From: Roseivivax halodurans JCM 10272
GTDB lineage: Bacteria; Pseudomonadota; Alphaproteobacteria; Rhodobacterales; Rhodobacteraceae
DNA length: 64,000 nt
Assembly: GCF_000521785.1 (NCBI RefSeq)
Contig: NZ_JALZ01000014.1
Location: 1 to 64,000, forward strand
Direction: 5' to 3'
In this document: positions 1-64,000 of the stretch, in pieces
Position numbering within the stretch: the stretch's first letter is position 1
Layout of the letters: the number at the start of each line of letters is the position of its first letter
The notes under the pieces: generated by a model
Databases searched by the model: none
What the model saw: only the letters and a program-made list of their open reading frames with translations
What the model was told of the DNA's origin: nothing
Program-made: the position numbers and the translations under genes

Positions 1-33
1 GCAGGCCCCGTTACGGCATCTCGAAGCGCACCG

Positions 34-3000
34 TCAGGCCGATGCGTCAGCCGGCTGCCGGCTCCGGAAGAACATCCGCGCGATGAGCGCGAAGAAGAGC
101 GGCACGAAGAAGACGCCGAGCGCCGTGGCCGACAGCGTGCCGCCGAGAACGCCCGAGCCGATGGCGTTGCGGCCCGCGGCCCCTGCTCCGGAGGAGAGCA
201 CCAGCGGCACCACCCCGAGCGAGAACGCCATCGAGGTCATGACGATGGGCCGGAAGCGCTGGCGCGCCGCCTCGACCACCGCCTCGCGGATCGGCTCTCC
301 GGCATCCATCCGCTCGCGCGCGAATTCCACGATCAGGATCGCGTTCTTGCCGGTCAGGCCGATCACGGTCAGCAGGCCGACCTGGAAGAAGACCCCGTTC
401 TCGTAGCCCCCGAGCCACGCGCCGAGGAGCGCGCCGAGGACGCCGATCGGCATCGCCAGCATCACCGCGAAGGGGATCGCCCAGCTCTCGTAGAGCGCGG
501 CGAGCGACAGGAAGACCGCGGCGAGCGACAGCGCATAGAGCAGCGGCGCCTGGCTTCCGGATTCAACCTCCTCGAGCGAGAGGCCCGTCCAGGCGACCTC
601 GAAACCCTCGGGCAGGTTCTCGTCCACGAGGCGCAGGATCTCGTCCATCGCCTCGCCCGAGGCGACGCCCTCCACCGGAGAGCCCTGGATCTGCATCGAG
701 GGCACGCCGTTGTAGCGGTTGAGCCCCTGCGGCCCGTAGGTCCAGTCGGTCGTGGCGAAGTTCGAGAACGGCACCAAATCGCCCGTTGCGTTGCGCACCC
801 GCCAGAGGTCGAGGTCGCCCGGCTGCATCCGGGCCGGCGCATCGGCCTGGACGTAGACGCGTTTCACCCGCCCCTCGTCGACGAAGTCGTTCACGTAACG
901 GCCGGCCCAGGCGATCGAGAGCAGATTGCCCACGGTCTCGGCCGAGACGCCCATCGCGCCGGCCTTGCGCCAGTCGATGTCGATGTTGAACTGCGCCGCG
1001 TCCTCGAGCCCCGATGGCCGCGCCGAGGCGATCATCGGCGACTGGTTGAGCAGACCGAGCACCTGGTTGCGGGCCTCGACCAGCGCCTCGTGGCTCTGGT
1101 TGTTGCGCGCCTGCAGGTAGAAGTCGAAGCCCGAGGCGTTGCCGAGCTCGGGCACCGAGGGCGGCACGATGGGAAAGACCTGCGCATCGGTGATCTGGCT
1201 GAAGGCCCCGAAGGCCCGGCCCGCCACCGCCTGCGCGCTGTCCTGCGGACCTCGCTCCTTCCAGTCCTTGAGCCGGACGAAGGCGAGCGCGTTGTTCTGC
1301 CCCTGACCCGCGAAGCTGAAGCCGACCACGCCGAAGGTGGAGGCGACGGCGCTCTCCTCGTTCTGCATGAAATGCGTCTCGACCTGTTCGAGCACGTCGA
1401 GCGTGCGCTCCGCCGTCGCGCCGGTCGGCAGCGAGATGAGCGTGAAGAGCAAGCCCTGATCCTCTTCCGGCAGGAACCCCGTGGGCGTGCGCATGAAGAG
1501 GAAGACCACCGCGACGCCGATCCCGACATAGACGAGGAAGGTGCGGAACGGGCGTTTCACGAGGTATCCGACGGACCTGGCGTAGCCGCCGAGCGTCGCG
1601 TCGAAGCCGCGGTTGAACCAGCCGAACATGCCCTTGCGCTTGTCGCCGTGGGTCGGCTTCAGCAGGATCGCGCAGAGCGCCGGCGTGAGGGTCAGCGCGA
1701 CGACCACCGACAGCGCCATCGCCGACACGATGGTGATCGAGAACTGCTTGTAGATGACGCCGGTGGATCCGGGGAAAAACGCCATCGGCACGAACACCGC
1801 CGACAGCACCATGGCGATGCCGATCAGCGCGCCAGTGATTTGTCCCATCGACTTCTTCGTGGCCTCGCGGGGTCCGAGCCCCTCCTCCTCCATGATCCGC
1901 TCGACGTTCTCGACGACCACGATGGCGTCGTCGACGAGCAGGCCGATGGCGAGGACCATGGCGAGCATGGTGAGCGTGTTGATGGTGAACCCCGCCGCCG
2001 CGAGCACCCCGAACGTGCCGAGGATGACCACCGGCACCGCCAGCGTCGGGATCAGCGTCGCGCGGAAGTTCTGCAGGAAGAGGTACATGACGAGGAAGAC
2101 GAGGACGATCGCCTCGATCAGCGTCTTCACCACCTCCTCGATCGAGATCTCGACGAACGGCGTCGTGTCGTAGGGAATGACGTATTCGACGCCCTCGGGG
2201 AAGAACTGGGCGAACTCGTCCAGCCGCTCCCGGACCGCCTCGGCGGTCTCGAGCGAATTGGCCCCCGGCGCCAGGCTGATCGCCATGCCCGCCGACGGGC
2301 GCTGGTTGAACCGGGATTCCGTGGCGTAGTTCGCCGCGCCGATCTCGACCCGGGCGACGTCGTCGAGAAGGACGAGGCCGCCATTCGTCTCCGCCCGGAG
2401 CACGATCTGCTTGAAATCTTCGGGTGTGCGCAACAGCGACTGCGCCGTGATCGTGGCGTTGAGCTGCTGGCCGTCCACCGCCGGCAGCCCCCCGAAAGAG
2501 CCCGCCGAGATCTGCGTGTTCTGTTCGGAGATCTTCGCCACGACATCCGACGCGGTCATGTCATAGGCGCTCAGGCGCGACGGATCGAGCCAGACCCGCA
2601 TCGCGTATTCCGCGCCGAAGACCTGCGTCGAGCCCACGCCCTCGATCCGGCTGAGATCGTCGACGAGGTTCGAGACCATGTAATCGGCAAGGTCGGTGTC
2701 GTCGTAATCGCCGCTCTCGGCGATGAGCGCGACCACCATGAGAAAGCCCGCCGAGGATTTCTGCACCTGCACGCCCTGCCGTTGCACGGTTTCGGGCAGA
2801 AGCGGCGTCGCCTGGCTCAGCTTGTTCTGGACCTGCACCTGCGCGATGTCGGCATCCGTGCCGGTCTCGAAGGTCAGCGTGATCGACGAGGACCCGGCCG
2901 AGGTCGAGGACGACGAGATGTAGCGCAGCCCGTCGAGCCCGGTCATGTTCTGCTCGATCACCTGCGTGACGGTGTTGGCCACGGTCTGCGCCGAGGCGCC

Positions 3001-3150
3001 GGGATAGGTCGCCCGCACCTGCACCGAGGGCGGCGCGATCTGCGGATATTGCGCCACCGGCAGGGTGAGCACCGACAGGATGCCCACGCCCATGATCAGG
3101 ATGGAGACGACCCATGCGAAGACGGGCCGGTCGATGAAGAAACGCGCCAT
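34..3150 (-). CDS. RND multidrug efflux permease, HAE1/AcrB type
   Basis: Inner-membrane proton-driven drug exporter, the central subunit of a tripartite pump. At 1038 residues it has normal family length. It opens with the usual MARFFIDRPVFAWVVSI helix. The proton-relay pair lies in GLLVDDAIVVVENVERI and the relay lysine in TGKNAILIVEFA; both match AcrB/MexB positions, and two large periplasmic porter loops separate the helix bundles. The gene lies 27 nt downstream of its adaptor on the same strand, so the two are probably cotranscribed. No TolC-type outer-membrane gene or dedicated regulator is in view. Substrates cannot be inferred from sequence. Confidence 0.95.
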   Translation of the reverse strand: MARFFIDRPVFAWVVSILIMGVGILSVLTLPVAQYPQIAPPSVQVRATYPGASAQTVANTVTQVIEQNMTGLDGLRYISSSSTSAGSSSITLTFETGTDADIAQVQVQNKLSQATPLLPETVQRQGVQVQKSSAGFLMVVALIAESGDYDDTDLADYMVSNLVDDLSRIEGVGSTQVFGAEYAMRVWLDPSRLSAYDMTASDVVAKISEQNTQISAGSFGGLPAVDGQQLNATITAQSLLRTPEDFKQIVLRAETNGGLVLLDDVARVEIGAANYATESRFNQRPSAGMAISLAPGANSLETAEAVRERLDEFAQFFPEGVEYVIPYDTTPFVEISIEEVVKTLIEAIVLVFLVMYLFLQNFRATLIPTLAVPVVILGTFGVLAAAGFTINTLTMLAMVLAIGLLVDDAIVVVENVERIMEEEGLGPREATKKSMGQITGALIGIAMVLSAVFVPMAFFPGSTGVIYKQFSITIVSAMALSVVVALTLTPALCAILLKPTHGDKRKGMFGWFNRGFDATLGGYARSVGYLVKRPFRTFLVYVGIGVAVVFLFMRTPTGFLPEEDQGLLFTLISLPTGATAERTLDVLEQVETHFMQNEESAVASTFGVVGFSFAGQGQNNALAFVRLKDWKERGPQDSAQAVAGRAFGAFSQITDAQVFPIVPPSVPELGNASGFDFYLQARNNQSHEALVEARNQVLGLLNQSPMIASARPSGLEDAAQFNIDIDWRKAGAMGVSAETVGNLLSIAWAGRYVNDFVDEGRVKRVYVQADAPARMQPGDLDLWRVRNATGDLVPFSNFATTDWTYGPQGLNRYNGVPSMQIQGSPVEGVASGEAMDEILRLVDENLPEGFEVAWTGLSLEEVESGSQAPLLYALSLAAVFLSLAALYESWAIPFAVMLAMPIGVLGALLGAWLGGYENGVFFQVGLLTVIGLTGKNAILIVEFARERMDAGEPIREAVVEAARQRFRPIVMTSMAFSLGVVPLVLSSGAGAAGRNAIGSGVLGGTLSATALGVFFVPLFFALIARMFFRSRQPADASA

Positions 3151-3177
3151 GTCTGGTCCCCCGCCGGTGTGACCGAC

Positions 3178-4353
3178 TTATTCCGTTGCCGTGTCCTGCG
3201 GCGCGTCCGCGGCCGCCTGCTCGTTCGCCTGCGCGCTGTCCTCGCGCAGGGTGGGCGTGACCGTCGCGCCTTCGGAGATCCGCTGGAAGCCCGCCACGAC
3301 GACCCGCTCGCCGTCCGACAGCCCGCTGCGCACGACCCAGTCGGAGCCCAAGTTCTGCAGGATCTCGAGCGGGCGCACCTCGATCGTGTTCTCGGCATTG
3401 ACGACCATCGCCTGAGGATTGCCGCGCCGGTCGCGCGTCACCCCCTCCTGCGGGACGAGGAACACGCCCTCGGCGGTCCCCGTGGGCATCTCGACCTGCA
3501 CGTACATGCCCGGCAGCAGGAGCTTCTCGGGATTGTCGAACGCGATGCGGAGCGCGACCACGCCCGTCTGCGGATCCACGTAAGGCTCGGCGGCCGTCAG
3601 CGTGCCGGTCTCGTCATAGGCCCCGCCATCCGCGAGGATCAGAGAGACGTCCCGCTCGGCATTGCCGAGCTGCGCGAGCCCCTCGCCCCGCCGCCAGCGC
3701 AGAAGGTCCGCGGCGGACTGGGTCACGTCCACATAGACGCTGTCGATGTTGCGGATCGTGGCGAGCGGATCGGCCTGCCCGACGGCGACGAGCGCGCCGG
3801 GTGACGTCTGCGAAAAGCCGATCTCGCCCGAGAGACGCGCCTCGACCTCGGTGCGTTCGAGCTCGATCTCCGCCTGGCGCCTGCGCGCCTCGGCCAGCTG
3901 CAGCGCGGCCCTGGCGCTGTCGCGCGCGGCGACGGCATCGTCCAGCGATTGCTGCGAGGCGACGTTGCGGCTCTGCAGCTCGGACAGACGGCTCGCCTCC
4001 TTGTCCGCGGCGGCAAGCTGCGCCTCGGCCTGCGCGACCGAGGCCCGCGCTTCGGCCAGCGAGGCCTCGTAGCTCGCGGGATCGATGGTGTAGAGCACCT
4101 GCCCCGCCTCGACCCGCGCGCCTTCGGTGAACCGCCGCTCGAGAATGATGCCGGCGACCTGCGGCCGGACCTCCGCCTCCTCGAACGCCGCGACCCGCCC
4201 CGGCAGGGTCGAGGTCAGCGTGACCGTCGCCTCGGTCACCTCGACGACCTCGACGCCCGGAGGTGGGGCGTCGCCTCCGCCTTGCTGCGCCGTCGCGGGC
4301 GAAGCAAGAAGCAGCACGGCCCAGAGGCTCAGGAACGTTGCGAGATATCTCAT
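3178..4353 (-). CDS. RND periplasmic adaptor (AcrA/MexA type)
   Basis: Membrane-fusion subunit of the pump. The chosen ATG at 4353 gives 391 residues and begins with a Sec signal (MRYLATFLSLWAVLLLASPATAQ). A longer frame to 4452 would put a non-signal extension in front. No lipobox cysteine is seen, so it is probably a soluble periplasmic form rather than a lipoprotein. The order is lipoyl/barrel-sandwich half, alpha-helical hairpin rich in Ala, Glu and Arg (roughly residues 90-170), second lipoyl half, then beta-barrel and membrane-proximal domains. The tail is rich in Gln, Ala and Asp. It precedes the permease in one operon. Confidence 0.9.
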   Translation of the reverse strand: MRYLATFLSLWAVLLLASPATAQQGGGDAPPPGVEVVEVTEATVTLTSTLPGRVAAFEEAEVRPQVAGIILERRFTEGARVEAGQVLYTIDPASYEASLAEARASVAQAEAQLAAADKEASRLSELQSRNVASQQSLDDAVAARDSARAALQLAEARRRQAEIELERTEVEARLSGEIGFSQTSPGALVAVGQADPLATIRNIDSVYVDVTQSAADLLRWRRGEGLAQLGNAERDVSLILADGGAYDETGTLTAAEPYVDPQTGVVALRIAFDNPEKLLLPGMYVQVEMPTGTAEGVFLVPQEGVTRDRRGNPQAMVVNAENTIEVRPLEILQNLGSDWVVRSGLSDGERVVVAGFQRISEGATVTPTLREDSAQANEQAAADAPQDTATE

Positions 4354-4602
4354 GGTCACACCAGCCGGTTTGATCACGTCGTGCGCGATGCAATTTGGGA
4401 AACTGAGACGTTCCATATGTAACCGGCGCATGAGCGGCAAGAAGCTGCGCATGATCGGCCCGCACGATAGCGTGTGCGCTGTCGCACGAATGCGTCACGC
4501 CCGAAAGGTGCCTCCTATTCGCGCACCGGCCCGCCATTCGCGGGCAGAGCCGGACCCTCCGGCGCGAATCGCCAAGGTCGGCGCGCCTTGGCAGCGCAGG
4601 CG

Positions 4603-4800
4603 CTACCGCTTGCCCGCGCTCCCGGCCGCTTCCAAGGCCTGCCGGAACGTCTCGCGATCGCCGACGTGATTGGCGAGGATCAGAATGAGGCGGGCGTTGA
4701 AGGCGTGGCTCTCCTCCTCGGTCAGACCCTCGTGGGCCTCGATGAGATCGGCATAGACGCCGTCCGCGTCGGCGAGATTGGGATCGAGTGTCAGACTCAT
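4603..4800 (-). CDS. DUF2783 small protein
   Basis: Acidic soluble protein of 65 residues. Its ATG overlaps the stop codon of the FAD monooxygenase by 4 nt (ATGA), which implies translational coupling. The sequence (LADADGVYADLIEAHEGL, then ESHAFNARLILILANHVGD) matches the DUF2783 family, which I know as a short companion of FAD-dependent aromatic hydroxylases in alphaproteobacteria. Function is unknown. Its coupling suggests a subunit or chaperone-like partner of the hydroxylase, which is inference. Confidence 0.85.
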   Translation of the reverse strand: MSLTLDPNLADADGVYADLIEAHEGLTEEESHAFNARLILILANHVGDRETFRQALEAAGSAGKR

Positions 4801-6428
4801 GCCGGTCGCTCCTTGCCGCAGGCGTGGCGGAGGGCCGCGCGGATCGCGCCCTCGTCGAATGTCTCCCACCGCGCCGCGACGTGCTGATCGGGGCGGACGA
4901 GGTAGACGGCCGAGCGCGCATCGCCGAGATAGCGGGCGGCAAGCGCGCCGCTGGGATCGTCCGCCGCCGAGAGCGCGAGGCGCCGGGCGGTGACGCCGTC
5001 CTCCTCGACCGCCTCCGGCGCATCGGCGTCGAGCGTCAGGATCACGAAGCCGCCGAGCCGCTCGAGGAGCTGCCCGCCCCCAAGCGGCGCGTCGGGGCAC
5101 GGCGCACCGGGACGGGTGCGCGAGGGACCGCCCGGCAGCGCGTCGGCCCCGTTCAGCAGCCCTCCGTCGTAGATGCAGGGCAGCGACAGGCGCCCCGAAT
5201 TGACGAACGGCCGGGCAAAGGCGTGATGCTCGGCGAGGTCCAGCACCGCGTTGCGGAAGAGGCGGCTGACGGCCGATTTCGGTGTGATGAAGTCCGTCGA
5301 GCGCGTTGAGTTGAGGATGTTCTCGTCCGCGCCGTGGCAGCGCTCCGAGGAATAGGTGTCGAGCAGGGTCTCGGGCGCCTTTCCCCGAAGCACGAGGCCG
5401 AGCTTCCAGCCGAGGTTGTCGACGTCCTGGATGCCCGAATTTGCGCCCCGCGCGCCGAAGGGCGAGACCTGATGCGCGGCATCGCCGGCAAACAGCACCC
5501 GGCCGTGGCGGAAATTCTTCATCCGGCGGCACTGGAAGGTGTAGATCGAGGACCAGACGATCTCGTAGTCGACCTCGGCGCCGAGCATGGCGTCGAGCCG
5601 GGCGCGGATGTTCTCCTCCTTCATCTCCTCGGCCCGGTCGACATCCCAGCCGATCTGGAAATCGACGCGCCAGACGTCGTCGGGCTGCTTGTGCAACAGG
5701 CAGGACGCGCCCGAGGACTTGAACGGCGGCTCGAACCAGAACCAGCGCTCGGTCGGAAACTCGGCTTTCATGCGGATATCCGCGATGAGGAAGCTGTCCT
5801 GGAACACACGCCCCTCGAAATCGAGACCGAGCATGCGCCGCAGCGGCGACGAGGCCCCGTCGCACCCGATCAGCCAGTCGGCGGCGATCCGGTACGGCCC
5901 CTCGGGTGTGGTCACGTCAAGCAGGACATGGTCCTCGCGCGCCTCGACCGCGTCGAGCCGGTTCTTGCCGCGGATCTCGATCGGCGCGCCCTGCGCCTGC
6001 GCCTCGCGGACCCGCTCCACGAGGAAGCGCTCGAAATAGGGCTGGGGCAGATTGACGAAGGCCGGAAACTTGTGCCCCTCCTCCGGCAGGAGGTTGAATT
6101 CGAACACCTTCCTGTCGGCATGGAAGACCTTGCCGAGATTCCACACGACACCCTTCTCGAGCATCGGCGCGCCGGTCCCCCAGCGGTCGCAGATCTCGAG
6201 CGTACGCTTGGCAAAACAGATCGCGCGGCTGCCCTGCCCGACGCCCTCGTGATCGTCGAGCAGCAGCACCGGAATGCCCTGCAGCCCGAGATCGAGCGCA
6301 GCCGCGATCCCGACCGGCCCGCCCCCCACGACGACGACGGGATGGCGGACGGGATCGATCGCATCCTGATCCGCGCAGCGGCCATACGGATAGAGCCTGA
6401 ACGCCAGGCTGTACCGATCGTCGAGCAT
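4797..6428 (-). CDS. FAD-dependent aromatic monooxygenase (MhpA/PobA-like)
   Basis: Class A flavoprotein hydroxylase, 543 residues. The start at 6428 is set by a strong GGAGG just upstream; a longer frame to 6458 lacks one. Motifs are the FAD-binding GGGPVG at residues 35-40, the DG motif in DWLIGCDGASSPLRR, and the GD motif in VLFAGDAAHQVSPFGARG. The C-terminal third is thioredoxin-fold-like, as in MhpA and phenol hydroxylase. It sits in a homogentisate-degradation operon without 4-hydroxyphenylpyruvate dioxygenase. A plausible role is therefore hydroxylation of a monohydroxylated phenylacetate-type substrate to homogentisate, as the MhaA flavoprotein does for 3-hydroxyphenylacetate. The substrate is inference. 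Confidence 0.85.
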   Translation of the reverse strand: MLDDRYSLAFRLYPYGRCADQDAIDPVRHPVVVVGGGPVGIAAALDLGLQGIPVLLLDDHEGVGQGSRAICFAKRTLEICDRWGTGAPMLEKGVVWNLGKVFHADRKVFEFNLLPEEGHKFPAFVNLPQPYFERFLVERVREAQAQGAPIEIRGKNRLDAVEAREDHVLLDVTTPEGPYRIAADWLIGCDGASSPLRRMLGLDFEGRVFQDSFLIADIRMKAEFPTERWFWFEPPFKSSGASCLLHKQPDDVWRVDFQIGWDVDRAEEMKEENIRARLDAMLGAEVDYEIVWSSIYTFQCRRMKNFRHGRVLFAGDAAHQVSPFGARGANSGIQDVDNLGWKLGLVLRGKAPETLLDTYSSERCHGADENILNSTRSTDFITPKSAVSRLFRNAVLDLAEHHAFARPFVNSGRLSLPCIYDGGLLNGADALPGGPSRTRPGAPCPDAPLGGGQLLERLGGFVILTLDADAPEAVEEDGVTARRLALSAADDPSGALAARYLGDARSAVYLVRPDQHVAARWETFDEGAIRAALRHACGKERPA

Positions 6429-6497
6429 GTGCCTCCTCCCCCCTTGATGTCCCGGCACGGCCTCCCACCGGCCCCAAGGATGTATTCCTGGCGACGA

Positions 6498-6803
6498 TTA
6501 GGGCTCGACCGACAGCAATGGCTTGCCATCGATCAGTATGCCGTCGGCCTTAAAGAGATTGGTCTGCCGGCTGTTGTTATTTCCGATTCCCACCATCCGG
6601 ATCGAGAGACCAGCTTGTAAGCCGTTAATGACACTACGCTCGTCAGGACAATAAATATGGAAACGTTTTTCGTTTCCTCGTTCCGAGGACCCGTCAGAAA
6701 CATCCCTATGCTTCAATGGGTTTTTATTGCTCATCACATAGCATGCACAGCCGTTTACCATTTCCCTAGCGGCCTCCCACTCGTGACCGTTGGAGTGTTT
6801 CAT
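6498..6803 (-). CDS. Low-GC orphan ORF inside the homogentisate operon
   Basis: Open frame of 101 residues starting 8 nt after the metallo-beta-lactamase-fold gene, with an AGGA upstream of the ATG at a long spacing. Composition is close to half GC, far below both flanking genes, and codon choice is correspondingly different (many AAT, TTT and GGA-type codons). The protein is hydrophilic with no signal peptide and no membrane segment. The second half (KRFHIYCPDERSVINGL, then KADGILIDGKPLL) is beta-rich and vaguely OB-fold-like, but I do not recognise a family. It may be a real acquired gene or an incidental frame in inserted DNA. Confidence 0.45.
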   Translation of the reverse strand: MKHSNGHEWEAAREMVNGCACYVMSNKNPLKHRDVSDGSSERGNEKRFHIYCPDERSVINGLQAGLSIRMVGIGNNNSRQTNLFKADGILIDGKPLLSVEP

Positions 6804-6811
6804 ATGAATTC

Positions 6812-7762
6812 TCATTCCTGCAGGGCCGCCCACATCTCCTTGTCGCGGGCGGCGGTCCAGACGCGGGGCGTGTCGATGCCCTGCGCCTCGTCATAGGCGC
6901 GTGCGACGTTGAACGGCAGGCAATGCTCGTAGATCGCGTAATCGCTGAACTTCGGATCGCACTCGGCCCGTACGGCGTCCCACGCCTCCTTGAGCGTGCC
7001 GCCCCGCGCCACGACCTTCGCCGCCGGCTTGTAGGTCGAGGCCACGAAATCCGCCGTGTTCGCAATCGCCTCGGCAACCTTCTCCTCGCCGACGAGCGCG
7101 TTGCCCCGGCCCGGCGCGATGGATCGGGGCTCGAAGGACGCGATTGCGGCGAGCGTGTCCTCCCAGTCGCCGAAATGACCGTCGCCGCAATAGCAGGCGG
7201 AGTGGTATTCGACGATGTCCCCGGTGAACATAACCTCCTGGTCCGGCACCCAGATCACCGCGTCGCCGGCGGTATGCGCGCGGCCGAGATGCATGATGTC
7301 GACCCGCCGCTTGCCGAGATAGACCGACATGCCGTCGCTGAAGGTCGTCGTCGGCCAGGTGAGTCCCGGTATCTCCTCGTGACCCACGAAGAGCCGCGGG
7401 AAGCGCTCGAACTCGCTGTCCCAGTCCTCCTGCCCGCGTTCGGCCACCATCGCCCGCGCCACGTCCGACATGATGATCTCGGGCGCTCCGTAGGCCGAGG
7501 CGCCGAGCACGCGCACCGCGTGGTAATGCGTCATCACGAGATGGCTGATCGGCTTGTCGGTCACCGAGCGCACGCACTCGATCACCTTGCGGGCGAGACG
7601 CGGCGTGGCCTGCGCCTCGACGATCATCACGCTCTCGTCGCCGATGATGACCCCGGTGTTCGGATCGCCCTCGGCGGTGAAGGCGTAGAGCCCCTCGCCC
7701 ACTTCCGTGAAGCTGACCTTCTTCTCTTCCATGTCTCCGGCGGAGGCGAATGCCTTGGCCAT
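6812..7762 (-). CDS. Metallo-beta-lactamase-fold protein with degenerate metal site
   Basis: 316 residues, preceded by AAGGAGAG at good spacing. The MBL fold is clear. The canonical HxHxDH motif reads HYHAVR (H79, H81, then V83 and R84 in place of Asp and His). The second-site His (GRAHTAGD) and Asp (MFTGDIVEYHS) are present, while the usual PGHG histidine is Arg in IAPGRGNALVG. Two or three metal ligands are therefore lost and ordinary di-zinc hydrolysis is unlikely. It lies 13 nt downstream of fahA and is probably cotranscribed. A role in aromatic catabolism, for example as an isomerase or thioesterase substitute, is inference. Confidence 0.85.
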   Translation of the reverse strand: MAKAFASAGDMEEKKVSFTEVGEGLYAFTAEGDPNTGVIIGDESVMIVEAQATPRLARKVIECVRSVTDKPISHLVMTHYHAVRVLGASAYGAPEIIMSDVARAMVAERGQEDWDSEFERFPRLFVGHEEIPGLTWPTTTFSDGMSVYLGKRRVDIMHLGRAHTAGDAVIWVPDQEVMFTGDIVEYHSACYCGDGHFGDWEDTLAAIASFEPRSIAPGRGNALVGEEKVAEAIANTADFVASTYKPAAKVVARGGTLKEAWDAVRAECDPKFSDYAIYEHCLPFNVARAYDEAQGIDTPRVWTAARDKEMWAALQE

Positions 7763-7775
7763 GTGATGCTCTCCT

Positions 7776-9041
7776 TTATTCTGTCGCCCAGCCGGGCAGA
7801 TCCCCGGCGGGCTTGATCGTTCCGGTGCAGGCGCCGAAGCCGACGCGGTAGCCGTCGCCCTGCGCGGCGCCGCGCAATGTCACCGTATCCCCGTCCTCGA
7901 GAAAGCTGCGTGTCTCGCCGCTGTCGAGCGTCAGAGGCTCCTTGCCGCCCCACGAGAGCTCCAGCAACGAGCCGAACGCGCCCGGCTCCGGCCCCGAGAT
8001 CGTGCCCGAGCCCAGGAGGTCGCCGACCCGCATCGGGCAGCCCGATGTCGTGTGATGCGCGAGCTGCTGCGCCGAGGAATAGTACATCTCGCGGTAATTC
8101 GTGCGCGCGATCACCGTCTCCGCGCGGCCTTCGGGCGCGAGACCGACCTCGAGGGCGATGTCGTAGAGCATCGGGCCCGGCTCGCGCAGATAGGGCAGAA
8201 GCTCCCGCTCGCGCTCGGGCGTGCTCACCCGGAACGGCTCCAGCGCCGCCCTCGGCACGATCCAGGGGCCGATCGTCGTTGCGGTCGCCTTGGACTGGAA
8301 CGGCCCGAGCGGCTGGTATTCCCAGGCCTGGATGTCCCGCGCCGACCAGTCGTTCAGCAGCACGTAACCGAAAATCATCTGGTCGGCCTCGGCGACGCTC
8401 ACCATACCCTCCGAGGGCCGGCCAACCACCGCCCCCAGTTCGAGCTCGAGATCGAACCGCGCGCTCGGCGCGAAGCGCGGCAGATCCTCGTCCTGCCCCT
8501 TGATCTGGCCAAAGGGGCGCCTGACGCCCGTGCCCGAGACCACCACCGAAGACGCCCGTCCATTGTAGCCGATCGGGATCGACAGCCAGTTCGCAGGCAG
8601 CGCGTTCTCGGCCCCGCGGAACATCGTCCCGACATGGGTTGCGTGATGCTTGCCTGCGTAGAAGTCGGTATATTCCGAGACGCGGAAGGGCATGACCATC
8701 CGCACATCCGCCTGCCGGACCAGATAGCCCGCCAGCATCCTCGCATCGCCCGAACCCTCGGCGAGCATCTCGCCCAGCGCCGCGCGTAGCCGCGCCCAGG
8801 CCCCCGGCCCGAGACCCATGAACGCCGTCCAGTCGCACCCCTCGAGCACCTTCCCCGCGCCGGGCTCGATCTCGATCCGCCCGTCCGCCTCGAGCCGGGT
8901 GACATCGAGGATCATCTCCCCGATCGCCACGCCGCAATGCGCGCCGCCCTCCACGGCGAAGGCGCCGTAGGGCAGGTTGTTCAGCGGAAAGTCGGTCTCA
9001 GCCGAATTCGCGCTCTCCACCCAGCTTCGCTCGAGGCTCAT
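7776..9041 (-). CDS. fahA: Fumarylacetoacetase
   Basis: Hydrolyses fumarylacetoacetate to fumarate and acetoacetate, the last step of homogentisate degradation, in the cytoplasm. 421 residues, normal length. It has the N-terminal SH3-like domain typical of FAH (start SWVESANSAETDFPLNNLPYG) and a C-terminal FAH fold with DWSARDIQAWEYQPLGPF and GSGTISGPEPGAFGSLLEL. GGAGAAG lies just before the ATG. It follows hmgA after a 97-nt gap holding a stem-loop repeat. No maleylacetoacetate isomerase gene lies between them or elsewhere in the window. Confidence 0.97.
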   Translation of the reverse strand: MSLERSWVESANSAETDFPLNNLPYGAFAVEGGAHCGVAIGEMILDVTRLEADGRIEIEPGAGKVLEGCDWTAFMGLGPGAWARLRAALGEMLAEGSGDARMLAGYLVRQADVRMVMPFRVSEYTDFYAGKHHATHVGTMFRGAENALPANWLSIPIGYNGRASSVVVSGTGVRRPFGQIKGQDEDLPRFAPSARFDLELELGAVVGRPSEGMVSVAEADQMIFGYVLLNDWSARDIQAWEYQPLGPFQSKATATTIGPWIVPRAALEPFRVSTPERERELLPYLREPGPMLYDIALEVGLAPEGRAETVIARTNYREMYYSSAQQLAHHTTSGCPMRVGDLLGSGTISGPEPGAFGSLLELSWGGKEPLTLDSGETRSFLEDGDTVTLRGAAQGDGYRVGFGACTGTIKPAGDLPGWATE

Positions 9042-9069
9042 CTCTTCTCCGAGAGGCGCGCGCCCCTGA

Positions 9070-9127
9070 TTCTTCTTGGCAAAAATACTCCGGGGGAGGC
9101 GCCGCAGGCGACGGGGGCGGAGCCCCC
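9070..9127 (-). repeat. Stem-loop-plus-tail dispersed repeat, copy A
   Basis: On the minus strand a GC-rich hairpin (GGGGGC/GCCCCC around 9113-9127) is followed by the tail GGAGTATTTTTGCCAAGAAG and three more shared bases (9070-9092). The 23-base tail is identical to copy B at 56358-56380 and diverged in copy C at 52785-52807. The repeat sits between hmgA and fahA, in the orientation of transcription. Confidence 0.8.
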
Positions 9128-9138
9128 TCCCCGCCAGG

Positions 9139-10500
9139 TCATTTCACCCCCGGCGTGCCGTCGAACTTCTTCTCGATCCCGTCCCAGCAATCGACGTAAT
9201 CGTCCTGCAGCGGCGCCTCGCGCCCGGCAAACTCGGTCAGGTGCTGCGGGAAGCGTGTCTCGAACATGAACGACATGGTGTCGTCGAGCTTGGCCGGCGC
9301 GAGCTCGGCGTTCGACGCCTTCTCGAAGGCCTCCCGGTCCGGCCCGTGCGGCAGCATCATGTTGTGCAGGCTCATGCCGCCCGGCGCGAAGCCCTGGGGC
9401 TTGGCATCGTATTGCCCGTAGATGTTGCCCATCAGCTCGGACATGACGTTCTTGTGGTACCAGGGCGGGCGGAACGTGTCCTCCGCCACCATCCAGCGCT
9501 CGCGAAAGAGCACGAAGTCGATATTGGCGGTGCCCTCGATGCCCGAGGGCGCGGTCAGCACGGTGAAAATCGACGGATCCGGATGGTCGAAGAGGATGGC
9601 GCCCACCGGGCAGTAGGTCGAAAGGTCGTATTTTACCGGCGCGTAATTGCCGTGCCACGCCACCACGTCGAGCGGGCTGTGCCCGATCTCGCAGCTGTGG
9701 AACTGACCACACCACTTGATGGTGAGCGTCGAGGCGACGTCGCGATCCTCGAAGGCCGCCACCGGCGTCTTGAAGTCGCGCCGGTTCGCCATGCAGTTCG
9801 CCCCGATCGGGCCGCGCCCCGGCAGATCGAACTTCTGGCCGTAATTCTCGCAGACGAACCCGCGGCACGGCCCGTCCAGAACCTCCACGCGGTAGACGAG
9901 CCCGCGCGGGATGATCGCGATCTCCTGCGGCTTCAGGTCGATCACGCCCAGTTCCGTCGAGAACCGCAGCCGCCCCTCCTGCGGGACCACCAGCAGTTCG
10001 CTGTCGGCGGAGTAGAAATAGGCGTCCTCCATCGAGGCGGTCACGAGATAGATGTGGCTCGCCATGCCGACCTGGATGTTCACGTCGCCGGCGGTCGTCA
10101 TCGTGCGCATGCCGGTCAGCCAGGTCAGCTGCTCCTCGCTGTGCGGCACCGGATCCCAGCGATACTGGCCGAGGCTGGTGACGCCCTCTGGCACGTGTGG
10201 CGCGCTCTTCCAGTAGGGCAGATCAATCCGGCGATAGCGCCCCGAATGCTTCACGCTCGGGCGGATCCGGTAGCACCACGTCCGCTCGTTCTGGTGGCTC
10301 GGCGCGGTGAAGGCGGTGCCCGAGAGCTGCTCGCCGTAGAGACCGTAATTGCATTTCTGGGGCGAGTTCATGCCCTGCGGCAGGGCGCCCGGAAGCGCCT
10401 CGGTCTCGAAGTCGTTGCCGAACCCCGGCATGTAGCCCTCGGTCGTGCCGCCGCTCCCCGCCGCGCGGACCATGCCGTTCGGAAGCTCCTGAGATGTCAT
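9139..10500 (-). CDS. hmgA: Homogentisate 1,2-dioxygenase
   Basis: Fe(II) ring-cleavage enzyme converting homogentisate to maleylacetoacetate; cytoplasmic, normally hexameric. 453 residues, full length. Family blocks include [19 protein letters not shown] at the N terminus, the iron-ligand region [14 protein letters not shown] (His and Glu), and [11 protein letters not shown] (His). GGGAGAGAGG precedes the ATG. It is the first gene of the minus-strand operon and is transcribed divergently from a MarR gene, with inverted repeats between them. Control by that regulator is likely but inferred. Confidence 0.98.
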
Positions 10501-10557
10501 GTCCTCTCTCCCTTCCCCGGGCCTCCTCCAGCCCGATTCGAGTTGGGACCAGTATTC

Positions 10558-10590
10558 GTTGCATGCGCAACAACGTCAACAAAGTCGTTG
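10558..10590. promoter_or_regulatory. Candidate MarR operators between hmgA and marR
   Basis: GTTGC-N4-GCAAC (10558-10571) is directly followed by CAACG-N10-CGTTG (10571-10590). The TTGCAT half-site occurs twice in this 33-nt stretch, midway between two divergent start codons (10500 and 10645). Dyads in such a place are typical of autoregulated MarR systems. Binding is inferred. Confidence 0.55.
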
Positions 10591-10644
10591 CATTTGAGAC
10601 GAACGGGCCCGAAAGTCCGGCCATCCCCAGCCGACGAGAGGCCC

Positions 10645-11085
10645 ATGAGCCGCGATCTGCCCGATTTCGACCTGTCCCGCTTTCTGCCCTACCGGCTGAC
10701 CGTGGCGAGCGACCGCCTGAGCGCGGGCCTCGCCCGCCGCTACCGGACCGAGTTCGGGATCTCGAATGCCGAATGGCGCGTGCTCGTGCATCTCGCCGAT
10801 GCGGGCGAGGTCTCGATCCGCGAGCTCGAGGCGCGGGTGCATCTCGAGAAATCCAAGGCCAGCCGCGCCGCCTCGCGCCTCGTCGAGGCCGGCCACGTCA
10901 CCAAGCGGCCCAATCCCGAGGACAGACGGCTCGTCCGCCTTTCCCTCAGCGATCGCGGCCGCGCCCTCATGACCGAGCTTCTGCCCATGGCCGCCTCCTA
11001 TCAGGAGCGCCTGGAGGCGGTGATCGGCACTCACATGGACGACCTCGAAGCCGCGCTCGAGGCGATCATGGAGGCGGATCTGTGA
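10645..11085 (+). CDS. MarR-family regulator of the homogentisate operon
   Basis: 146 residues with start MSRDLPDFDLSRFLPYRL. The winged-helix core is visible: EWRVLVHLADAGEVSIRELEARV for the first helices, then LEKSKASRAASRLVEAG for the recognition helix, and a wing with DRRLVRLSLSDRG. It is divergent from hmgA across 144 nt containing paired inverted repeats. MarR regulators beside homogentisate genes usually respond to an aromatic intermediate; the ligand here is unknown. Confidence 0.9.
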   Translation: MSRDLPDFDLSRFLPYRLTVASDRLSAGLARRYRTEFGISNAEWRVLVHLADAGEVSIRELEARVHLEKSKASRAASRLVEAGHVTKRPNPEDRRLVRLSLSDRGRALMTELLPMAASYQERLEAVIGTHMDDLEAALEAIMEADL

Positions 11086-11195
11086 GCGCCTTGCGCTTGC
11101 TCCGCCCCTAGGGATCCGGATCGCCCCCTTGAAGATCGGGCGGCATTCGCCACAATCGGGGCACCGCACCCCGAAGGCCGCAAAGCATTGACCCC

Positions 11196-12602
11196 ATGAA
11201 CGTCTTCTGGACAGCCGCCACCGGTGTCCTCGCCATCGGCATCGTGGCGTTCTGCGTCTGGCGCGCGATCTCGACGGCCCGAACGCCGCAGGGCTCGGTG
11301 GCCTGGGTGATCTTCCTGCTGAGCGCGCCCTGGTTCGCCGTCCCCGCCTACGCCGTCTTCGGGGGCCACCGGATCCGCTCCTACACCCGCTCCCGTCAGC
11401 GCAGCCGCGCGCTCACCTCGACGCTCAAGGACCAGGCGCCCCATCCGCCGGCCGAGGTCGCGAGGTCGCGGCTCGCGGTCTTCGAGCGGATCGTGAACCT
11501 TCCGGCGACGGGCGGAAACTCCGCGACCCTTCTGATCGACGGGCACGAGACCTTCGCCGCCATCTTCGAGGCGATCGACGCTGCAAAGCACAATGTCTGC
11601 GTGCAGTTCTACACCATCGTCGACGACGCAACCGGCAAGGCGCTGGCAGACCGCCTCGTCGCCGCGGCGCAGCGGGGCGTGACCGTCCGGCTGCTCTTCG
11701 ACGGCGTCGGCAGCTACGGGCTCTCCCGCTCCTATCGCAGGCGGCTGTCCGAAGCCGGCGTGCAGATCATCGACCCCCGCGCGGCCCGCGGCCCCACCTC
11801 GCGCCGCAACATCAACTTCCGCAATCACCGCAAGACCGTCATCGTCGACGGATCACTCGGGTTCATCGGCGGCCACAACGTCTCGGACACGTATATGGGC
11901 CGAAACCCGCGCTACGGACATTGGCGCGACACCCATCTCGCCCTCCGCGGGCCGATCGTGGCGCAGCTCCAGCTCATCTTCGCGGAAGACTGGCACTGGG
12001 GCGCCGGCGACCTGCTCACCAGCGAGCTGACCTGGGATCCCGGCCTTCAGGGCGACGACATGCCCGCCGTGCTGCTTCCCACCGGCCCGGCCGACGCCAC
12101 CGAGGCGGGCGCGCAGACCTTCTTCGCGGCCATCGCGGCGGCGCGGAAACGGCTCTGGATCGCATCCCCCTATTTCGTGCCCGATGCCGGAACCCTCGCC
12201 GCCCTGAGCAATGCCTCTCTCAACGGCGTCGACGTTCGGGTGATCCTCACCGGAAAGATCGATCATTACCTGCCCTGGCTCGCCGCCCATGCATTTTTCG
12301 ACGACATCCGGACCGACGGCGTCCGGATCTATCGCTACCAATCGGGGTTCATGCACCAGAAGGTCATTCTCTGCGACGACGATCTCGCCCTCGTCGGCAC
12401 CACGAATTGCGACATCCGCTCTTTCCGTCTCAATTTCGAAACCATGGCCGCCATCTGCGACGAACGTTTCGCCTGCGATATTGCGCGAATGCTCGAGGCC
12501 GATCTCGCGCAATGCGAGAAATACGACACGCCATTAACCGAGGCGCCCGTCTGGATCCGGATCGGCTCCACCTTCGCCCGCCTGCTCGCGCCGGTGCTCT
12601 GA
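11196..12602 (+). CDS. cls: Cardiolipin synthase-like phospholipase D protein
   Basis: 468 residues with two N-terminal membrane segments (about residues 3-22 and 35-57) followed by a cytoplasmic domain carrying two HKD motifs: HRKTVIVDGSLGFIGGHN and HQKVILCDDDLALVGTTN. This is the bacterial ClsA-type layout, which condenses two phosphatidylglycerols into cardiolipin and glycerol. It overlaps the next gene by one base (TGATG), so the pair is translationally coupled. Confidence 0.92.
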   Translation: MNVFWTAATGVLAIGIVAFCVWRAISTARTPQGSVAWVIFLLSAPWFAVPAYAVFGGHRIRSYTRSRQRSRALTSTLKDQAPHPPAEVARSRLAVFERIVNLPATGGNSATLLIDGHETFAAIFEAIDAAKHNVCVQFYTIVDDATGKALADRLVAAAQRGVTVRLLFDGVGSYGLSRSYRRRLSEAGVQIIDPRAARGPTSRRNINFRNHRKTVIVDGSLGFIGGHNVSDTYMGRNPRYGHWRDTHLALRGPIVAQLQLIFAEDWHWGAGDLLTSELTWDPGLQGDDMPAVLLPTGPADATEAGAQTFFAAIAAARKRLWIASPYFVPDAGTLAALSNASLNGVDVRVILTGKIDHYLPWLAAHAFFDDIRTDGVRIYRYQSGFMHQKVILCDDDLALVGTTNCDIRSFRLNFETMAAICDERFACDIARMLEADLAQCEKYDTPLTEAPVWIRIGSTFARLLAPVL

Positions 12603-13309
12603 TGAAATTGCGCGTCGCGAGCTACAACATCCGCAAGGCGCTCGGCATCGACCGGAAGCGGAGCCCGGAACGCATCTTGTCTGTGATCAACGGCATCGGC
12701 GCCGACGTGGTGCTACTGCAGGAAGCCGACCACAGGCTCGGGCCGCGCCGCGCCGCGCTGCCCCGCTCGCTCATCGAACGCGAGAGCGATTACCGTGTCG
12801 CCGATCTCGCCGTCAACGAGGTGAGCCTCGGCTGGCACGGCAACGCGATCCTGGTGCGCGACGGCCTCACCGTGACCGCGACGGAGCGCTTCGACCTCCC
12901 GGGGCTCGAGCCGCGGGGCGCGGTCATGGCGGCCGTCGGAGGGGTCCACCTCGTCGGAACGCATCTCGGACTCGTGCGGCGGTCGCGCCAATTGCAGATG
13001 CAGGCCATCCTCGATCATCTGGGGGACCGCACCGAGACATGCCTCGTCGGCGGCGACTTCAACGAATGGTCCCGCCGCGCGGGGTTCGAGCCCTGGGCCG
13101 ACGATCTCAGCCTCGTGACGCCGGGACCGAGCTTTCACAGCGCGAGGCCGGTCGGACGGCTCGACCGGTTCGCCCACGGGCCCGGGCTGCGCGTCCGCTC
13201 GGCGGGTGTCGAGCATCACGGCGCCGCGCTGCGCGCCTCCGACCACCTGCCGGTCTGGTGCGAGGCCTCGCTCGAGGCCAGCGGACCGCCCGACGCCTCG
13301 CGGCGATGA
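12602..13309 (+). CDS. Endonuclease/exonuclease/phosphatase (EEP) family protein
   Basis: 235 residues. The EEP metal and catalytic motifs are in order: ASYNIRKALG, VVLLQEAD, HLGLVRRSRQ, GGDFNEW and SDHLPVW. There is no signal peptide. Small EEP proteins coupled to cardiolipin synthase are common in alphaproteobacteria and may act on phospholipid head groups rather than DNA; this is inferred from context. The ATG lies within the stop codon of the preceding gene. Confidence 0.88.
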   Translation: MKLRVASYNIRKALGIDRKRSPERILSVINGIGADVVLLQEADHRLGPRRAALPRSLIERESDYRVADLAVNEVSLGWHGNAILVRDGLTVTATERFDLPGLEPRGAVMAAVGGVHLVGTHLGLVRRSRQLQMQAILDHLGDRTETCLVGGDFNEWSRRAGFEPWADDLSLVTPGPSFHSARPVGRLDRFAHGPGLRVRSAGVEHHGAALRASDHLPVWCEASLEASGPPDASRR

Positions 13310-13653
13310 CGGCGGGTCCGCTTCCCCCCCATTCCATGACAATCGACGTTAATTTTACCGTATCGTTATTTTTTTCTTAACGACTTGCATTACCCCACGG
13401 TATGTTCGCGTGGCGTGTGGGAGGGAATCGGTTTCGAGCCGCCTCGGGGCAGTATTGTCCTCCCGGAACGTTGAAGTGCGTCAGGGGACAGTGATGGTTC
13501 GGGGGAGGCTGCTAAGGCGATCATCTTTAGATTGATCGCGTCAATTCGTTTCGAGGGAGTTTTACCCTCAATTTACCATCATTCTAACCGCGATGACTTC
13601 CCGTTTTAATTGTCTGGCGTGGCTGAGCCCTGCCGGCGCGAGGGAATTGAAAG
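13310..13653. promoter_or_regulatory. AT-rich promoter region of the exosortase island, with a dyad
   Basis: No gene in 344 nt. Bases 13336-13400 are clearly AT-rich against the surroundings. A strong dyad at 13517-13539 has GCGATCA and TGATCGC arms around a 9-nt spacer that is itself nearly palindromic (ATCTTTAGAT). It lies 115 nt before the surface-protein start, where an operator or 5'-UTR hairpin would be expected. The regulator is unknown. Confidence 0.4.
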
Positions 13654-16419
13654 ATGACATATTACAGCTACCAGAATTACTACCGGACATACGAGTGGAC
13701 CGCGTTCCGGGAATCGGACCTGCTCAAATCCGGGGATCGTGATCTCGGCTACGGCGACTGCTTTACCATGCCGGCATCCTCCACCGTCTGCCTTGCCACC
13801 GTGGACAACGACGGCACCCTCTCGGGCGACACTTACTGCGACGAGAACGCGGATGACCGCACGGGCCAGAACGCCTGGGTCGACGGCGAGCGTGTGGGCG
13901 GCCAGCTCTACGCCGAAAGCTACCACGTCCTGAAGGGCGCGGACGGCAAGATCTACTACCTCATCGAGATCGAGATCGAGGGCACCCACGACGATTACTT
14001 CTCGTTCTACGGCGACGTGCCGCCAGCCGGCCTGAAGCTGACGCTGGTCCAGACCTGTGCCGTGAACGGCGACTGGGTCGACTACAAGTGCCTCGACGCG
14101 GGCCCCAAGGAGCCGCCGGTGGAATACGGTTCGGTCTCGGGAACGGTCTGGTGCGACGATTGCGACGGCATCCAGGACTACGAGATCACCTACGCGAAGG
14201 GCGCGGATGTCTGGTGCGACAGCGTCACCTACGAGAGCGTGACCTGCACCACCTACAACGTCTGCGATTACGGCAGCTGGAAGAGCACCGCCGCCCAGGT
14301 CATCGACATCGTGGTGGGCAGGGACCAGGGCCACAACGGCAACGCCTACGACAACACGATCGTGGAGCTCGACAAGGGCGGCGTCTGGACCCGGGACTTC
14401 TACCTCGGCGAGGGCGGCAAGTTCTGCCTGACCTTCGACACCTACAAGAACTTCTGCGTCGATGACGAGGGCAACACCTTCGGCGTCAAGGTCAACGGCG
14501 TCTACGTCCAGACCGTTGTCGTCACCGCGGATGGCAAGGTCGAGATCAGCCTCGATCTCGCCAAGGGCTACAACAAGATCGAATTCGTCTCGAAGTCGGA
14601 CGTGACCGGCTTCGGCGCCGGGATCGACAACACCGAGCTGGTCAAGCTCAAGGAGGTCTCGACCTTCGCCGAGATGCCCAAGGCGGGCGTGACCGTGAAG
14701 CTGATCGACGCCGCAACCGGCGATGTCGTGGCAGAGACCGTGACCGATGCCGACGGCAACTACCGCTTCGACGACGTGCCGGTGGGCGACTACAAGATCA
14801 TGGGCGTCGCGCCCGACGGGACCGAGTTCACCATCCAGAACGCCGGCAGCGACGACAGTGTCGACAGCGATGTGGACAAGAACGGTCTGTCGGACACCTT
14901 CACCGTCAAGAAGGACCAGAACACCGACATCGACCTCGGCCTCTGCGAGAAGGACGCCGAGCCCGGATCGCTCTCGGGCCGCTACTTCTGCGACACCAAC
15001 GACAACGACCAGGACGACGGCAATGGCGGCGAACCCGCGGTGCCGGGCGTGCGGGTCGCCCTCTTCGACGCGGCCGGCAACGCGGCGGTGGATATCGACG
15101 GGAACGCGGTCGCTCCGGTCTTTACCGACAGCAACGGCAATTATTCCTTCACCAACCTCGCTGCGGGCTTCTACACGGTGAAGTTCACCGACCCGAACGG
15201 CGTTCTGGCGGGCAAGCAGCTCGTCACCGCCAATGTCGGCAACGACGCCAGCGACAGCGACGCGATCGGCGACACCACCCTGTCCGTGATCGCGGCGATC
15301 GAGGTCAAGGAGGGCGAGAACACCCCGGACAACGACGCGGGCGTGGAATACGTGAACGAGGATCCGACCGCGACGGACGATGCCGGCAAGGGCTGCGCCG
15401 ACGAGCTCATCTTCGTCGACTTCTCGGACAACTTCGCCGACAGCGACAGCGCCTCGGTCGGCATCACGCAGATCGGCGGCATCGACATCGCCGACGGCGA
15501 AACGGTTGTCGTGGGCGGGGTCAATGTGACCCTGAACGGCGGGGTCTTCTCCTTCGACGGCGAGGCCGCTTACGAGTACCTCGACTTTGGCCAGAAGGCG
15601 AACCAGACCTTCACCGTCACCGTCGAGGACAGCGACGGCGGCAGCGCCACGGCAGAGATCGACGTGTCCTTCTGCGGCGTTGCCGAAACCGTCGAACAGC
15701 TCAACGCCACCATCCCCGCCGGGCCGTTCAGCTTCCAGATCGCCGACGACTTCCAGGACGCCCCTGCCGGCGAGGACGCCTATACGCTGGTAATAAACGG
15801 CACAGGCGACGCGCGCTTGGACGGCGTGGCATTCGAAGAGGCCTACTGCATCAGTTTCTGGGACAATTACGAGGCAGGCGAGACCGTCGCCGACGCTCCG
15901 GTGGTGACCGGAGCCTCGATGACGACCGGCACGGACGGCAGCGTCTTCGACGATATCCCGAACGAACAGGTTGCCAGTGCGGTCAACGGCCTGTCCGCCG
16001 CGGAAAACCTCGACATGGTCAACTGGATCCTCGCCCAGGACTTCGGCTCGGCCGGATACTCCGAATGGGAAATCCAGTTCGCGATCTGGGACCTGACCGA
16101 CAATTGGGATCCCAGCTCTGTCGGCTCCAGCAATGCCGCGGTTGGGCTCAACAACAGCTACGAGAACGGGCGTATCAGCGTCGCCATGCTCGACAGTCCG
16201 TTCTTCAGCCCGACCTTCGCTGCAGAAGTCGACCAATCCGATGTCGACTTCATCCTGAACGAGGCACTCGCCAACGGTGAAGGCTTCGAGTTCGGAGGTG
16301 CCGGGGATACGAGCGGACTGGCCAGCTTCATTGTGACGGGTGATCCTGAAGATGCGGCGAACCAGCAGCCGTTCATCTTCACGGTTCCCCTCGGCGAGTT
16401 CGACTGCCTGTGTGGCTAA
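13654..16419 (+). CDS. Large SdrD-type surface protein with candidate thioester domain
   Basis: 921 residues, very acidic, no Sec signal peptide and no C-terminal anchor. Visible modules: a Cys-containing N-terminal domain (1-155); an SdrD B-type repeat starting near 159 (GSVSGTVWCDDCDGIQD), interrupted by a beta-rich jelly-roll-like domain (about 172-340), then resumed (AGVTVKLIDAATGDVVAE to about 430); a second SdrD repeat (438-569); a VCBS/cadherin-like module (570-675); and a C-terminal domain with YCISFWD (Cys732) and EIQFAIWDLTDN (Gln808), which resemble the Cys and Gln motifs of thioester adhesins. Type I secretion is possible but unproven. It lies immediately upstream of the exosortase E genes. 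Confidence 0.8.
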   Translation: MTYYSYQNYYRTYEWTAFRESDLLKSGDRDLGYGDCFTMPASSTVCLATVDNDGTLSGDTYCDENADDRTGQNAWVDGERVGGQLYAESYHVLKGADGKIYYLIEIEIEGTHDDYFSFYGDVPPAGLKLTLVQTCAVNGDWVDYKCLDAGPKEPPVEYGSVSGTVWCDDCDGIQDYEITYAKGADVWCDSVTYESVTCTTYNVCDYGSWKSTAAQVIDIVVGRDQGHNGNAYDNTIVELDKGGVWTRDFYLGEGGKFCLTFDTYKNFCVDDEGNTFGVKVNGVYVQTVVVTADGKVEISLDLAKGYNKIEFVSKSDVTGFGAGIDNTELVKLKEVSTFAEMPKAGVTVKLIDAATGDVVAETVTDADGNYRFDDVPVGDYKIMGVAPDGTEFTIQNAGSDDSVDSDVDKNGLSDTFTVKKDQNTDIDLGLCEKDAEPGSLSGRYFCDTNDNDQDDGNGGEPAVPGVRVALFDAAGNAAVDIDGNAVAPVFTDSNGNYSFTNLAAGFYTVKFTDPNGVLAGKQLVTANVGNDASDSDAIGDTTLSVIAAIEVKEGENTPDNDAGVEYVNEDPTATDDAGKGCADELIFVDFSDNFADSDSASVGITQIGGIDIADGETVVVGGVNVTLNGGVFSFDGEAAYEYLDFGQKANQTFTVTVEDSDGGSATAEIDVSFCGVAETVEQLNATIPAGPFSFQIADDFQDAPAGEDAYTLVINGTGDARLDGVAFEEAYCISFWDNYEAGETVADAPVVTGASMTTGTDGSVFDDIPNEQVASAVNGLSAAENLDMVNWILAQDFGSAGYSEWEIQFAIWDLTDNWDPSSVGSSNAAVGLNNSYENGRISVAMLDSPFFSPTFAAEVDQSDVDFILNEALANGEGFEFGGAGDTSGLASFIVTGDPEDAANQQPFIFTVPLGEFDCLCG

Positions 16420-16425
16420 AGCATC

Positions 16426-16452
16426 GGCTGCCGCGCAATCCGCGCGGCAGCC
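16426..16452 (+). terminator. Stem-loop after the surface-protein gene
   Basis: A perfect 11-bp stem, GGCTGCCGCGC with GCGCGGCAGCC and a 5-nt loop, begins 7 nt after the stop codon. The U-tract is weak (GTTAACC), so it may reduce rather than stop readthrough into the VPEI-CTERM gene. Confidence 0.6.
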
Positions 16453-16541
16453 GTTAACCGTGGCATGGGCTGCGGTTCAGACGGACCGGCTCATTCTTTG
16501 AGAGCCGACCTCACGATGGTTAACTTGAAACGGAGTAAATC

Positions 16542-16727
16542 ATGAAGAAACTCATTATCGCATCTTCGGCCATGCTGGCCTCCGCGCCGGCCTTCGCCGG
16601 CCCCGGCAGCATGTTGCCGCCAGCCACTGCCGTTCCCGAAATCAGCGCCCTCGAAGGCATGGCTGCGATCGCAGCTCTGGCCGCCGTCATGATGCTGGTC
16701 TGGGAACGCCGCCGCCGCGCGATGTGA
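16542..16727 (+). CDS. VPEID-CTERM-type exosortase E target protein
   Basis: 61 residues: a Sec signal peptide (MKKLIIASSAMLASAPAFA), a very short Gly/Pro-rich mature segment, then the sorting signal VPEISALEG, a hydrophobic helix and a terminal WERRRR cluster. This is the tripartite layout of PEP-CTERM-like sorting signals. The family signature is VPEID; here the fifth residue is Ser. The partner exosortase E is encoded directly downstream, with a 4-nt overlap if translation starts at GTG 16724. The short mature part suggests a small surface or EPS-associated peptide. Confidence 0.88.
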   Translation: MKKLIIASSAMLASAPAFAGPGSMLPPATAVPEISALEGMAAIAALAAVMMLVWERRRRAM

Positions 16728-18475
16728 TCGCTGCGGCGACCGCACCGCGCCTGACCGGGCCCGCCCCCAGGGGTGGGCCCATTCCGCCCGAGGCCTCTGC
16801 CGCCAGATTTCCCGAAACCCGCCGAGCCAGAGTGTCCCGTCCCGTGAGCATCTCCGTTGATCCGTCGATCAGGTCCCGCCCGTCCTACACGGGCGTTGCC
16901 GTCATTGCCGGGCTCGCGCTCCTGCTCGCGGCCGAGCTGGCCGGGATCGGGATCGTCTACAAGCACCGCATCGACTTCTACTGCATCGACAACTGGCCGC
17001 CCGCCGCCTGCCGCGCCGCCAGCCGGACGCTCGTCTCGATGTACTGCGTCCTCGGCGCGCTTGCATTGACGGCCATGCTGCGCCCCGCGCCCTTCCGGAC
17101 GCTCAGCGCCGGGGCGAGGTTCAGGCCCCTGCCCCTCGCCCTGAACGCCATCGGGATCGCGCTGGCATTCGTGCCGCTGAGATACCTCGTCGCGGGCGAG
17201 GCGATGGACAAGGTCCTCCCCGCCTTCGCCTTCTGGACGCTCGGCATGGGGTTCATCCTCGCCGGGCTAATGCTCTGCGTCGCGCCGCTCTCCGGCTGGC
17301 GGCGCTTCCTGCGCGACGCCGGCGGCGCGATCCTGCCAGCGATCGGCGCTGGCCTCGTCGCGCCCTGGCTCGCCGTGCTGATCCGCCCGGCCTGGCGCAG
17401 CCTCGACGAGATCTCGGCCGTCACCTTCGCCGCCGTCACCCAGCTGATCGGAGCCCTCGGCTACGATGTCGCGACCGATCCCGAGCGCCGCATCATCGGC
17501 ACCGAGACCTTCTCGGTCTCGGTCAATCCCTCCTGCTCCGGCATCGAGGGCCTCGCCCTCGTGACGCTCTTCGTCACGCTCTATCTCTGGCTCTTCCGCG
17601 CCGAGCTGCGCTTCCCGCGTGCGCTGCTGCTCTATCCCGTCGGGCTTGCCGCCTCGGCCCTCTTCAACGTGGTGCGCATCACCGCGCTTCTGGTGATCGG
17701 GTTCGAGGGCAATCCCGAACTCGCGGTCGGCGGCTTCCACTCCCATGCCGGCTGGCTGATGTTCACCCTCGTCGCGCTCGGCCTCATCGCCCTTGCGCAG
17801 ACCTTGCCCGGGTTGAAGGTCCCCGCCGCCACGTCCGGCCCGGTCGCCCCCATCCGCACAGTTCTTCCCTTCTGGCAGGATCCCGTCGTGGCCCGGATCC
17901 TGCCCTTCGCGACCTTCATGCTCGGAGCGCTCCTCGCCTCGGCCTTCCTGATGCAACCCGCTCTCGCCTACCCCGCGCGGGCGGTGGCCCTGATCGCGGT
18001 GATGGCGCCGTTCTGGCCGCTCTACCGCAGCCTCGGCTGGCGTGCCGATCCGGGTGCGATGGGCGTCGGCGCCCTCGTCGCCGCGATGTGGATCCTGATC
18101 CCCGTGCCCGCCGCGGAGGCGCCGCCCTACGGCGCGCTCTCCGGCGGCCTTCTCGCGCTCTGGATTCTGGCCCGGGGCATCGGAACGACGCTTCTGATCC
18201 CGGTGATCGAGGAGCTGTTCTTCCGGGATTATCTCGAAAGCCGGATCCGGCGCGGCTCCGGCCCTCTCTGGGCCATCGTCGCGGCCCTCGTCTCCGCGGG
18301 CCTCTTCGCCGCGCTGCACGACCGCTGGGCCGAGGCCTTCGTCGCCGGGCTCGCCTTCTCCTGGCTCGCCCGCCGCTCCGGGGGGCGCATCGCCGACGCG
18401 ATCCTCGCGCATGGCCTCGCCAACGGGCTGATCTTCGCCGCGGCGCTCGCGACCGGCAGGTTCGAGATCATCTGA
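16724..18475 (+). CDS. xrtE: Exosortase E / CPBP protease fusion (VPEID-CTERM system)
   Basis: 583 residues from GTG 16724; a GTG at 16844 (543 residues) is equally possible because the first 40 residues are Pro/Ala-rich and non-membrane. The N-terminal half is a multi-spanning exosortase with the conserved Cys (NPSCSGIEGL), Arg (NVVRITALLVIGFEGN) and His (GGFHSHAGW), a transpeptidase-like triad. The C-terminal third is a CPBP/CAAX-type intramembrane protease with EELFFRDYLESR and AALHDRW. This fusion defines exosortase E. It should cleave and sort the upstream VPEI-CTERM protein; the role of the fused protease is unknown. Confidence 0.93.
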   Translation: MIAAATAPRLTGPAPRGGPIPPEASAARFPETRRARVSRPVSISVDPSIRSRPSYTGVAVIAGLALLLAAELAGIGIVYKHRIDFYCIDNWPPAACRAASRTLVSMYCVLGALALTAMLRPAPFRTLSAGARFRPLPLALNAIGIALAFVPLRYLVAGEAMDKVLPAFAFWTLGMGFILAGLMLCVAPLSGWRRFLRDAGGAILPAIGAGLVAPWLAVLIRPAWRSLDEISAVTFAAVTQLIGALGYDVATDPERRIIGTETFSVSVNPSCSGIEGLALVTLFVTLYLWLFRAELRFPRALLLYPVGLAASALFNVVRITALLVIGFEGNPELAVGGFHSHAGWLMFTLVALGLIALAQTLPGLKVPAATSGPVAPIRTVLPFWQDPVVARILPFATFMLGALLASAFLMQPALAYPARAVALIAVMAPFWPLYRSLGWRADPGAMGVGALVAAMWILIPVPAAEAPPYGALSGGLLALWILARGIGTTLLIPVIEELFFRDYLESRIRRGSGPLWAIVAALVSAGLFAALHDRWAEAFVAGLAFSWLARRSGGRIADAILAHGLANGLIFAAALATGRFEII

Positions 18476-18536
18476 TCGTCCCGCCCCCGGCGACAGGCGC
18501 GAAAGCGCCCAGCGCCAACGGAGGGCCGAGCGCCGC

Positions 18537-19265
18537 CTAGCTCACCGGCTCCTTGGCCAGACCCTTCCCGAGTATCGGTCCCGTCGGCAGGTTCGTGGGG
18601 GATCCGCCCGCCGGCTCGAAGGTGATTTCGTAGAGCTGATCGGAATGGGGCGCAGGCAGGCCGTCGACCATCAGGACGCTGGATCGCGCCGTGGGCAGAA
18701 GGCCGAGGGAGACCGGAAGCCCGTCGTCGTCCGGCTTGGTCCAGACCTGCATCACCTGATCGGGTGGCACGCCCGGCCGCTCGAGGAGGGTCACGCTGGT
18801 GGTGTTGTCCGCATTGCTTTCGACGAGCGCGATGACCGCACCGCTCTCGTCCTGCAGGACGGCCACGACAAGCGGATCGACACTGCGCGTCATCGTCCAG
18901 CCGAGAAGCCCCGCGAGCACCAGGGAGGCCGCGATGGCGGCGGACGCCCCGACGCGCCAGCGGTTCAGGTGGCGGCGCATCGTGGCGAGATCCACGACCG
19001 TGTTGTCCCTCGCCGGCCTGGCCGCATCGTCCTGCGGTGCGTCGAGCGCACGGGCGATCCTGTCCCAGAGACCGGCGGGCACGGGAAGCTCCTCGGCGGT
19101 GTCGTCGAGCGGTGCGAAGCGCCGGCGCGCCTGCTCCACGCGTGCCGCCACGTCGGGGTCCTGCGCGGCGAGCGCCTCGAGGCGCGCGACATCCGCCTCG
19201 CTGGCGAGCCCGAGGACGACCTCGTCGATCAGAATATCAAGAGACCGATCCGTCACGACAGACAC
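18537..19265 (-). CDS. Anti-sigma factor (RskA-like)
   Basis: 242 residues. The N-terminal cytoplasmic anti-sigma domain (about 1-75, with ILIDEVVLGLASEADVARLE) is followed by one membrane helix near residues 105-127 and an extracytoplasmic anti-sigma-K domain (QVMQVWTKPDDDGLPVSLG). This is the RskA layout, where the outer domain senses a signal and regulated proteolysis frees the sigma factor. The gene overlaps the ECF sigma gene by 13 nt. It converges with the exosortase gene, leaving only 61 nt between them. Confidence 0.92.
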   Translation of the reverse strand: MSVVTDRSLDILIDEVVLGLASEADVARLEALAAQDPDVAARVEQARRRFAPLDDTAEELPVPAGLWDRIARALDAPQDDAARPARDNTVVDLATMRRHLNRWRVGASAAIAASLVLAGLLGWTMTRSVDPLVVAVLQDESGAVIALVESNADNTTSVTLLERPGVPPDQVMQVWTKPDDDGLPVSLGLLPTARSSVLMVDGLPAPHSDQLYEITFEPAGGSPTNLPTGPILGKGLAKEPVS

Positions 19266-19783
19266 TCCCTCAACTTCATGAGCCCGCGCCGGACCCGAGA
19301 CTTCACCGAACCGAGCGGCGCGTCGAGGCGCCCGGCGATTTCACCGTGGCTGTATCCCAGAACATAGGTCGCGAGGATCGCCCGGCGGGACTCGCCGTCG
19401 AGCCTCTCGAGACAGCGCCGGAGATCGGACGCATGGCCCAGCCGGTCGAAGGCCGTCTCCAGCATGACGTCGTCGGGTGGTGTATCGAGATCTTCCGGCG
19501 CCACCGGAACCTCTCGGTCCTCGTTCCGCAGCATCGTCAGGCAGCGGTTGCGCAGGATCGTGTAGAGCCATCCCCGCGCGTTGCCCCGGCTCTCGTCGAA
19601 CTGGTGCGCCTTGCGCCAGACGAGAACCAGCGCCTCCTGCAGCGCCTCCTCGGCGAGGTCGGTGCGACGAAGTATCCGCCGCGCCACACCCAGCATGCGG
19701 CCGCCCTCGGCGGTCATGAGCTGATGAAGCGCGCCCTTGTCGCCTCTGGCGCAGGCTCGGATCAAGGCGGCGTGGTCTGTCAC
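19253..19783 (-). CDS. ECF RNA polymerase sigma factor (SigK-like)
   Basis: 176 residues from GTG 19783; the frame stays open to a TTG at 19840, but that extension is basic and atypical. Sigma-2 region: LTDLAEEALQEALVLVWRKA type, with WLYTILRNRCLTMLR. Sigma-4 region: GYSHGEIAGRLDAPLGSVKSRVRRGLMKLR. It is followed by its RskA-like anti-sigma factor. A DUF4394 gene lies upstream on the same strand, 163 nt away, and is a natural candidate for the regulon. Confidence 0.93.
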   Translation of the reverse strand: MTDHAALIRACARGDKGALHQLMTAEGGRMLGVARRILRRTDLAEEALQEALVLVWRKAHQFDESRGNARGWLYTILRNRCLTMLRNEDREVPVAPEDLDTPPDDVMLETAFDRLGHASDLRRCLERLDGESRRAILATYVLGYSHGEIAGRLDAPLGSVKSRVRRGLMKLRECLS

Positions 19784-19946
19784 GATAAAGGCGGCTCCCG
19801 ATGGTCCACGCTTCTTGTCGCGGCGGGAGCGCCCTGTCAAACCACCGCGGCACGGGGTTCGGGCTTCCGGGCCTGCCCTGCCGCCCGGGACATGCTGCGC
19901 GCCGCGAAAGGTGTCCCCCCGCGACGCGCCTCTTGCCGTCAGGCGA

Positions 19947-20756
19947 TCACATCTCCTCGGCGGTCATGAAGGTGATGTCCCGCAGAACCGCGTCGCCCGC
20001 GCCTTCGATGTCCCAGCTCTCGGTGACCGAGCCGTCCTCGAGGGAAACGGTGTGCAGCTGCCCGCCGGCCACGAGCCAAGCGGTGTTGGTGCCCTCGGCA
20101 TCCGTCGCGATGTCGAAGGCATAGGCGTCCGCGCCATCGATGCCGAGCTTGCCCACGGCCGCGAGCGTGCCGTCATTGGGCGAGGTCTGCTGGATCAGTG
20201 CCACGATGGTGCTGTCGATGTCGTACATCGCGGTGCTCTCGGGCTGGCCGTAGCTGTTGATATAGGCCGCGGCGGCGATGGCCGGGGCTTCACCCGCATG
20301 CATGTCGGCCTCTTCGAAGGCAAGCGAGCCATCGACGGTCACGGCGCCGCTCTCGATGTCGACGCGGTGGTTCGTCGTCCCGGACATGAAGCGCAGCTTG
20401 TCGGCCATCGGGTTGAAGTCGACGATGACGGGGGCACCGTCCTCGACGGGAAGCTCGGTATCCATGGTGGACAGGACGGTCGCCTCGCCCGACGCGGGGT
20501 CGATCTCGACGATGTCGAAGCTGTCGGTCACGCCGATGAGCTGGCCGTTCGAGGGGCGCAGGTCGATGCCGAGCAGACGGTCGACCCCGGTCACCTCCAT
20601 CGACTCGCCGACCGTTGCGGAGGTCGCGTCGATCATGTGCAGCGTCTTGTCGCCGGAAAGGCCGATGGCGGTGAGGCTCTCGGACTGCGCCAGCGCGCCG
20701 GTGGCGGTTGTGGAAAGCAGTGCTGCAACGGCCAGGGTGGACTTCGTGTTGAACAT
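19947..20756 (-). CDS. DUF4394 secreted protein
   Basis: 269 residues: Sec signal peptide (MFNTKSTLAVAALLSTTATGALAQ), then a beta-propeller-like DUF4394 domain with repeated blade motifs (LLGIDLRPSNGQLIGVTDS, FNPMADKLRFMSGT). It is acidic and periplasmic or secreted. Function is unknown. DUF4394 genes are often found beside SigK/RskA-type pairs, which is consistent with a sensor or product of that regulon. Preceded by AGGAGACG. Confidence 0.88.
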   Translation of the reverse strand: MFNTKSTLAVAALLSTTATGALAQSESLTAIGLSGDKTLHMIDATSATVGESMEVTGVDRLLGIDLRPSNGQLIGVTDSFDIVEIDPASGEATVLSTMDTELPVEDGAPVIVDFNPMADKLRFMSGTTNHRVDIESGAVTVDGSLAFEEADMHAGEAPAIAAAAYINSYGQPESTAMYDIDSTIVALIQQTSPNDGTLAAVGKLGIDGADAYAFDIATDAEGTNTAWLVAGGQLHTVSLEDGSVTESWDIEGAGDAVLRDITFMTAEEM

Positions 20757-21098
20757 GGTACGTCTCCTGATGGTCAGCCGCGGTCAATCCGCAGGCTCTG
20801 TACCCCCTAGGACTCGGCCGCGCCCCCGTTTGGATGCACCCTCCCGAAACTTTTTTTCCGCGGAGGGCTCAGGCGTGTCCGTTTCGGCGCGGCGTTTCCG
20901 GATCGGGTCCCTGCACCCGCAGCTTCCGGGTCCCGCCATGCCGTGCCGGCCATCGCGATCCCCCTGAGAGGCGAGCGGCCCGGGGCGATATCCTCCATGC
21001 GTCTCAAATGCAGCCGAGAATGTCCGGCGCGCATCTCGGGCCTTAGGCTTTCCCTAAACCGGCCGAGATAAGGCGGGCCGTGTCTATGGAGACGTGAC
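20757..21098. promoter_or_regulatory. Intergenic region with possible ECF promoter
   Basis: No gene in 342 nt. On the minus strand upstream of the DUF4394 gene, TGCATCCAAAC (complement of 20828-20838) followed 14 nt after its CATCC by CCGAGT loosely resembles SigK-type promoters. A run of seven adenines on that strand lies just upstream. Weak evidence. Confidence 0.25.
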
Positions 21099-21428
21099 AT
21101 GCGCTACCGCGAACACCGCTACCCCAGCGACCGGCTCGTGAGGATCGCCCACGGCCCCGATGTCGAGCCCGCCGAGCTCGCCAATATCAGCGCCACCGGC
21201 GCGCGGGTGAAAGGTCCGGCCTCGCTCGCCCCGGGCCAGCGGGTCAGCCTCTGCCAGCGAGACATCCAGATCCAGGCGGAGGTGGTCTGGTCGGACGGCA
21301 GGCAGACGGGCATGGTCTTCCTGAAAAGGTTGAGCCCGGCCGAGCTGCAGGCGGTCTCGGGAACCCTGGGCCGCCCGTCCGGGCCCGGCGGCCGCTGGGA
21401 CAATCACGGGTTTCGCGAACTCGAATGA
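21099..21428 (+). CDS. PilZ-domain protein
   Basis: 109 residues: RYREHRYPSDRLVRI, then LANISATGARVKGPASLAPG, then AEVVWSDGRQTGMVF. This is the PilZ beta-barrel layout with the (D/N)xSxxG-type element reading NISATG. The N-terminal Arg cluster could contribute to c-di-GMP binding, though the usual RxxxR is not exact. Single-domain PilZ proteins act as c-di-GMP receptors in motility or exopolysaccharide control; no partner is visible here. Confidence 0.75.
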   Translation: MRYREHRYPSDRLVRIAHGPDVEPAELANISATGARVKGPASLAPGQRVSLCQRDIQIQAEVVWSDGRQTGMVFLKRLSPAELQAVSGTLGRPSGPGGRWDNHGFRELE

Positions 21429-22048
21429 CCGCAGCGCCGGCATGCCGCCGGCCAGCCCCTCATCGCATCCCGCGGCCCGGGGAGACGGCCCGCCTCCCTG
21501 CCCGCGGGTCAGGCGACCGCGCCGCGCGCGCTCCTTATGCAGGGCCGCTCCCCCCAGGGACAGCCCGGCCGATGTGACGAGACCGGGGCAGTTGACGGCC
21601 CGATCCCGCAGGCTGACACGAATTGTGACACGTCCGCATCCTGCCCGCGACTTCACCTCCGACAACCTGCCTCTATGTTAGGCATCCGGGATGGCGAAGC
21701 ATCTCGGGCGTATTCCAAGCCTCGGCAGAGCATGCGACTGAACGGCAGCCCCCGGACGCGACCAACTCAACCATTTGCAGGAACAGGTTTATTCTCGTGG
21801 CCCGCTCCCACGACCAGCAGGGAATGCCCTTCCCTCCGGACAGGGCAGGCCTAAACGAATTCACCTCATGGTAGCGTTGCCCCGCCAAAATTATCCAATA
21901 AAGCGATTTGAGCGATTAATCGCCGGTCGTTTTGATCGTCAGATTTTTGCCACATTTGCGTCCCAAAAGTGGCGGCTATAAGAACTGCATTAACCGACCG
22001 CTTTTTACCGAAGCTTTTTAGTCCAACGCCTTGGCGCGGAGTTTAACC
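21429..22048. other. Gene-free interval
   Basis: 620 nt. The first 230 nt are GC-rich and featureless. Bases 21860-22040 are AT-rich and hold a perfect 12-bp palindrome GCGATTAATCGC (21912-21923), about 125 nt before the next start codon, a possible operator. No credible protein or RNA gene is seen. Confidence 0.5.
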
Positions 22049-22363
22049 ATGTTTGACATCAAGACTTTGAAATCCGACGCGGCATTGGTGGCGTCCGCCC
22101 CCAGATCCACGCTCGCCTCCCCCGTGCTGCTCGAGGCAGTGACGCACCTTCTCGATGTGCCGGGTCCGAACCGCTCGGCCTGCATGGCGCGGCGGCTCCG
22201 CCAGACCGAGTTCGAGGAGTTCCAGTCGCTCTGCCGCGCCCTTCTTGGATCGCCGGCGAAAAACGACTGCGATCTTCTGCGGCTGCAGCTTTATGCGGAC
22301 ATCGTCCACGAAGCCCTCGACGACCAGAGCCGGTCCTACAGCGCATCCCTCGCCGCCGAGTGA
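22049..22363 (+). CDS. Small hypothetical protein
   Basis: 104 residues beginning MFDIKTLKSDAALVASAPR, with GCGGAG upstream. Soluble and probably mostly helical, with a central ARRLRQTEFEEFQSLCRALL segment. No signal peptide or known motif. A long AT-rich leader precedes it and a strong stem-loop follows, so it looks like a stand-alone transcript. Function unknown. Confidence 0.6.
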   Translation: MFDIKTLKSDAALVASAPRSTLASPVLLEAVTHLLDVPGPNRSACMARRLRQTEFEEFQSLCRALLGSPAKNDCDLLRLQLYADIVHEALDDQSRSYSASLAAE

Positions 22364-22371
22364 GGGCATTC

Positions 22372-22397
22372 CGCCCCGGGCGATGCCGCCCGGGGCG
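22372..22397 (+). terminator. Stem-loop after the hypothetical gene
   Basis: Perfect 11-bp stem CGCCCCGGGCG/CGCCCGGGGCG with an ATGC loop, 8 nt after the stop codon. There is no T-tract. Confidence 0.55.
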
Positions 22398-22558
22398 CGG
22401 GACCGTTTCGCACCGAGTCCGACGCTGCTGTCGGGCCGCGCTCAATGTCATGGCAATTCCAACCTTCCGCCAAACGCTTCGAGAGCAATAACCCTCGCGC
22501 GCGCCGAATTCCGGAAAGCAAAAGACGCCTGGACCGCGGAAAAATGCTATTCTGCAAC

Positions 22559-22583
22559 GTTGCCGAGAGAAGGAATCGGCAAC
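22559..22583 (+). promoter_or_regulatory. Inverted repeat in the cytochrome c leader
   Basis: GTTGCCGA and TCGGCAAC (8-bp perfect arms, 9-nt loop) lie 18 nt before the cytochrome ATG and just after a TATTCT-like -10 element (near 22548). It could be an operator or a 5'-UTR hairpin. Confidence 0.4.
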
Positions 22584-22601
22584 TCATTTGCGGAGTGACA
22601 G

Positions 22602-23438
22602 ATGAAGTCATTTTTTGCATGCGCCGCCGCATTTTCGGCGGCAGCCGGGATTGCGTGCGCGGCCCCTCCTGAAGAGAGGGGCGAATACCTCGTCCGCGGC
22701 ATCATGGGGTGCGGCAATTGCCACACGCCGCTCGGGCCGAACGGCTTTCTCATGGAGCAGGAATTCGCCGGGCGTCTCGTGGAGGATTCGGAGCCCTTCA
22801 CCGCCTACGCCCCGAACATCACCCCGGCCGGCGCCATCGCCGAGTGGTCGGACGAGGAGCTTGGCCGCGCGATCCGCGAGGGCATCCGGCCCGACGGCAG
22901 CCTGATCGGACCGCCGATGCCCTTCTCGGCCTATCGCCACATCTCGGACGACGATCTCGCGGCGATCGTAGCATTCCTGCGCACGGTCGAGCCGATCGAG
23001 GCCGAGCTCCCGAAATCCGAGTACCGGATCGAGCTGCCCCCGGCCTACGGCCCGCCCGTCGAGAATGTCAGCGCCCCCGATCCCGGCGTCACCGAGGAAT
23101 ACGGCGAATACCTCGCCATGGGTCTGGCCCATTGCATGGAGTGCCACACCCCGATGACCCCCACCGGCCCCGATTACGCCACCCGGCTCGGCGCCGGCGG
23201 CTTCGAGTTCAACGGCCCCTGGGGCACCTCGGTCGCCTCCAATCTCACCGATCACGCCGACGGGCTTTCGGGGTACAGCGACGACGAGGTGAAGGCGATG
23301 ATCACGCAAGGCGTCCGGCCCGACGGTACGCAGATGCTTCCGCCGATGCCCTATCCCTACCTCGCGCAGATGAGCGGCGACGATCTCGATGCGATCGTGC
23401 TCTACCTGCGCAGCCTGCCCGGTCTGCCGAACGGGTGA
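22602..23438 (+). CDS. Periplasmic diheme cytochrome c
   Basis: 278 residues with a Sec signal peptide (MKSFFACAAAFSAAAGIACA) and two c-type heme motifs, CGNCH (MGCGNCHTPLGPNG) and CMECH (AHCMECHTPMTPTG). Each heads a class I cytochrome domain of about 120 residues, with candidate distal ligands in PPMPFSAYRHIS and LPPMPYPYL. The two halves are clearly homologous. It resembles the diheme electron-transfer subunits of PQQ or molybdenum dehydrogenases, but no such enzyme is adjacent. Confidence 0.92.
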   Translation: MKSFFACAAAFSAAAGIACAAPPEERGEYLVRGIMGCGNCHTPLGPNGFLMEQEFAGRLVEDSEPFTAYAPNITPAGAIAEWSDEELGRAIREGIRPDGSLIGPPMPFSAYRHISDDDLAAIVAFLRTVEPIEAELPKSEYRIELPPAYGPPVENVSAPDPGVTEEYGEYLAMGLAHCMECHTPMTPTGPDYATRLGAGGFEFNGPWGTSVASNLTDHADGLSGYSDDEVKAMITQGVRPDGTQMLPPMPYPYLAQMSGDDLDAIVLYLRSLPGLPNG

Positions 23439-23508
23439 CCATCGCGCCGGGGTCCCGAATGCGGCTCCCCGGCGCACCCGACCCTTGAAGATCGGGCCGG
23501 CATGGCGC

Positions 23509-23529
23509 GATATGCGCGGACAACATATC
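23509..23529. promoter_or_regulatory. Candidate operator upstream of the LysR gene
   Basis: Perfect inverted repeat GATATG-N9-CATATC, 52 nt before the start codon. The right half continues as CATATCAC, which recurs upstream of the sugar transporter operon (24571-24578). LysR-type sites are usually dyads of about this spacing. Confidence 0.5.
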
Positions 23530-23581
23530 ACCGCACGTCCCCCATGCCGAACGACGGGAAGCCCCCGGAAGGAGGTCCCCC

Positions 23582-24562
23582 TTGCCTCAGGCGAAACCGC
23601 CGCGCCGAACGCACGGCGCCCTCATCCGCCGGAGCGTGAAGATGACCCAGCTGGAGCTCATCACCGCCCTTGCGGATACCGGCCAGATCCTCGCCGCCGC
23701 CGAACGGGTCGGCATGACCCAGCCCGCCGCCTCGCGTCTGCTCGCCCAGTTGCAGGATTCGGTCGGCACCCCGCTCTTCGAACGGCACCCGCGCGGCGTG
23801 AAGCTCACCGAAGCCGGGGACATCCTCGCCCGGGGCGCGGCGCGGATGCTGAACGATCTCGACCTCACGCAGGAGCGCATCGCGCAGACCGTTCAGGGCG
23901 CCAGCGGCTTCGCCCGGATCGGATCGGTCACCGGCCCGTCGCTGCAATGGCTCCTACCGGTCGTGCGCGAGCTTCGTGACGAGCTGCCCGGGATCGAGCT
24001 CGTGATCCATGTCGAGACCTCGGCCAAGCTCGCGCGGTCGCTCCTCTCGCGCGAGCTCGACTTCTATATCGGCCGCGTGCCCGAGGGCGCCGACAGCCGG
24101 CCCTTCCTCTTCGAGCCGCTGCGGACCGAGCCGATCTCGCTGCTCGTGCGGCAGGATCACCCCCTGACCCGGCTCGAGGCGCCGACGCTGGACGATTGCC
24201 TGCGTTACGAATGGGTCATGCAGCCTTCGGGCGGCCTGCTGCGCCAGACCATCGAGAGCTACCTCATCTCGCAGGGATACCGCGCGCCGGAGCGGGTGCT
24301 CGGGACGACCTCGATCCTCTTCACCCTCGCCTTCGTGCAGGATGCCGACGCCGTCGCGCCGGTGGCGAGCGCGGTCGCCGATTTCTACACGCGCGAGACG
24401 CATCTCGGCGGCAGGCTCGAGATCCTCGACGTTGCGCCGGACCTGCAGGTCGAGACCTACGGCCTCGTCCGCCGGGCGCAGGACGAATTGCCTCCCGCAG
24501 CCGAACATGTCCACACCCGGCTGCTCGAGATGAGCGCCGATCCGGACGGGCCGCCGACATAA
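23582..24562 (+). CDS. gbpR: GbpR-type LysR regulator of sugar transport
   Basis: 326 residues from a TTG codon at 23582, chosen because a near-perfect GGAAGGAGG stands 6 nt upstream. The N terminus before the usual LysR start ([19 protein letters not shown]) is typical of the GbpR subgroup. The HTH is in [20 protein letters not shown], followed by a periplasmic-binding-protein-like effector domain. GbpR regulators control ChvE-type sugar-binding-protein operons, and such an operon starts 131 nt downstream on the same strand. Confidence 0.88.
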
Positions 24563-24570
24563 CAATCCGG

Positions 24571-24578
24571 CATATCAC
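24571..24578 (+). promoter_or_regulatory. Second CATATCAC box, upstream of chvE
   Basis: The octamer CATATCAC also forms the right half of the dyad upstream of the LysR gene. Here it lies 116 nt before the chvE start, in the only gap between the regulator and the transporter operon. It is a candidate half-site for activation. Confidence 0.35.
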
Positions 24579-24693
24579 TCGGCAATATTGGCATTTGAAG
24601 CGAATATCCAGTCGGGCGATGAATGGGGTCGCAACCGGACCCGCCGTGCTTTGCCGCGTCGGGCTAAAGGCTTTGCGACCCAGGGAGGATACA

Positions 24694-25758
24694 ATGACAT
24701 TCACGAGACGCGCCTTCGGCGCCACGGCCCTCGTTGCACTGATGGCGCTGCCCGCCGCGGCGCAGGACAACGGCACCATCGGCATCGCGATGCCCACGAA
24801 ATCATCGGCCCGCTGGATCGCCGACGGCGAGAACATGGTGAAGCAGTTCGAGGAAGCGGGCTACGCCACGGACCTCCAATATGCCGAGGACGACATCCCG
24901 AACCAGCTCGCCCAGATCGAGAACATGATCACCAAGGGCGTCGATGCCCTCGTGATCGCGGCGATCGACGGCACGACCCTGACCAACGCGCTGGCGAATG
25001 CCGCGGCGATGGACATCCCGGTCGTCGCCTACGACCGCCTCATCCGCGACAGCGAGAACGTCGACTACTACGCCACCTTCGACAACTTCCAGGTCGGCGT
25101 GCAGCAGGCCGAGACGCTGGTCGAGGGCCTGAAGGAGCGCTTCCCGGACCAGGAGACCTGGAACGTCGAGCTCTTCGGCGGCTCGCCCGACGACAACAAC
25201 GCCTACTTCTTCTACGACGGCGCGATGAGCGTGCTGCAGCCGATGATCGACGACGGCTCGATCAACGTGGTGTCGGGCCAGATGGGCATGGACACGGTCG
25301 GCACGCTGCGCTGGGACGGCTCGGTCGCTCAGTCGCGGATGGATAACCTCCTCTCGGCCAACTACACCGACCAGCGCGTGCACGGCGTGCTCTCGCCCTA
25401 TGACGGCCTCTCGATCGGCATCATCTCGTCGCTGAAGGGCGTCGGCTACGGCTCGGGCGACATGGAGATGCCCATCGTCACCGGTCAGGACGCCGAGATC
25501 CCGTCGATCAAGGCGATCCGCCGCGGCGAGCAGTACTCGACGATCTTCAAGGACACCCGCGAGCTGGCAGAGGTCACCGTCGGTATGGTCGACGCGCTCC
25601 TGCAGGGCGGCGAGCCCGAGATCAACGACACCGAGACCTACGACAACGGCGTGAAGGTGGTCCCGTCCTACCTGCTCGAGCCGGTGCCGGTAACCGAAGA
25701 GAACATCAACGAGGTTCTCGTCGATTCGGGCTACTACGAGGAATCCCAGCTCAACTGA
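24694..25758 (+). CDS. chvE: ChvE-type multiple monosaccharide-binding protein
   Basis: 354 residues, start fixed by GGGAGGA. Sec signal peptide ([24 protein letters not shown]), then a type I periplasmic sugar-binding fold: [40 protein letters not shown] and [20 protein letters not shown]. ChvE proteins bind L-arabinose, D-galactose, D-glucose or D-xylose. The downstream catabolic genes favour L-arabinose or D-galactose. Two strong stem-loops follow its stop codon. Confidence 0.93.
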
Positions 25759-25769
25759 GCCGGCCCCTC

Positions 25770-25820
25770 GCGGCCGCGGGCACCGCCCCGCGGCCGCACA
25801 TGCTCCCCGGTCAGGGGAGC
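25770..25820 (+). other. Tandem intercistronic stem-loops after chvE
   Basis: An 11-bp perfect stem, GCGGCCGCGGG/CCCGCGGCCGC (25770-25797), and a 7-bp stem, GCTCCCC/GGGGAGC (25802-25820), lie between the binding-protein and ATPase genes. Neither has a T-tract. This placement is typical of 3'-stabilising hairpins that raise binding-protein levels over the rest of the operon. Confidence 0.6.
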
Positions 25821-25844
25821 CCCCTCATTCACTGGAGACGACCG

Positions 25845-27380
25845 ATGGCGACCATCCTCGAGATGCGCGACATCACCAAGGAATTCCCGGGCGTGAAGGC
25901 GCTCGACCGGGTGAACCTCTCCGTCGAGGAAGGCGAGATCCACGCCCTCGTCGGCGAGAACGGCGCGGGCAAGTCGACCCTGATGAAGGTGCTCTCGGGC
26001 GTCTACCCCCACGGCAGCTACGACGGGGAGATCCTCCTCGACGGCACCGAGATGCAGTTCCGCGGCATCCGCGACAGCGAGGCGCGCGGCATCATCATCA
26101 TCCACCAGGAACTCGCGCTGATCCCGCTCCTGGCCGTGGCCGAAAACATCTTTCTCGGCAACGAACGCGCCCATCGGGGCCTGATCAACTGGCGCGAGAC
26201 CGAAAGACGCGCCGCGGACCTTCTCGCCCGCGTCGGCCTCAAGGAAAGCCCCAAGACCACCGTCGCGGATCTCGGCCTCGGCAAGCAGCAGCTGGTGGAG
26301 ATCGCCAAGGCGCTCTCGAAGGACGTGCGCCTCCTGATCCTCGACGAGCCGACCTCCTCGCTCAACGAACAGGACAGCGAGAAGCTGCTCGAGCTGCTGA
26401 CAGAGTTCCGCAAGCAGGGGGTGACGTCGATCCTCATTAGCCACAAGCTCAACGAGATCAGCCGCGTCGCCGACACGATCACCGTCCTGCGCGACGGCTC
26501 GACCGTGGCCCGGCTCGACTGCAAGGACGGCATCAGCGAGGACGACATCATCCGCGACATGGTCGGGCGCTCGCTCGACGACCGCTACCCCGAACGCGAG
26601 CCCAAGGTCTCGGACGAGGTGGCCATGGAAGTCTCGAACTGGACCGTGCACCACCCGATCCAGACCGATCGCAAGGTGGTGGACGACGTGTCCTTCCACG
26701 TCCGCCGCGGCGAGGTGCTGGGCATCGCGGGGCTGATGGGCGCAGGGAGGACCGAGCTTGCCATGTCGCTCTTCGGCCGCTCCTACGGCCGCGACATCAG
26801 CGGCAGCGCGAAAATCGGCGGCCGCGAAGCGGACCTCTCGTCCGTGCGCAGCGCGATCAACGCGGGCCTCGCCTACGCCACCGAGGACCGCAAGACCTAC
26901 GGACTCGTTCTCGGCGACACGATCCGCCGCAACGTGCCGCTCGCCAAGCTCGACGCCATCGCCGACGGCCTCGTCGTCAACAGGCACCGCGAAGGCGACG
27001 TCGCCGAGAAGTACCGCGACCGTCTCGCCATCAAGTCGAGCAGCATCGAGCAGGAGACGATCAACCTCTCGGGCGGCAACCAGCAGAAGGTCGTCCTGTC
27101 GAAATGGCTCTTCGCCGATCCGGACATCCTGATCCTCGACGAGCCGACGCGTGGCATCGATGTCGGCGCGAAGTTCGAGATCTACACCGTCATCCGTGAC
27201 CTCGCCGCCTCCGGCAAGGCCATCATCGTCATCTCGTCGGAGATGCCCGAGCTTCTCGGCATCACCGACCGTCTCTACGTCATGAACGAAGGCCGCTTCG
27301 TGGGCGAGATGCCCACCGCCGAAGCCAGCCAGGAAAAGATCATGGCGCGCATCATCAAGTCGGGGAACCGAGCCGCATGA
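25845..27380 (+). CDS. gguA: Sugar ABC transporter ATPase, tandem NBD (GguA/MmsA type)
   Basis: 511 residues with two ATPase domains. Domain 1: Walker [10 protein letters not shown] (37-45), a divergent signature [15 protein letters not shown], Walker [12 protein letters not shown]. Domain 2: degenerate Walker A ([10 protein letters not shown]), canonical signature [15 protein letters not shown], Walker [15 protein letters not shown]. This asymmetry is standard for the ribose/galactose subfamily. The start was set at MATILEM, with GGAGAC upstream. It overlaps the permease gene by 4 nt. Confidence 0.95.
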
Positions 27381-28585
27381 GCAACATCGTGGACAGCACC
27401 GCCCAGGCGCCCGCCGGGCAGCAGGCCCGCGCGAGCCTGAAGTTCCTGAAAAATCACCTGCGGGAATACGGCATCCTCTTCGCCCTCATCGCGATCATGG
27501 TGTTCTTCCAGATCGCGACGGGGGGGATCCTCCTCAAGCCGGTGAACATCACCAACCTCGTGCTCCAGAACTCCTACATCGTCATCATGGCGATCGGGAT
27601 GCTGCTGGTGATCGTCGCGGGGCATATCGACCTCTCGGTCGGCTCGGTTCTTGGCTTCATCGGGGCGCTCGCGGCGGTGATGATCGTGAACTGGGGCGTG
27701 CCCTACCTCATCGCCGGCATCCTCTGCCTCATCGTCGGGGCGATGATCGGCGCGGCGCAGGGCTTCTGGGTCGCCTATTTCCGCATCCCCTCCTTCATCG
27801 TGACGCTGGCGGGCATGCTGGTCTTCAAGGGCCTGACGCTCTGGCTCCTCGCCGGGCAATCGGTCGGCCCCTTCCCGCCGCAATTCCAGCTGATCTCCTC
27901 GGGCTTCCTGCCCGACCCGTTCGGCGTCGACGGCTTCAACCTGATGTCGCTGCTGATCGGCGTCGGCGTGGCGCTCGCCCTCGCAATCTTCCTGGTCCGC
28001 GGCCGCGCGCAGGCCGCCAAGACCGGCGCGGTCGACGAACCCTTCGCCTTCTTCGCGGCCAAGACTGCCATCATCGTCATCGGCATCGTCTGGATGAGCT
28101 GGCTGATGGCCGATTTCCGCGGGCTGCCGAACGTCTTCATCGTCATGGCGCTCCTGATCGCGATCTACAGCTTCGTCACCAGCCGCACGACGATCGGCCG
28201 CCGCATCTACGCCATCGGCGGCAACGAGAAGGCGGCGAGCCTCTCGGGCATCAACTCCAAGCGCCTGACCTTCCTGACCTTCGCCAACATGGGGATGCTG
28301 GCCGCGCTCGCGGGCCTCGTCTTCGCCGCGCGCCTCAACACCGCGACGCCCAAGGCGGGCGCGACCTTCGAGCTCGACGTGATCGCGGCGGTCTTCATCG
28401 GCGGCGCGTCGATGGCGGGCGGCGTCGGCACCGTGGTCGGCGCGGTGGTCGGAGCCTTCATCATGGGCGTGATGAACAACGGCATGTCCATCCTCGGGAT
28501 CGGCATCGACTACCAGCAGGTCATCAAGGGGCTTGTGCTCCTCGCCGCGGTGATCTTCGACGTGATGAACAAGCAGAAGAGCTGA
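27377..28585 (+). CDS. gguB: Sugar ABC transporter permease (GguB type)
   Basis: 402 residues, hydrophobic, with about ten predicted membrane segments and the family motif [27 protein letters not shown] near the C terminus. The insertion between helices 6 and 7 ([15 protein letters not shown]) is typical of GguB/XylH-type permeases. The ATGA overlap with the ATPase gene shows coupling. Together with ChvE and GguA it forms a complete importer. Confidence 0.94.
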
Positions 28586-28610
28586 CGCTTCCGTCATCGG
28601 CACCAAAACT

Positions 28611-28637
28611 GACCCGGCGGCGGCGGGCCGCCGGGTC
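28611..28637 (+). other. Intercistronic stem-loop between gguB and the dehydratase
   Basis: Perfect 11-bp stem GACCCGGCGGC/GCCGCCGGGTC with a 5-nt loop and no T-tract, 30 nt before the next start codon. Probably an RNA-processing or partial attenuation point between transport and catabolic genes. Confidence 0.55.
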
Positions 28638-28666
28638 GCACAGACTTTGACCTTCGAGGCACGGAC

Positions 28667-30409
28667 ATGACGTTCCAACCGGCAGACTGGCCCCGCAAGC
28701 TGCGCAGCCAGGAATGGTACGGCGGCACCAGCCGCGACGCGATCTACCACCGCGGCTGGCTCAAGAACCAGGGCTACCCCCACGACCTCTTCGACGGCCG
28801 GCCGGTGATCGGGATCATGAACACCTGGTCCGAGCTCACCCCCTGCAACGGCCACCTGCGCGAGCTTGCCGAAAAGGTGAAGGCCGGGATCTGGGAGGCC
28901 GGGGGCTTTCCGCTCGAAGTGCCGGTCTTCTCGGCTTCCGAGAACACGTTCCGCCCCTCCGCGATGATGTACCGCAACCTCGCGGCGATGGCGGTCGAGG
29001 AGGCGATGCGCAACCAGCCCATCGACGGCGCGGTTCTGCTGGTGGGCTGCGACAAGACCACGCCGAGCCTCATCATGGGCGCGGCCTCGACCGACATCCC
29101 CTCCATCGTGGTGACCGGCGGGCCAATGCTGAACGGCTGGTTCCGGGGCGAGCGCCTCGGCTCGGGCACGGCGCTCTGGCAGATGTCCGAGGACATCAAG
29201 GCCGGGAAGATGACGCAGGAGGAGTTCCTCGAAGCCGAGCAGGCGATGTCCCGCTCCTCGGGAACCTGCAACACCATGGGCACCGCCTCGACCATGGCCT
29301 CGATGGCCGAGGCGCTCGGCATGGCGCTCTCGGGAAATGCGGCGATTCCGGCGGTCGACGCGCGGCGGCGGGTCATGGCGCAGCTCTCTGGCCGGCGCAT
29401 CGTGCAGATGGTCAAGGACGACCTCAAACCTTCCGACGTGCTGACCAAAGAAGCCTTCGAGAACGCGATCCGCACCAACGGCGCCATCGGCGGCTCGACC
29501 AACGCGGTGATCCACGTGCTCGCGATCGCGGGCCGCGTCGGTGTCGACATCTCTCTCGATGACTGGGACCGGCTCGGGCGAGACGTGCCGACGGTGGTGA
29601 ACCTCATGCCCTCGGGCAAGTACCTGATGGAGGAGTTCTTCTATGCCGGCGGGCTTCCCGTCGTGCTGAAGCGCCTCGGCGAGGCGGGCATGCTCAACCG
29701 GGATGCGCTCACCGTCTCGGGCGGGACGATCTGGGAGGAGGTGAAGGACGCCGTGAACTGGAACGAGGACGTGATCCGCCCCGCGGACAAGGCCCTCGCC
29801 GCCTCGGGCGGAATCGCGGTCCTGCGCGGCAATCTCGCGCCCGGCGGCGCGGTCCTGAAACCCTCGGCGGCGAACCCGGACCTCATGCAGCATCGCGGCC
29901 GCGCGGTGGTCTTCGAGGATATAGATGACTACAAGGCGCGCATCGGCAACGAGGATCTCGACATCGACGAGAGCTGCATCATGGTGCTCAAGAATTGCGG
30001 CCCCAAGGGCTATCCAGGCATGTCCGAGGTCGGGAACATGGGCCTTCCGCCCAAGGTCCTGCGCCGCGGCATCACCGACATGATCCGCATCTCCGACGCG
30101 CGCATGTCGGGCACCGCCTACGGCACCGTGATCCTGCACACCTCGCCCGAGGCGGCGGTCGGCGGCCCCCTCGCCGTGGTGCGCTCGGGCGACATGATCG
30201 AGGTGGACGTGCCCGGACGGCGCCTCCATCTCGACATCCCGGACGAGGAACTGCAGTCCCGCCTCGCCGCCTGGCAGAGCGCGGTGACGCCGCCCGAGAG
30301 CGGCTATGCCCGCCTCTTCCACGACCATGTCGAGCAGGCTGATACCGGCGCCGATTTCGACTTCCTCAAGGGATGCCGCGGACGGGAGGTGCCTCGTGAC
30401 AGCCACTGA
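28667..30409 (+). CDS. IlvD/Edd-family sugar-acid dehydratase (probable L-arabonate dehydratase)
   Basis: 580 residues. The Fe-S dehydratase signatures are present: CDKTTPS (GCDKTTPSLIMGA), SSGTCNTMGTASTM and GPKGYPGMSEVGNMGLP. The start MTFQPADWPRKLRSQEWYGG with DLFDGRPVIGIMNTWSELTP is the form seen in L-arabonate and D-xylonate dehydratases rather than IlvD. It would convert the sugar acid to its 2-keto-3-deoxy derivative. Its neighbours supply the preceding dehydrogenase and the following dehydratase and aldehyde dehydrogenase. D-fuconate or D-galactonate are alternative substrates. Confidence 0.9.
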   Translation: MTFQPADWPRKLRSQEWYGGTSRDAIYHRGWLKNQGYPHDLFDGRPVIGIMNTWSELTPCNGHLRELAEKVKAGIWEAGGFPLEVPVFSASENTFRPSAMMYRNLAAMAVEEAMRNQPIDGAVLLVGCDKTTPSLIMGAASTDIPSIVVTGGPMLNGWFRGERLGSGTALWQMSEDIKAGKMTQEEFLEAEQAMSRSSGTCNTMGTASTMASMAEALGMALSGNAAIPAVDARRRVMAQLSGRRIVQMVKDDLKPSDVLTKEAFENAIRTNGAIGGSTNAVIHVLAIAGRVGVDISLDDWDRLGRDVPTVVNLMPSGKYLMEEFFYAGGLPVVLKRLGEAGMLNRDALTVSGGTIWEEVKDAVNWNEDVIRPADKALAASGGIAVLRGNLAPGGAVLKPSAANPDLMQHRGRAVVFEDIDDYKARIGNEDLDIDESCIMVLKNCGPKGYPGMSEVGNMGLPPKVLRRGITDMIRISDARMSGTAYGTVILHTSPEAAVGGPLAVVRSGDMIEVDVPGRRLHLDIPDEELQSRLAAWQSAVTPPESGYARLFHDHVEQADTGADFDFLKGCRGREVPRDSH

Positions 30410-31322
30410 CATCGCCATCGTCGGCGTGGGCAAGATCGCCCGCGACCAGCACATTCCCAGCATCGCCGCCGATCCCGGCTTCACGCTCGCGGCCACGGTC
30501 AGCCGCTCGGGCGGCGTGGACGGCACCGAGAACCACGAGACGCTCGACGCCCTGCTCGAGGCGCGCCCGGACATCCCGGCGGTGTCGCTCTGCATGCCCC
30601 CAGTGCCACGCTACGAGGCCGCCCGCGCGGCCATCGCGGCGGGTCGCCACGTGATGCTCGAGAAGCCCCCCGGCGCCACCGTGGCCGAGGTCTTCGCGCT
30701 CGAGCGCCTCGCGCGCGAGGCGGGCGTCACGCTCTTCGCCACGTGGCATTCGCGCCATGCCGCAGGCGTCGCCGCGGCGAAGGACTGGCTCGCGGACAAG
30801 AATATCCGCCGCCTGCGCGTCGACTGGAAGGAGGACGTGCGCAAGTGGCACCCCGGTCAGGCCTGGATCTGGGAGCCGGGCGGGCTCGGCGTCTTCGATC
30901 CCGGCATCAACGCGCTCTCCATCGTGACCGAGATCATGCCGGTGCCGCTGCATCTCTCCGCCGCCGAGCTGTCCTTTCCCGAAAACCGCGACACCCCCAT
31001 CGCGGCGGATCTGACCTTCGCGGGCCCCGGCGACATCGACGCCACGGCGACCTTCGACTGGCGTCAGGAAGGCGGCGAGATCTGGCAGATCGAGATCGAG
31101 ACCGATGCAGGCACGCTGAAACTCACCGAAGGCGGCGACCGCCTCTTCATCGACGGTGCGGAGCAGGAAGTCGCCAACGCCGGCGAGTACCCCGAACTCT
31201 ACCGCCGCTTCGCCCACCTCATCGACACCGGCGCCTCCGACGTCGACCCCGCCCCCCTCATCCATGTCGCGGATGCCTTCCTGCTGGGCCGGCGGATCGT
31301 CACCGCGCCCTTCCACGACTGA
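30396..31322 (+). CDS. Gfo/Idh/MocA aldose 1-dehydrogenase (L-arabinose/D-galactose)
   Basis: 308 residues from GTG 30396, which has GGGAGGT 5 nt upstream. It overlaps the dehydratase gene by 14 nt. Rossmann motif in IAIVGVGKIARDQHIPSI, then EKPPGATV, the family's EKP motif. WEPGGLGVFDPGINALSI matches the sugar-binding loop of L-arabinose and D-galactose 1-dehydrogenases. It oxidises the sugar to a lactone with NAD(P)+. No lactonase gene is present in this cluster. Confidence 0.88.
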   Translation: MTATDIAIVGVGKIARDQHIPSIAADPGFTLAATVSRSGGVDGTENHETLDALLEARPDIPAVSLCMPPVPRYEAARAAIAAGRHVMLEKPPGATVAEVFALERLAREAGVTLFATWHSRHAAGVAAAKDWLADKNIRRLRVDWKEDVRKWHPGQAWIWEPGGLGVFDPGINALSIVTEIMPVPLHLSAAELSFPENRDTPIAADLTFAGPGDIDATATFDWRQEGGEIWQIEIETDAGTLKLTEGGDRLFIDGAEQEVANAGEYPELYRRFAHLIDTGASDVDPAPLIHVADAFLLGRRIVTAPFHD

Positions 31323-31338
31323 CCCCCGGGAGAACACC

Positions 31339-32256
31339 ATGGTAGCCACACGGATGACCGGCAGCTGGCCGGTCGCCCCGACCCCGTTCCACGACGACGG
31401 CAGCCTCGACGAGGCTGGCATGGCACGGGTGCTCGATTGCATCGTCGACAGCGGCGCCGACGGCGTCTGCATCCTCGCCAACTTCTCCGAGCAGTTCCTG
31501 CTGAGCGACGACGAGCGCGAGACCCTGACGAAGCTCTGCCTGCGCCATCTCGGCGGGCGCATCCCCGCGATCGTCACGATATCGCATTACGCGACCGACG
31601 TGGCGGTGGCGCGGGCGCAGCTCGCCAAGGATCTCGGCGCCCGCGCGGTGATGCTGATGGCGCCCTACCATGGCGCGCTGATGAAGGGCACGCCCCAGCA
31701 GACCTTCGAGCAGATGCAGCGCGTCGGCGAGGTCGGCATCCCGATCATGATCCAGGACGCGCCGCTCTCCGGCGTCGAGCTGCCCGTCGACCTCCTCGTA
31801 CGCATGGCGCGCGAGATCGAGATGGTGCAGCACTTCAAGATCGAATGCCCGGGCGCGGCCACAAAACTGCGCGCGCTCATCGAGCAGGGCGGCGAGCATA
31901 TCGTCAGCCCCCTCGACGGCGAGGAAGGCATCACCCAGCTTGCCGACCTCGACGCGGGCGCAACCGGCACCATGTGCTCTGCCATGATCCCCGAATGGAT
32001 CGGCCGGGTCGTCCTGCCCCACGCACAGGGCAACCGGGACGCCGCCGTCGAGACCTACGCGAAGATCCTCCCGGCGGTGAACCACGAGAACCGGCAATGC
32101 GGGTTCCGCGCGGCCAAGGCGGCGATGGTGGAGGGCGGCGTGATCCGCTCGGACTTCTGCCGCCACCCGGTGCCGCCCCTGCCCGCACCCACGCGGGACG
32201 AGCTGATCGGCCTCCTGAGGCCGCTCGACCCCGTATCGATGCGCTGGGGCCGCTGA
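31339..32256 (+). CDS. DapA-family 2-keto-3-deoxy-L-arabonate dehydratase (probable)
   Basis: 305 residues, a class I aldolase-fold protein. The Schiff-base lysine is likely in MVQHFKIECPGAATK, and the upstream tyrosine-containing strand is TISHYATDVAVARAQ. In the Weimberg-type L-arabinose route this enzyme dehydrates L-2-keto-3-deoxyarabonate to 2-oxoglutarate semialdehyde. The aldehyde dehydrogenase that would use this product is the next gene, which supports dehydratase rather than aldolase activity. AGAA precedes the ATG at 31339. Confidence 0.82.
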   Translation: MVATRMTGSWPVAPTPFHDDGSLDEAGMARVLDCIVDSGADGVCILANFSEQFLLSDDERETLTKLCLRHLGGRIPAIVTISHYATDVAVARAQLAKDLGARAVMLMAPYHGALMKGTPQQTFEQMQRVGEVGIPIMIQDAPLSGVELPVDLLVRMAREIEMVQHFKIECPGAATKLRALIEQGGEHIVSPLDGEEGITQLADLDAGATGTMCSAMIPEWIGRVVLPHAQGNRDAAVETYAKILPAVNHENRQCGFRAAKAAMVEGGVIRSDFCRHPVPPLPAPTRDELIGLLRPLDPVSMRWGR

Positions 32257-32293
32257 GGCCCAGCCGACACAAACGGAACAGACGAGAGACACC

Positions 32294-33808
32294 ATGACCC
32301 ACAGCATCACCGGCAAGCACCTGATCGGAGGCGACTGGATCTCCGGAACCTCGACCTTCCGCACGAGCCCCGCATCGGGCGATCCGCTCGAGATCTCGGC
32401 GGGCGACGCCGCGCTCGTGGACAAGGCGGTTCAGGCCGCAGAGGCCGCGTTCGACGCCTATGCCGCCACCAGCCGCGAGGCCCGCGCCGCCTTCCTCGAC
32501 GCCATCGCCGAGGAACTCGAGGCCCGCGTCGACGACATCACCCCAATGGCCATGGCCGAGACCGCCCTGCCCGAACCGCGCATCCGCTCGGTCGAGCTGC
32601 CGCGCACCGCCAACCAGATGCGCCTCTTCGCCACCCATATCCGCAAGGGCGACTACCTCGACCTGCGGCACGATCCCGCCATGCCCGACCGGCAGCCCAT
32701 GCCGCGCCCGGACCTGCGCATGGTCCAGCGCCCGATCGGCCCGGTCGCCGTCTTCGGCGCCTCGAACTTCCCCCTCGCCTTCTCGACCGCCGGCGGCGAC
32801 ACCGCCGCGGCGCTCGCGGCGGGCTGCCCCGTCGTCGTCAAGGCGCACGAGGCCCATGCCGGCACCTGCGAGCTCACCGCCTCGGCGATCCAGGCCGCGG
32901 CCGAGCGCACCGGGATGCCGACGGGCGTCTTCAACCAGGTCCAAGGCGGCTCGCTCGAGGTCGGTCAGGCGCTCGTCCAACATCCGCTGATCAAGGCGGT
33001 CGGCTTCACCGGCTCCTACAAGGGCGGCAAGGCGCTCTACGATCTCTGCGCCCAGCGCGACGAGCCGATCCCGTTCTTCGGCGAGATGGGCTCGATCAAC
33101 CCGATGTTCCTGCTGCCCGAGGCCGTCAGCGCCCGCGCGGCGGATCTCGGTGAAGGCTGGGCCGCCTCGCTCACCATGGGCGTCGGCCAGTTCTGCACCA
33201 ATCCGGGCATCGCCGTGGTGCTCGGCGGCTCCGAAGCCGACACCTTCCGCGACGCGGCCCGCGCCAAGCTCTCCGAGACCGGCCCGCAAACAATGCTCAC
33301 CGACGGCATCGCGGCCGCCTATCGCGGCGGCGCCGAGGCGCTCGCGGGACGTCCGGGCGTGACCGAAGTCGTCACCTCCGAGCCGAAGGACCGCGAGGCG
33401 ACCCCGTTCCTCTTCGAGACCGACGCAAAGAGCTTCCTCGAAGACGAGACCCTGCGCCAGGAGGTCTTCGGCCCGCTCGGCCTGATCGTCCGCGCATCCT
33501 CGGTCGAGGAGATGGCCGAGATCGCCCGCGCCATGGAAGGCCAGCTCACGGTCACGCTGCACATGGACGACGGCGACATCGAAACGGCCCGCAAGCTGGT
33601 GCCGCTGCTCGAGCGCAAGGCGGGCCGCATCCTCGCCAACGGCTTCCCGACAGGGGTCGAGGTGGCGGATGCCATGGTGCATGGCGGCCCCTGGCCGGCC
33701 TCGTCGAACTTCGGCGCGACGAGCGTCGGGACGCTGGCGATCCGCCGCTTCCTGCGCCCGGTCTGCTACCAGAACCTGCCAGAGATGCTGGTGCCCGAAA
33801 CCGCCTGA
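32294..33808 (+). CDS. 2-oxoglutarate semialdehyde dehydrogenase
   Basis: 504 residues, aldehyde dehydrogenase superfamily. The cofactor-binding region is GPVAVFGASNFPLAFSTAGG, the catalytic Glu is in FFGEMGSINPMF, and the catalytic Cys in VGQFCTNPG. These forms are characteristic of NADP-dependent 2,5-dioxovalerate (KGSA) dehydrogenases. It gives 2-oxoglutarate and so feeds pentose carbon into the TCA cycle. Last gene of the sugar operon, followed by a strong stem-loop. Confidence 0.9.
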   Translation: MTHSITGKHLIGGDWISGTSTFRTSPASGDPLEISAGDAALVDKAVQAAEAAFDAYAATSREARAAFLDAIAEELEARVDDITPMAMAETALPEPRIRSVELPRTANQMRLFATHIRKGDYLDLRHDPAMPDRQPMPRPDLRMVQRPIGPVAVFGASNFPLAFSTAGGDTAAALAAGCPVVVKAHEAHAGTCELTASAIQAAAERTGMPTGVFNQVQGGSLEVGQALVQHPLIKAVGFTGSYKGGKALYDLCAQRDEPIPFFGEMGSINPMFLLPEAVSARAADLGEGWAASLTMGVGQFCTNPGIAVVLGGSEADTFRDAARAKLSETGPQTMLTDGIAAAYRGGAEALAGRPGVTEVVTSEPKDREATPFLFETDAKSFLEDETLRQEVFGPLGLIVRASSVEEMAEIARAMEGQLTVTLHMDDGDIETARKLVPLLERKAGRILANGFPTGVEVADAMVHGGPWPASSNFGATSVGTLAIRRFLRPVCYQNLPEMLVPETA

Positions 33809-33816
33809 CCAACCCT

Positions 33817-33841
33817 GCCGCCGCCGGACCCCGGCGGCGGC
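33817..33841. terminator. Stem-loop between convergent genes
   Basis: Perfect 11-bp stem GCCGCCGCCGG/CCGGCGGCGGC with a 3-nt loop, in the 39-nt gap between convergent stop codons. No long T-tract on either strand. Confidence 0.6.
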
Positions 33842-33847
33842 GTTCCC

Positions 33848-35884
33848 TCAAAGCACCCGAACGAGGCGCAGCGCGTCGTAGATCGCCGCATGGGTGTTCC
33901 GCGCCGCGACCGCATCGCCGATCCGGAAGAGCTGGTAGCGCCCCTCGGGATTGCGCACCACGCTCTGGGCTTCGCCCGCAACCAGCGCCTCGTGATCGAC
34001 CTCCCCGAGGTTCGACGATCCCTCCCGCAGCTCGAAATAGAGATCGTCGAGCGGCCGCGTGCCGTGGTTCACCACCACCTGGTCCACATGCCGCTCGCGC
34101 CGCATCGCGCCGTAATCGCTCCCGAGCACCGCCCGCAGCCCGTTGCCGTCCCGCTCCACCGCATCGAGCCGCCATGTCGGCGTGAAGGTCACGTCGAGGC
34201 TCTGCAGGATCCGCAGCGACGGCGTGAGAGACATCGACATCACCTCCGAGACGATGTTGCGGTCGCGGGTCACGATCTCGACCCGCGCGCCCGCCTCGGC
34301 GATCTTCTCGGCCGCCTGCAGCGCCGGGTAGTCGCCGGCATCGTCGTAGATCAGCACATTGGCCCCCGGCGCCACGTCGCCCGACAGGATGTCCCAGGCC
34401 GACACGACAAGCTCGTCCCCGTCGACCAGCACCTCGGTATGCGCCATCCCGCCCGTCGCCACGATCACCGCATCCGGCGCGTCAGCCAGCACGTCGGACG
34501 CGTCGGCGAAGCTGTTGAAGCGGAACGTCACCCCACCCCGCTCGCATTCCGCCATCCGCCAGTCGACGATCTGCATCATCTCGCGCCGCCGCGGCGTCTG
34601 CGCGGTCAGGCGGATCTGGCCGCCGGGATCGCTCGCGGCCTCGTGCAGGATCACCTCGTGCCCGCGAGCCGCCGCGACCCGCGCCGCCTCGAGCCCCGCC
34701 GGCCCGGCCCCGACCACCGTGATCCGGCGCGGCGCCTCCGCCCGGCCGATCACGTGCGGCTGCTCGAGTTCCCGCCCGGTCGACGGGTTGTGGATGCAGA
34801 GCGCCATGCCGCCCTGGTAGATCCGGTCAAGGCAGTAATTGGCCCCGACGCAGGGCCGGATGCGGTCCTCCTCTCCGCGCAGGATCTTGGCGACGAGATG
34901 CGGGTCCGCCATGTGCGCGCGGGTCATGCCCACGAGGTCGAGCTTGCCGCTGGCGATGGCATGGCGGGCGGTCGCGACGTCCTGGATCTTGGCGGCGTGA
35001 AAGGTGGGAAACTCCGTCGCCGCGCGGATTTCTCCGGCGAAGTCGAGATGCGGCGCCGATTTCATGCCCTGCACCGGGATCACGTCGGTCAGGCCCGCAT
35101 CGGTGTCGATATGTCCCCGAACGACGTTCAGGAAATCAACCATGCCGGACGCCTTGAGCCGCTGCGAGATCTCGATCCCGTCGGCATTGGTCAGCCCGCC
35201 CGGCAGGTCTTCGTCGCCCGAATAGCGGATGCCGACGATGAACTCGTCGCCCACCCTCTCGCGGATCGCCCGCAGCGTGTCGAAGGTGAAGCGCAGCCGC
35301 CCGTCCAGATCGCCGCCATACGCACCGTCGAGCGAATTGGTCAGCGGCGACCAGAACTGGTCCATCAGGTGCCCGTAGGCCTGCAGCTCGATCCCGTCGA
35401 GGCCCGCATCCCGCATCCGCTCGGCCGCATCTGCGTAATCCTCGATGATCCGCGCGATGTCCCAGTCCTCGGCCTTCTTCGGGAACGCCTTGTGCGACGC
35501 CTCGCGCTCCTGCCCGGGCGAGACGACAGGCAGCCAGTCGCCCTTGTCCCACCGCGTGCGGCGGCCAAGATGCGTCAGCTGGATCATCACCGCGCACCCG
35601 TGCTCGTGACATTCGTCCGTCAGCTCCCGCATCCAGCCGACGACCTCGTCCTTCCAGGCGAGGATATTGTTGAACACGGGCGGGCTGTCGCGCGACACGC
35701 TCGCCGAGCCCGCGGTCATCGTCAGCCCGACGCCCGCGCGCGCCCGCTCGGCATGATAGGCCCGGTAGCGCTCCTTCGGCATGCCGTCCTCGGGATAGGC
35801 CGGCTCGTGCGACGAGATCATCAGCCGGTTCTTCAGCGTCAGGTGCTTGAGCCTATAGGGCTGGAGGAGCGGATCGGTGGGCAT
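33848..35884 (-). CDS. NADH:flavin oxidoreductase, N-methylproline demethylase-like
   Basis: 678 residues from ATG 35884. The N-terminal half is an old-yellow-enzyme FMN barrel (LMISSHEPAYPEDGMPKERY, then GIELQAYGHLMDQFWSPLTN). A 4Fe-4S cysteine cluster follows (CVGANYCLDRIY plus CIHNPSTGRE). The C-terminal half has FAD/NAD Rossmann domains with VVGAGPAGLEAARVAAARGH. This three-part layout is shared by trimethylamine dehydrogenase, 2,4-dienoyl-CoA reductase and N-methylproline demethylase; the N-terminal block is closest to the last in my memory. It would then act late in stachydrine (proline betaine) breakdown. No other stachydrine gene is adjacent. Confidence 0.85.
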   Translation of the reverse strand: MPTDPLLQPYRLKHLTLKNRLMISSHEPAYPEDGMPKERYRAYHAERARAGVGLTMTAGSASVSRDSPPVFNNILAWKDEVVGWMRELTDECHEHGCAVMIQLTHLGRRTRWDKGDWLPVVSPGQEREASHKAFPKKAEDWDIARIIEDYADAAERMRDAGLDGIELQAYGHLMDQFWSPLTNSLDGAYGGDLDGRLRFTFDTLRAIRERVGDEFIVGIRYSGDEDLPGGLTNADGIEISQRLKASGMVDFLNVVRGHIDTDAGLTDVIPVQGMKSAPHLDFAGEIRAATEFPTFHAAKIQDVATARHAIASGKLDLVGMTRAHMADPHLVAKILRGEEDRIRPCVGANYCLDRIYQGGMALCIHNPSTGRELEQPHVIGRAEAPRRITVVGAGPAGLEAARVAAARGHEVILHEAASDPGGQIRLTAQTPRRREMMQIVDWRMAECERGGVTFRFNSFADASDVLADAPDAVIVATGGMAHTEVLVDGDELVVSAWDILSGDVAPGANVLIYDDAGDYPALQAAEKIAEAGARVEIVTRDRNIVSEVMSMSLTPSLRILQSLDVTFTPTWRLDAVERDGNGLRAVLGSDYGAMRRERHVDQVVVNHGTRPLDDLYFELREGSSNLGEVDHEALVAGEAQSVVRNPEGRYQLFRIGDAVAARNTHAAIYDALRLVRVL

Positions 35885-36785
35885 GACGGCCTTCCTGTCG
35901 TTCTGTGTCGGACCGCCCCGAGACATCTCCCGCCGCAGACGGCCGCTCCTTGCGGCGTCCCGTCAGGGGGCGGCGGTCCCTCTCGCGGCATGGACGCGAT
36001 GCAGGGCCCGGCCCCCTGCTCGCAACGTCTTCAGTTCCACACGAAAACCGGACCCTCCGCACGTCCCGTTTCCGACTCCCGCCAAGCCGAAGGCGACGTC
36101 ACAGACGAGAATTCAAACCCGTCCCGCAACCGCAACACCACGCTCAGCGGCCGAGACGGTGCGACACCTCCCGGAATACCGGTGTGGATCTCGCCCTGCT
36201 CCACCACCCGAAAGGTTGCCACCAGCAAGCCGCCGCGGAAACGTGGCCGCCAAAGACTCAATTGGGGAGCCACTCTCAATCCCAAAGCGCAAGACATTCT
36301 GCGGATACACTCTGTCACCCAGCGTCCCGCTCAGCGACTTTCCGCTGACTGTTTCGTGAAACACCGAATGGCTTTCGTGATCTCCACACCAGGAAACCCG
36401 TGCAAATCCTCCCCTTTTCGGACCTCAAAACCGGCAGCACATGGCTATTCCCAAACGCCCCGCACCCCCGCTTCTTTCAAACCCACAGAACGCAAGTCAC
36501 TATTACATTTAAAAAAAATCTTCATACCCATACTCTATAGAACCAGAACCTGACCGCTCCCGGTCCCTCCAAAGACGACCTCAAGCCACCCCATCCCGTC
36601 GCTATCTCCCCCGGCCTAATTAACGAATTCACCCCGCCAGACATTAACGCGCCTCTTGAAAGTACCTTGCGGCCGCGAATATTAAGGAGCAAAGCGACCG
36701 CGCAATGGTCGCGGTGGCGACCTGGCCGAAATTTTTCCGAACAGGATCATTTCGAGCCAAATCAACCGAGCGGAGAAAAGAAAAA
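35885..36785. other. Gene-free interval upstream of hns
   Basis: About 900 nt without a credible gene. GC content falls from about 65 % to below 50 % through 36250-36640, with A-runs at 36510-36520 and TTAATTAACG near 36617. Short frames exist on both strands but lack ribosome sites and family features. The AT-rich part may be the promoter and autoregulatory region of the H-NS-like gene. Confidence 0.5.
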
Positions 36786-37112
36786 ATGACCACAATCGAC
36801 GTCAGCGCCCTTTCGAAAGACGAGCTCCTGAAGCTGAGAAAGGACCTCGACAAGGCGATCGAGAACTACGACCGCCGGCAGCGGAAGGAAGCCCTGGCGG
36901 CCGCCGAAGCGAAGGCGCGCGAGATGGGCTTCAGCCTTGCGGAACTGACCGGCGGCAGCGCCGGTGCGGAGAAGGGAACCGTAAACCCGCCGAAATACCA
37001 GCACCCCGAGAATCCCGAACTCACCTGGACCGGTCGCGGCCGGCAGCCTGCCTGGATCAAGGAACGCCTGGCGGAGGGCAAATCGCTCGACGCCTTCCTG
37101 ATCGCCAAGTGA
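36786..37112 (+). CDS. H-NS/HvrA-family nucleoid protein
   Basis: 108 residues. The N-terminal coiled-coil dimerisation helix (LSKDELLKLRKDLDKAIENY and following) joins through a Gly/Ala linker to the H-NS DNA-binding domain KYQHPENPELTWTGRGRQPAW, containing the TWTGRGRxP core. The domain binds AT-rich minor grooves and silences acquired DNA. GAGAAAAG lies before the ATG. The gene sits next to a long AT-rich intergenic region, which suits autoregulation. Confidence 0.95.
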   Translation: MTTIDVSALSKDELLKLRKDLDKAIENYDRRQRKEALAAAEAKAREMGFSLAELTGGSAGAEKGTVNPPKYQHPENPELTWTGRGRQPAWIKERLAEGKSLDAFLIAK

Positions 37113-37171
37113 TCACCGCAAGGCGGTCGCGCACAGCATCGCGTCTCTCGATAACCTGACCCGTCTGCAAT

Positions 37172-37197
37172 CGTCAGCCTCGGCACCGAGGCTGACG
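37172..37197 (+). terminator. Palindromic stem-loop after hns
   Basis: CGTCAGCCTCGG and CCGAGGCTGACG form a perfect 12-bp arm pair separated by only CA, so the real hairpin has a slightly shorter stem. It lies 60 nt after the hns stop codon, with no T-tract. Confidence 0.5.
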
Positions 37198-37312
37198 CCG
37201 CGGCCGCGGTATTCCGGACAAGGCGGCAGGAACGGCCCGGGGAATGCCGCGTTGGCTGTCCGAAGGCCCCGGGCGCATCCCGGGGCACAATGACAGAGAG
37301 AAAGAGGACGAC

Positions 37313-37597
37313 ATGGCAGAGAACGCGATCCGCGCGACGGTGACGGGCAATGTGCAGGGCGTTTCGTTCCGGGATTACGTGAAATCGCAGGGCGCCGACC
37401 GCCACGTGCGCGGCTGGGTCCGCAACACCGATGGCGGCAGCGTCGAGGCGGTCCTCGCCGGCGAGGCGCTCGATCTCGAGGGCATGGTGCAGGCGCTGCA
37501 TGACGGCCCGGACGGCGCAAAGGTCGAGGACGTGAAGACCGAGGCGGCCGACACCAGCGAGGTTCTCGGCTGCAAGGATATAGAAATCCGCGATTGA
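37313..37597 (+). CDS. acyP: Acylphosphatase
   Basis: 94 residues, standard size. Signature 1 GNVQGVSFRDYVKSQG carries the catalytic Arg, and signature 2 GWVRNTDGGSVEAVLAG carries the catalytic Asn. It hydrolyses acyl phosphates. Preceded by AAAGAGGACG. A 7-bp CCCCGGG/CCCGGGG hairpin (37267-37285) lies in its leader. Confidence 0.92.
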   Translation: MAENAIRATVTGNVQGVSFRDYVKSQGADRHVRGWVRNTDGGSVEAVLAGEALDLEGMVQALHDGPDGAKVEDVKTEAADTSEVLGCKDIEIRD

Positions 37598-37725
37598 TTG
37601 CGGCCAATTGGCCGGCGCCAATTGAAAACTCCGCCAGTTCGCGTCATTCTTGACCCATCGGCAGTGCAGCCGGGGGTCAAGGAGCGCCAAAAGCTCCCGC
37701 CCGGCGTGGAGATAGGGACAGGCGG

Positions 37726-38082
37726 ATGAGAGCAATTCCCATGATTGCGGCGATCGCCGTGATGGCGGTCGCATCGTGCGGACAGCGCGAGTCGGTGACG
37801 CGCAAATCGAGTTACATGGCCCCGAGTTTCGCGAACGGCCCGCTGAAAAGCGCGTGCCTGCGCAGCGACCGGGCGCAGCGGAACCCGCAGCTTTGTGGCT
37901 GCATCCAGGCGGTCGCGGACCGCTCGCTCTCCAATTCGGAGCAGAGTCTCGCGGTCACCTTCTTCAGCGATCCCCACCGCGCGCAGGAGATCCGCCAATC
38001 GGATCGTCCCAATCACGAGCGCATGTGGACGAACTACAAGGCCTTCGTGAGCCGCGCCGAGCGCAGCTGCCGCGGCCTCTGA
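37726..38082 (+). CDS. Small lipoprotein, conserved in Rhodobacterales
   Basis: 118 residues with a lipoprotein signal: a hydrophobic stretch ending VASC, acylated Cys at position 18. The mature part has a CGCIQAVADRSLSNSEQ motif and a conserved FFSDPHRAQEIRQSD block. Homologs I remember are sometimes labelled arginine transporter, which this short globular protein cannot be. Function unknown. Its stop abuts the convergent hydrolase gene. Confidence 0.7.
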   Translation: MRAIPMIAAIAVMAVASCGQRESVTRKSSYMAPSFANGPLKSACLRSDRAQRNPQLCGCIQAVADRSLSNSEQSLAVTFFSDPHRAQEIRQSDRPNHERMWTNYKAFVSRAERSCRGL

Positions 38083-38083
38083 T

Positions 38084-38848
38084 CTAGCCCGCGTCGAGGA
38101 ACGCCCGGACCGAAGCCTCGAATTCGCGGGGCTTTTCGGCGTGGAGCCAATGGCCCGCGCCGGGCAGCTTCGCGAAGCGGGCCTTGGGGAAGAGTTCGCG
38201 GATCGCGCCCCGATGCTCGGGCGCGACATAGTCGCTCTCCTCCCCGGACAGAAACAGCGCGGGCCGTTCGAACGTCCCGCCGATCTGCGGCCAGCCGAGG
38301 ATCTTCGGCATCTGGTCGGCGAGCACGTCGAGGTTCAGCAGCCACTTCTTCTCCGATGCGTCGAGCGATTGGGTGAAGAAGCTCTGCAGCGTCTTGTCCG
38401 GCACAGTCTGCTTCAACTGCTCGGCGGCGTCCGAGCGTTTCTCGACCTTCGACAGATCGACGCCCCGCATCGCCTCGATGAATTCCATCTGGCTGTGGCC
38501 GTAGGCGACGGGCGCGATATCCGCGACGACGAGGCGCCGCACCTTCTCGGGATGCGCGAGAGCGAGCGCCATCGCCGCCTTCCCGCCCATCGAATGGCCG
38601 ACGACGTCCGCCGGAGCGTCGAGCGTGTCGATCACCTCCGCGAGGTCCCCGGCAAGATCGGGATAGCCGTGCTCCTCGGACCAGGGCGACTGTCCGTGGT
38701 TGCGCATGTCGACGGCGATCACCTCGCCGCGGTCCGCCAGGCGCTTGGCGATGACGCCCCAGTTCCGGCCCGAGCCGAACAGACCGTGGGCGATGAGGAC
38801 GGGCGCGGCCTCGGTCGGCGCGCCGTGACGGATGGTGTTGAGCTTCAT
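38084..38848 (-). CDS. Alpha/beta hydrolase (YbfF-like esterase)
   Basis: 254 residues. Oxyanion loop HGLFGSGRNW (HG at 21-22), nucleophile elbow GHSMGG with Ser86, and terminal His in GAGHWLHAEKP; the acid is probably in FLSGEESDYV. DMRNHGQSPW is characteristic of YbfF-type thioester or short-chain ester hydrolases. It acts in the cytoplasm; the natural substrate is unknown. Confidence 0.9.
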   Translation of the reverse strand: MKLNTIRHGAPTEAAPVLIAHGLFGSGRNWGVIAKRLADRGEVIAVDMRNHGQSPWSEEHGYPDLAGDLAEVIDTLDAPADVVGHSMGGKAAMALALAHPEKVRRLVVADIAPVAYGHSQMEFIEAMRGVDLSKVEKRSDAAEQLKQTVPDKTLQSFFTQSLDASEKKWLLNLDVLADQMPKILGWPQIGGTFERPALFLSGEESDYVAPEHRGAIRELFPKARFAKLPGAGHWLHAEKPREFEASVRAFLDAG

Positions 38849-38926
38849 GTCTCACGGCATAGCGCGCTGGACAGCCCGCTTCCAGAGGGGGCTTGCAGCG
38901 CGGCGCGGCAAAGATAGCGTGGCCCC

Positions 38927-39301
38927 ATGAGTTTCGAGACGGATCTGAGGACAGGCGGCGAGCGGCTCGAGGCGCTCGCCGCCGAAAAGCTGGGCCGCAC
39001 GCGCGGCAGCCTCGCCCGCCGCGCGGCGCGTGCGGGCCGCGATCTGCCGCGCGGCGTCCGGCGCGACCTCGCCATCGTGGCCGAGGCGCTCCATCTCTCC
39101 GACCACCCGCGGCTGCGGTGCCGGATCGACGAGCCCGGAACCCGCGCGGCCCTCACCCGCAGCGAGGCGCATCTCGCCGGGATCGACGCCGCGGACCGCC
39201 GGTGGGGCCGCATCCTCGGGCTTCTGACGGTGATCGCCTTCAACCTCCTGGTGGTCGCGACCGGCCTGCTGATCCTCCTGCGCTGGCGCGGTCTCGTCTG
39301 A
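38927..39301 (+). CDS. Small membrane protein, hypothetical
   Basis: 124 residues. A long basic, Arg/Leu-rich helical cytoplasmic part is followed by one C-terminal membrane helix (ILGLLTVIAFNLLVVATGLLI spans about residues 95-117). No family recognised. It is divergent from the esterase gene and convergent with glyA. Confidence 0.6.
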   Translation: MSFETDLRTGGERLEALAAEKLGRTRGSLARRAARAGRDLPRGVRRDLAIVAEALHLSDHPRLRCRIDEPGTRAALTRSEAHLAGIDAADRRWGRILGLLTVIAFNLLVVATGLLILLRWRGLV

Positions 39302-39331
39302 GCCGCGATGCGCCAATGGCGCGCGCGCACG

Positions 39332-39363
39332 AAAAACCCCGGCAGAGAAACCTCTGCCGGGGT
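39332..39363 (-). terminator. Rho-independent terminator of glyA
   Basis: Perfect 12-bp stem (ACCCCGGCAGAG at 39336-39347 and CTCTGCCGGGGT at 39352-39363) with a 4-nt loop. On the minus strand it runs directly into TTTTT. Confidence 0.92.
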
Positions 39364-39390
39364 CCATCCCTGCCGATGCGGGATAGCCGC

Positions 39391-40683
39391 TCAGAGCGTC
39401 GCGTAGATCGGGAAGCGCGAGAGCATCTCGGCGACTTCACCCTTCACCTTGTCCTCGACCGCGCCGTTCTCCTCGCCGTTCGAGGCGAGACCGTCCACCA
39501 CCTCGACGATCCAGTCCGCGATCTGGCGGAACTCCTCCTCGCCGAAGCCGCGGGTGGTGCCCGCGGGCGTGCCGAGGCGGATGCCGCTCGTCACGGTCGG
39601 CTTCTCGGGATCGAACGGCACGCCGTTCTTGTTGCAGGTGATATGCGCCCGCCCGAGCGAGGCCTCGGTCGCGTTGCCCTTCACGCCCTTGGGCCGCAGG
39701 TCGACAAGCACGAGATGGCTGTCGGTGCCGCCCGTGACGGTGCCGAGCCCGCCCTCGATCAGCCGGTCGGACAGCGCCTGTGCGTTTTTGATGACCTGCG
39801 CCTGGTAGGTCTTGAACTCGGGGCGCAGCGCCTCGCCGAAGGCGACGGCCTTGGCGGCGATCACGTGCATCAGCGGCCCGCCCTGGATGCCCGGGAAGAT
39901 CGCCGAGTTGACCTTCTTGGCGATCTCGGCGTCGTCGGTGAGGATCATCCCGCCCCGCGGTCCGCGCAGCGTCTTGTGCGTGGTCGTCGTCGCGACATGC
40001 GCATGCGGGAAGGGCGACGGGTAATGCCCCGACGCAACGAGGCCCGCGAAATGGGCCATGTCGACGAGGAGATAGGCGCCGACGCTGTCCGCGATCTCGC
40101 GCATCTTCGCAAAGTCGATGATCCGCGGGATGGCCGACCCGCCCGCGATCAGCATCTTCGGCTGATGCTCCTTCGCGAGCTCCGCGATCTGGTCGTAGTC
40201 GATCCGGTTGTCGTCCTGCCGCACGCCATACTGGACCGCGTTGAACCACTTGCCCGACTGGTTCGGCGCGGCGCCGTGGGTGAGGTGGCCGCCGGCGTCG
40301 AGGCTCATGCCGAGGATGGTGTCGCCGGGCTTCAGGAGCGCGGTGAAGACGCCCTGGTTCGCCTGGCTGCCCGAGTTCGGCTGCACGTTGGCGTAGCCGC
40401 AGCCGAAGAGCTGCTTGGCGCGGTCGCGGGCGAGATCCTCGGCCACGTCGACCCACTGGCAGCCGCCGTAATAGCGCCGTCCGGGATAGCCCTCGGCGTA
40501 TTTGTTGGTCATCACCGACCCTTGCGCCTCCATCACGGCGCGCGAGACGATGTTCTCGGACGCGATGAGCTCGATCTCGTCGCGCTGGCGGCCGAGCTCG
40601 CCGGTGATGGCGGCGAAGAGCTCGGGGTCGCGGTAAGACAGCTCTTCGGTGAAGAATCCGTCGTCGCGGTGAGGTGCGTTCAT
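39391..40683 (-). CDS. glyA: Serine hydroxymethyltransferase
   Basis: 430 residues from ATG 40683; a longer frame runs to 40827 but lacks the family start. It interconverts serine and glycine with tetrahydrofolate, using PLP. The N-terminal signature is [16 protein letters not shown], and the PLP lysine is in [14 protein letters not shown]. Full length. A structured GC-rich leader encloses its GGGAGG, and a perfect palindrome lies 66 nt upstream. A canonical terminator follows. Confidence 0.98.
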
Positions 40684-40736
40684 GTCGGGGCCTCCCGGGG
40701 CTGCTGCGGACGGGCGTCCGGCGGGGTGACCCCGAC
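40684..40736 (-). promoter_or_regulatory. Structured 5' leader of glyA
   Basis: On the minus strand GTCGGGG (complement of 40730-40736) can pair with CCCCGAC directly before the ATG (40684-40690), closing a loop that contains the GGGAGG ribosome site and an inner CGGAC/GTCCG hairpin. The same 40730-40733 bases can instead pair with 40723-40726. Two exclusive folds around the ribosome site suggest translational control, but GC-rich leaders pair easily. Confidence 0.35.
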
Positions 40737-40748
40737 GCGGCGCCATGT

Positions 40749-40764
40749 GTTTCCGATCGGAAAC
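40749..40764. promoter_or_regulatory. 16-bp perfect palindrome between glyA and nadK
   Basis: GTTTCCGATCGGAAAC is fully self-complementary. It lies in the divergent 240-nt intergenic region, 66 nt upstream of the glyA start. A likely operator for a dimeric regulator; which one is unknown. Confidence 0.55.
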
Positions 40765-40923
40765 TAGCGGATCTGTACGAGCTGTAAATCGCGCAAGACG
40801 ACGCAAGGCAAGGGGAATGCGACGCATCGCGCGGACCTGTCACGGGGATCGCTGGCAACCCGGGGAAACTTGTGCTTGTTTCGGAACCATCGCGCCACGG
40901 ACAGGAAACGGCCCGCCCCTCGC

Positions 40924-41685
40924 ATGACGCTCCGCATCGCCTTCACCGCGTCGTCCGCGCCGCTGGCCCAGTCCGCCCTCGAGACCCTGACCCGTCGCTA
41001 CGGCGATCATGCCGAACGGGGCGCCGACGTGATCGTCGCGCTCGGCGGCGACGGCTTCATGCTCGCGACGCTGCACCGCACGCAGGAGCTCTCCGCGCCG
41101 GTCTACGGCATGAACCGCGGCACGGTCGGCTTCCTGATGAACGAATATGCCGAGCACGACCTGCCCGAACGGCTGGCGGCGGCAGAGGAGGCGCTGCTCA
41201 ACCCTCTCTCCATGCGGGCCGAGACGGTCGACGGCGAGATCCGCGAGGCGCTCGCCATCAACGAGGTCTCGCTCCTGCGGCAGGGCCCGCAGGCGGCGCG
41301 GCTGCGCATCAGCGTCGACGGACGCCTGCGGATGTCCGAGCTCGTCTGCGACGGCGCGCTGGTCGCGACGCCCGCGGGCTCGACCGCCTACAATTACTCG
41401 GCACACGGTCCGATCCTGCCCATCGGGGCGGACGTGCTGGCGCTGACGGCGATGTCGGCCTTCCGCCCGCGGCGCTGGCGCGGCGCTCTCCTGCCGAAGA
41501 CGGCCGAGGTGCGCATCGAGGTCCTGAACCCCGCCAAGCGCCCCGTCATGGCCGAGGCGGATTCGCGCTCGGTGCGGGACGTCGCGAACGTCGTCATCCG
41601 CTCCGAGCCGAACGTCGCGCACGGGGTGCTCTTCGATCCGGGCCACGGCCTCGAGGAACGCCTGATCCGCGAGCAGTTCGTCTGA
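40924..41685 (+). CDS. nadK: NAD kinase
   Basis: 253 residues. It phosphorylates NAD to NADP. The ATP/NAD site motif GGDG is at 41-44 ([13 protein letters not shown]), with [18 protein letters not shown] and the [15 protein letters not shown] block. The ATG at 40924 was chosen because the protein then starts with the usual first strand ([11 protein letters not shown]). Leads a short operon with the two membrane-protein genes. Confidence 0.95.
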
Positions 41686-41745
41686 GGCGCCCCGGCGCAT
41701 AATTCGACGCAGGAACCCGCGCCGCCGCGGTCCCGTTGGCCCCGC

Positions 41746-42435
41746 ATGGACGGTCTGCGCGCATTCCTCGACTCCCCCCTCTTCCTGGGGCTCTGGATCG
41801 CGACGATGCTCCCCTGCCTGCTCTGGACCATCCGCGACCTCCGCACCAGGAACGCGCATCTGATGAGCCTGATGAAGCTCGTCTGGGCGCTCACCGTCTT
41901 CTATTCCGGCCCCATCGGACTCCTCGTCTACCGCTGGTCGGGCCGGAAGGAGATCGCCGACGACACCCTCGCGCGGCGCGGCTTCCGCTCGGTTGCGCAT
42001 TGCTACTCGGGCTGCGGCATGGGCGAGATCGTCGGCGTCATCGTCGCCGCCGGCCTCCTGTCGCTGGCCTCGATCTGGGTCTCGGCGATCACTTTCGCGC
42101 TCGCCTACGTCTTCGGCTTCGCCCTCACCGTCGGGCCCATGGTGCAGGGCGGCACGCCCTGGCGCGAGGCGCTGCGCGACGCCGCCATCGCCGAGACGCC
42201 CTCGATCACGGTGATGGAGGTCACGGCCATCGGCGTCAGCCTCTGGCTTGCCTCGGGCGCCGGGATGGGCGAGGTGCGGTTCTGGACCTCGTTGATCGTG
42301 TCGCTCTCCTGCGGGCTCTTCGCGGCCTGGCCGGTGAACGTCGCGCTGATCCGCTTCGGCGTGAAGGAGGGGATGATGGACCCCCGTCACACCCATCACG
42401 GCTCCGGAGGCGAGGGGCACGACGCCCACGCCTGA
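41746..42435 (+). CDS. DUF4396 membrane protein
   Basis: 229 residues with five or six membrane segments. The DUF4396 features are a short Cys/Gly motif HCYSGCGMGEIVG, PMVQGGTPWREALRDA and AWPVNVALIRFGVKEGM. The His-rich tail (HTHHGSGGEGHDAHA) could bind metal. Function unknown. It lies 60 nt after nadK on the same strand. Confidence 0.85.
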   Translation: MDGLRAFLDSPLFLGLWIATMLPCLLWTIRDLRTRNAHLMSLMKLVWALTVFYSGPIGLLVYRWSGRKEIADDTLARRGFRSVAHCYSGCGMGEIVGVIVAAGLLSLASIWVSAITFALAYVFGFALTVGPMVQGGTPWREALRDAAIAETPSITVMEVTAIGVSLWLASGAGMGEVRFWTSLIVSLSCGLFAAWPVNVALIRFGVKEGMMDPRHTHHGSGGEGHDAHA

Positions 42436-42469
42436 CGGCCCGCCGGACTATCAAAAAAGGACACCAGAC

Positions 42470-42967
42470 ATGACCTGGGCCGATGCGGGCGAGATCTTCC
42501 TGCGCATATTCCTCCTGATGGGGGTGGTGATCGCCATGAGCCGTGTCTTCGGCCTGCGCTCCTTCTCCAAGCTCTCGGGCTTCGACTTCGCGGTGACGGT
42601 GGCGATGGGCTCGGTCGTGGCGAGCGGGATCACCGCCCTCGACAAGAGCCCCTGGATCCCCGCCGTGGCGCTTCTGGCGATCTTCGTCTGGCAGATGCTG
42701 GTCGCCCCGCTGCGCACGCATTTCCGCACCGCCGAGGACGCCATCGACAACCATCCGCTCATGGTGATGGAGAACGGAGACATCCTCGAGGCGAACCTGC
42801 ACAAGGCCAGCATGACCCGCGCCGACCTCTGGGCCAAGCTCCGCGACGCCAATGTCGGAGACCTCTCCCGCGTCCAGGCCGCCGTCGTTGAAGTCACCGG
42901 CGTCTTCACCGTCCTCCACGGCCACGAGAAGATCTCCGACGAACTCCTCGACGGCGTCCGCCGCTAG
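42470..42967 (+). CDS. DUF421/YetF-family membrane protein
   Basis: 165 residues. Three N-terminal membrane helices with RVFGLRSFSKLSGFDFAVTVAMGS are followed by a small cytoplasmic YetF domain (PLMVMENGDILEANLHKASMT). Normal for the family. Function poorly known. 34 nt after the DUF4396 gene, so probably the third gene of the nadK operon. Confidence 0.9.
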   Translation: MTWADAGEIFLRIFLLMGVVIAMSRVFGLRSFSKLSGFDFAVTVAMGSVVASGITALDKSPWIPAVALLAIFVWQMLVAPLRTHFRTAEDAIDNHPLMVMENGDILEANLHKASMTRADLWAKLRDANVGDLSRVQAAVVEVTGVFTVLHGHEKISDELLDGVRR

Positions 42968-43067
42968 GCCTCCTTAAAGGCGTCGCGAGAGCCGCCCACC
43001 ACCCACCTTGGCGCGGGGCGACCAGCCCCATGCCGCGTTCGTCCGGGGCTCCGCCCGCTCGCGCCTG

Positions 43068-43088
43068 AAAAGGTCCACCGGACCTTTT
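43068..43088. terminator. Perfect inverted repeat after the DUF421 gene
   Basis: AAAAGGTCC-ACC-GGACCTTTT, 9-bp arms ending in TTTT on both strands, 100 nt after the stop. It could terminate transcription in either direction. The whole 42968-43283 gap (316 nt) otherwise holds nothing recognisable. Confidence 0.5.
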
Positions 43089-43283
43089 CCGCGACGCCGC
43101 TCGCCCCTCCCCAGGGAAGGCGCATCGCCGATGCCACCTGTAGCGGAAACCTCCGCCGGGGCTTCAGAGATAAACCGCCGCAGCTGACCCGGATCAAAGC
43201 TCCCACCCAAGGCTCGGGCACGGCATTCTTTGCGCCACTCATTTGCACGTAATGGCCGTTCCACATACACCTCCGAACACCCG

Positions 43284-44593
43284 CTAGACGTCGCGTGCGT
43301 CCGGTAGAGTTGGGCGATATTCGATCTTGGCTTCGGGAGCCGGCTCGGCATTCTGACTATCACTCGACCACTCGCGATAGTTCTCTAGCGTCAGATCGGA
43401 CAGTTCGAACCCGAAGAAATGCGAGGACGCAAACGCAAGTCCTGCTATGAAAGGCAGGCTGCAGACCGTCGTACCCAAAGCCTCCATCGCCTTGATCTTG
43501 AACCGACCATTGAGCGTCTTCGAACGTGCGATCCGCAAGTCTGATTCCAGCTTCGCCACATCAGCATTCAACGCTTCTATCGCGCGCGTCAGAGCGTCAA
43601 TCTTCATTTGCTTGGTCTGATCCGTCCTCACGATCCGGGCGACCGAACGAAAATGCTCCGGAAGAGCATGAAGGTGCTGTAATTCCTCCGGCAAATCGTT
43701 CGCCGGAGCCTCGCGCAGATAGGCGCGAATGGCCCGCTCAGTCTGATCGGCGGCGCCCTCGGCAGTGATTAGCGTCATCTTCGGGTTTTCAAGAAGCTTA
43801 CGGACATGGGTCGCCAAACGTTGCGCGTCTAGGTCGGGAACGCTTGCGGGGCGCTCATCCCGCATCTCGTCCTCAATCTCGCCGATCCGCTTCGCTACCT
43901 TCTGTGGAGCATCTTCGCCGGTCCAATCCTTGTCCTCGACTTCGGTTGCGATCCGCCGTTGAAATTCAAGCTCTAAAGGCTTGCCCTCGAAGGCTGCGCG
44001 GTACCAACGCGTCCAGAAATCGAAAGCACCACCTAATTTCTCAAGTTCGGCCTTCACAACGCCCGGCCCACCCATCCCGTCCGGGAGGCCCGACGATCTC
44101 CATAAAGGCGTGGAGAACATGTCTTCGGGTGGTTTTTCCGCGTCTTCCAAACATGTGGCGATCGCCTCCTTTTCCGTTGCGATCCAGCCTTGTTGTCTAG
44201 AGAGCCATCTCAGAGAGCTGAATGCAGTAGCCGCGAAGTCGCAGGTGACACCGGTCTTCTGAGCGATGCCAAGATGCAAAGATGCAAAGAGGGATCCGCG
44301 CCGTGGACTTCGGTCGAAGCGTCGCAGATCTTGGCGGCGTTCTCGGCATGATGCTCGAATGGTGTGCCGGGAACCGAGACGGCGGCTGCCACGTAGGCAT
44401 CCAAGGTCATGCGAAGCGTGTTCAGAGCGCGCGAAGGAGCGTGGCTCGTTCCATCTAAGGTATCGAGAGAATTGATGTACGTTACATAGTCCGGCCACAC
44501 ACGCAGAGCTGCGCGCACGGCGAATGCAACACAGGTCTCATCGGATTTCTGCCTGAGTATATCTCGAACGTCGCTGTCGATGTTCTCCGCCAC
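43284..44593 (-). pseudogene. Frameshifted low-GC membrane-protein gene
   Basis: Two open frames on the minus strand, one from GTG 44593 (start [19 protein letters not shown]) and one ending at 43284, join exactly if one copy of an 8-bp tandem repeat at 44271-44286 is removed. The restored product is about 435 residues: a soluble helical N-terminal half, a coiled coil (ALTRAIEALNADVAKLESDL) and one membrane helix (TVCSLPFIAGLAFASSHFF). No family recognised. Composition is well below the local GC level, which suggests transfer. It may be a dead gene, a phase-variable gene or a sequencing error. Confidence 0.75.
44271..44286. repeat. 8-bp tandem duplication causing the frameshift
   Basis: AAGATGCA is present twice in tandem (plus a partial AAGA), inside the disrupted gene. 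Loss of one unit restores a continuous frame through DPSLHLGIAQKTGVTCDFA on the minus strand. Confidence 0.9.
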
Positions 44594-44631
44594 GCGCACC
44601 CCACCTTGACCGTCTCCGCCCCCCGCGTCAT

Positions 44632-46443
44632 ATGCCGAGGATGACCTCACGCGCCCTTATCCGCAACTTCTCCATCGTCGCCCATATCGACCACGGGAAG
44701 TCCACCCTGGCCGACCGGCTGATCCAGCTCACCGGCACCGTCGCCGAGCGTGACATGCAGGACCAGCTCCTCGACCAGATGGATATCGAGCGCGAGCGCG
44801 GCATCACGATCAAGGCCAACACGGTCCGGATCGAGTACCCCGCCAAGGACGGCAACACCTACGTCCTCAACATCATCGACACGCCCGGCCACGTCGACTT
44901 CTCCTACGAGGTCGCGCGCTCGATGCAGGCCTGCGAGGGCTCGCTGCTCGTCGTCGACGCGACCCAGGGCGTCGAGGCGCAGACCCTTGCCAACGTCTAC
45001 ACCGCCATCGACGCCGACCACGAGATCGTCCCCGTCCTCAACAAGGTCGACCTGCCCGCCGCCGACCCCGAGCGCGTGCGCGCCCAGATCGAGGACGTCA
45101 TCGGCATCGACGCCTCCGAGGCCTGCCTCATCTCCGCCAAGACCGGCATCGGCATCCCCGATGTGCTCGAGGCCATCGTCACCAAGCTCCCGGCGCCGCT
45201 CGAGGGCGATGCCGAGAAGCCCCTCAAGGCGATGCTCGTCGATTCCAAGTACGACCAGTATCTCGGCGTCATCTGTATCGTCCGCATCATCGACGGCGTC
45301 CTGAGGAAGGGCGACCGCATCCGCATGATGAAGACCGGCGGCACCTACGACGTCGACGACGTCGGCGTCTACCGCCCCGCCATGACCGCCGTGAAGGAGC
45401 TCGGCCCCGGCGAGATCGGCTATCTCAACGCCTCGATCAAGCAGGTCCGCGACACCCGCGTCGGCGACACGATCACGCTCGAGAAACGCCCCTGCGAGAC
45501 GCCCCTCCCGGGCTTCAAACCCTCCGTCCCGGTGGTCTTCTGCGGCCTCTTCCCGGTCGACGCCAACGATTTCGAGGACATGCGCGGCGCCATCGAGAAG
45601 CTCGCGCTCAACGACGCCTCCTTCACCTACGAGATGGAGACCTCGGCCGCGCTCGGCTTCGGCTTCCGCTGCGGCTTTCTGGGCCTGCTGCACCTCGAGG
45701 TGATCCGCGACCGGCTCGAGCGCGAATACGGCATCGAGCTCATCACCACCGCGCCGTCGGTGATCTACCACCTCTACACCAAGGACGGCGAGCGGCGCGA
45801 CCTGCACAACCCCGCCGACATGCCCGACCCCTCCACCGTCGCCCATGTGGAGGAGCCGCGGATCAAGGCGACCATCCTCGTGCCCGACGAATATCTCGGC
45901 GACGTGCTCAAGCTCTGCCAGGAACGGCGCGGCATCCAGACCGACCTCACCTATGTGGGCGGCCGCGCCATGGCGGTCTACGATCTGCCGCTCAACGAGG
46001 TGGTCTTCGACTTCTACGACCGTCTGAAATCGGTCACCAAGGGCTATGCCAGCTTCGATTACGAGATGATCGGCTACCGCGAGGACAACCTCGTCAAGAT
46101 GCAGATCCTCGTGAACGACGAGCCTGTCGACGCGCTCGCCATGATGGTCCACCGCGACCGGGCCGAGCAGCGCGGCCGCGCCATGTGCGAGAAGCTCAAG
46201 GACCTGATCCCGCGCCACATGTTCAAGATTCCGATCCAGGCGGCGATCGGAGCCAAGGTCATCGCCCGCGAGACGCTGTCGGCGATGCGCAAGGACGTGA
46301 CCGCCAAGTGCTACGGCGGCGACGCGACGCGCAAGAAGAAGCTGCTCGAGAAGCAGAAGGCCGGCAAGAAGAAGATGCGCCAGTTCGGCAAGGTCGAGAT
46401 CCCGCAGGAGGCGTTTATTTCTGCGTTGAAGATGGATAGCTGA
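44632..46443 (+). CDS. lepA: Elongation factor 4
   Basis: 603 residues, full length. A translational GTPase that back-translocates stalled ribosomes. G1 motif [10 protein letters not shown]2/G3 region [16 protein letters not shown] and [14 protein letters not shown]4 [10 protein letters not shown], and the C-terminal [18 protein letters not shown] tail typical of LepA. The last dozen codons (after about 46410) abruptly use low-GC codons such as TTT, ATT, TCT and TTG. The stop overlaps the next, low-GC gene. Confidence 0.98.
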
Positions 46444-47495
46444 TGACGCTAGTGGGGTCCATTTCGCGAGTTAATAGCGGATGGGTTGCACTCACAGACG
46501 TCTTAGTGACACCGGAAACATATCAAGAGAAACCGTCAGGGTTCCTGCCTCTTCAAACCGGATTCAGCTTTGGAAACGTTACCAGAGGAAGCAGACTTGG
46601 CTCGAAATCTGCGATATCTGGCAACAACCTGTTTCTTTGGGCGGATAGCAGAATTTTCGCTGGCCGCGCTATCCGCAAACTATGTGAAAAACCTATTAAG
46701 TCCCAAGAAGAGTTCCTCGAAGCGCTCGAAGTCCTTGACGACACTGAAAGAGATGAGGTCGCACTTCATTGGTACTATCGTGAAGATGAAATAATCAGAG
46801 GCGGCTTCTTTGATAGAAAGAACGATGAAACTTTTCGGAGTTTCGCGGACTGGGATTTTCTATCTTCCGGAACCGGAGCCGAAGATTTCATCAACCTCGA
46901 GCCTCCTTACCTCAAGGGTGAAGGGGGAGACAAAGATCTTCGCTCAGCAAGTGTTTCTGGCGTTCTCGCGCACATATTGGTGAACCTATTCCACAGAGAA
47001 TTCTACGTGCCCGTTCATCAATTTCAAGGATACGGTGGCTTTTATGAGATTTTTCTACCGTATGAACGAGATGGATTCCGCCGCGCGATCTACTCAGTTA
47101 CCGAGTATTCAACTCGCGACCACCTCGGCGGAATAGACACCGGCCTATTTGATATCACAAGATTTTTGAAGTATATACCGGTAGGAAACGGAGCAGTGGT
47201 ATTTGTCGGCGTGGGACGCCCGAAAGAATACGGCGATTTTTCTCCACTATTCGACCAGACTTGGATTTTGCCAATATCGGTCAGAGATGAGGAAGTAGCC
47301 AAATTAGACATCCACTCTGCACTTTGCCTTGAAGAGGACTTTTCCCTAAACTATTCGGTACTGGGTGCCACTGATTACTTCTTCGGAAATGATCCGGGGA
47401 TCAGGTTTTCCATAGAAGGCAGCGGTATCAAAGCGGAGAAAGATCTCGACGGCTTTCACAAAATGCTAGAGCGACAGAAAAGTTGGATGTCATGA
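46443..47495 (+). CDS. Low-GC hypothetical protein fused in register to the lepA stop
   Basis: 350 residues. The ATG shares a base with the lepA stop (TGATG). GC is about 45-48 %, far below lepA, so it is likely acquired. No signal peptide or membrane segment. The start [19 protein letters not shown], then NLFLWADSRIFAGRAIRKL and WDFLSSGTGAEDF, loosely recalls Ntn-hydrolase (proteasome-like) proteins with an N-terminal Thr after Met removal; this is a weak impression only. No family is firmly recognised. Confidence 0.6.
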   Translation: MTLVGSISRVNSGWVALTDVLVTPETYQEKPSGFLPLQTGFSFGNVTRGSRLGSKSAISGNNLFLWADSRIFAGRAIRKLCEKPIKSQEEFLEALEVLDDTERDEVALHWYYREDEIIRGGFFDRKNDETFRSFADWDFLSSGTGAEDFINLEPPYLKGEGGDKDLRSASVSGVLAHILVNLFHREFYVPVHQFQGYGGFYEIFLPYERDGFRRAIYSVTEYSTRDHLGGIDTGLFDITRFLKYIPVGNGAVVFVGVGRPKEYGDFSPLFDQTWILPISVRDEEVAKLDIHSALCLEEDFSLNYSVLGATDYFFGNDPGIRFSIEGSGIKAEKDLDGFHKMLERQKSWMS

Positions 47496-47804
47496 AATCC
47501 GGTTAAAAAATAGGACAACTACTTTCATCCCTACATTTGAACGACGCTTAAGCATCGAACTTCTGAGTATCTTAGGATGATCACATCGCTTTCCTGCATA
47601 TATATCGCCCACCTTACCTTCGTTGACTATCTCACGTCTTTAAAACGACACGCAGCGGCACATCTGGACATTTAACGCACAATACAGCGTCTGCATAATT
47701 CTCCACCAAATCTCTAACGCCAACTACTTTTGGAGCTTGCATCCAAAGGAACCCCCTTGCCCTCTCCCCTGTTTTCCCGCGACACAGTAAAGAAAGAGCA
47801 CCCC
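47496..47804. other. AT-rich gene-free interval
   Basis: 309 nt of low-GC sequence between the acquired gene and the DUF3140 gene. No gene, strong hairpin or repeat seen. GC rises again at about 47800, probably marking the right edge of the acquired segment. Confidence 0.5.
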
Positions 47805-48134
47805 ATGGCCAAATCGCGTGACGAGATCTGGGACGAGTGGCAGGACCTCGTGAACATGAATCCCAAGGAGCTGGAGGACTGGCTCGGGACGGAAGAGTCA
47901 AAGGAAGTCGGCGACAGCGAGGACGGCGAATCCACCGGCCATGCCTCGGAGCGGAAGATCGTGGAGATCCAGCGCACGAACAAGGACGACCTCTCGGACG
48001 GCCAGTGGGAGCACATGGGCAAGGTCGTCGCCTACATCAAGCGCCACAAAGCCCAGGGCGGCCCGGACGAGGACGCCGAGCAGTCCGACTGGCGCTATTC
48101 GTTGATGAACTGGGGCCACGATCCCCTGAAGTGA
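47805..48134 (+). CDS. DUF3140 protein
   Basis: 109 residues, acidic and soluble. The DUF3140 pattern is clear: DEIWDEWQDLVNMNPKELED, then RTNKDDLSDGQWEHMGKVVA and DWRYSLMNWGHDPLK. Function unknown; DUF3140 proteins are DNA-binding-like small proteins widespread in bacteria. The start MAKSRDE was chosen over an upstream in-frame ATG at 47730 that lies in the AT-rich spacer. A strong bidirectional hairpin follows. Confidence 0.88.
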   Translation: MAKSRDEIWDEWQDLVNMNPKELEDWLGTEESKEVGDSEDGESTGHASERKIVEIQRTNKDDLSDGQWEHMGKVVAYIKRHKAQGGPDEDAEQSDWRYSLMNWGHDPLK

Positions 48135-48163
48135 CAGCGGACCCCCGGGAGGGTCCGCCTGTC
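48133..48163. terminator. Bidirectional terminator between DUF3140 and entericidin genes
   Basis: GACAG-CGGACCC pairs with GGGTCCG-C-CTGTC, a 12-bp stem with one bulged base and a 6-nt loop, between convergent stop codons 33 nt apart. Confidence 0.7.
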
Positions 48164-48167
48164 CGGA

Positions 48168-48314
48168 TCAGTCGTCCTCGAGCTCGCGCTCGGTTTCCTG
48201 AGCCTGGTTGGAGATGGCGTTGCCGGCGGACGAGATGTCCTGGCCCGCGCCGCCGATCGTCTCGCACGCGGCGAGACCGAGAAGGCCGAAAAGGGCGAGA
48301 AGTCGTAGTGTCAT
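48168..48314 (-). CDS. Entericidin A/B-family lipoprotein
   Basis: 48 residues. Lipoprotein signal MTLRLLALFGLLGLAAC with Cys17, then TIGGAGQDISSAGNAIS, the entericidin core of small Gly/Ala/Ser residues, and an acidic tail. A small outer-membrane-associated lipoprotein; in E. coli EcnA/EcnB form an antidote/toxin pair. Only one member is present here. Confidence 0.9.
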   Translation of the reverse strand: MTLRLLALFGLLGLAACETIGGAGQDISSAGNAISNQAQETERELEDD

Positions 48315-48424
48315 GTGCTTCGCTCCGAAAGCTGAGGCAGGGAACCTCCGACAGGCCAACGCCGGCGCAGACCCGCGCGTTCCCCCCTCCCCCCACCCGT
48401 ACGGGCGGACGGGGACACCCCGCC

Positions 48425-48613
48425 TCAGCGCTTCTTCCCGGGCGCCTTCGCCCAGGGCATCATCATGCCCATCCACGCGTCCATCCAGGCCTTCTGCCAC
48501 TCCTGCATCATCTGCGTCTGGGTCTTGCTCATCTCTGACATCATCTGACCGCGGGCGGCTCCGGTCGTGCTGTTCGCGGCCGAGAGCCACGCGCTCATCC
48601 AGGGGTTCTTCAT
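48425..48613 (-). CDS. Small Trp/Met-rich protein, phasin-like
   Basis: 62 residues with AAGGAG at good spacing. Amphipathic and rich in Trp and Met (KNPWMSAWLSAANS, then QEWQKAWMDAWMGMMMPW). The pattern recalls short phasin or PHA-granule-associated peptides of Rhodobacterales, but this is a compositional resemblance. Same strand as the antitoxin and entericidin genes. Confidence 0.6.
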   Translation of the reverse strand: MKNPWMSAWLSAANSTTGAARGQMMSEMSKTQTQMMQEWQKAWMDAWMGMMMPWAKAPGKKR

Positions 48614-48712
48614 CGCATCGCTCCTTCGCGCGGAATGCGCGACCTCGCTCAACCTGCCGCACGTGCCGCGGTTCCGCCGCGCGTGGTCTTGAGGCGCCTC
48701 CCGCCCCGCGCC

Positions 48713-48970
48713 TCAATCCTCGTGCCCCGTCCCGCGCCGCAAGGCCTGCCACGTCCGGAGCGCCGCGTCCTGCTGCTCGCGCAGGCGCCGCATCGACACC
48801 GCCGCGACCTCCTCCATGAGCTGGGCGTCCTGCACCGGGACGAGCGCCGCCACCGTCTCTCCGTGGCGCACGACGAAGACGTGGCCGCCGTCGTACTCGG
48901 CAAAGCGCACCCACTCGGCAAGCCGGGTGCGGAACTCGGTCATGGTCACGTCGCGCATCTTGGGTCGCAT
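48713..48970 (-). CDS. Orphan Phd/YefM-family antitoxin
   Basis: 85 residues from ATG 48970, with GGGAGG 6 nt upstream. MRDVTMTEFRTRLAEWVRFA, then GGHVFVVRHGETVAALVPVQ is the Phd/YefM DNA-binding fold, followed by a helical toxin-binding tail. No PIN, Doc or RelE-type toxin is downstream or upstream on this strand. It may be a solitary regulator or a relic. Confidence 0.8.
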   Translation of the reverse strand: MRPKMRDVTMTEFRTRLAEWVRFAEYDGGHVFVVRHGETVAALVPVQDAQLMEEVAAVSMRRLREQQDAALRTWQALRRGTGHED

Positions 48971-49136
48971 CGGGCGCCTCCCTCGATGCACCCTCCCACG
49001 GCAGGCGTTGACGCCGCCCGAAGCCCCCGCGCGTTGCGTCCCCCGCCGCCCTTACCCGGGCTGCGCGCAAATGGCCGGTTCGAGCCCCGAAACCCGCGCA
49101 AATTCCGTACGAAACGGCGCGAATTTCTCGTCTTTG

Positions 49137-49583
49137 TTACGAAACTAGCGCGTCGAGCAGCCTCTCGGCCGCCTCCTCCACCAGCGCAAGCGCCCCGTCG
49201 AAGTCCCGCGTATGATAGGGATCAGGCACGTCCCCGCCGTTCAGGTGCTGCGTGAACATCCCCAGTTCAGCCCGCGCCCCCTCGGGTTGCAGCGCCCGCA
49301 GATCGCGCAGATTCTGCCCGTCCATCGCAAGGATCATGTCGAAGTCATTGAAATCGCTGACGGATACCTGCCGCGCCCGAAGCTGCGAGAGATCGTATCC
49401 CCGCGCCCTCCCGGCGGCCTGCATCGGCCCGTAAGGCGGCTCGCCCACATGCCAGTCGCCCGTCCCGGCGCTGTCGAGCTCGAGCTCCAGCCCCCGCTCC
49501 GCCGCCATGCGCATCACCACCGCCTCCGCCGACGGCGACCGGCAGATATTGCCCAGACACACGAAGAGAATACGTTTCACCAT
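49137..49583 (-). CDS. Low-molecular-weight protein tyrosine phosphatase
   Basis: 148 residues. The P-loop is CLGNICRSPSAEAVV (CX5R) right after the first strand KRILFV, and the general acid Asp is in VPDPYHTRDFDGAL. Single-domain cytoplasmic LMW-PTP; no partner tyrosine kinase or capsule genes are visible. Divergent from the sirtuin gene, with starts 39 nt apart. Confidence 0.95.
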   Translation of the reverse strand: MVKRILFVCLGNICRSPSAEAVVMRMAAERGLELELDSAGTGDWHVGEPPYGPMQAAGRARGYDLSQLRARQVSVSDFNDFDMILAMDGQNLRDLRALQPEGARAELGMFTQHLNGGDVPDPYHTRDFDGALALVEEAAERLLDALVS

Positions 49584-49622
49584 GCCAGACACATAGCCGA
49601 AAAACGCAAGCGGGGCAAAGAC

Positions 49623-50312
49623 ATGGACGGCAAGATCGTCATCCTCACCGGCGCCGGGATCTCGGCCGAGAGCGGCCTCGGCACCTTCCGCGACGAAGAC
49701 GGCCTCTGGACGAAGGTCCCGATCGAGGAGGTCGCCACCCCCGAAGCCTTCGCTCGCAACCCCGCGAAAGTGCACGACTTCTACAACATGCGCCGCGTCC
49801 GGGCCGCCGAGGCGCAGCCCAATGCCGCCCATCACGCCCTCACCCGCCTGCAGACCGAAAGGCCCGAGACGGTGATCGTCACCCAGAACGTCGACGCCCT
49901 CCACGAACGCGCCGGCGCCCGCGTCATCCACATGCACGGAGAGCTCTGCCGCGCGCTCTGCGCCGCCTGCGACCACCGCTGGGACGCTCCGCCCGAGATG
50001 TCACCCGGAGCGGCCTGCCCCGCCTGCGGCGCGCCGAAAGCGCGCCCCGACATCGTGTGGTTCGGCGAGATGCCCTACCACATGGAGGAGATCGCCGGGC
50101 ATCTTCGCGCGGCCGATCTCTTCGTCGCGATCGGCACGTCCGGCGCGGTCTACCCCGCCGCGGGCTTCGTCGAGGAGGCCCGCATGGCCGGGGCCGAGAC
50201 GCTCGAGCTGAACCTCAATCGCTCCGACGTGAGCGCCGCCTTCGACGCCCACGCCCTCGGTCCGGCCAGCGAGATCGTCCCGGCCTGGGTCGACGAGATG
50301 CTCGCCCGCTGA
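49623..50312 (+). CDS. cobB: NAD-dependent protein deacylase (sirtuin)
   Basis: 229 residues. NAD-binding GAGISAESGLGTFR (10-23), TQNVDALHERAG, catalytic His in VIHMHGELC, and a four-Cys zinc site (CRALCAAC and CPACGAPKARP). Removes acyl groups from lysines using NAD; the Ala-containing loop AVYPAAGFV and class III features fit CobB-type desuccinylase or deacetylase. Its stop codon directly abuts the stop of the convergent copper-chaperone gene. Confidence 0.95.
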   Translation: MDGKIVILTGAGISAESGLGTFRDEDGLWTKVPIEEVATPEAFARNPAKVHDFYNMRRVRAAEAQPNAAHHALTRLQTERPETVIVTQNVDALHERAGARVIHMHGELCRALCAACDHRWDAPPEMSPGAACPACGAPKARPDIVWFGEMPYHMEEIAGHLRAADLFVAIGTSGAVYPAAGFVEEARMAGAETLELNLNRSDVSAAFDAHALGPASEIVPAWVDEMLAR

Positions 50313-50762
50313 TCAGTGCCCGTGCGGCATCCGGTCGTTGTCGACGGGGATCTCGACCTGCACGTCCCCGGCCTTCTCGAAGGTCAGGGTCACCGGGATC
50401 GTGTCGCCGTTCTCCCACGTCTCGCGCAGCCCCATGAACATCACGTGGTCGCCGCCCCGCCCGAGGACATGAGTTCCCCCTGCCGGTACCGCAAACCCCT
50501 CCTCGACTTCGGACATGATCATCATGCCGTTCGCATCCTCGGCATGGGTGTGCAGCTCGACCTGATCGGCGGCGTCCGAAGACACGCCGACGATCCGGTC
50601 GTCCTCATCCCCGTCGTTTTCGAGGACCATGAAGGCCGCTCCGCTCTTGGCAACGGGTGAGGCCGCGCGGGCATAGGCGTCCGTGACCGTGATGTCGGCG
50701 AGCGCAGGGGTCGCGAGCACGAGAAGGCCCGCCGTAAGAAGGATCGATTTCATCTGTTCCAT
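50313..50762 (-). CDS. Periplasmic copper chaperone PCu(A)C
   Basis: 149 residues; a second ATG at 50753 is possible. Sec signal peptide (MKSILLTAGLLVLATPALA), then the DUF461/PCuAC cupredoxin-like domain with the copper motif: HTHAED, MMIM, then HVLGRGGDHVMFMGL. Delivers copper to cytochrome oxidase assembly. The small secreted protein encoded just upstream is probably in the same operon. Confidence 0.93.
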   Translation of the reverse strand: MEQMKSILLTAGLLVLATPALADITVTDAYARAASPVAKSGAAFMVLENDGDEDDRIVGVSSDAADQVELHTHAEDANGMMIMSEVEEGFAVPAGGTHVLGRGGDHVMFMGLRETWENGDTIPVTLTFEKAGDVQVEIPVDNDRMPHGH

Positions 50763-50789
50763 TTCCGTCTGATGTAAGCTGGATGGGTT

Positions 50790-51134
50790 TCAGACGGATG
50801 AAGGCGGCGCCCGCGCCCGCGCGTCAGGCGCAACCCGGCCTTCCGAGAGCGGCGCGGAGCCCAGAAAGACGGCGCCGGTCAGTACGAGGTCCGGTCCGGC
50901 GACGTCCTGCGGCAGACCTCGGTCGACCAGTATCGCGGCCGCCCCGTCGGGGCAAAGCTGGCTCTGCCTCACCGGGGTGCCGTCCGCGCCGAGCGTGACC
51001 GTCACGACCGACAGACCGTGGCAGATGACCACCTCACCCGCCGGTCGCGGCAAGCCGCGGGCGACGGCAAACTCCACGCTCGCAAGAGCGAGGAGAAGCG
51101 AGAGGAGGCATATGGAAGCGGAGCGTGCCGTCAT
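50790..51134 (-). CDS. Small secreted protein upstream of PCu(A)C
   Basis: 114 residues from ATG 51134 with a Sec signal (MTARSASICLLSLLLALASVEFAVA). The mature part has VVICHGLSVVTVTLGADG and one more Cys (SQLCPDG), a two-cysteine pattern that could bind copper or form a disulfide. It resembles the DUF2946-like proteins found beside copper chaperones, but the match is loose. 27 nt upstream of the chaperone gene. Confidence 0.65.
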   Translation of the reverse strand: MTARSASICLLSLLLALASVEFAVARGLPRPAGEVVICHGLSVVTVTLGADGTPVRQSQLCPDGAAAILVDRGLPQDVAGPDLVLTGAVFLGSAPLSEGRVAPDARARAPPSSV

Positions 51135-51192
51135 GCTCCGCTCAATGCCAGCAAGAGCGCCATGCGGCAATGCGACAAGTCGGTCCCGGAAA

Positions 51193-51229
51193 CGCAAAAC
51201 GCTCCCGGAACCGCATCGGTCCGGGAGCG
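51193..51229 (-). terminator. Rho-independent terminator of rpmB
   Basis: CGCTCCCGGAACC/GGTCCGGGAGCG (51200-51229, one bulge, 5-nt loop) followed on the minus strand by GTTTTGCGTTT. It lies 27 nt after the rpmB stop. Confidence 0.87.
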
Positions 51230-51255
51230 CCTGACATCGTCGCAACGATGGAAGA

Positions 51256-51555
51256 TCAGGCTTCGGCGGTCGCCGCGGCCTGTGCCTTCGCGATCTCGTT
51301 CTTCACCTTCAGCGCCTTTGCCGACAGCTCGACATCCTTCGCCTTGGCAAGGAACTTGTCGAGCCCGCCACGGTGGTCGACCGAGCGCAGCGCCGAGGCG
51401 GAGATGCGCAGCTTGACGCCGCGGCCGAGCGTTTCGGACTGCAGCGTCACGTCGTTCAGGTTCGGCAGGAAGCGGCGCTTCGTCTTGTTGTTGGCGTGGC
51501 TGACGTTGTTGCCAACCATCGGCCCTTTTCCGGTCAGTTCGCAGACACGCGACAT
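51256..51555 (-). CDS. rpmB: 50S ribosomal protein L28
   Basis: 99 residues. [20 protein letters not shown], then [12 protein letters not shown] and [19 protein letters not shown] are the L28 core. It lacks the full zinc-ribbon Cys set, having Cys5 only. The alphaproteobacterial C-terminal Ala/Lys extension is present. AGGAT lies just before the ATG. Confidence 0.98.
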
Positions 51556-51705
51556 GGGATCATCCTCGTCTTCTCTCGCGCGGGGAGGCGATGGGATCCC
51601 CGCCAATATGAAAGGGCGCGTGCGATCTCTAGCCCGCGCCCGGAATCTGGTCGCGCTTCACTAAGGCCGCAGCATGCGCGCGTCAACCCCCGGTGCGCGC
51701 CTCGA

Positions 51706-52716
51706 TCACACCTGATCGGCCAGCTCCGCGTCCGGCATCTGGAGGAACTCGCGCAGGAGCGTCTCGGCCGCAACGGCCGCGGTCACCTCGCCGCGCTCGA
51801 CCTCCTCGGCCATGCGCGCCATCGCCCCCTTCACCGGCTCACGCTTCAGCCGCGCGAGCAGGCCCTCGCGCACCTCGGCTTCGAACCAGTAGCGCGCCTG
51901 CTCGGCCCGCCGCGTCTCCCAATGCCCATGATCCTTCCGCCAGGAGGCGAGCGCCGTCATCTCGCCCCAGACGCCCTCGAGCCCGGCCTCCTCGACCGCC
52001 GAGACGGTCATCGCCTTGGGAAACCCCTCGGGATCCTGCGGGCGCTTGCGCAAGAGCCGCAGCGCCCCGGCGTAATCGCTACAGGTGCGCGTCGCGGTCG
52101 ATTTGAGCTCGCCGTCCGCCTTGTTGACGACGAGAAGGTCCGCCATCTCCATGATCCCGCGCTTCACCCCCTGCAGCTCGTCCCCGCCCGCGGGCGCGAG
52201 CAGGAGGCAGAAGAGATCGGTCATCTCGGCGACCACGGTCTCGGATTGCCCGACGCCCACCGTCTCGACGAGCACGGCATCGAAACCCGCCGCCTCGAGA
52301 AGCGCGATCGCCTCGCGCGTCCGGCGCGCGACGCCCCCCAGATGCGATTGTGCGGGCGACGGTCGGATGAAGGCGTTCGGATCGCGCGACAGCCGCTCCA
52401 TCCGGGTCTTGTCGCCGAGGATCGACCCGCCCGACCGCGCCGAGGAGGGATCGACCGCGAGAACGCCCACGCGCTTGCCCTGCCTCGTCAACATGGTGCC
52501 GAACGCCTCGATGAAGGTGGACTTGCCGACGCCCGGCGTGCCCGACAGCCCGACCCGAAGCGCCTCGCGTCCGTGATCCTCGGCGTTCAGCCGCTCCATC
52601 AGCCGCGTCGCCGCCTGCCGGTGATCCGCGCGCCCGCTTTCGATCAGCGTGATCGCCCGCGCCAGCGCCCTCCTGTTGCCCTCCAGAACGCCGCGCGCAA
52701 GGTCCTCGATCTCCAT
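51706..52716 (-). CDS. meaB: Methylmalonyl-CoA mutase-associated GTPase MeaB
   Basis: 336 residues from ATG 52716, with CAGGAG upstream. G3E GTPase: Walker [16 protein letters not shown], switch region [29 protein letters not shown], and the NKAD base-recognition motif. A C-terminal dimerisation helix region follows. It protects and reloads the B12-dependent mutase. No mutase gene is in the window. A stem-loop repeat lies upstream. Confidence 0.96.
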
Positions 52717-52784
52717 GAAAGCTCCTGTCTGCCCGGGTTCCCGATCCTGCATCGGCCCGGCCCCATGTCCACACCGCATGCCGC

Positions 52785-52830
52785 TTCTTCTTGACGGAAA
52801 TATCCCGGGAGCGCGAGGGCAGAGCCCTCG
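52785..52830 (-). repeat. Stem-loop-plus-tail dispersed repeat, copy C (diverged)
   Basis: On the minus strand the hairpin CGAGGGC-N3-GCCCTCG is followed by a tail with the pattern GATATTTCCGTCAAGAAG, a diverged form of copies A and B. It lies between hrpB and meaB in the orientation of transcription. Confidence 0.6.
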
Positions 52831-52859
52831 CTCGGGCGCGGATCGCGGGTCCGGCCGCC

Positions 52860-55301
52860 CTAGCTCCGCCGCTTGACGCGCAGGGTGGGGTCCTCCTCGC
52901 GCGGGTCTTCCGGCCAGGGATGCTTGGGGTAGCGCGCCCTCATGTCCTTGCGGACATCGGCGTAGGAGCCTTGCCAGAACCCCGGCAGGTCGGTCGTCGT
53001 CTGCACGGGACGGTTCGCGGGCGACAGGAGCGTCACCCGCAGCGGCACGCCACCGACGGTCGGATGGATGCGCTGGCCGAACATCTCCTGCAGGCGCAGC
53101 GATATCTCCGGCGCCTCGCCGGTATAGTCGATCGGGATCTGCCGGCCGAGCGGTGTCGTGAACGCTCCGGGCACGGCGGCGTCGAGCGCCTGTTTCTGCG
53201 GAAAGTCGAGCCGCGCTTCGAGCGCCGGGACGAGGTCGAACCGTTTCCACTCCTCGGCGCTCTTCACGCCCGAGAGAAACGGCAGCAGCCAGTCCTCGAG
53301 CGTCGCCATGAGCGCTGCCTCGGACATGTCGGGAAGCTCGTGGCCATCGGCTCGGGCAAGCGCCACCCGTGCGGCGAACCGCTCCGCCTTCGGCGAGAGC
53401 TTCAGCCCGAGCTCGCGCACGCCCTCGAGCATGGCGGCGGCGACGGCGTCCGGCGGCACGTCCTTCCAGAGCCGGTCGTCGAGCACAAGCGCCCCGAACC
53501 GCTCCTGCTGGCGCGCGACCACCCGGCGCTCGCGCCGCGACCATTCGCAGACATCCTCCCAGGTGATGCGGTCGCCGTAGAGCTCGCGCAGCTCCACCTC
53601 CTCGAGCCGCGCCGCCTGCCGGATCCGGGCCTCGCGCGGATCGCCGTCGAGATCCGTCGCCACGATGAGCCGCGTCGCGCCCAGCGGATCGTCGGCCGCG
53701 GTGATCGCGCCCTTGCCGCCCGACAGGATGTAGCGCGGCGCATCACCCTTGCGGCGCAGGCCGATCCGGTCGGGATAGGCCAGCGCGGCGAGCGCTCCGG
53801 GGCTGAGATCGCGCGCCGCGCCCTTGGGCGCCGCCTTGCGCAGGCGCTTCGCCTCGTCGCGGATGCGGTGCAGCGCGGCCTGCCGGATCTCGTGCGGACG
53901 CTCGGCGAGGAACCTCTTGGCGTCCCTCAGCGCCTCGAGCCGCAGCCGCAGATCCGACGGCGCGCGCTTCAGCGGGTCGCGGTCCGAAAGGAGCGCCGCA
54001 AGCGGCGCAGCGTCGGGCCCCGCGATCGCAAGCATGTGCGCGAGGCGCGGATGCAGGGGCAGACCGGCTAGGCTCCTGCCATGGGGCGTCACGAGCCCCT
54101 GAATGTCGAGCGCGCCCAGCATCTGCAGTAGCGCCTGCGCCTCGCGGAACGCGCCCTCGGGCGGCGGCGTCAGGAACGGAAGATCGGCCGGCGCCGCCCC
54201 CCAGAGCGCCAGCTCGAGCGCGAGGGCGGCAAGGTCCGCGGCCTCGATCTCGGCCGGGGGGTGGGCGGCGAGCGCCCCCTCCTCGCCGCGCGTCCAGAGC
54301 CGGTAGGCGACGCCCGGCGCGACGCGGCCCGCGCGGCCCGCGCGCTGCGTCGCCTCGGCGCGGGTCACCTTCTCGGTCACCAGCCGCGACATGCCCGAAG
54401 ACGGATCGAACCGCGCCCGCCGCGCCTTGCCACCATCGACGACGACCCGGATGTCCTCGATCGTCAGCGAGGTCTCGGCGATCGAGGTCGACAGCACCAC
54501 CTTGCGTCCCTGCGTCTCGGGCCGGATCGCCGCGCGCTGGTCGCCCATCTCCATCGCGCCGAAGAGCGGCCGCACATGGCACTCCTTCGGCAGGCGTCCC
54601 GCCAGGCGCGAGGCGACATTCCGGATCTCGCCCTCCCCGGGCAGGAAGACGAGCACGCCGCCGTCCGTCTCGCGGACGGCCTGCGCGACCAGATCCGCGA
54701 CCGCGTCCTCGTAGCGCTGGCGCTTCGCCAGCGGCGCCTCCAGCCAGCGTGTCTCCACCGGATAGGCGCGGCCTTCGGAGGTGACGACCGGCGCATCCAT
54801 AAGCGTGGCAACCGGCCCCGCCTCGAGCGTCGCCGACATCGCGAGGAGTCTCAGATCCTCGCGCAGCGCGCCGGCGATCTCGAGGCAGAGCGCAAGACCG
54901 AGATCGGCGTTGAGCGAACGTTCGTGGATCTCGTCGAAGATCACCGTCCCGACTCCCGAAAGCTCGGGATCCGATTGCAGGCGGCGCGTCAGGATGCCTT
55001 CGGTGACGACCTCGATCCGCGTTTGCGGCCCGACCTTGGCCTCGCCGCGGATGCGGTAGCCGACGGTCTCGCCGACGCGCTCGCCGAGCGTCTCCGCCAT
55101 GCGCTCCGCCGCCGCCCGCGCCGCCAGCCGCCGGGGCTCGAGCATGACGAGCGTGCCCTCCACGAGCCCCGCCTCGAGCAGCGCCAGCGGCACGCGGGTG
55201 GTCTTGCCCGCGCCGGGCGGCGCCTGGAGCACCGCACGCCCCCGTTCGCGCATCGCGGCGAGCAGATCGGGCAACGCCTCTTCGATGGGCAGTTTGTCCA
55301 T
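52860..55301 (-). CDS. hrpB: ATP-dependent helicase HrpB
   Basis: 813 residues from ATG 55301, with GGGAG upstream. DEAH helicase: Walker [10 protein letters not shown], motif II DEIHER, motif III SATLEAG, motif [11 protein letters not shown], then the HA2 and HrpB C-terminal domains ([20 protein letters not shown] is the terminal signature). Likely RNA helicase; non-essential in E. coli and of uncertain role. 78 nt downstream of argF. Confidence 0.96.
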
Positions 55302-55379
55302 GGTCTCGCTCCCGCGCAGGCATGATAGGTAAGCCGGGCACCCGGCTTCCGGAGGACAGGCGGTGCCTGCCACTCGGGC

Positions 55380-56306
55380 TCAGGCGTTGAGGCACCAGCG
55401 CATGATGGCCTTCTGGGCGTGCAGGCGATTCTCGGCCTCGTCCCAGATGACCGAATGGGGCCCGTCCATCACTTCGCTCGTGACTTCCTCTTCCCGGTGT
55501 GCGGGCAGGCAATGCATGAAGAGCGCGTCGGGCTTGGCGCGCTCCATGAGCTTGGCGTTCACCTGATAGGGCCGCAGCATGTTGTGCCGCCGCTCGCGCG
55601 CCGATTGCGCATCGTGCATCGACACCCAGGTGTCGGTGATGATGAGGTCCGCGCCCTCCACCGCCTTCATCGGATCGCGCTCGATGGTCACGTCGACGCC
55701 CTTCTGGCGGGCATGACCGACGAACTCCATCTCCGGATCGAGCTGCACCGGCCCGGTGAAGGTGAAGTCGAACCCCATCTGCGCCGCCGCGTGCAGCCAC
55801 GAGGCGCAGACATTGTTGCCGTCGCCGGACCACACCACCTTGCGGCCCTGGATCGGGCCGCGATGCTCCCGGTAGGTCTGCAGGTCCGCCATGATCTGGC
55901 AGGGATGCGAGCGGTCGGTCAGCCCGTTGATCACCGGGACGGAGGCGTATTCCGCCATCTCGGTCAGAACGCTCTCGTCGAAGGTGCGGATCATGATCAT
56001 GTCGACGTAGCGGCTGAGGACGCGCGCGGTGTCGGCGATGGTCTCGCCGTGACCGAGCTGCATGTCGGCGCCTGACAGCACCATGGTCTCGCCGCCCATC
56101 TGGCGCACGCCCACGTCGAAGGAGACGCGCGTACGGGTCGACGGCTTCTCGAAGATCAGCGCGACCATGTGGTTCTTCAGCGGCTGCTCGGCGTCGGGCG
56201 TCGCCTTGGGCGCGCCGTTCCGCGCCGCCTTCATCGCCGACGCCTGCGTCAGGATCGCTTCGAGGTCGGACGGGTCTGTCTTGTGGATGTCGAGGAAGTG
56301 GTTCAT
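55380..56306 (-). CDS. argF: Ornithine carbamoyltransferase
   Basis: 308 residues, normal length. Carbamoyl-phosphate site [11 protein letters not shown], ornithine-site motif in DTWVSM, and [11 protein letters not shown]. It forms citrulline in arginine biosynthesis. Directly downstream of argD on the same strand, separated by 76 nt that contain repeat copy B. Confidence 0.98.
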
Positions 56307-56328
56307 CGGTTTATGCTTTTTGTCGGTA

Positions 56329-56380
56329 GCGGATCCGGGGGCCAGCCCCCGGATCCGCGGAGTATTTTTGCCAAGAAGAA
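56329..56380 (+). repeat. Stem-loop-plus-tail dispersed repeat, copy B
   Basis: A perfect 13-bp stem GCGGATCCGGGGG/CCCCCGGATCCGC with a 4-nt loop is followed immediately by the 23-base tail shared with copy A (56358-56380). It fills most of the argD-argF spacer, in the orientation opposite to those genes. Confidence 0.85.
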
Positions 56381-56382
56381 GA

Positions 56383-57573
56383 TCAGGCCGGGGCCTTTGA
56401 TTTCAGCGAGACGGCGGTGGCGGTGCGGTCGAGGCGGTGCACCGCCTCCGCGATGTCCTCGTCGGTGAGGGTGAGCGGCGGCAGCAGGCGCACCACGTTG
56501 TCTCCGGCCGGCACAGCGATGAGCTCGTGCTCGTAGCAGGCCTGCACCACGTCGGTGTTGGGCACGACGCATTTGAGGCCGAGCATCAGGCCGTGGCCAC
56601 GGACCTCTTCGAAGACGTCGTAATGCGTCGCGACGATGCTCTCGAGCCGCTGTCGCAGCGCTCCGGCCTTGCGGCGCACCTCGGAGAGGAAGTCCGCATC
56701 GGCGACATGCTTCATCACCTCGAGCCCGACCGCGCAGCCGAGCGGGTTGCCACCGTAGGTCGAGCCGTGCGTGCCCGCCGTCATGCCCGAGGCGGCCTCC
56801 TCGGTCGCGAGGACCGCGCCGAGGGGGAAGCCGCCGCCGATGCCCTTGGCGACCATCATGATGTCGGGCGTGATCCCGGCCCATTCGTGGGCGAAGAGCT
56901 TGCCGGTCCGGCCCATGCCGCACTGCACCTCGTCGAGGATCAGCAGGAGCCCCTTCTCGTCGCAGAGCTGGCGGAAGCCTTGAAGGCAGTGATCGGGCAT
57001 CGTGCGGATGCCGCCCTCGCCCTGAATGGGCTCGAGAAGGATCGCGCCCGTGGTCTCGGTGACGGCGTCGCGGATGCCCTCGTGATCGCCCCAGTCGACA
57101 TGGGTGAAGCCGGGCAGGACCGGGCCGAAGCCCTTGACCATCTTCTCCGATCCCGCGGCGGCGATCGCGGCGCTGGAGCGGCCGTGGAAGCTGCCCGAGA
57201 AAGTGACGATGTCGGTCTTCTCGGGATGCCCCTTCTCGGACCAGTACTTGCGCGCCATCTTGACCGCAAGCTCGCAAGCCTCGGTGCCGGAATTGGTGAA
57301 GAACACCGTATCGGCGAAGGTCGCCTCGACCAGCCGGTCCGCCAGCGCCTCCTGCTCCGGGATCTGGTAGAGGTTCGAGACGTGCCAGAGCTTGCCGGCC
57401 TGTTCGGTCAGCGCCCTGGTCAGTGCGGGATGCGCATGGCCGAGCGCGTTCACCGCGATGCCGGCCCCCATGTCGAGAAAGCGTCGACCATCCGCCTCGA
57501 CCAGCCAGGAGCCTTCCCCATGCGTGAAGCTCAACGGGGCGCGGTTGTAGGTGGGCAGGACGGACGGGATCAT
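56383..57573 (-). CDS. argD: Acetylornithine aminotransferase
   Basis: 396 residues from ATG 57573, with AAGGAG 7 nt upstream. Class III PLP aminotransferase: [32 protein letters not shown], and the PLP lysine in [14 protein letters not shown]. Acts in arginine synthesis and commonly also in lysine (succinyl-DAP) synthesis. Upstream gene of the argD-argF pair. Confidence 0.96.
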
Positions 57574-57825
57574 CGGATCGCTCCTTCGCGACAAGAGCCC
57601 AAGAGGTGCCAAGGGCCGTTCATATAGTCAACATGGGATGGGAGGGGTGACGGGCAACGCACCGCGCGCCCGGGCCGGGCGGCGGAGGGGAAAGGCTCAG
57701 CGGCCTCGTCGGATCGTGGTGTTGCCGGTCATGACCCGTCTCGAACCATGCGGGCGCCGCCTTGGCAAGAAAAAACCGCGTCAAGCGGGGTTTTCTTTCA
57801 CGAAGTGACGCGTATAGTCGCGGCC

Positions 57826-57909
57826 ATGACCAGCTTGGCCCATATCGCGACGCGCGTCCGCCCTTCGGCGGCGCTTCCGCTCGGCCTGCTTCTCCTTACC
57901 CGCCTCTGA
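57826..57909 (+). CDS. leuL: Leucine-rich leader peptide of leuA
   Basis: 27 codons encoding MTSLAHIATRV and RPSAALPLGLLLLTRL, with seven Leu among the last eleven residues (codons 17, 19, 21-24 and 27). No Shine-Dalgarno sequence precedes the ATG. A TATAGT box at 57813-57818 would place transcription start at about the ATG itself, so the message may be leaderless. Paired, mutually exclusive stems follow. This is the layout of a translation-sensing leucine attenuator. Confidence 0.75.
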   Translation: MTSLAHIATRVRPSAALPLGLLLLTRL

Positions 57910-57960
57910 GCGCGGCCTTCTCGGCGCGACCGCTCAGAGGACAGGGAGCCCGCGCCGAGA
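57903..57960 (+). promoter_or_regulatory. Leucine attenuator: two interleaved stems
   Basis: Stem 1 pairs CCTCTGAGCG (57903-57912, covering the leader stop codon) with CGCTCAGAGG (57931-57940). Stem 2 pairs TCTCGGCGCG (57919-57928) with CGCGCCGAGA (57951-57960). Both are perfect 10-bp stems and their order is interleaved, so only one can form at a time. A ribosome stalled on the Leu codons would mask stem 1. There is no T-tract after stem 2, so control may act by Rho or on leuA translation. Confidence 0.7.
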
Positions 57961-58001
57961 GAGCCATTCCGAGAAGCAACCAAAATTCCGAGACCCGAGC
58001 C

Positions 58002-59576
58002 ATGACCGATAGACCCAAGGACCGCGTGCTGATCTTCGACACCACGCTGCGCGACGGCGAGCAATCGCCCGGCGCCACCATGACCCACGCCGAGAAGCTG
58101 GAGATCGCCGAGCTTCTCGACGACATGGGCGTCGACATCATCGAAGCGGGCTTCCCGGTCGCCTCCGAGGGCGATTTCCGTGCGGTGAAGGAGATCGCCG
58201 AACGCTCCAAGCAGGCGGTGATCTGCGGGCTGGCCCGCGCCAACCCGACCGATATCGACCGCTGCTGGGAGGCCGTGAAACACGCGGAGCGCCCGCGCAT
58301 CCACACCTTCATCGGCACCTCGCCGCTGCACCGGGCCATCCCCAACCTCGACAAGGACCAGATGGCCGAGCGGATCGAGCAGACCGTGACCCATGCCCGC
58401 AATCTCTGCGACAACGTGCAATGGTCGCCTATGGACGCGACGCGCACCGAGTGGGATTACCTCTGCCGCGTGGTCGAGATCGCGATCAAGGCGGGTGCCA
58501 CGACGATCAACATCCCCGACACGGTGGGCTACACCGCGCCCAACGAGAGCGCCGACCTCATCCGGCGGCTGATCGCGACGGTGCCGGGCGCGGACGAGAT
58601 CGTCTTCGCCACGCATTGCCACAACGACCTCGGCATGGCGACGGCCAACAGCCTCGCCGCGGTCGAGGGCGGCGCGCGCCAGATCGAATGCACGATCAAC
58701 GGCCTCGGTGAGCGCGCGGGCAACACCGCGCTCGAGGAGGTGGTGATGGCGCTGCGCACGCGCGGGGACATCCTGCCGTACGAGACCGGCATCGACACCA
58801 GGAAGATCATGCACATCTCGCGCCGCGTCGCGACGGTCTCGGGCTTCCCGGTGCAGTTCAACAAGGCGATCGTGGGCAAGAACGCCTTCGCCCACGAGAG
58901 CGGCATCCACCAGGACGGCATGCTCAAGAACGCCGAGACCTTCGAGATCATGCGCCCCGAGGATGTGGGCCTCGCCGCGACCAACCTCGTCATGGGCAAG
59001 CATTCGGGCCGCGCCGCGCTGCGCGCCAAGCTGAAGGATCTCGGCGTCGAGGTAGGGGACAACCAGCTCAAGGATCTCTTCGTGCGGTTCAAGGAACTCG
59101 CCGACCGCAAGAAGGAGGTCTACGACGAGGACATCCTCGCGCTCGTGACGGCGACCACGACTGACGGGATGGCCGACCGGCTGCAGCTCCTGAATCTCAG
59201 CGTCACCTGCGGCACCGGGGGCCCGGCGCGCGCCGAGATCGAGATGGAGATCGACGGCGCGGAACACTCGGCCACCTGCGAGGGCGACGGACCGGTGGAT
59301 GCGAGCTTCAAGGCGGTCCGCGCCCTGCACGAGACCAACGCGCATCTGCAGCTCTACCAGGTGCACGCAGTGACGGAAGGCACCGACGCGCAGGCGACGG
59401 TCAGCGTGCGGCTCGAGGAGGACGGCATGATCGCCACGGGGCAGTCTGCCGACACCGATACCGTTGTCGCCTCGGCCCGCGCCTATATCAACGCGCTGAA
59501 CCGCCTGCTCGTGCGCCGCGAAAAGACCGGACCCGGCGCCGACGCCCGCGAGATCAGCTACAAGGACGTCGGCTGA
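58002..59576 (+). CDS. leuA: 2-isopropylmalate synthase
   Basis: 524 residues from ATG 58002. First committed step of leucine synthesis (2-oxoisovalerate plus acetyl-CoA). TIM-barrel motifs DTTLRDGEQSPGATM and HCHNDLGMATANSLAAVEGG (metal His pair), then the flexible subdomain with HESGIHQDGMLKN and a C-terminal LeuA regulatory domain (from about residue 400) for leucine feedback. Preceded by an apparent leucine attenuator. Confidence 0.97.
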   Translation: MTDRPKDRVLIFDTTLRDGEQSPGATMTHAEKLEIAELLDDMGVDIIEAGFPVASEGDFRAVKEIAERSKQAVICGLARANPTDIDRCWEAVKHAERPRIHTFIGTSPLHRAIPNLDKDQMAERIEQTVTHARNLCDNVQWSPMDATRTEWDYLCRVVEIAIKAGATTINIPDTVGYTAPNESADLIRRLIATVPGADEIVFATHCHNDLGMATANSLAAVEGGARQIECTINGLGERAGNTALEEVVMALRTRGDILPYETGIDTRKIMHISRRVATVSGFPVQFNKAIVGKNAFAHESGIHQDGMLKNAETFEIMRPEDVGLAATNLVMGKHSGRAALRAKLKDLGVEVGDNQLKDLFVRFKELADRKKEVYDEDILALVTATTTDGMADRLQLLNLSVTCGTGGPARAEIEMEIDGAEHSATCEGDGPVDASFKAVRALHETNAHLQLYQVHAVTEGTDAQATVSVRLEEDGMIATGQSADTDTVVASARAYINALNRLLVRREKTGPGADAREISYKDVG

Positions 59577-59595
59577 CCGAGAGGGCGGCGCGTCC

Positions 59596-60414
59596 TCAGG
59601 CGCGCCGTCTCCGCATCACCCAGAGCGCGACGCCGACGATGGCGAGCGGCAGGATCAGGGTGCGCAAGAGCAGAAGACCGATCACCGTCAGTGACGCGGA
59701 AAGGATCGTGTCCGCCTCCGAGAGGAAATACCCCACGCTGTCGCGATAGGCTGCGATCCCGTCCCAGACATCGCCGATGCTGTCGCCGCCGAGATCGGAG
59801 AACCACGAGCCATCCTCCTCGGGCAGGGCCTGCGGCTCTTCCGGGGTGATGCCGCGCGCCCGGTCCGCGATCTCGGCAAGCTCCGCCCGCGCCTCCGTCA
59901 ACCGCGTCTCGGTGAGCCTGTCGGCCATCCCGGCGCCGGACCAGAAGAGCAGCGGCAGGACGAAGGCGAGCGCCGCGCCCGCGACCACCGCGCGGTCGAG
60001 CAGCATGCCGACCCGCCCCCCGCGCGGCGCGATGAACCAGGGCACGAGAGCGGCCAGCAGCAGCCCCGCGCCGAGCACGCCGAGCGGTCCGACCGCAACC
60101 GACAGCGTTGCGGCTACCACCGAGACGGCAAAGACCGCCGCCGCCACGCGCTCGACCGTGTCGTCGACCGGCTCGAGCACCTTGATCGGCTGGGCATTGA
60201 CCGACGCCACCATCGAGCCGCCAACCTCGATCTCCTGCGCGACCGAAAGCGTCGCGTTGATGGCACGAAGCGAGACGTAGACGGCGCCCGCCGCCACGGC
60301 GATGCGGCTGGCCGCGCGTTCGGCGCCGCTCACCGCGGGGTTCTCGACCGACAGCGACAGCACCGCCGCCAGCGCGAGCACAAGAGCGGCCAGTGTCCGG
60401 CGCAGGCTCATCAC
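59596..60414 (-). CDS. Hypothetical membrane protein
   Basis: 272 residues: an N-terminal signal-anchor, three or four further membrane helices in the first 165 residues, an acidic soluble loop (EEPQALPEEDGSWFSDLGGD), and a last helix ending in WVMRRRRA. No family recognised. It overlaps the upstream dehydrogenase gene by 4 nt (ATGA), so the two are coupled. Converges with leuA at 19 nt. Confidence 0.7.
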   Translation of the reverse strand: MMSLRRTLAALVLALAAVLSLSVENPAVSGAERAASRIAVAAGAVYVSLRAINATLSVAQEIEVGGSMVASVNAQPIKVLEPVDDTVERVAAAVFAVSVVAATLSVAVGPLGVLGAGLLLAALVPWFIAPRGGRVGMLLDRAVVAGAALAFVLPLLFWSGAGMADRLTETRLTEARAELAEIADRARGITPEEPQALPEEDGSWFSDLGGDSIGDVWDGIAAYRDSVGYFLSEADTILSASLTVIGLLLLRTLILPLAIVGVALWVMRRRRA

Positions 60415-61397
60415 AGCATGGACGGCAGCACCTGATCCGGCGGACGATGCCCGTCGGCGAAGGTCTTGACGTTGATCAGGACCTTCTCGCCCATCTCGGT
60501 CCGTCCTTCATGCGTCGCCGAGCCCATATGCGGCAGCAGCACCACGTTCTTCAGCGCCCGAAGCTCCGGGTTCACGTCCGTCCCGCGCTCGTAGACGTCG
60601 AGGCCTGCCCCGGCGAGATCGCTTGCCTGCAGCCGGCGGATCAGCGCGTTCTCGTCGATCACCTCGCCGCGGGAGGTGTTCACGATCACCGCCTCCGGCT
60701 TCATCAGCCGCAGCCGCCGCGCATTGAGAAGATGGAAGGTCGCCGGTGTGTGCGGGCAGTTCACCGACACCACGTCCATGCGGGCGAGCATCTGGTCGAG
60801 ACTGTCCCAGTAAGTCGCCTCCAGCGCGCTCTCGGTCTCTTCGCGCAGACGCCGGCGGTTGTGGTAATGCACCTGCATCCCGAAGGCCCTGGCGCGGCGC
60901 GCCACCGCCTGCCCGATCCGGCCCATGCCGAGGATCCCGAGCCGCTTGCCGCCGATGCGATGGCCGAGATACGCCGTCGGCGCCCAGCCGGTCCAGGCGC
61001 CGTCCTGCATCGTCGCGAGGCCTTCGGGGATGCGCCGCGTCACGCCCAGCATCAGGGCCATGACCATGTCGGCGGTATCCTCGGTCACGACGCCCGGCGT
61101 GTTCGAGACCAGGATCCCGCGGGTCCTTGCGGTGTCCACGTCGATGTGGTCCACACCTGCACCATAATTCGCGATCAGCTTGAGCCGCTCGCCCGCCTGA
61201 CCGATCAGCCCGGCATCGATGGTGTCGGTGAGCGTCGGCACCAGGACGTCGGCATTCTGCATCGCATCGAGCAGCTGCCCCCGGCTCATCGGCGTGTCGT
61301 CTTCGTTGAGCGTGACGTCGAAGAGTTCCTTCAACCGCGTCTCGACGACCTGGGGCAGGCGTCGCGTGACGACAACACTCAGGCGCTTTGATGGCAT
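60411..61397 (-). CDS. D-2-hydroxyacid dehydrogenase (glyoxylate/hydroxypyruvate reductase type)
   Basis: 328 residues. NAD(P)-binding LGILGMGRIGQAVARRARAFG, with the catalytic triad Arg (VNTSRGEVIDENAL), Glu, and His (LLPHMGSATHEGR). NRRR after the second strand favours NADPH. It is typical of the GyaR/D-glycerate dehydrogenase group of alphaproteobacteria, which reduces glyoxylate or hydroxypyruvate. Translationally coupled to the downstream membrane protein. Confidence 0.9.
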   Translation of the reverse strand: MPSKRLSVVVTRRLPQVVETRLKELFDVTLNEDDTPMSRGQLLDAMQNADVLVPTLTDTIDAGLIGQAGERLKLIANYGAGVDHIDVDTARTRGILVSNTPGVVTEDTADMVMALMLGVTRRIPEGLATMQDGAWTGWAPTAYLGHRIGGKRLGILGMGRIGQAVARRARAFGMQVHYHNRRRLREETESALEATYWDSLDQMLARMDVVSVNCPHTPATFHLLNARRLRLMKPEAVIVNTSRGEVIDENALIRRLQASDLAGAGLDVYERGTDVNPELRALKNVVLLPHMGSATHEGRTEMGEKVLINVKTFADGHRPPDQVLPSML

Positions 61398-61507
61398 CCC
61401 TCGGTCCCCCGATCTTCAAAGCAACATTGTTTCGGCGCACAGTGTCCCAAGACGGATCGGGGCACAAGAACCCCGGCCGGGATAAAACGAGCAGGACGGA
61501 AAACGTC

Positions 61508-62005
61508 ATGATCATGAGACGATGGGGATGGGCGCTGGCCTTGGTCCTCGCCGGCCTCGCGCCCGCCCAGGCGGCCGAGCGGGGCCCGGTCACCAACCTC
61601 CCGCTGCCGCGCTTCGTGTCGATGAAGGCCTCGGAGGGCAACGTCCGGCGCGGACCGTCGCTCACCCACCGCATCGACTGGGTCTATATGCGCCGCGACA
61701 TGCCGCTCGAGGTGACCGCCGAATACGGCCACTGGCGCCGGGTGCGCGACCGCGACGGCGCAGGTGGCTGGGTGCATTACTCGCTCCTCTCGGGGGTCCG
61801 GACCGTGCTCGTCGAGGAGGACATGCTGCCGCTCTACACCCGTCCCGCCGAAGGTGCGCAGGTGGTCGCGAAGCTCGGCCTCGGGGTCATCGCCCGGCTC
61901 GGCGAATGCCTTGAAGCATGGTGCGAACTCGAGGCGGCGGGCCATTCCGGCTGGACCCGCAAGACCGCGCTCTGGGGCGTGGCACCGGACGAGCTCCGCG
62001 ACTGA
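61508..62005 (+). CDS. Secreted SH3-like (DUF1058) protein
   Basis: 165 residues from ATG 61508. Sec signal peptide (MRRWGWALALVLAGLAPAQA), then two tandem bacterial SH3-like repeats: ASEGNVRRGPSLTHRIDWVY with GGWVHYSLLSG, and PLYTRPAEGAQVVAKLG with SGWTRKTALWGV. The terminal Trp-containing motif is typical of DUF1058. Periplasmic; probably binds cell-wall peptides. Divergent from the dehydrogenase gene. Confidence 0.88.
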   Translation: MIMRRWGWALALVLAGLAPAQAAERGPVTNLPLPRFVSMKASEGNVRRGPSLTHRIDWVYMRRDMPLEVTAEYGHWRRVRDRDGAGGWVHYSLLSGVRTVLVEEDMLPLYTRPAEGAQVVAKLGLGVIARLGECLEAWCELEAAGHSGWTRKTALWGVAPDELRD

Positions 62006-62111
62006 AAACCGGCTGGCGGCGGAGCCGGGGGGCCTCCGACCGGTAGGCGTTCAGGCGCCCCGCGCCGCAATGCCCCGGATAGCGTCGCGCGCGACACGTT
62101 CTCGTGACTTC

Positions 62112-62127
62112 ATTGACAAGTGTCAAT
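62112..62127. promoter_or_regulatory. TetR operator overlapping a -35 element
   Basis: ATTGACAAGTGTCAAT has perfect 7-bp arms around AG. Its left half contains TTGACA, a consensus -35 hexamer, and it lies 10-20 nt before the tetR start codon. This is a classic autorepression arrangement. Confidence 0.75.
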
Positions 62128-62137
62128 TATCTGCCAG

Positions 62138-62746
62138 ATGAGGACGATGGACAAGCGCCGCCTCCGTTCTCGTCTCCGTCTGCAGAAGGCTCTGCGCGAT
62201 CTCATGCGCGAGTCGTCGCCGGAGGACGTTTCGGTCGAGACATTGGCCCGGAAGGCGGGCGTCACACGCCAGACCTTCTACACCCATTACGGCAGCATCT
62301 CGGCCATGCTCGACGAATATCTCGACGGATTGCTGGACGAGATGGCCCGCCGGCACGCCGCGACCTTCGCCGATACCGCTCCGGGCGAGATCCCGGACAA
62401 GCTGCACCGCCACGTGACGTCGGTTCTGACCGATCTCGATGCGGAGGATCCCCGCCTTGGAGCCCTGCTGCTCGGGAGCGCTGCGACGGACACGGAACGC
62501 CGGCTTGCCGCCCTTGTGTCGCGCTTTCTCGAACACGGCGATCCCGACGGCAGCAGGTCGCTGTCCGCCACTGTCCAGGAGGTCCAGGCGCACTACTTCG
62601 CAGGCGCGTTCCTGGGGCTCCTGCGCTACTGGATCAGCCTCGGCCCCGACAGGCCGCCCCCCGACGTGATGGCCGGACACTTCGCCACCTTCTCCCTCTA
62701 CGGCCGCAAAGGCCAATGTCTCTCGCCTGACGGAGCCTCCTCATGA
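62138..62746 (+). CDS. TetR-family repressor of the adjacent RND pump
   Basis: 202 residues from ATG 62138; ATG 62147 is an alternative. An in-frame GTG at 62120 falls inside the operator and is unlikely. The HTH is VSVETLARKAGVTRQTFYTHYGS, followed by a variable helical ligand domain with a typical TetR C-terminal (GLLRYWISLG). It overlaps the adaptor gene by 4 nt. Repression of its own three-gene operon is inferred from the dyad at its promoter. Confidence 0.92.
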   Translation: MRTMDKRRLRSRLRLQKALRDLMRESSPEDVSVETLARKAGVTRQTFYTHYGSISAMLDEYLDGLLDEMARRHAATFADTAPGEIPDKLHRHVTSVLTDLDAEDPRLGALLLGSAATDTERRLAALVSRFLEHGDPDGSRSLSATVQEVQAHYFAGAFLGLLRYWISLGPDRPPPDVMAGHFATFSLYGRKGQCLSPDGASS

Positions 62747-63813
62747 TCCGCCGCCTTGTCCTTTCGCTGCCGCTCCTCCTTGTGCCGATCCTCGCGGTCG
62801 CGCAGGACGAGACCGCGCAGAGCCCCGACCGCCCGCCACGTCCGGCCAAGCTCATGACCCTCGACGGCGGGGCGGACACGATCGCGCGCCGCTTCTACGG
62901 CCGCGTCCGCGCCAAGGAGACCGTGGACCTCGCCTTTCAGGTCGGCGGACAGATCGTGACGTTTCCGGCGGAAGAGGGCAGTTCCATTCCCGCGGGCGAT
63001 CTTGTGGCGCAGCTCGATCTCGACCCGTTCGAGCGGCAGCTCGCCGAGGCCCGGGTGAATCTCGACAAGGCCGAGCGCGACCTTGCGCGCCTGCGGCAGC
63101 TCGAGGGCAACGCCGCCTCCGAGGTGCAGGTCGAGAACGCCCGCACGCAGGTCCGCCTGGCCGAGATCGCGGTCGAGAACTCCGAAAGCCAGCTCGAGGA
63201 CGCGACGCTCGCCGCCCCGTTCGATGCGCTTGTCGCCAGACGGATGACAGCGAACTTCTCGACGGTCTCCGCGGGCACCCCCGTCGTCCGCCTGCACGAC
63301 ATGAGCGAGAAGCGCGTCGCCATCGACGTTCCTGAGGTCCTCTTCCGCCGCGCCGCCGGCGGCTCGAACGTCGAGATCACCGCCACGTTCCCGGAACGCG
63401 ACGACAGCTTCGAGCTCAAGCCCCGGGAGTTCGAGGCCGAGAGCTCGGATGTGGGCCAGACCTTCCGTCTGACCCTCGCCTTCACCGAGGATCCGGGCGA
63501 ATGGGTCCTGCCCGGAGCCTCGACCACCGTGACCGTGGTCTCTCCGCTCGGCGGCTCCTCGGGCATCCTGATCCCCGAAACCGCGCTGCTCTACGATCCC
63601 GAGCGCAATCCGTCCGTGCTGGTGTTCGAGCCCTCGGAGGAGAACCCCGAGATCGGAACCGTGGCGCGCAGGCCGGTGTCGATCGAGGCGCGCCCCGACG
63701 GGCGCATCGCCATGACCGACGGCCCCGAGACCGGGACCGAGATCGTCATGACCGGGGTCAGCCAGCTCGAGGACGGTCAGACCGTCCGCCGCTTCAAGGG
63801 CGTCGGGGAGTAA
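62743..63813 (+). CDS. RND periplasmic adaptor, second pump
   Basis: 356 residues with a Sec signal peptide (MIRRLVLSLPLLLVPILAVAQ). Lipoyl-like start (VDLAFQVGGQIVTFPAEEG), a short helical hairpin (LAEARVNLDKAERDLARLRQ), then LAAPFDALVARRM, beta-barrel and membrane-proximal domains. The ATGA overlap with tetR indicates coupling. It precedes the permease gene by 4 nt. Confidence 0.92.
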   Translation: MIRRLVLSLPLLLVPILAVAQDETAQSPDRPPRPAKLMTLDGGADTIARRFYGRVRAKETVDLAFQVGGQIVTFPAEEGSSIPAGDLVAQLDLDPFERQLAEARVNLDKAERDLARLRQLEGNAASEVQVENARTQVRLAEIAVENSESQLEDATLAAPFDALVARRMTANFSTVSAGTPVVRLHDMSEKRVAIDVPEVLFRRAAGGSNVEITATFPERDDSFELKPREFEAESSDVGQTFRLTLAFTEDPGEWVLPGASTTVTVVSPLGGSSGILIPETALLYDPERNPSVLVFEPSEENPEIGTVARRPVSIEARPDGRIAMTDGPETGTEIVMTGVSQLEDGQTVRRFKGVGE

Positions 63814-63817
63814 CGGC

Positions 63818-64000
63818 ATGCAGATCGCACGCGGCGCCATCGACCGCGCCCTCATCACCTGGCTTCTGATGATCGGCTGCCTTCTCGGCGGGCTCTGGGG
63901 CTTTTCGACCATCGGCCGGCTCGAAGACCCGGCCTTCACCATCAAGAACGCCATCGTCCTCACGCAATATCCCGGCGCCTCTGCCGAGGAGGTCGCGCGC
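63818..64000 (+). CDS. RND efflux permease, truncated by the window end
   Basis: The first 61 codons are visible, with GGGGAG upstream of ATG 63818. The first membrane helix (ALITWLLMIGCLLGGLWGF) is followed by IGRLEDPAFTIKNAIVLTQY and PGASAEEVAR, the standard start of HAE1-type permeases of the subgroup that pairs with short adaptors. It continues beyond the window. Confidence 0.93.
   Translation, partial: MQIARGAIDRALITWLLMIGCLLGGLWGFSTIGRLEDPAFTIKNAIVLTQYPGASAEEVAR

Follow-up and report, generated by a model that had tools for sequence, protein, structure and literature searches.

A predicted thioester-domain protein encoded beside exosortase E and its mini-peptide in Roseivivax halodurans

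Why does a large surface protein that carries no sorting signal sit directly upstream of an exosortase and its small target peptide? The locus that raises this question lies in a 64,000-nucleotide stretch of Roseivivax halodurans JCM 10272 (contig NZ_JALZ01000014.1), hereafter the window. As the initial annotation had described, three consecutive plus-strand genes are present in the ORF listing of the window (13654–16419, 16542–16727, and 16724–18475). The products of the block (13654–18475) are a surface protein of 921 aa, predicted here to end in a thioester domain, a VPEID-CTERM-like peptide of 61 aa, and a fusion of exosortase E with a CPBP protease (583 aa). Scanning the window for Rfam families and tRNAs gave no lead. 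The genome to which it belongs amounts to 4.49 Mb in 149 contigs.

Exosortase E and its mini-peptide

The third ORF (plus strand, 16724–18475) encodes XrtE, an exosortase fused to a CPBP/Rce1-like protease, as judged from TIGR04162, PF09721, PF02517, and the active-site residues. It passes the TIGR04162 model (exosortase E/protease, VPEID-CTERM system) with 388 bits against a cut-off of 150. The exosortase triad (C271, R318, and H339) and the CPBP residues (E496, E497, R501, and H532) are invariant in 25 XrtE sequences. The start codon is uncertain: GTG at 16724 overlaps the stop codon of the peptide gene, and the family match starts at residue 64.

The second ORF (plus strand, 16542–16727) encodes a peptide of the VPEISALEG type, consisting of a signal peptide, a stub of ~12 residues, the VPEI motif, a helix, and RRRR, with the cleavage site placed by eye. 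Motif, helix, and basic tail are all present, and the peptide just misses TIGR04161 (30.4 bits, curated cut-off 33). Five peptides adjacent to thioester genes were compared with this model: four, of VPEISALEG or VPEISAMHG type, fall just under the cut-off, and one (VPEIDATAG) lies over it. On its sequence, the window peptide is filed here as a near relative of TIGR04161, not as a scored member. With these two model scores, the assignment of the block to the exosortase E/VPEID-CTERM system in the initial annotation stands.

An XrtE fusion and a tiny VPEI-type target in one gene block are also what characterizes the known system (TIGR04162 and TIGR04161), whereas the recurrent block of the window adds a large thioester-domain protein. 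The two-gene core is already known, and the new element, as far as the sequences indicate, would be this recurrent partner. No publication on exosortase E/XrtE or VPEID-CTERM was found in the literature searched, so that the product of the system is obscure there, although earlier mention is possible. Publications combining PEP-CTERM with a thioester domain were likewise not found in the literature searched.

Linkage of the large gene to xrtE and the peptide

TIGR04162 was detected in 24 of 198 sampled genomes of the family, at 25 loci because the window's genome has two. With the window's protein as the query, a relative of the large protein was found directly upstream at 10 of the 24 other xrtE loci; including the window, this gives 11 of 25, one of which is an N-terminal remnant. 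At L035, the second xrtE locus of the window's genome, the N-terminal domain is kept, the thioester domain is absent, and the peptide reading frame looks broken. Twelve of the 14 xrtE loci without a large partner beside them form one XrtE branch; most peptides found there are longer, with ORFs of 54 to 121 aa, and most belong to the VPEID type. In an XrtE tree of 47 rows, from which six duplicates had been removed, the label for adjacency to the large gene needs 3 changes, compared with 12.3 in shuffles; L035 was labelled adjacent though only its N-terminal domain is left, and L045 non-adjacent though a large gene and a peptide sit on another contig of that genome. Beyond the family, the XrtE locus L150 lacks a large partner and has two tiny peptides in its vicinity.

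The opposite search of genome contigs, with the C-terminal domain, yielded 58 loci, a set biased by having been gathered through the thioester domain. Forty-six of them are, by their titles, Rhodobacteraceae-type (L059–L097, L099–L103, L107, and L108), among which the seeds recur as L059, L061, L069, L071, L090, and L108. The near-copies L091/L093 and L060/L075 were counted separately, and the two censuses share genomes. L115 (Albimonas), a weak match with neither peptide nor xrtE, was left out; adding it gives the same picture. The peptide search looked within ~700 nt for [VIL]PEI combined with a basic end, and so misses other tags. A peptide follows the C-terminal-domain gene at 35 of the 58 loci, and xrtE lies at most 700 nt away at 27, six of which are seeds and all of which have the peptide. 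The xrtE gene of L062 is on the opposite strand, and that of L065 lies at 6 kb. At seven loci, the peptide adjoins the large gene with no complete xrtE in the fetched locus, which indicates that the two are linked independently of xrtE; five of these loci have xrtE elsewhere in the genome, and for L075 and L076 none was found.

Peptide-less Rhodobacteraceae-type loci number 11: L064, whose genome has its xrtE at L063, and ten for which none was found in the genome. The genome encodes xrtE for 33 of the 35 loci with a peptide versus 1 of the 11 without, or, minus the six seeds, 27 of 29 versus 1 of 11 (p = 8e-7, uncorrected for relatedness). Non-seed Rhodobacteraceae-type loci belong to xrtE genomes in 28 of 40 cases, compared with 24 of 198 family genomes overall. 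The ten Rhodobacteraceae-type genomes that have the protein without an adjacent peptide or xrtE show that it can do without them; another exosortase is encoded in 6 of 10 such genomes. The presence of a VPLPA, PEP, or VPDSG peptide near peptide-less relatives was considered and rejected, as a pattern scan of 13 loci, including the gammaproteobacterial L104 and L105, gave a single match, at L073, which lacks a membrane helix and seems fortuitous.

The genome census found the C-terminal domain in 14 of 198 genomes; 11 of these also have xrtE, where 1.7 would be expected (p = 2e-9), a value that is partly circular because the domains aligned in A1, the basis of the search, had been collected next to xrtE in these very genomes. 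Minus the ten genomes that supplied the model, xrtE is found in 1 of 4 thioester-domain genomes (p = 0.27). The case for linkage is therefore built on adjacency and on the non-seed loci. Among 385 genomes sampled across the class, four have xrtE and two the thioester domain, and both occur together only in the window's genome. XrtE and thioester-domain distances correlate over 28 loci (r = 0.55, reached in 0 of 2000 permutations), which shows co-inheritance only. Clustering of ORFs of at least 80 aa from L059–L108 revealed no further gene common to many loci; the listed clusters present in more than ~10 loci were other-frame ORFs overlapping both genes, judged from one example each, or a broad ABC-transporter ATPase family.

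Conservation of the arrangement in other genomes speaks against chance, and a fortuitous placement of the large gene was rejected, since the linkage is found both from the xrtE side and from the C-terminal-domain side. The three-gene block is a genuine recurring unit, and linkage in these sequences gives good support for an exosortase E system variant that includes a thioester-domain protein. The initial annotation had put forward the large protein as a possible third component of the system, expected within about five genes of xrtE. This part holds at 11 of 25 xrtE loci and at 27 of 58 C-terminal-domain loci and fails at 14 of the former, the co-occurrence being incomplete both ways.

A second pairing of the large protein with an exosortase-type peptide may exist in Verrucomicrobiae bacterium DG1235 (L098), a single case in which chance is possible. 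Its N-terminal domain is 57% identical to that of the window, and its thioester domain was detected with an E-value of 5e-31 by a query set not containing the DG1235 sequence. A 59-aa VPDSG-CTERM protein (41.5 bits, cut-off 22) is encoded 371 nt downstream of the large gene, and the genome encodes XrtC (exosortase C; 609 bits, cut-off 300). The thioester domain was absent from the other 285 genomes sampled around DG1235, so transfer into this lineage is likely.

The gap between the large gene and the peptide gene measures 99–177 nt in 39 cases (the 35 peptides of the 58-locus search plus those of the window, L046, L051, and L052). In the window, a GC-rich stem-loop with a 12 bp stem and no U-run (plus strand, 16425–16453) lies directly 3′ of the large gene. 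Stems of at least 9 bp occur in 34 of the 39 gaps, compared with 13% of letter shuffles. Peptide-less relatives also have a stem within 48 nt in 5 of 11 cases; the stem-loop is therefore non-specific and may be ordinary.

The large protein and its C-terminal domain

The large gene (plus strand, 13654–16419) starts with ATG at 13654, two codons after an in-frame TGA (by eye), and stops at 16417–16419. From its ORF, domains, hydropathy, and homologs adjoining xrtE, the product is taken as a large thioester-domain surface protein without a signal peptide. The N-terminal domain (residues 1–151; plus strand, 13654–14106) is conserved in alignment A4 (n = 27) and predicted to be β-rich (model pLDDT 87); a Foldseek search of the PDB gave no match for it at E ≤ 0.001. 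The stalk passes PF17210 (SdrD_B) with 103 bits against a cut-off of 29.7 (E = 1.2e-29) in two stretches, the better of which covers residues 343–430 (plus strand, 14680–14943). A SpaA-like prealbumin stretch (PF17802, best stretch; residues 460–531; plus strand, 15031–15246) is probably the second SdrD_B-type domain.

The C-terminal domain (residues 682–921; plus strand, 15697–16416) was overlooked in the initial annotation, which had otherwise described the protein as multidomain. Its identification draws on alignments A1 and A3, PF08341, Foldseek, and a residue check. Three features are invariant in A1 (ten C-terminal domains): a Cys with AYC-like surroundings, the motif QxAIW, and a late Gln. 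The corresponding residues of the window are C732 (YC motif), Q808 and W812 (TQxxPhiW-like), and Q905 (candidate thioester Gln), followed by C918-x-C920. Among 50 sequences, the Cys is conserved in 49, and the motif Gln and Trp and the late candidate thioester Gln in all; the motif Gln is preceded by I or V instead of T. For the Cys pair at the C-terminus, conservation is 47 and 48 of the 50, respectively. For comparison, the thioester-domain motifs given in the available text of two publications are [YFL]C, TQxxPhiW, and a weak PhiQ (PMC6194298, PMC4450167).

PF08341 matches seven of the ten A1 members at E ≤ 10, the best at 4.9e-7, and the window's own domain scores under its cut-off (15.7 versus 22 bits). 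There were no PF08341 matches in 240 genomes of the class, the window's own included, which indicates that this model misses these domains. Neither a search of PDB sequences with the thioester-domain profile nor a search of NCBIfam for a thioester model matching the window's domain gave a match. Foldseek, run with the AlphaFold2 model of the domain (pLDDT 81), gave 154 PDB matches (E ≤ 10), headed by two thioester domains: 5a0l with E = 9.7e-6 and 5a0n with E = 6e-3. The TM-scores of 0.42–0.49 to these two structures indicate a fold that is similar to solved thioester domains but not close. Residue conservation and the modelled fold together predict a thioester domain at the C-terminus, the module with which Gram-positive adhesins form covalent bonds.

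A hydropathy scan of the large protein gave no membrane segment and no leader: the peak of its first 60 residues is 1.35, compared with 1.5–2.4 for the signal peptides of eight mini-peptides. A hidden sorting tail or signal peptide was rejected on the basis of domain, family-model, and hydropathy searches. This agrees with the initial annotation, in which the protein had no sorting signal of its own; indeed, domain search and hydropathy show neither a C-terminal signal nor a membrane segment. At L062, L098, L104, and L105, the thioester gene has PrtD-type and HlyD-type type I secretion genes at a distance of 1 to 8 kb (called over model cut-offs at L062, L098, and L105 and by clustering at L104), and these neighbours suggest that the protein may be exported by type I secretion. 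Such pairs are near only 4 of the 58 loci, with clustering covering L059–L108, and none is near the window's block; the window's genome encodes two PrtD-type transporters over the cut-off, both on other contigs. LapA/RTX-type adhesins are large, stalked proteins that lack a signal peptide and are secreted by the type I route. The window protein is likewise large, stalked, and without a signal peptide, with the PrtD/HlyD genes near the four loci as a further likeness. No RTX repeat was found among its Pfam matches at E ≤ 0.1, and no known retention module was found in it.

Gram-positive thioester (TIE) adhesins such as SfbI share with the window protein the Cys, TQxxPhiW-like, and Gln motifs, as given in the available text (PMC4450167, PMC6194298), as well as the stalk of SdrD_B domains, and the best PDB matches of the model, 5a0l and 5a0n, are themselves thioester domains. 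However, TIE adhesins are defined by an N-terminal thioester domain, a Sec signal, and an LPXTG anchor, none of which is found in the window protein; its thioester domain lies at the extreme C-terminus and is encoded with an exosortase. In a published survey, of which part was available (PMC8286594), nearly half of the fibrillar-adhesin-like proteins have no known anchor.

Proposed function and alternative readings

We propose, tentatively and with a probability of roughly 0.45, that the three genes form one surface system, in which a thioester adhesin or matrix protein is positioned by an XrtE-processed stub. The large protein would be an adhesin or matrix protein with a Cys-Gln thioester and would leave the cell without a signal peptide, likeliest by type I secretion. 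The mini-peptide would be exported by Sec and then processed by XrtE, and its stub of ~10–20 residues would be placed on a surface carrier or matrix, where it may hold, orient, or license the large protein at the surface. Through its thioester, the large protein would form covalent bonds with amines or hydroxyls of the matrix or of surfaces. The sequences themselves display the gene linkage, the thioester motifs with the predicted fold, the missing signal peptide, and the co-distribution; the secretion route, XrtE acting on the peptide, thioester formation, and a contact between peptide and large protein are what we infer from them. The peptide would then be a receptor or anchor for the large protein, as the initial annotation had suggested, with a physical dependence between both.

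Alternatively, XrtE and the peptide could work at the surface on their own; the large gene would then share their operon or island only for the sake of common regulation, in a biofilm or matrix programme, with no physical dependence. The occurrence of XrtE without the large gene at 14 of 25 loci and of the large gene without XrtE in ten genomes fits such independence, but the adjoining of peptide and large gene at seven loci without a complete xrtE nearby and the pairing with a different exosortase in one verrucomicrobium argue against it; we consider it rather unlikely. It is quite improbable, by comparison, that the thioester domain is itself the anchor, bonding to the XrtE-processed peptide through its free N-terminal amine, or to its carrier, in a two-step covalent attachment. 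Six loci (L051, L052, L067, L068, L071, and L080) that keep the thioester domain and the peptide without the N-terminal domain would agree with it; no contig end truncates their ORFs, and the N-terminal-domain profile used there contains many of the sequences on which it was run. Between residue 18 and VPEI, 33 of the 39 peptides have no Lys and six have one, which leaves mainly the N-terminal amine, and L082, from a genome without xrtE, has Gly for the thioester Cys. Against this stand the nine other peptide-less, xrtE-less Rhodobacteraceae-type proteins that keep the Cys, the decayed L035, which shows the reverse (an N-terminal domain without a thioester domain), and the collection of most loci via the thioester domain, which biases the comparison. 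Moreover, published thioester domains bind external targets such as fibrinogen, according to the available part of PMC4450167.

A broader form of such attachment, which we regard as unlikely, would be a split-anchor sorting, in which a protein secreted by the type I route and lacking an exosortase tag of its own uses an internal thioester to capture a mini-peptide mounted by an exosortase, or the carrier of that peptide. If true, covalent surface attachment would arise from two different chemistries, and the verrucomicrobial family members would have been rewired to a local exosortase through a new tiny peptide. Very improbable is a direct action of XrtE on the large protein, for example at the conserved C-terminal Cys-x-Cys: the high conservation of these two Cys is compatible with it, but the protein has no sorting motif, helix, or basic tail, and Cys-x-Cys is also kept in the xrtE-less genomes L073, L086, L100, and L103.

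The peptides themselves show a regularity. Between residue 14 and VPEI, exactly two Cys occur in 23 of the 39 peptides and none in 16, and an odd number never occurs (parity estimate p = 6e-11, relatedness ignored). The two Cys are 3 to 10 residues apart, and the simple reading of these sequences is a small disulfide loop.

One surface system of thioester protein and positioned stub, as preferred here, would supply a poorly understood sorting system with a likely partner and a function open to experimental test. The predicted reactive thioester offers concrete read-outs, namely a 17 Da mass loss, a methylamine adduct, and localisation of the protein in an xrtE deletion. If true, thioester adhesins would extend to signal-less secreted proteins of Gram-negative bacteria. 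PEP-CTERM/EpsH exosortase systems are tied to exopolysaccharide, as described in the available part of PMC1569441, and the present system shares with them the exosortase and a tripartite C-terminal tag; unlike there, the tag is on a separate mini-peptide and not on the large protein. A further likeness lies in exopolysaccharide-synthesis-like genes near several loci, which were named by eye with one exception, a gene whose best model is PrsT (145 bits, under the cut-off of 312). In the verrucomicrobial L160, a signal-peptide-like start, a thioester match, and a VPDSG-like tail occur in one protein. Its thioester and VPDSG matches lie just below the Pfam cut-offs, and NCBIfam gave none, so this one-protein combination is only a hint.

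Features of the mini-peptide and of the gap before it

Among the 39 peptides that adjoin a thioester gene, the one in the window included, the number of cysteines between residue 14 and the VPEI motif is either zero or two, and never odd. This pattern in the sequences suggests that the mature mini-peptide may carry an optional disulfide loop. Immediately 3' of the large gene lies a GC-rich stem-loop without a U-run (window 16425–16453). A stem of at least 9 bp is present in the gap between large gene and peptide in 34 of the 39 relatives, but 5 of the 11 relatives with no such peptide adjoining also show one after the large gene.

Neighboring regulators and further xrtE loci

Genes for an ECF sigma factor and an RskA-type anti-sigma factor (window 18540–19840, minus strand) are convergent with the block. 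The genome of the window contains a second xrtE locus (L035, G000:C53, approximately 8531–11014), in which the large gene is reduced to a remnant comprising the N-terminal domain only and the reading frame of a VPEISALE peptide is apparently broken. In the XrtE tree, the proteins of L035 and of the window fall on different branches. XrtE also occurs in a different alphaproteobacterial family, at a locus (L150, genome G557) that lacks a large partner and encodes two tiny VPEIS/APEVS peptides (9328–9495 and 11698–11931); a nearby ORF was judged by eye to be similar to an ECF sigma factor.

Other thioester loci and irregular genes

In two gammaproteobacteria (L104 and L105), a gene is located downstream of the thioester gene and ahead of type I secretion genes; it was assigned to TIGR02466 by model in L105 and by eye in L104. 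A small verrucomicrobial protein (L160, 1198–2016, minus strand) combines a signal-peptide-like start, a thioester-like domain, and a VPDSG-like tail on a single chain, the matches for domain and tail both being slightly below the Pfam cut-offs. In L075 and L088, both of Rhodobacteraceae type, the N-terminal domain is located 5' of the thioester ORF, beyond the open frame of the latter, which may reflect a frameshift or misassembly in the large gene.
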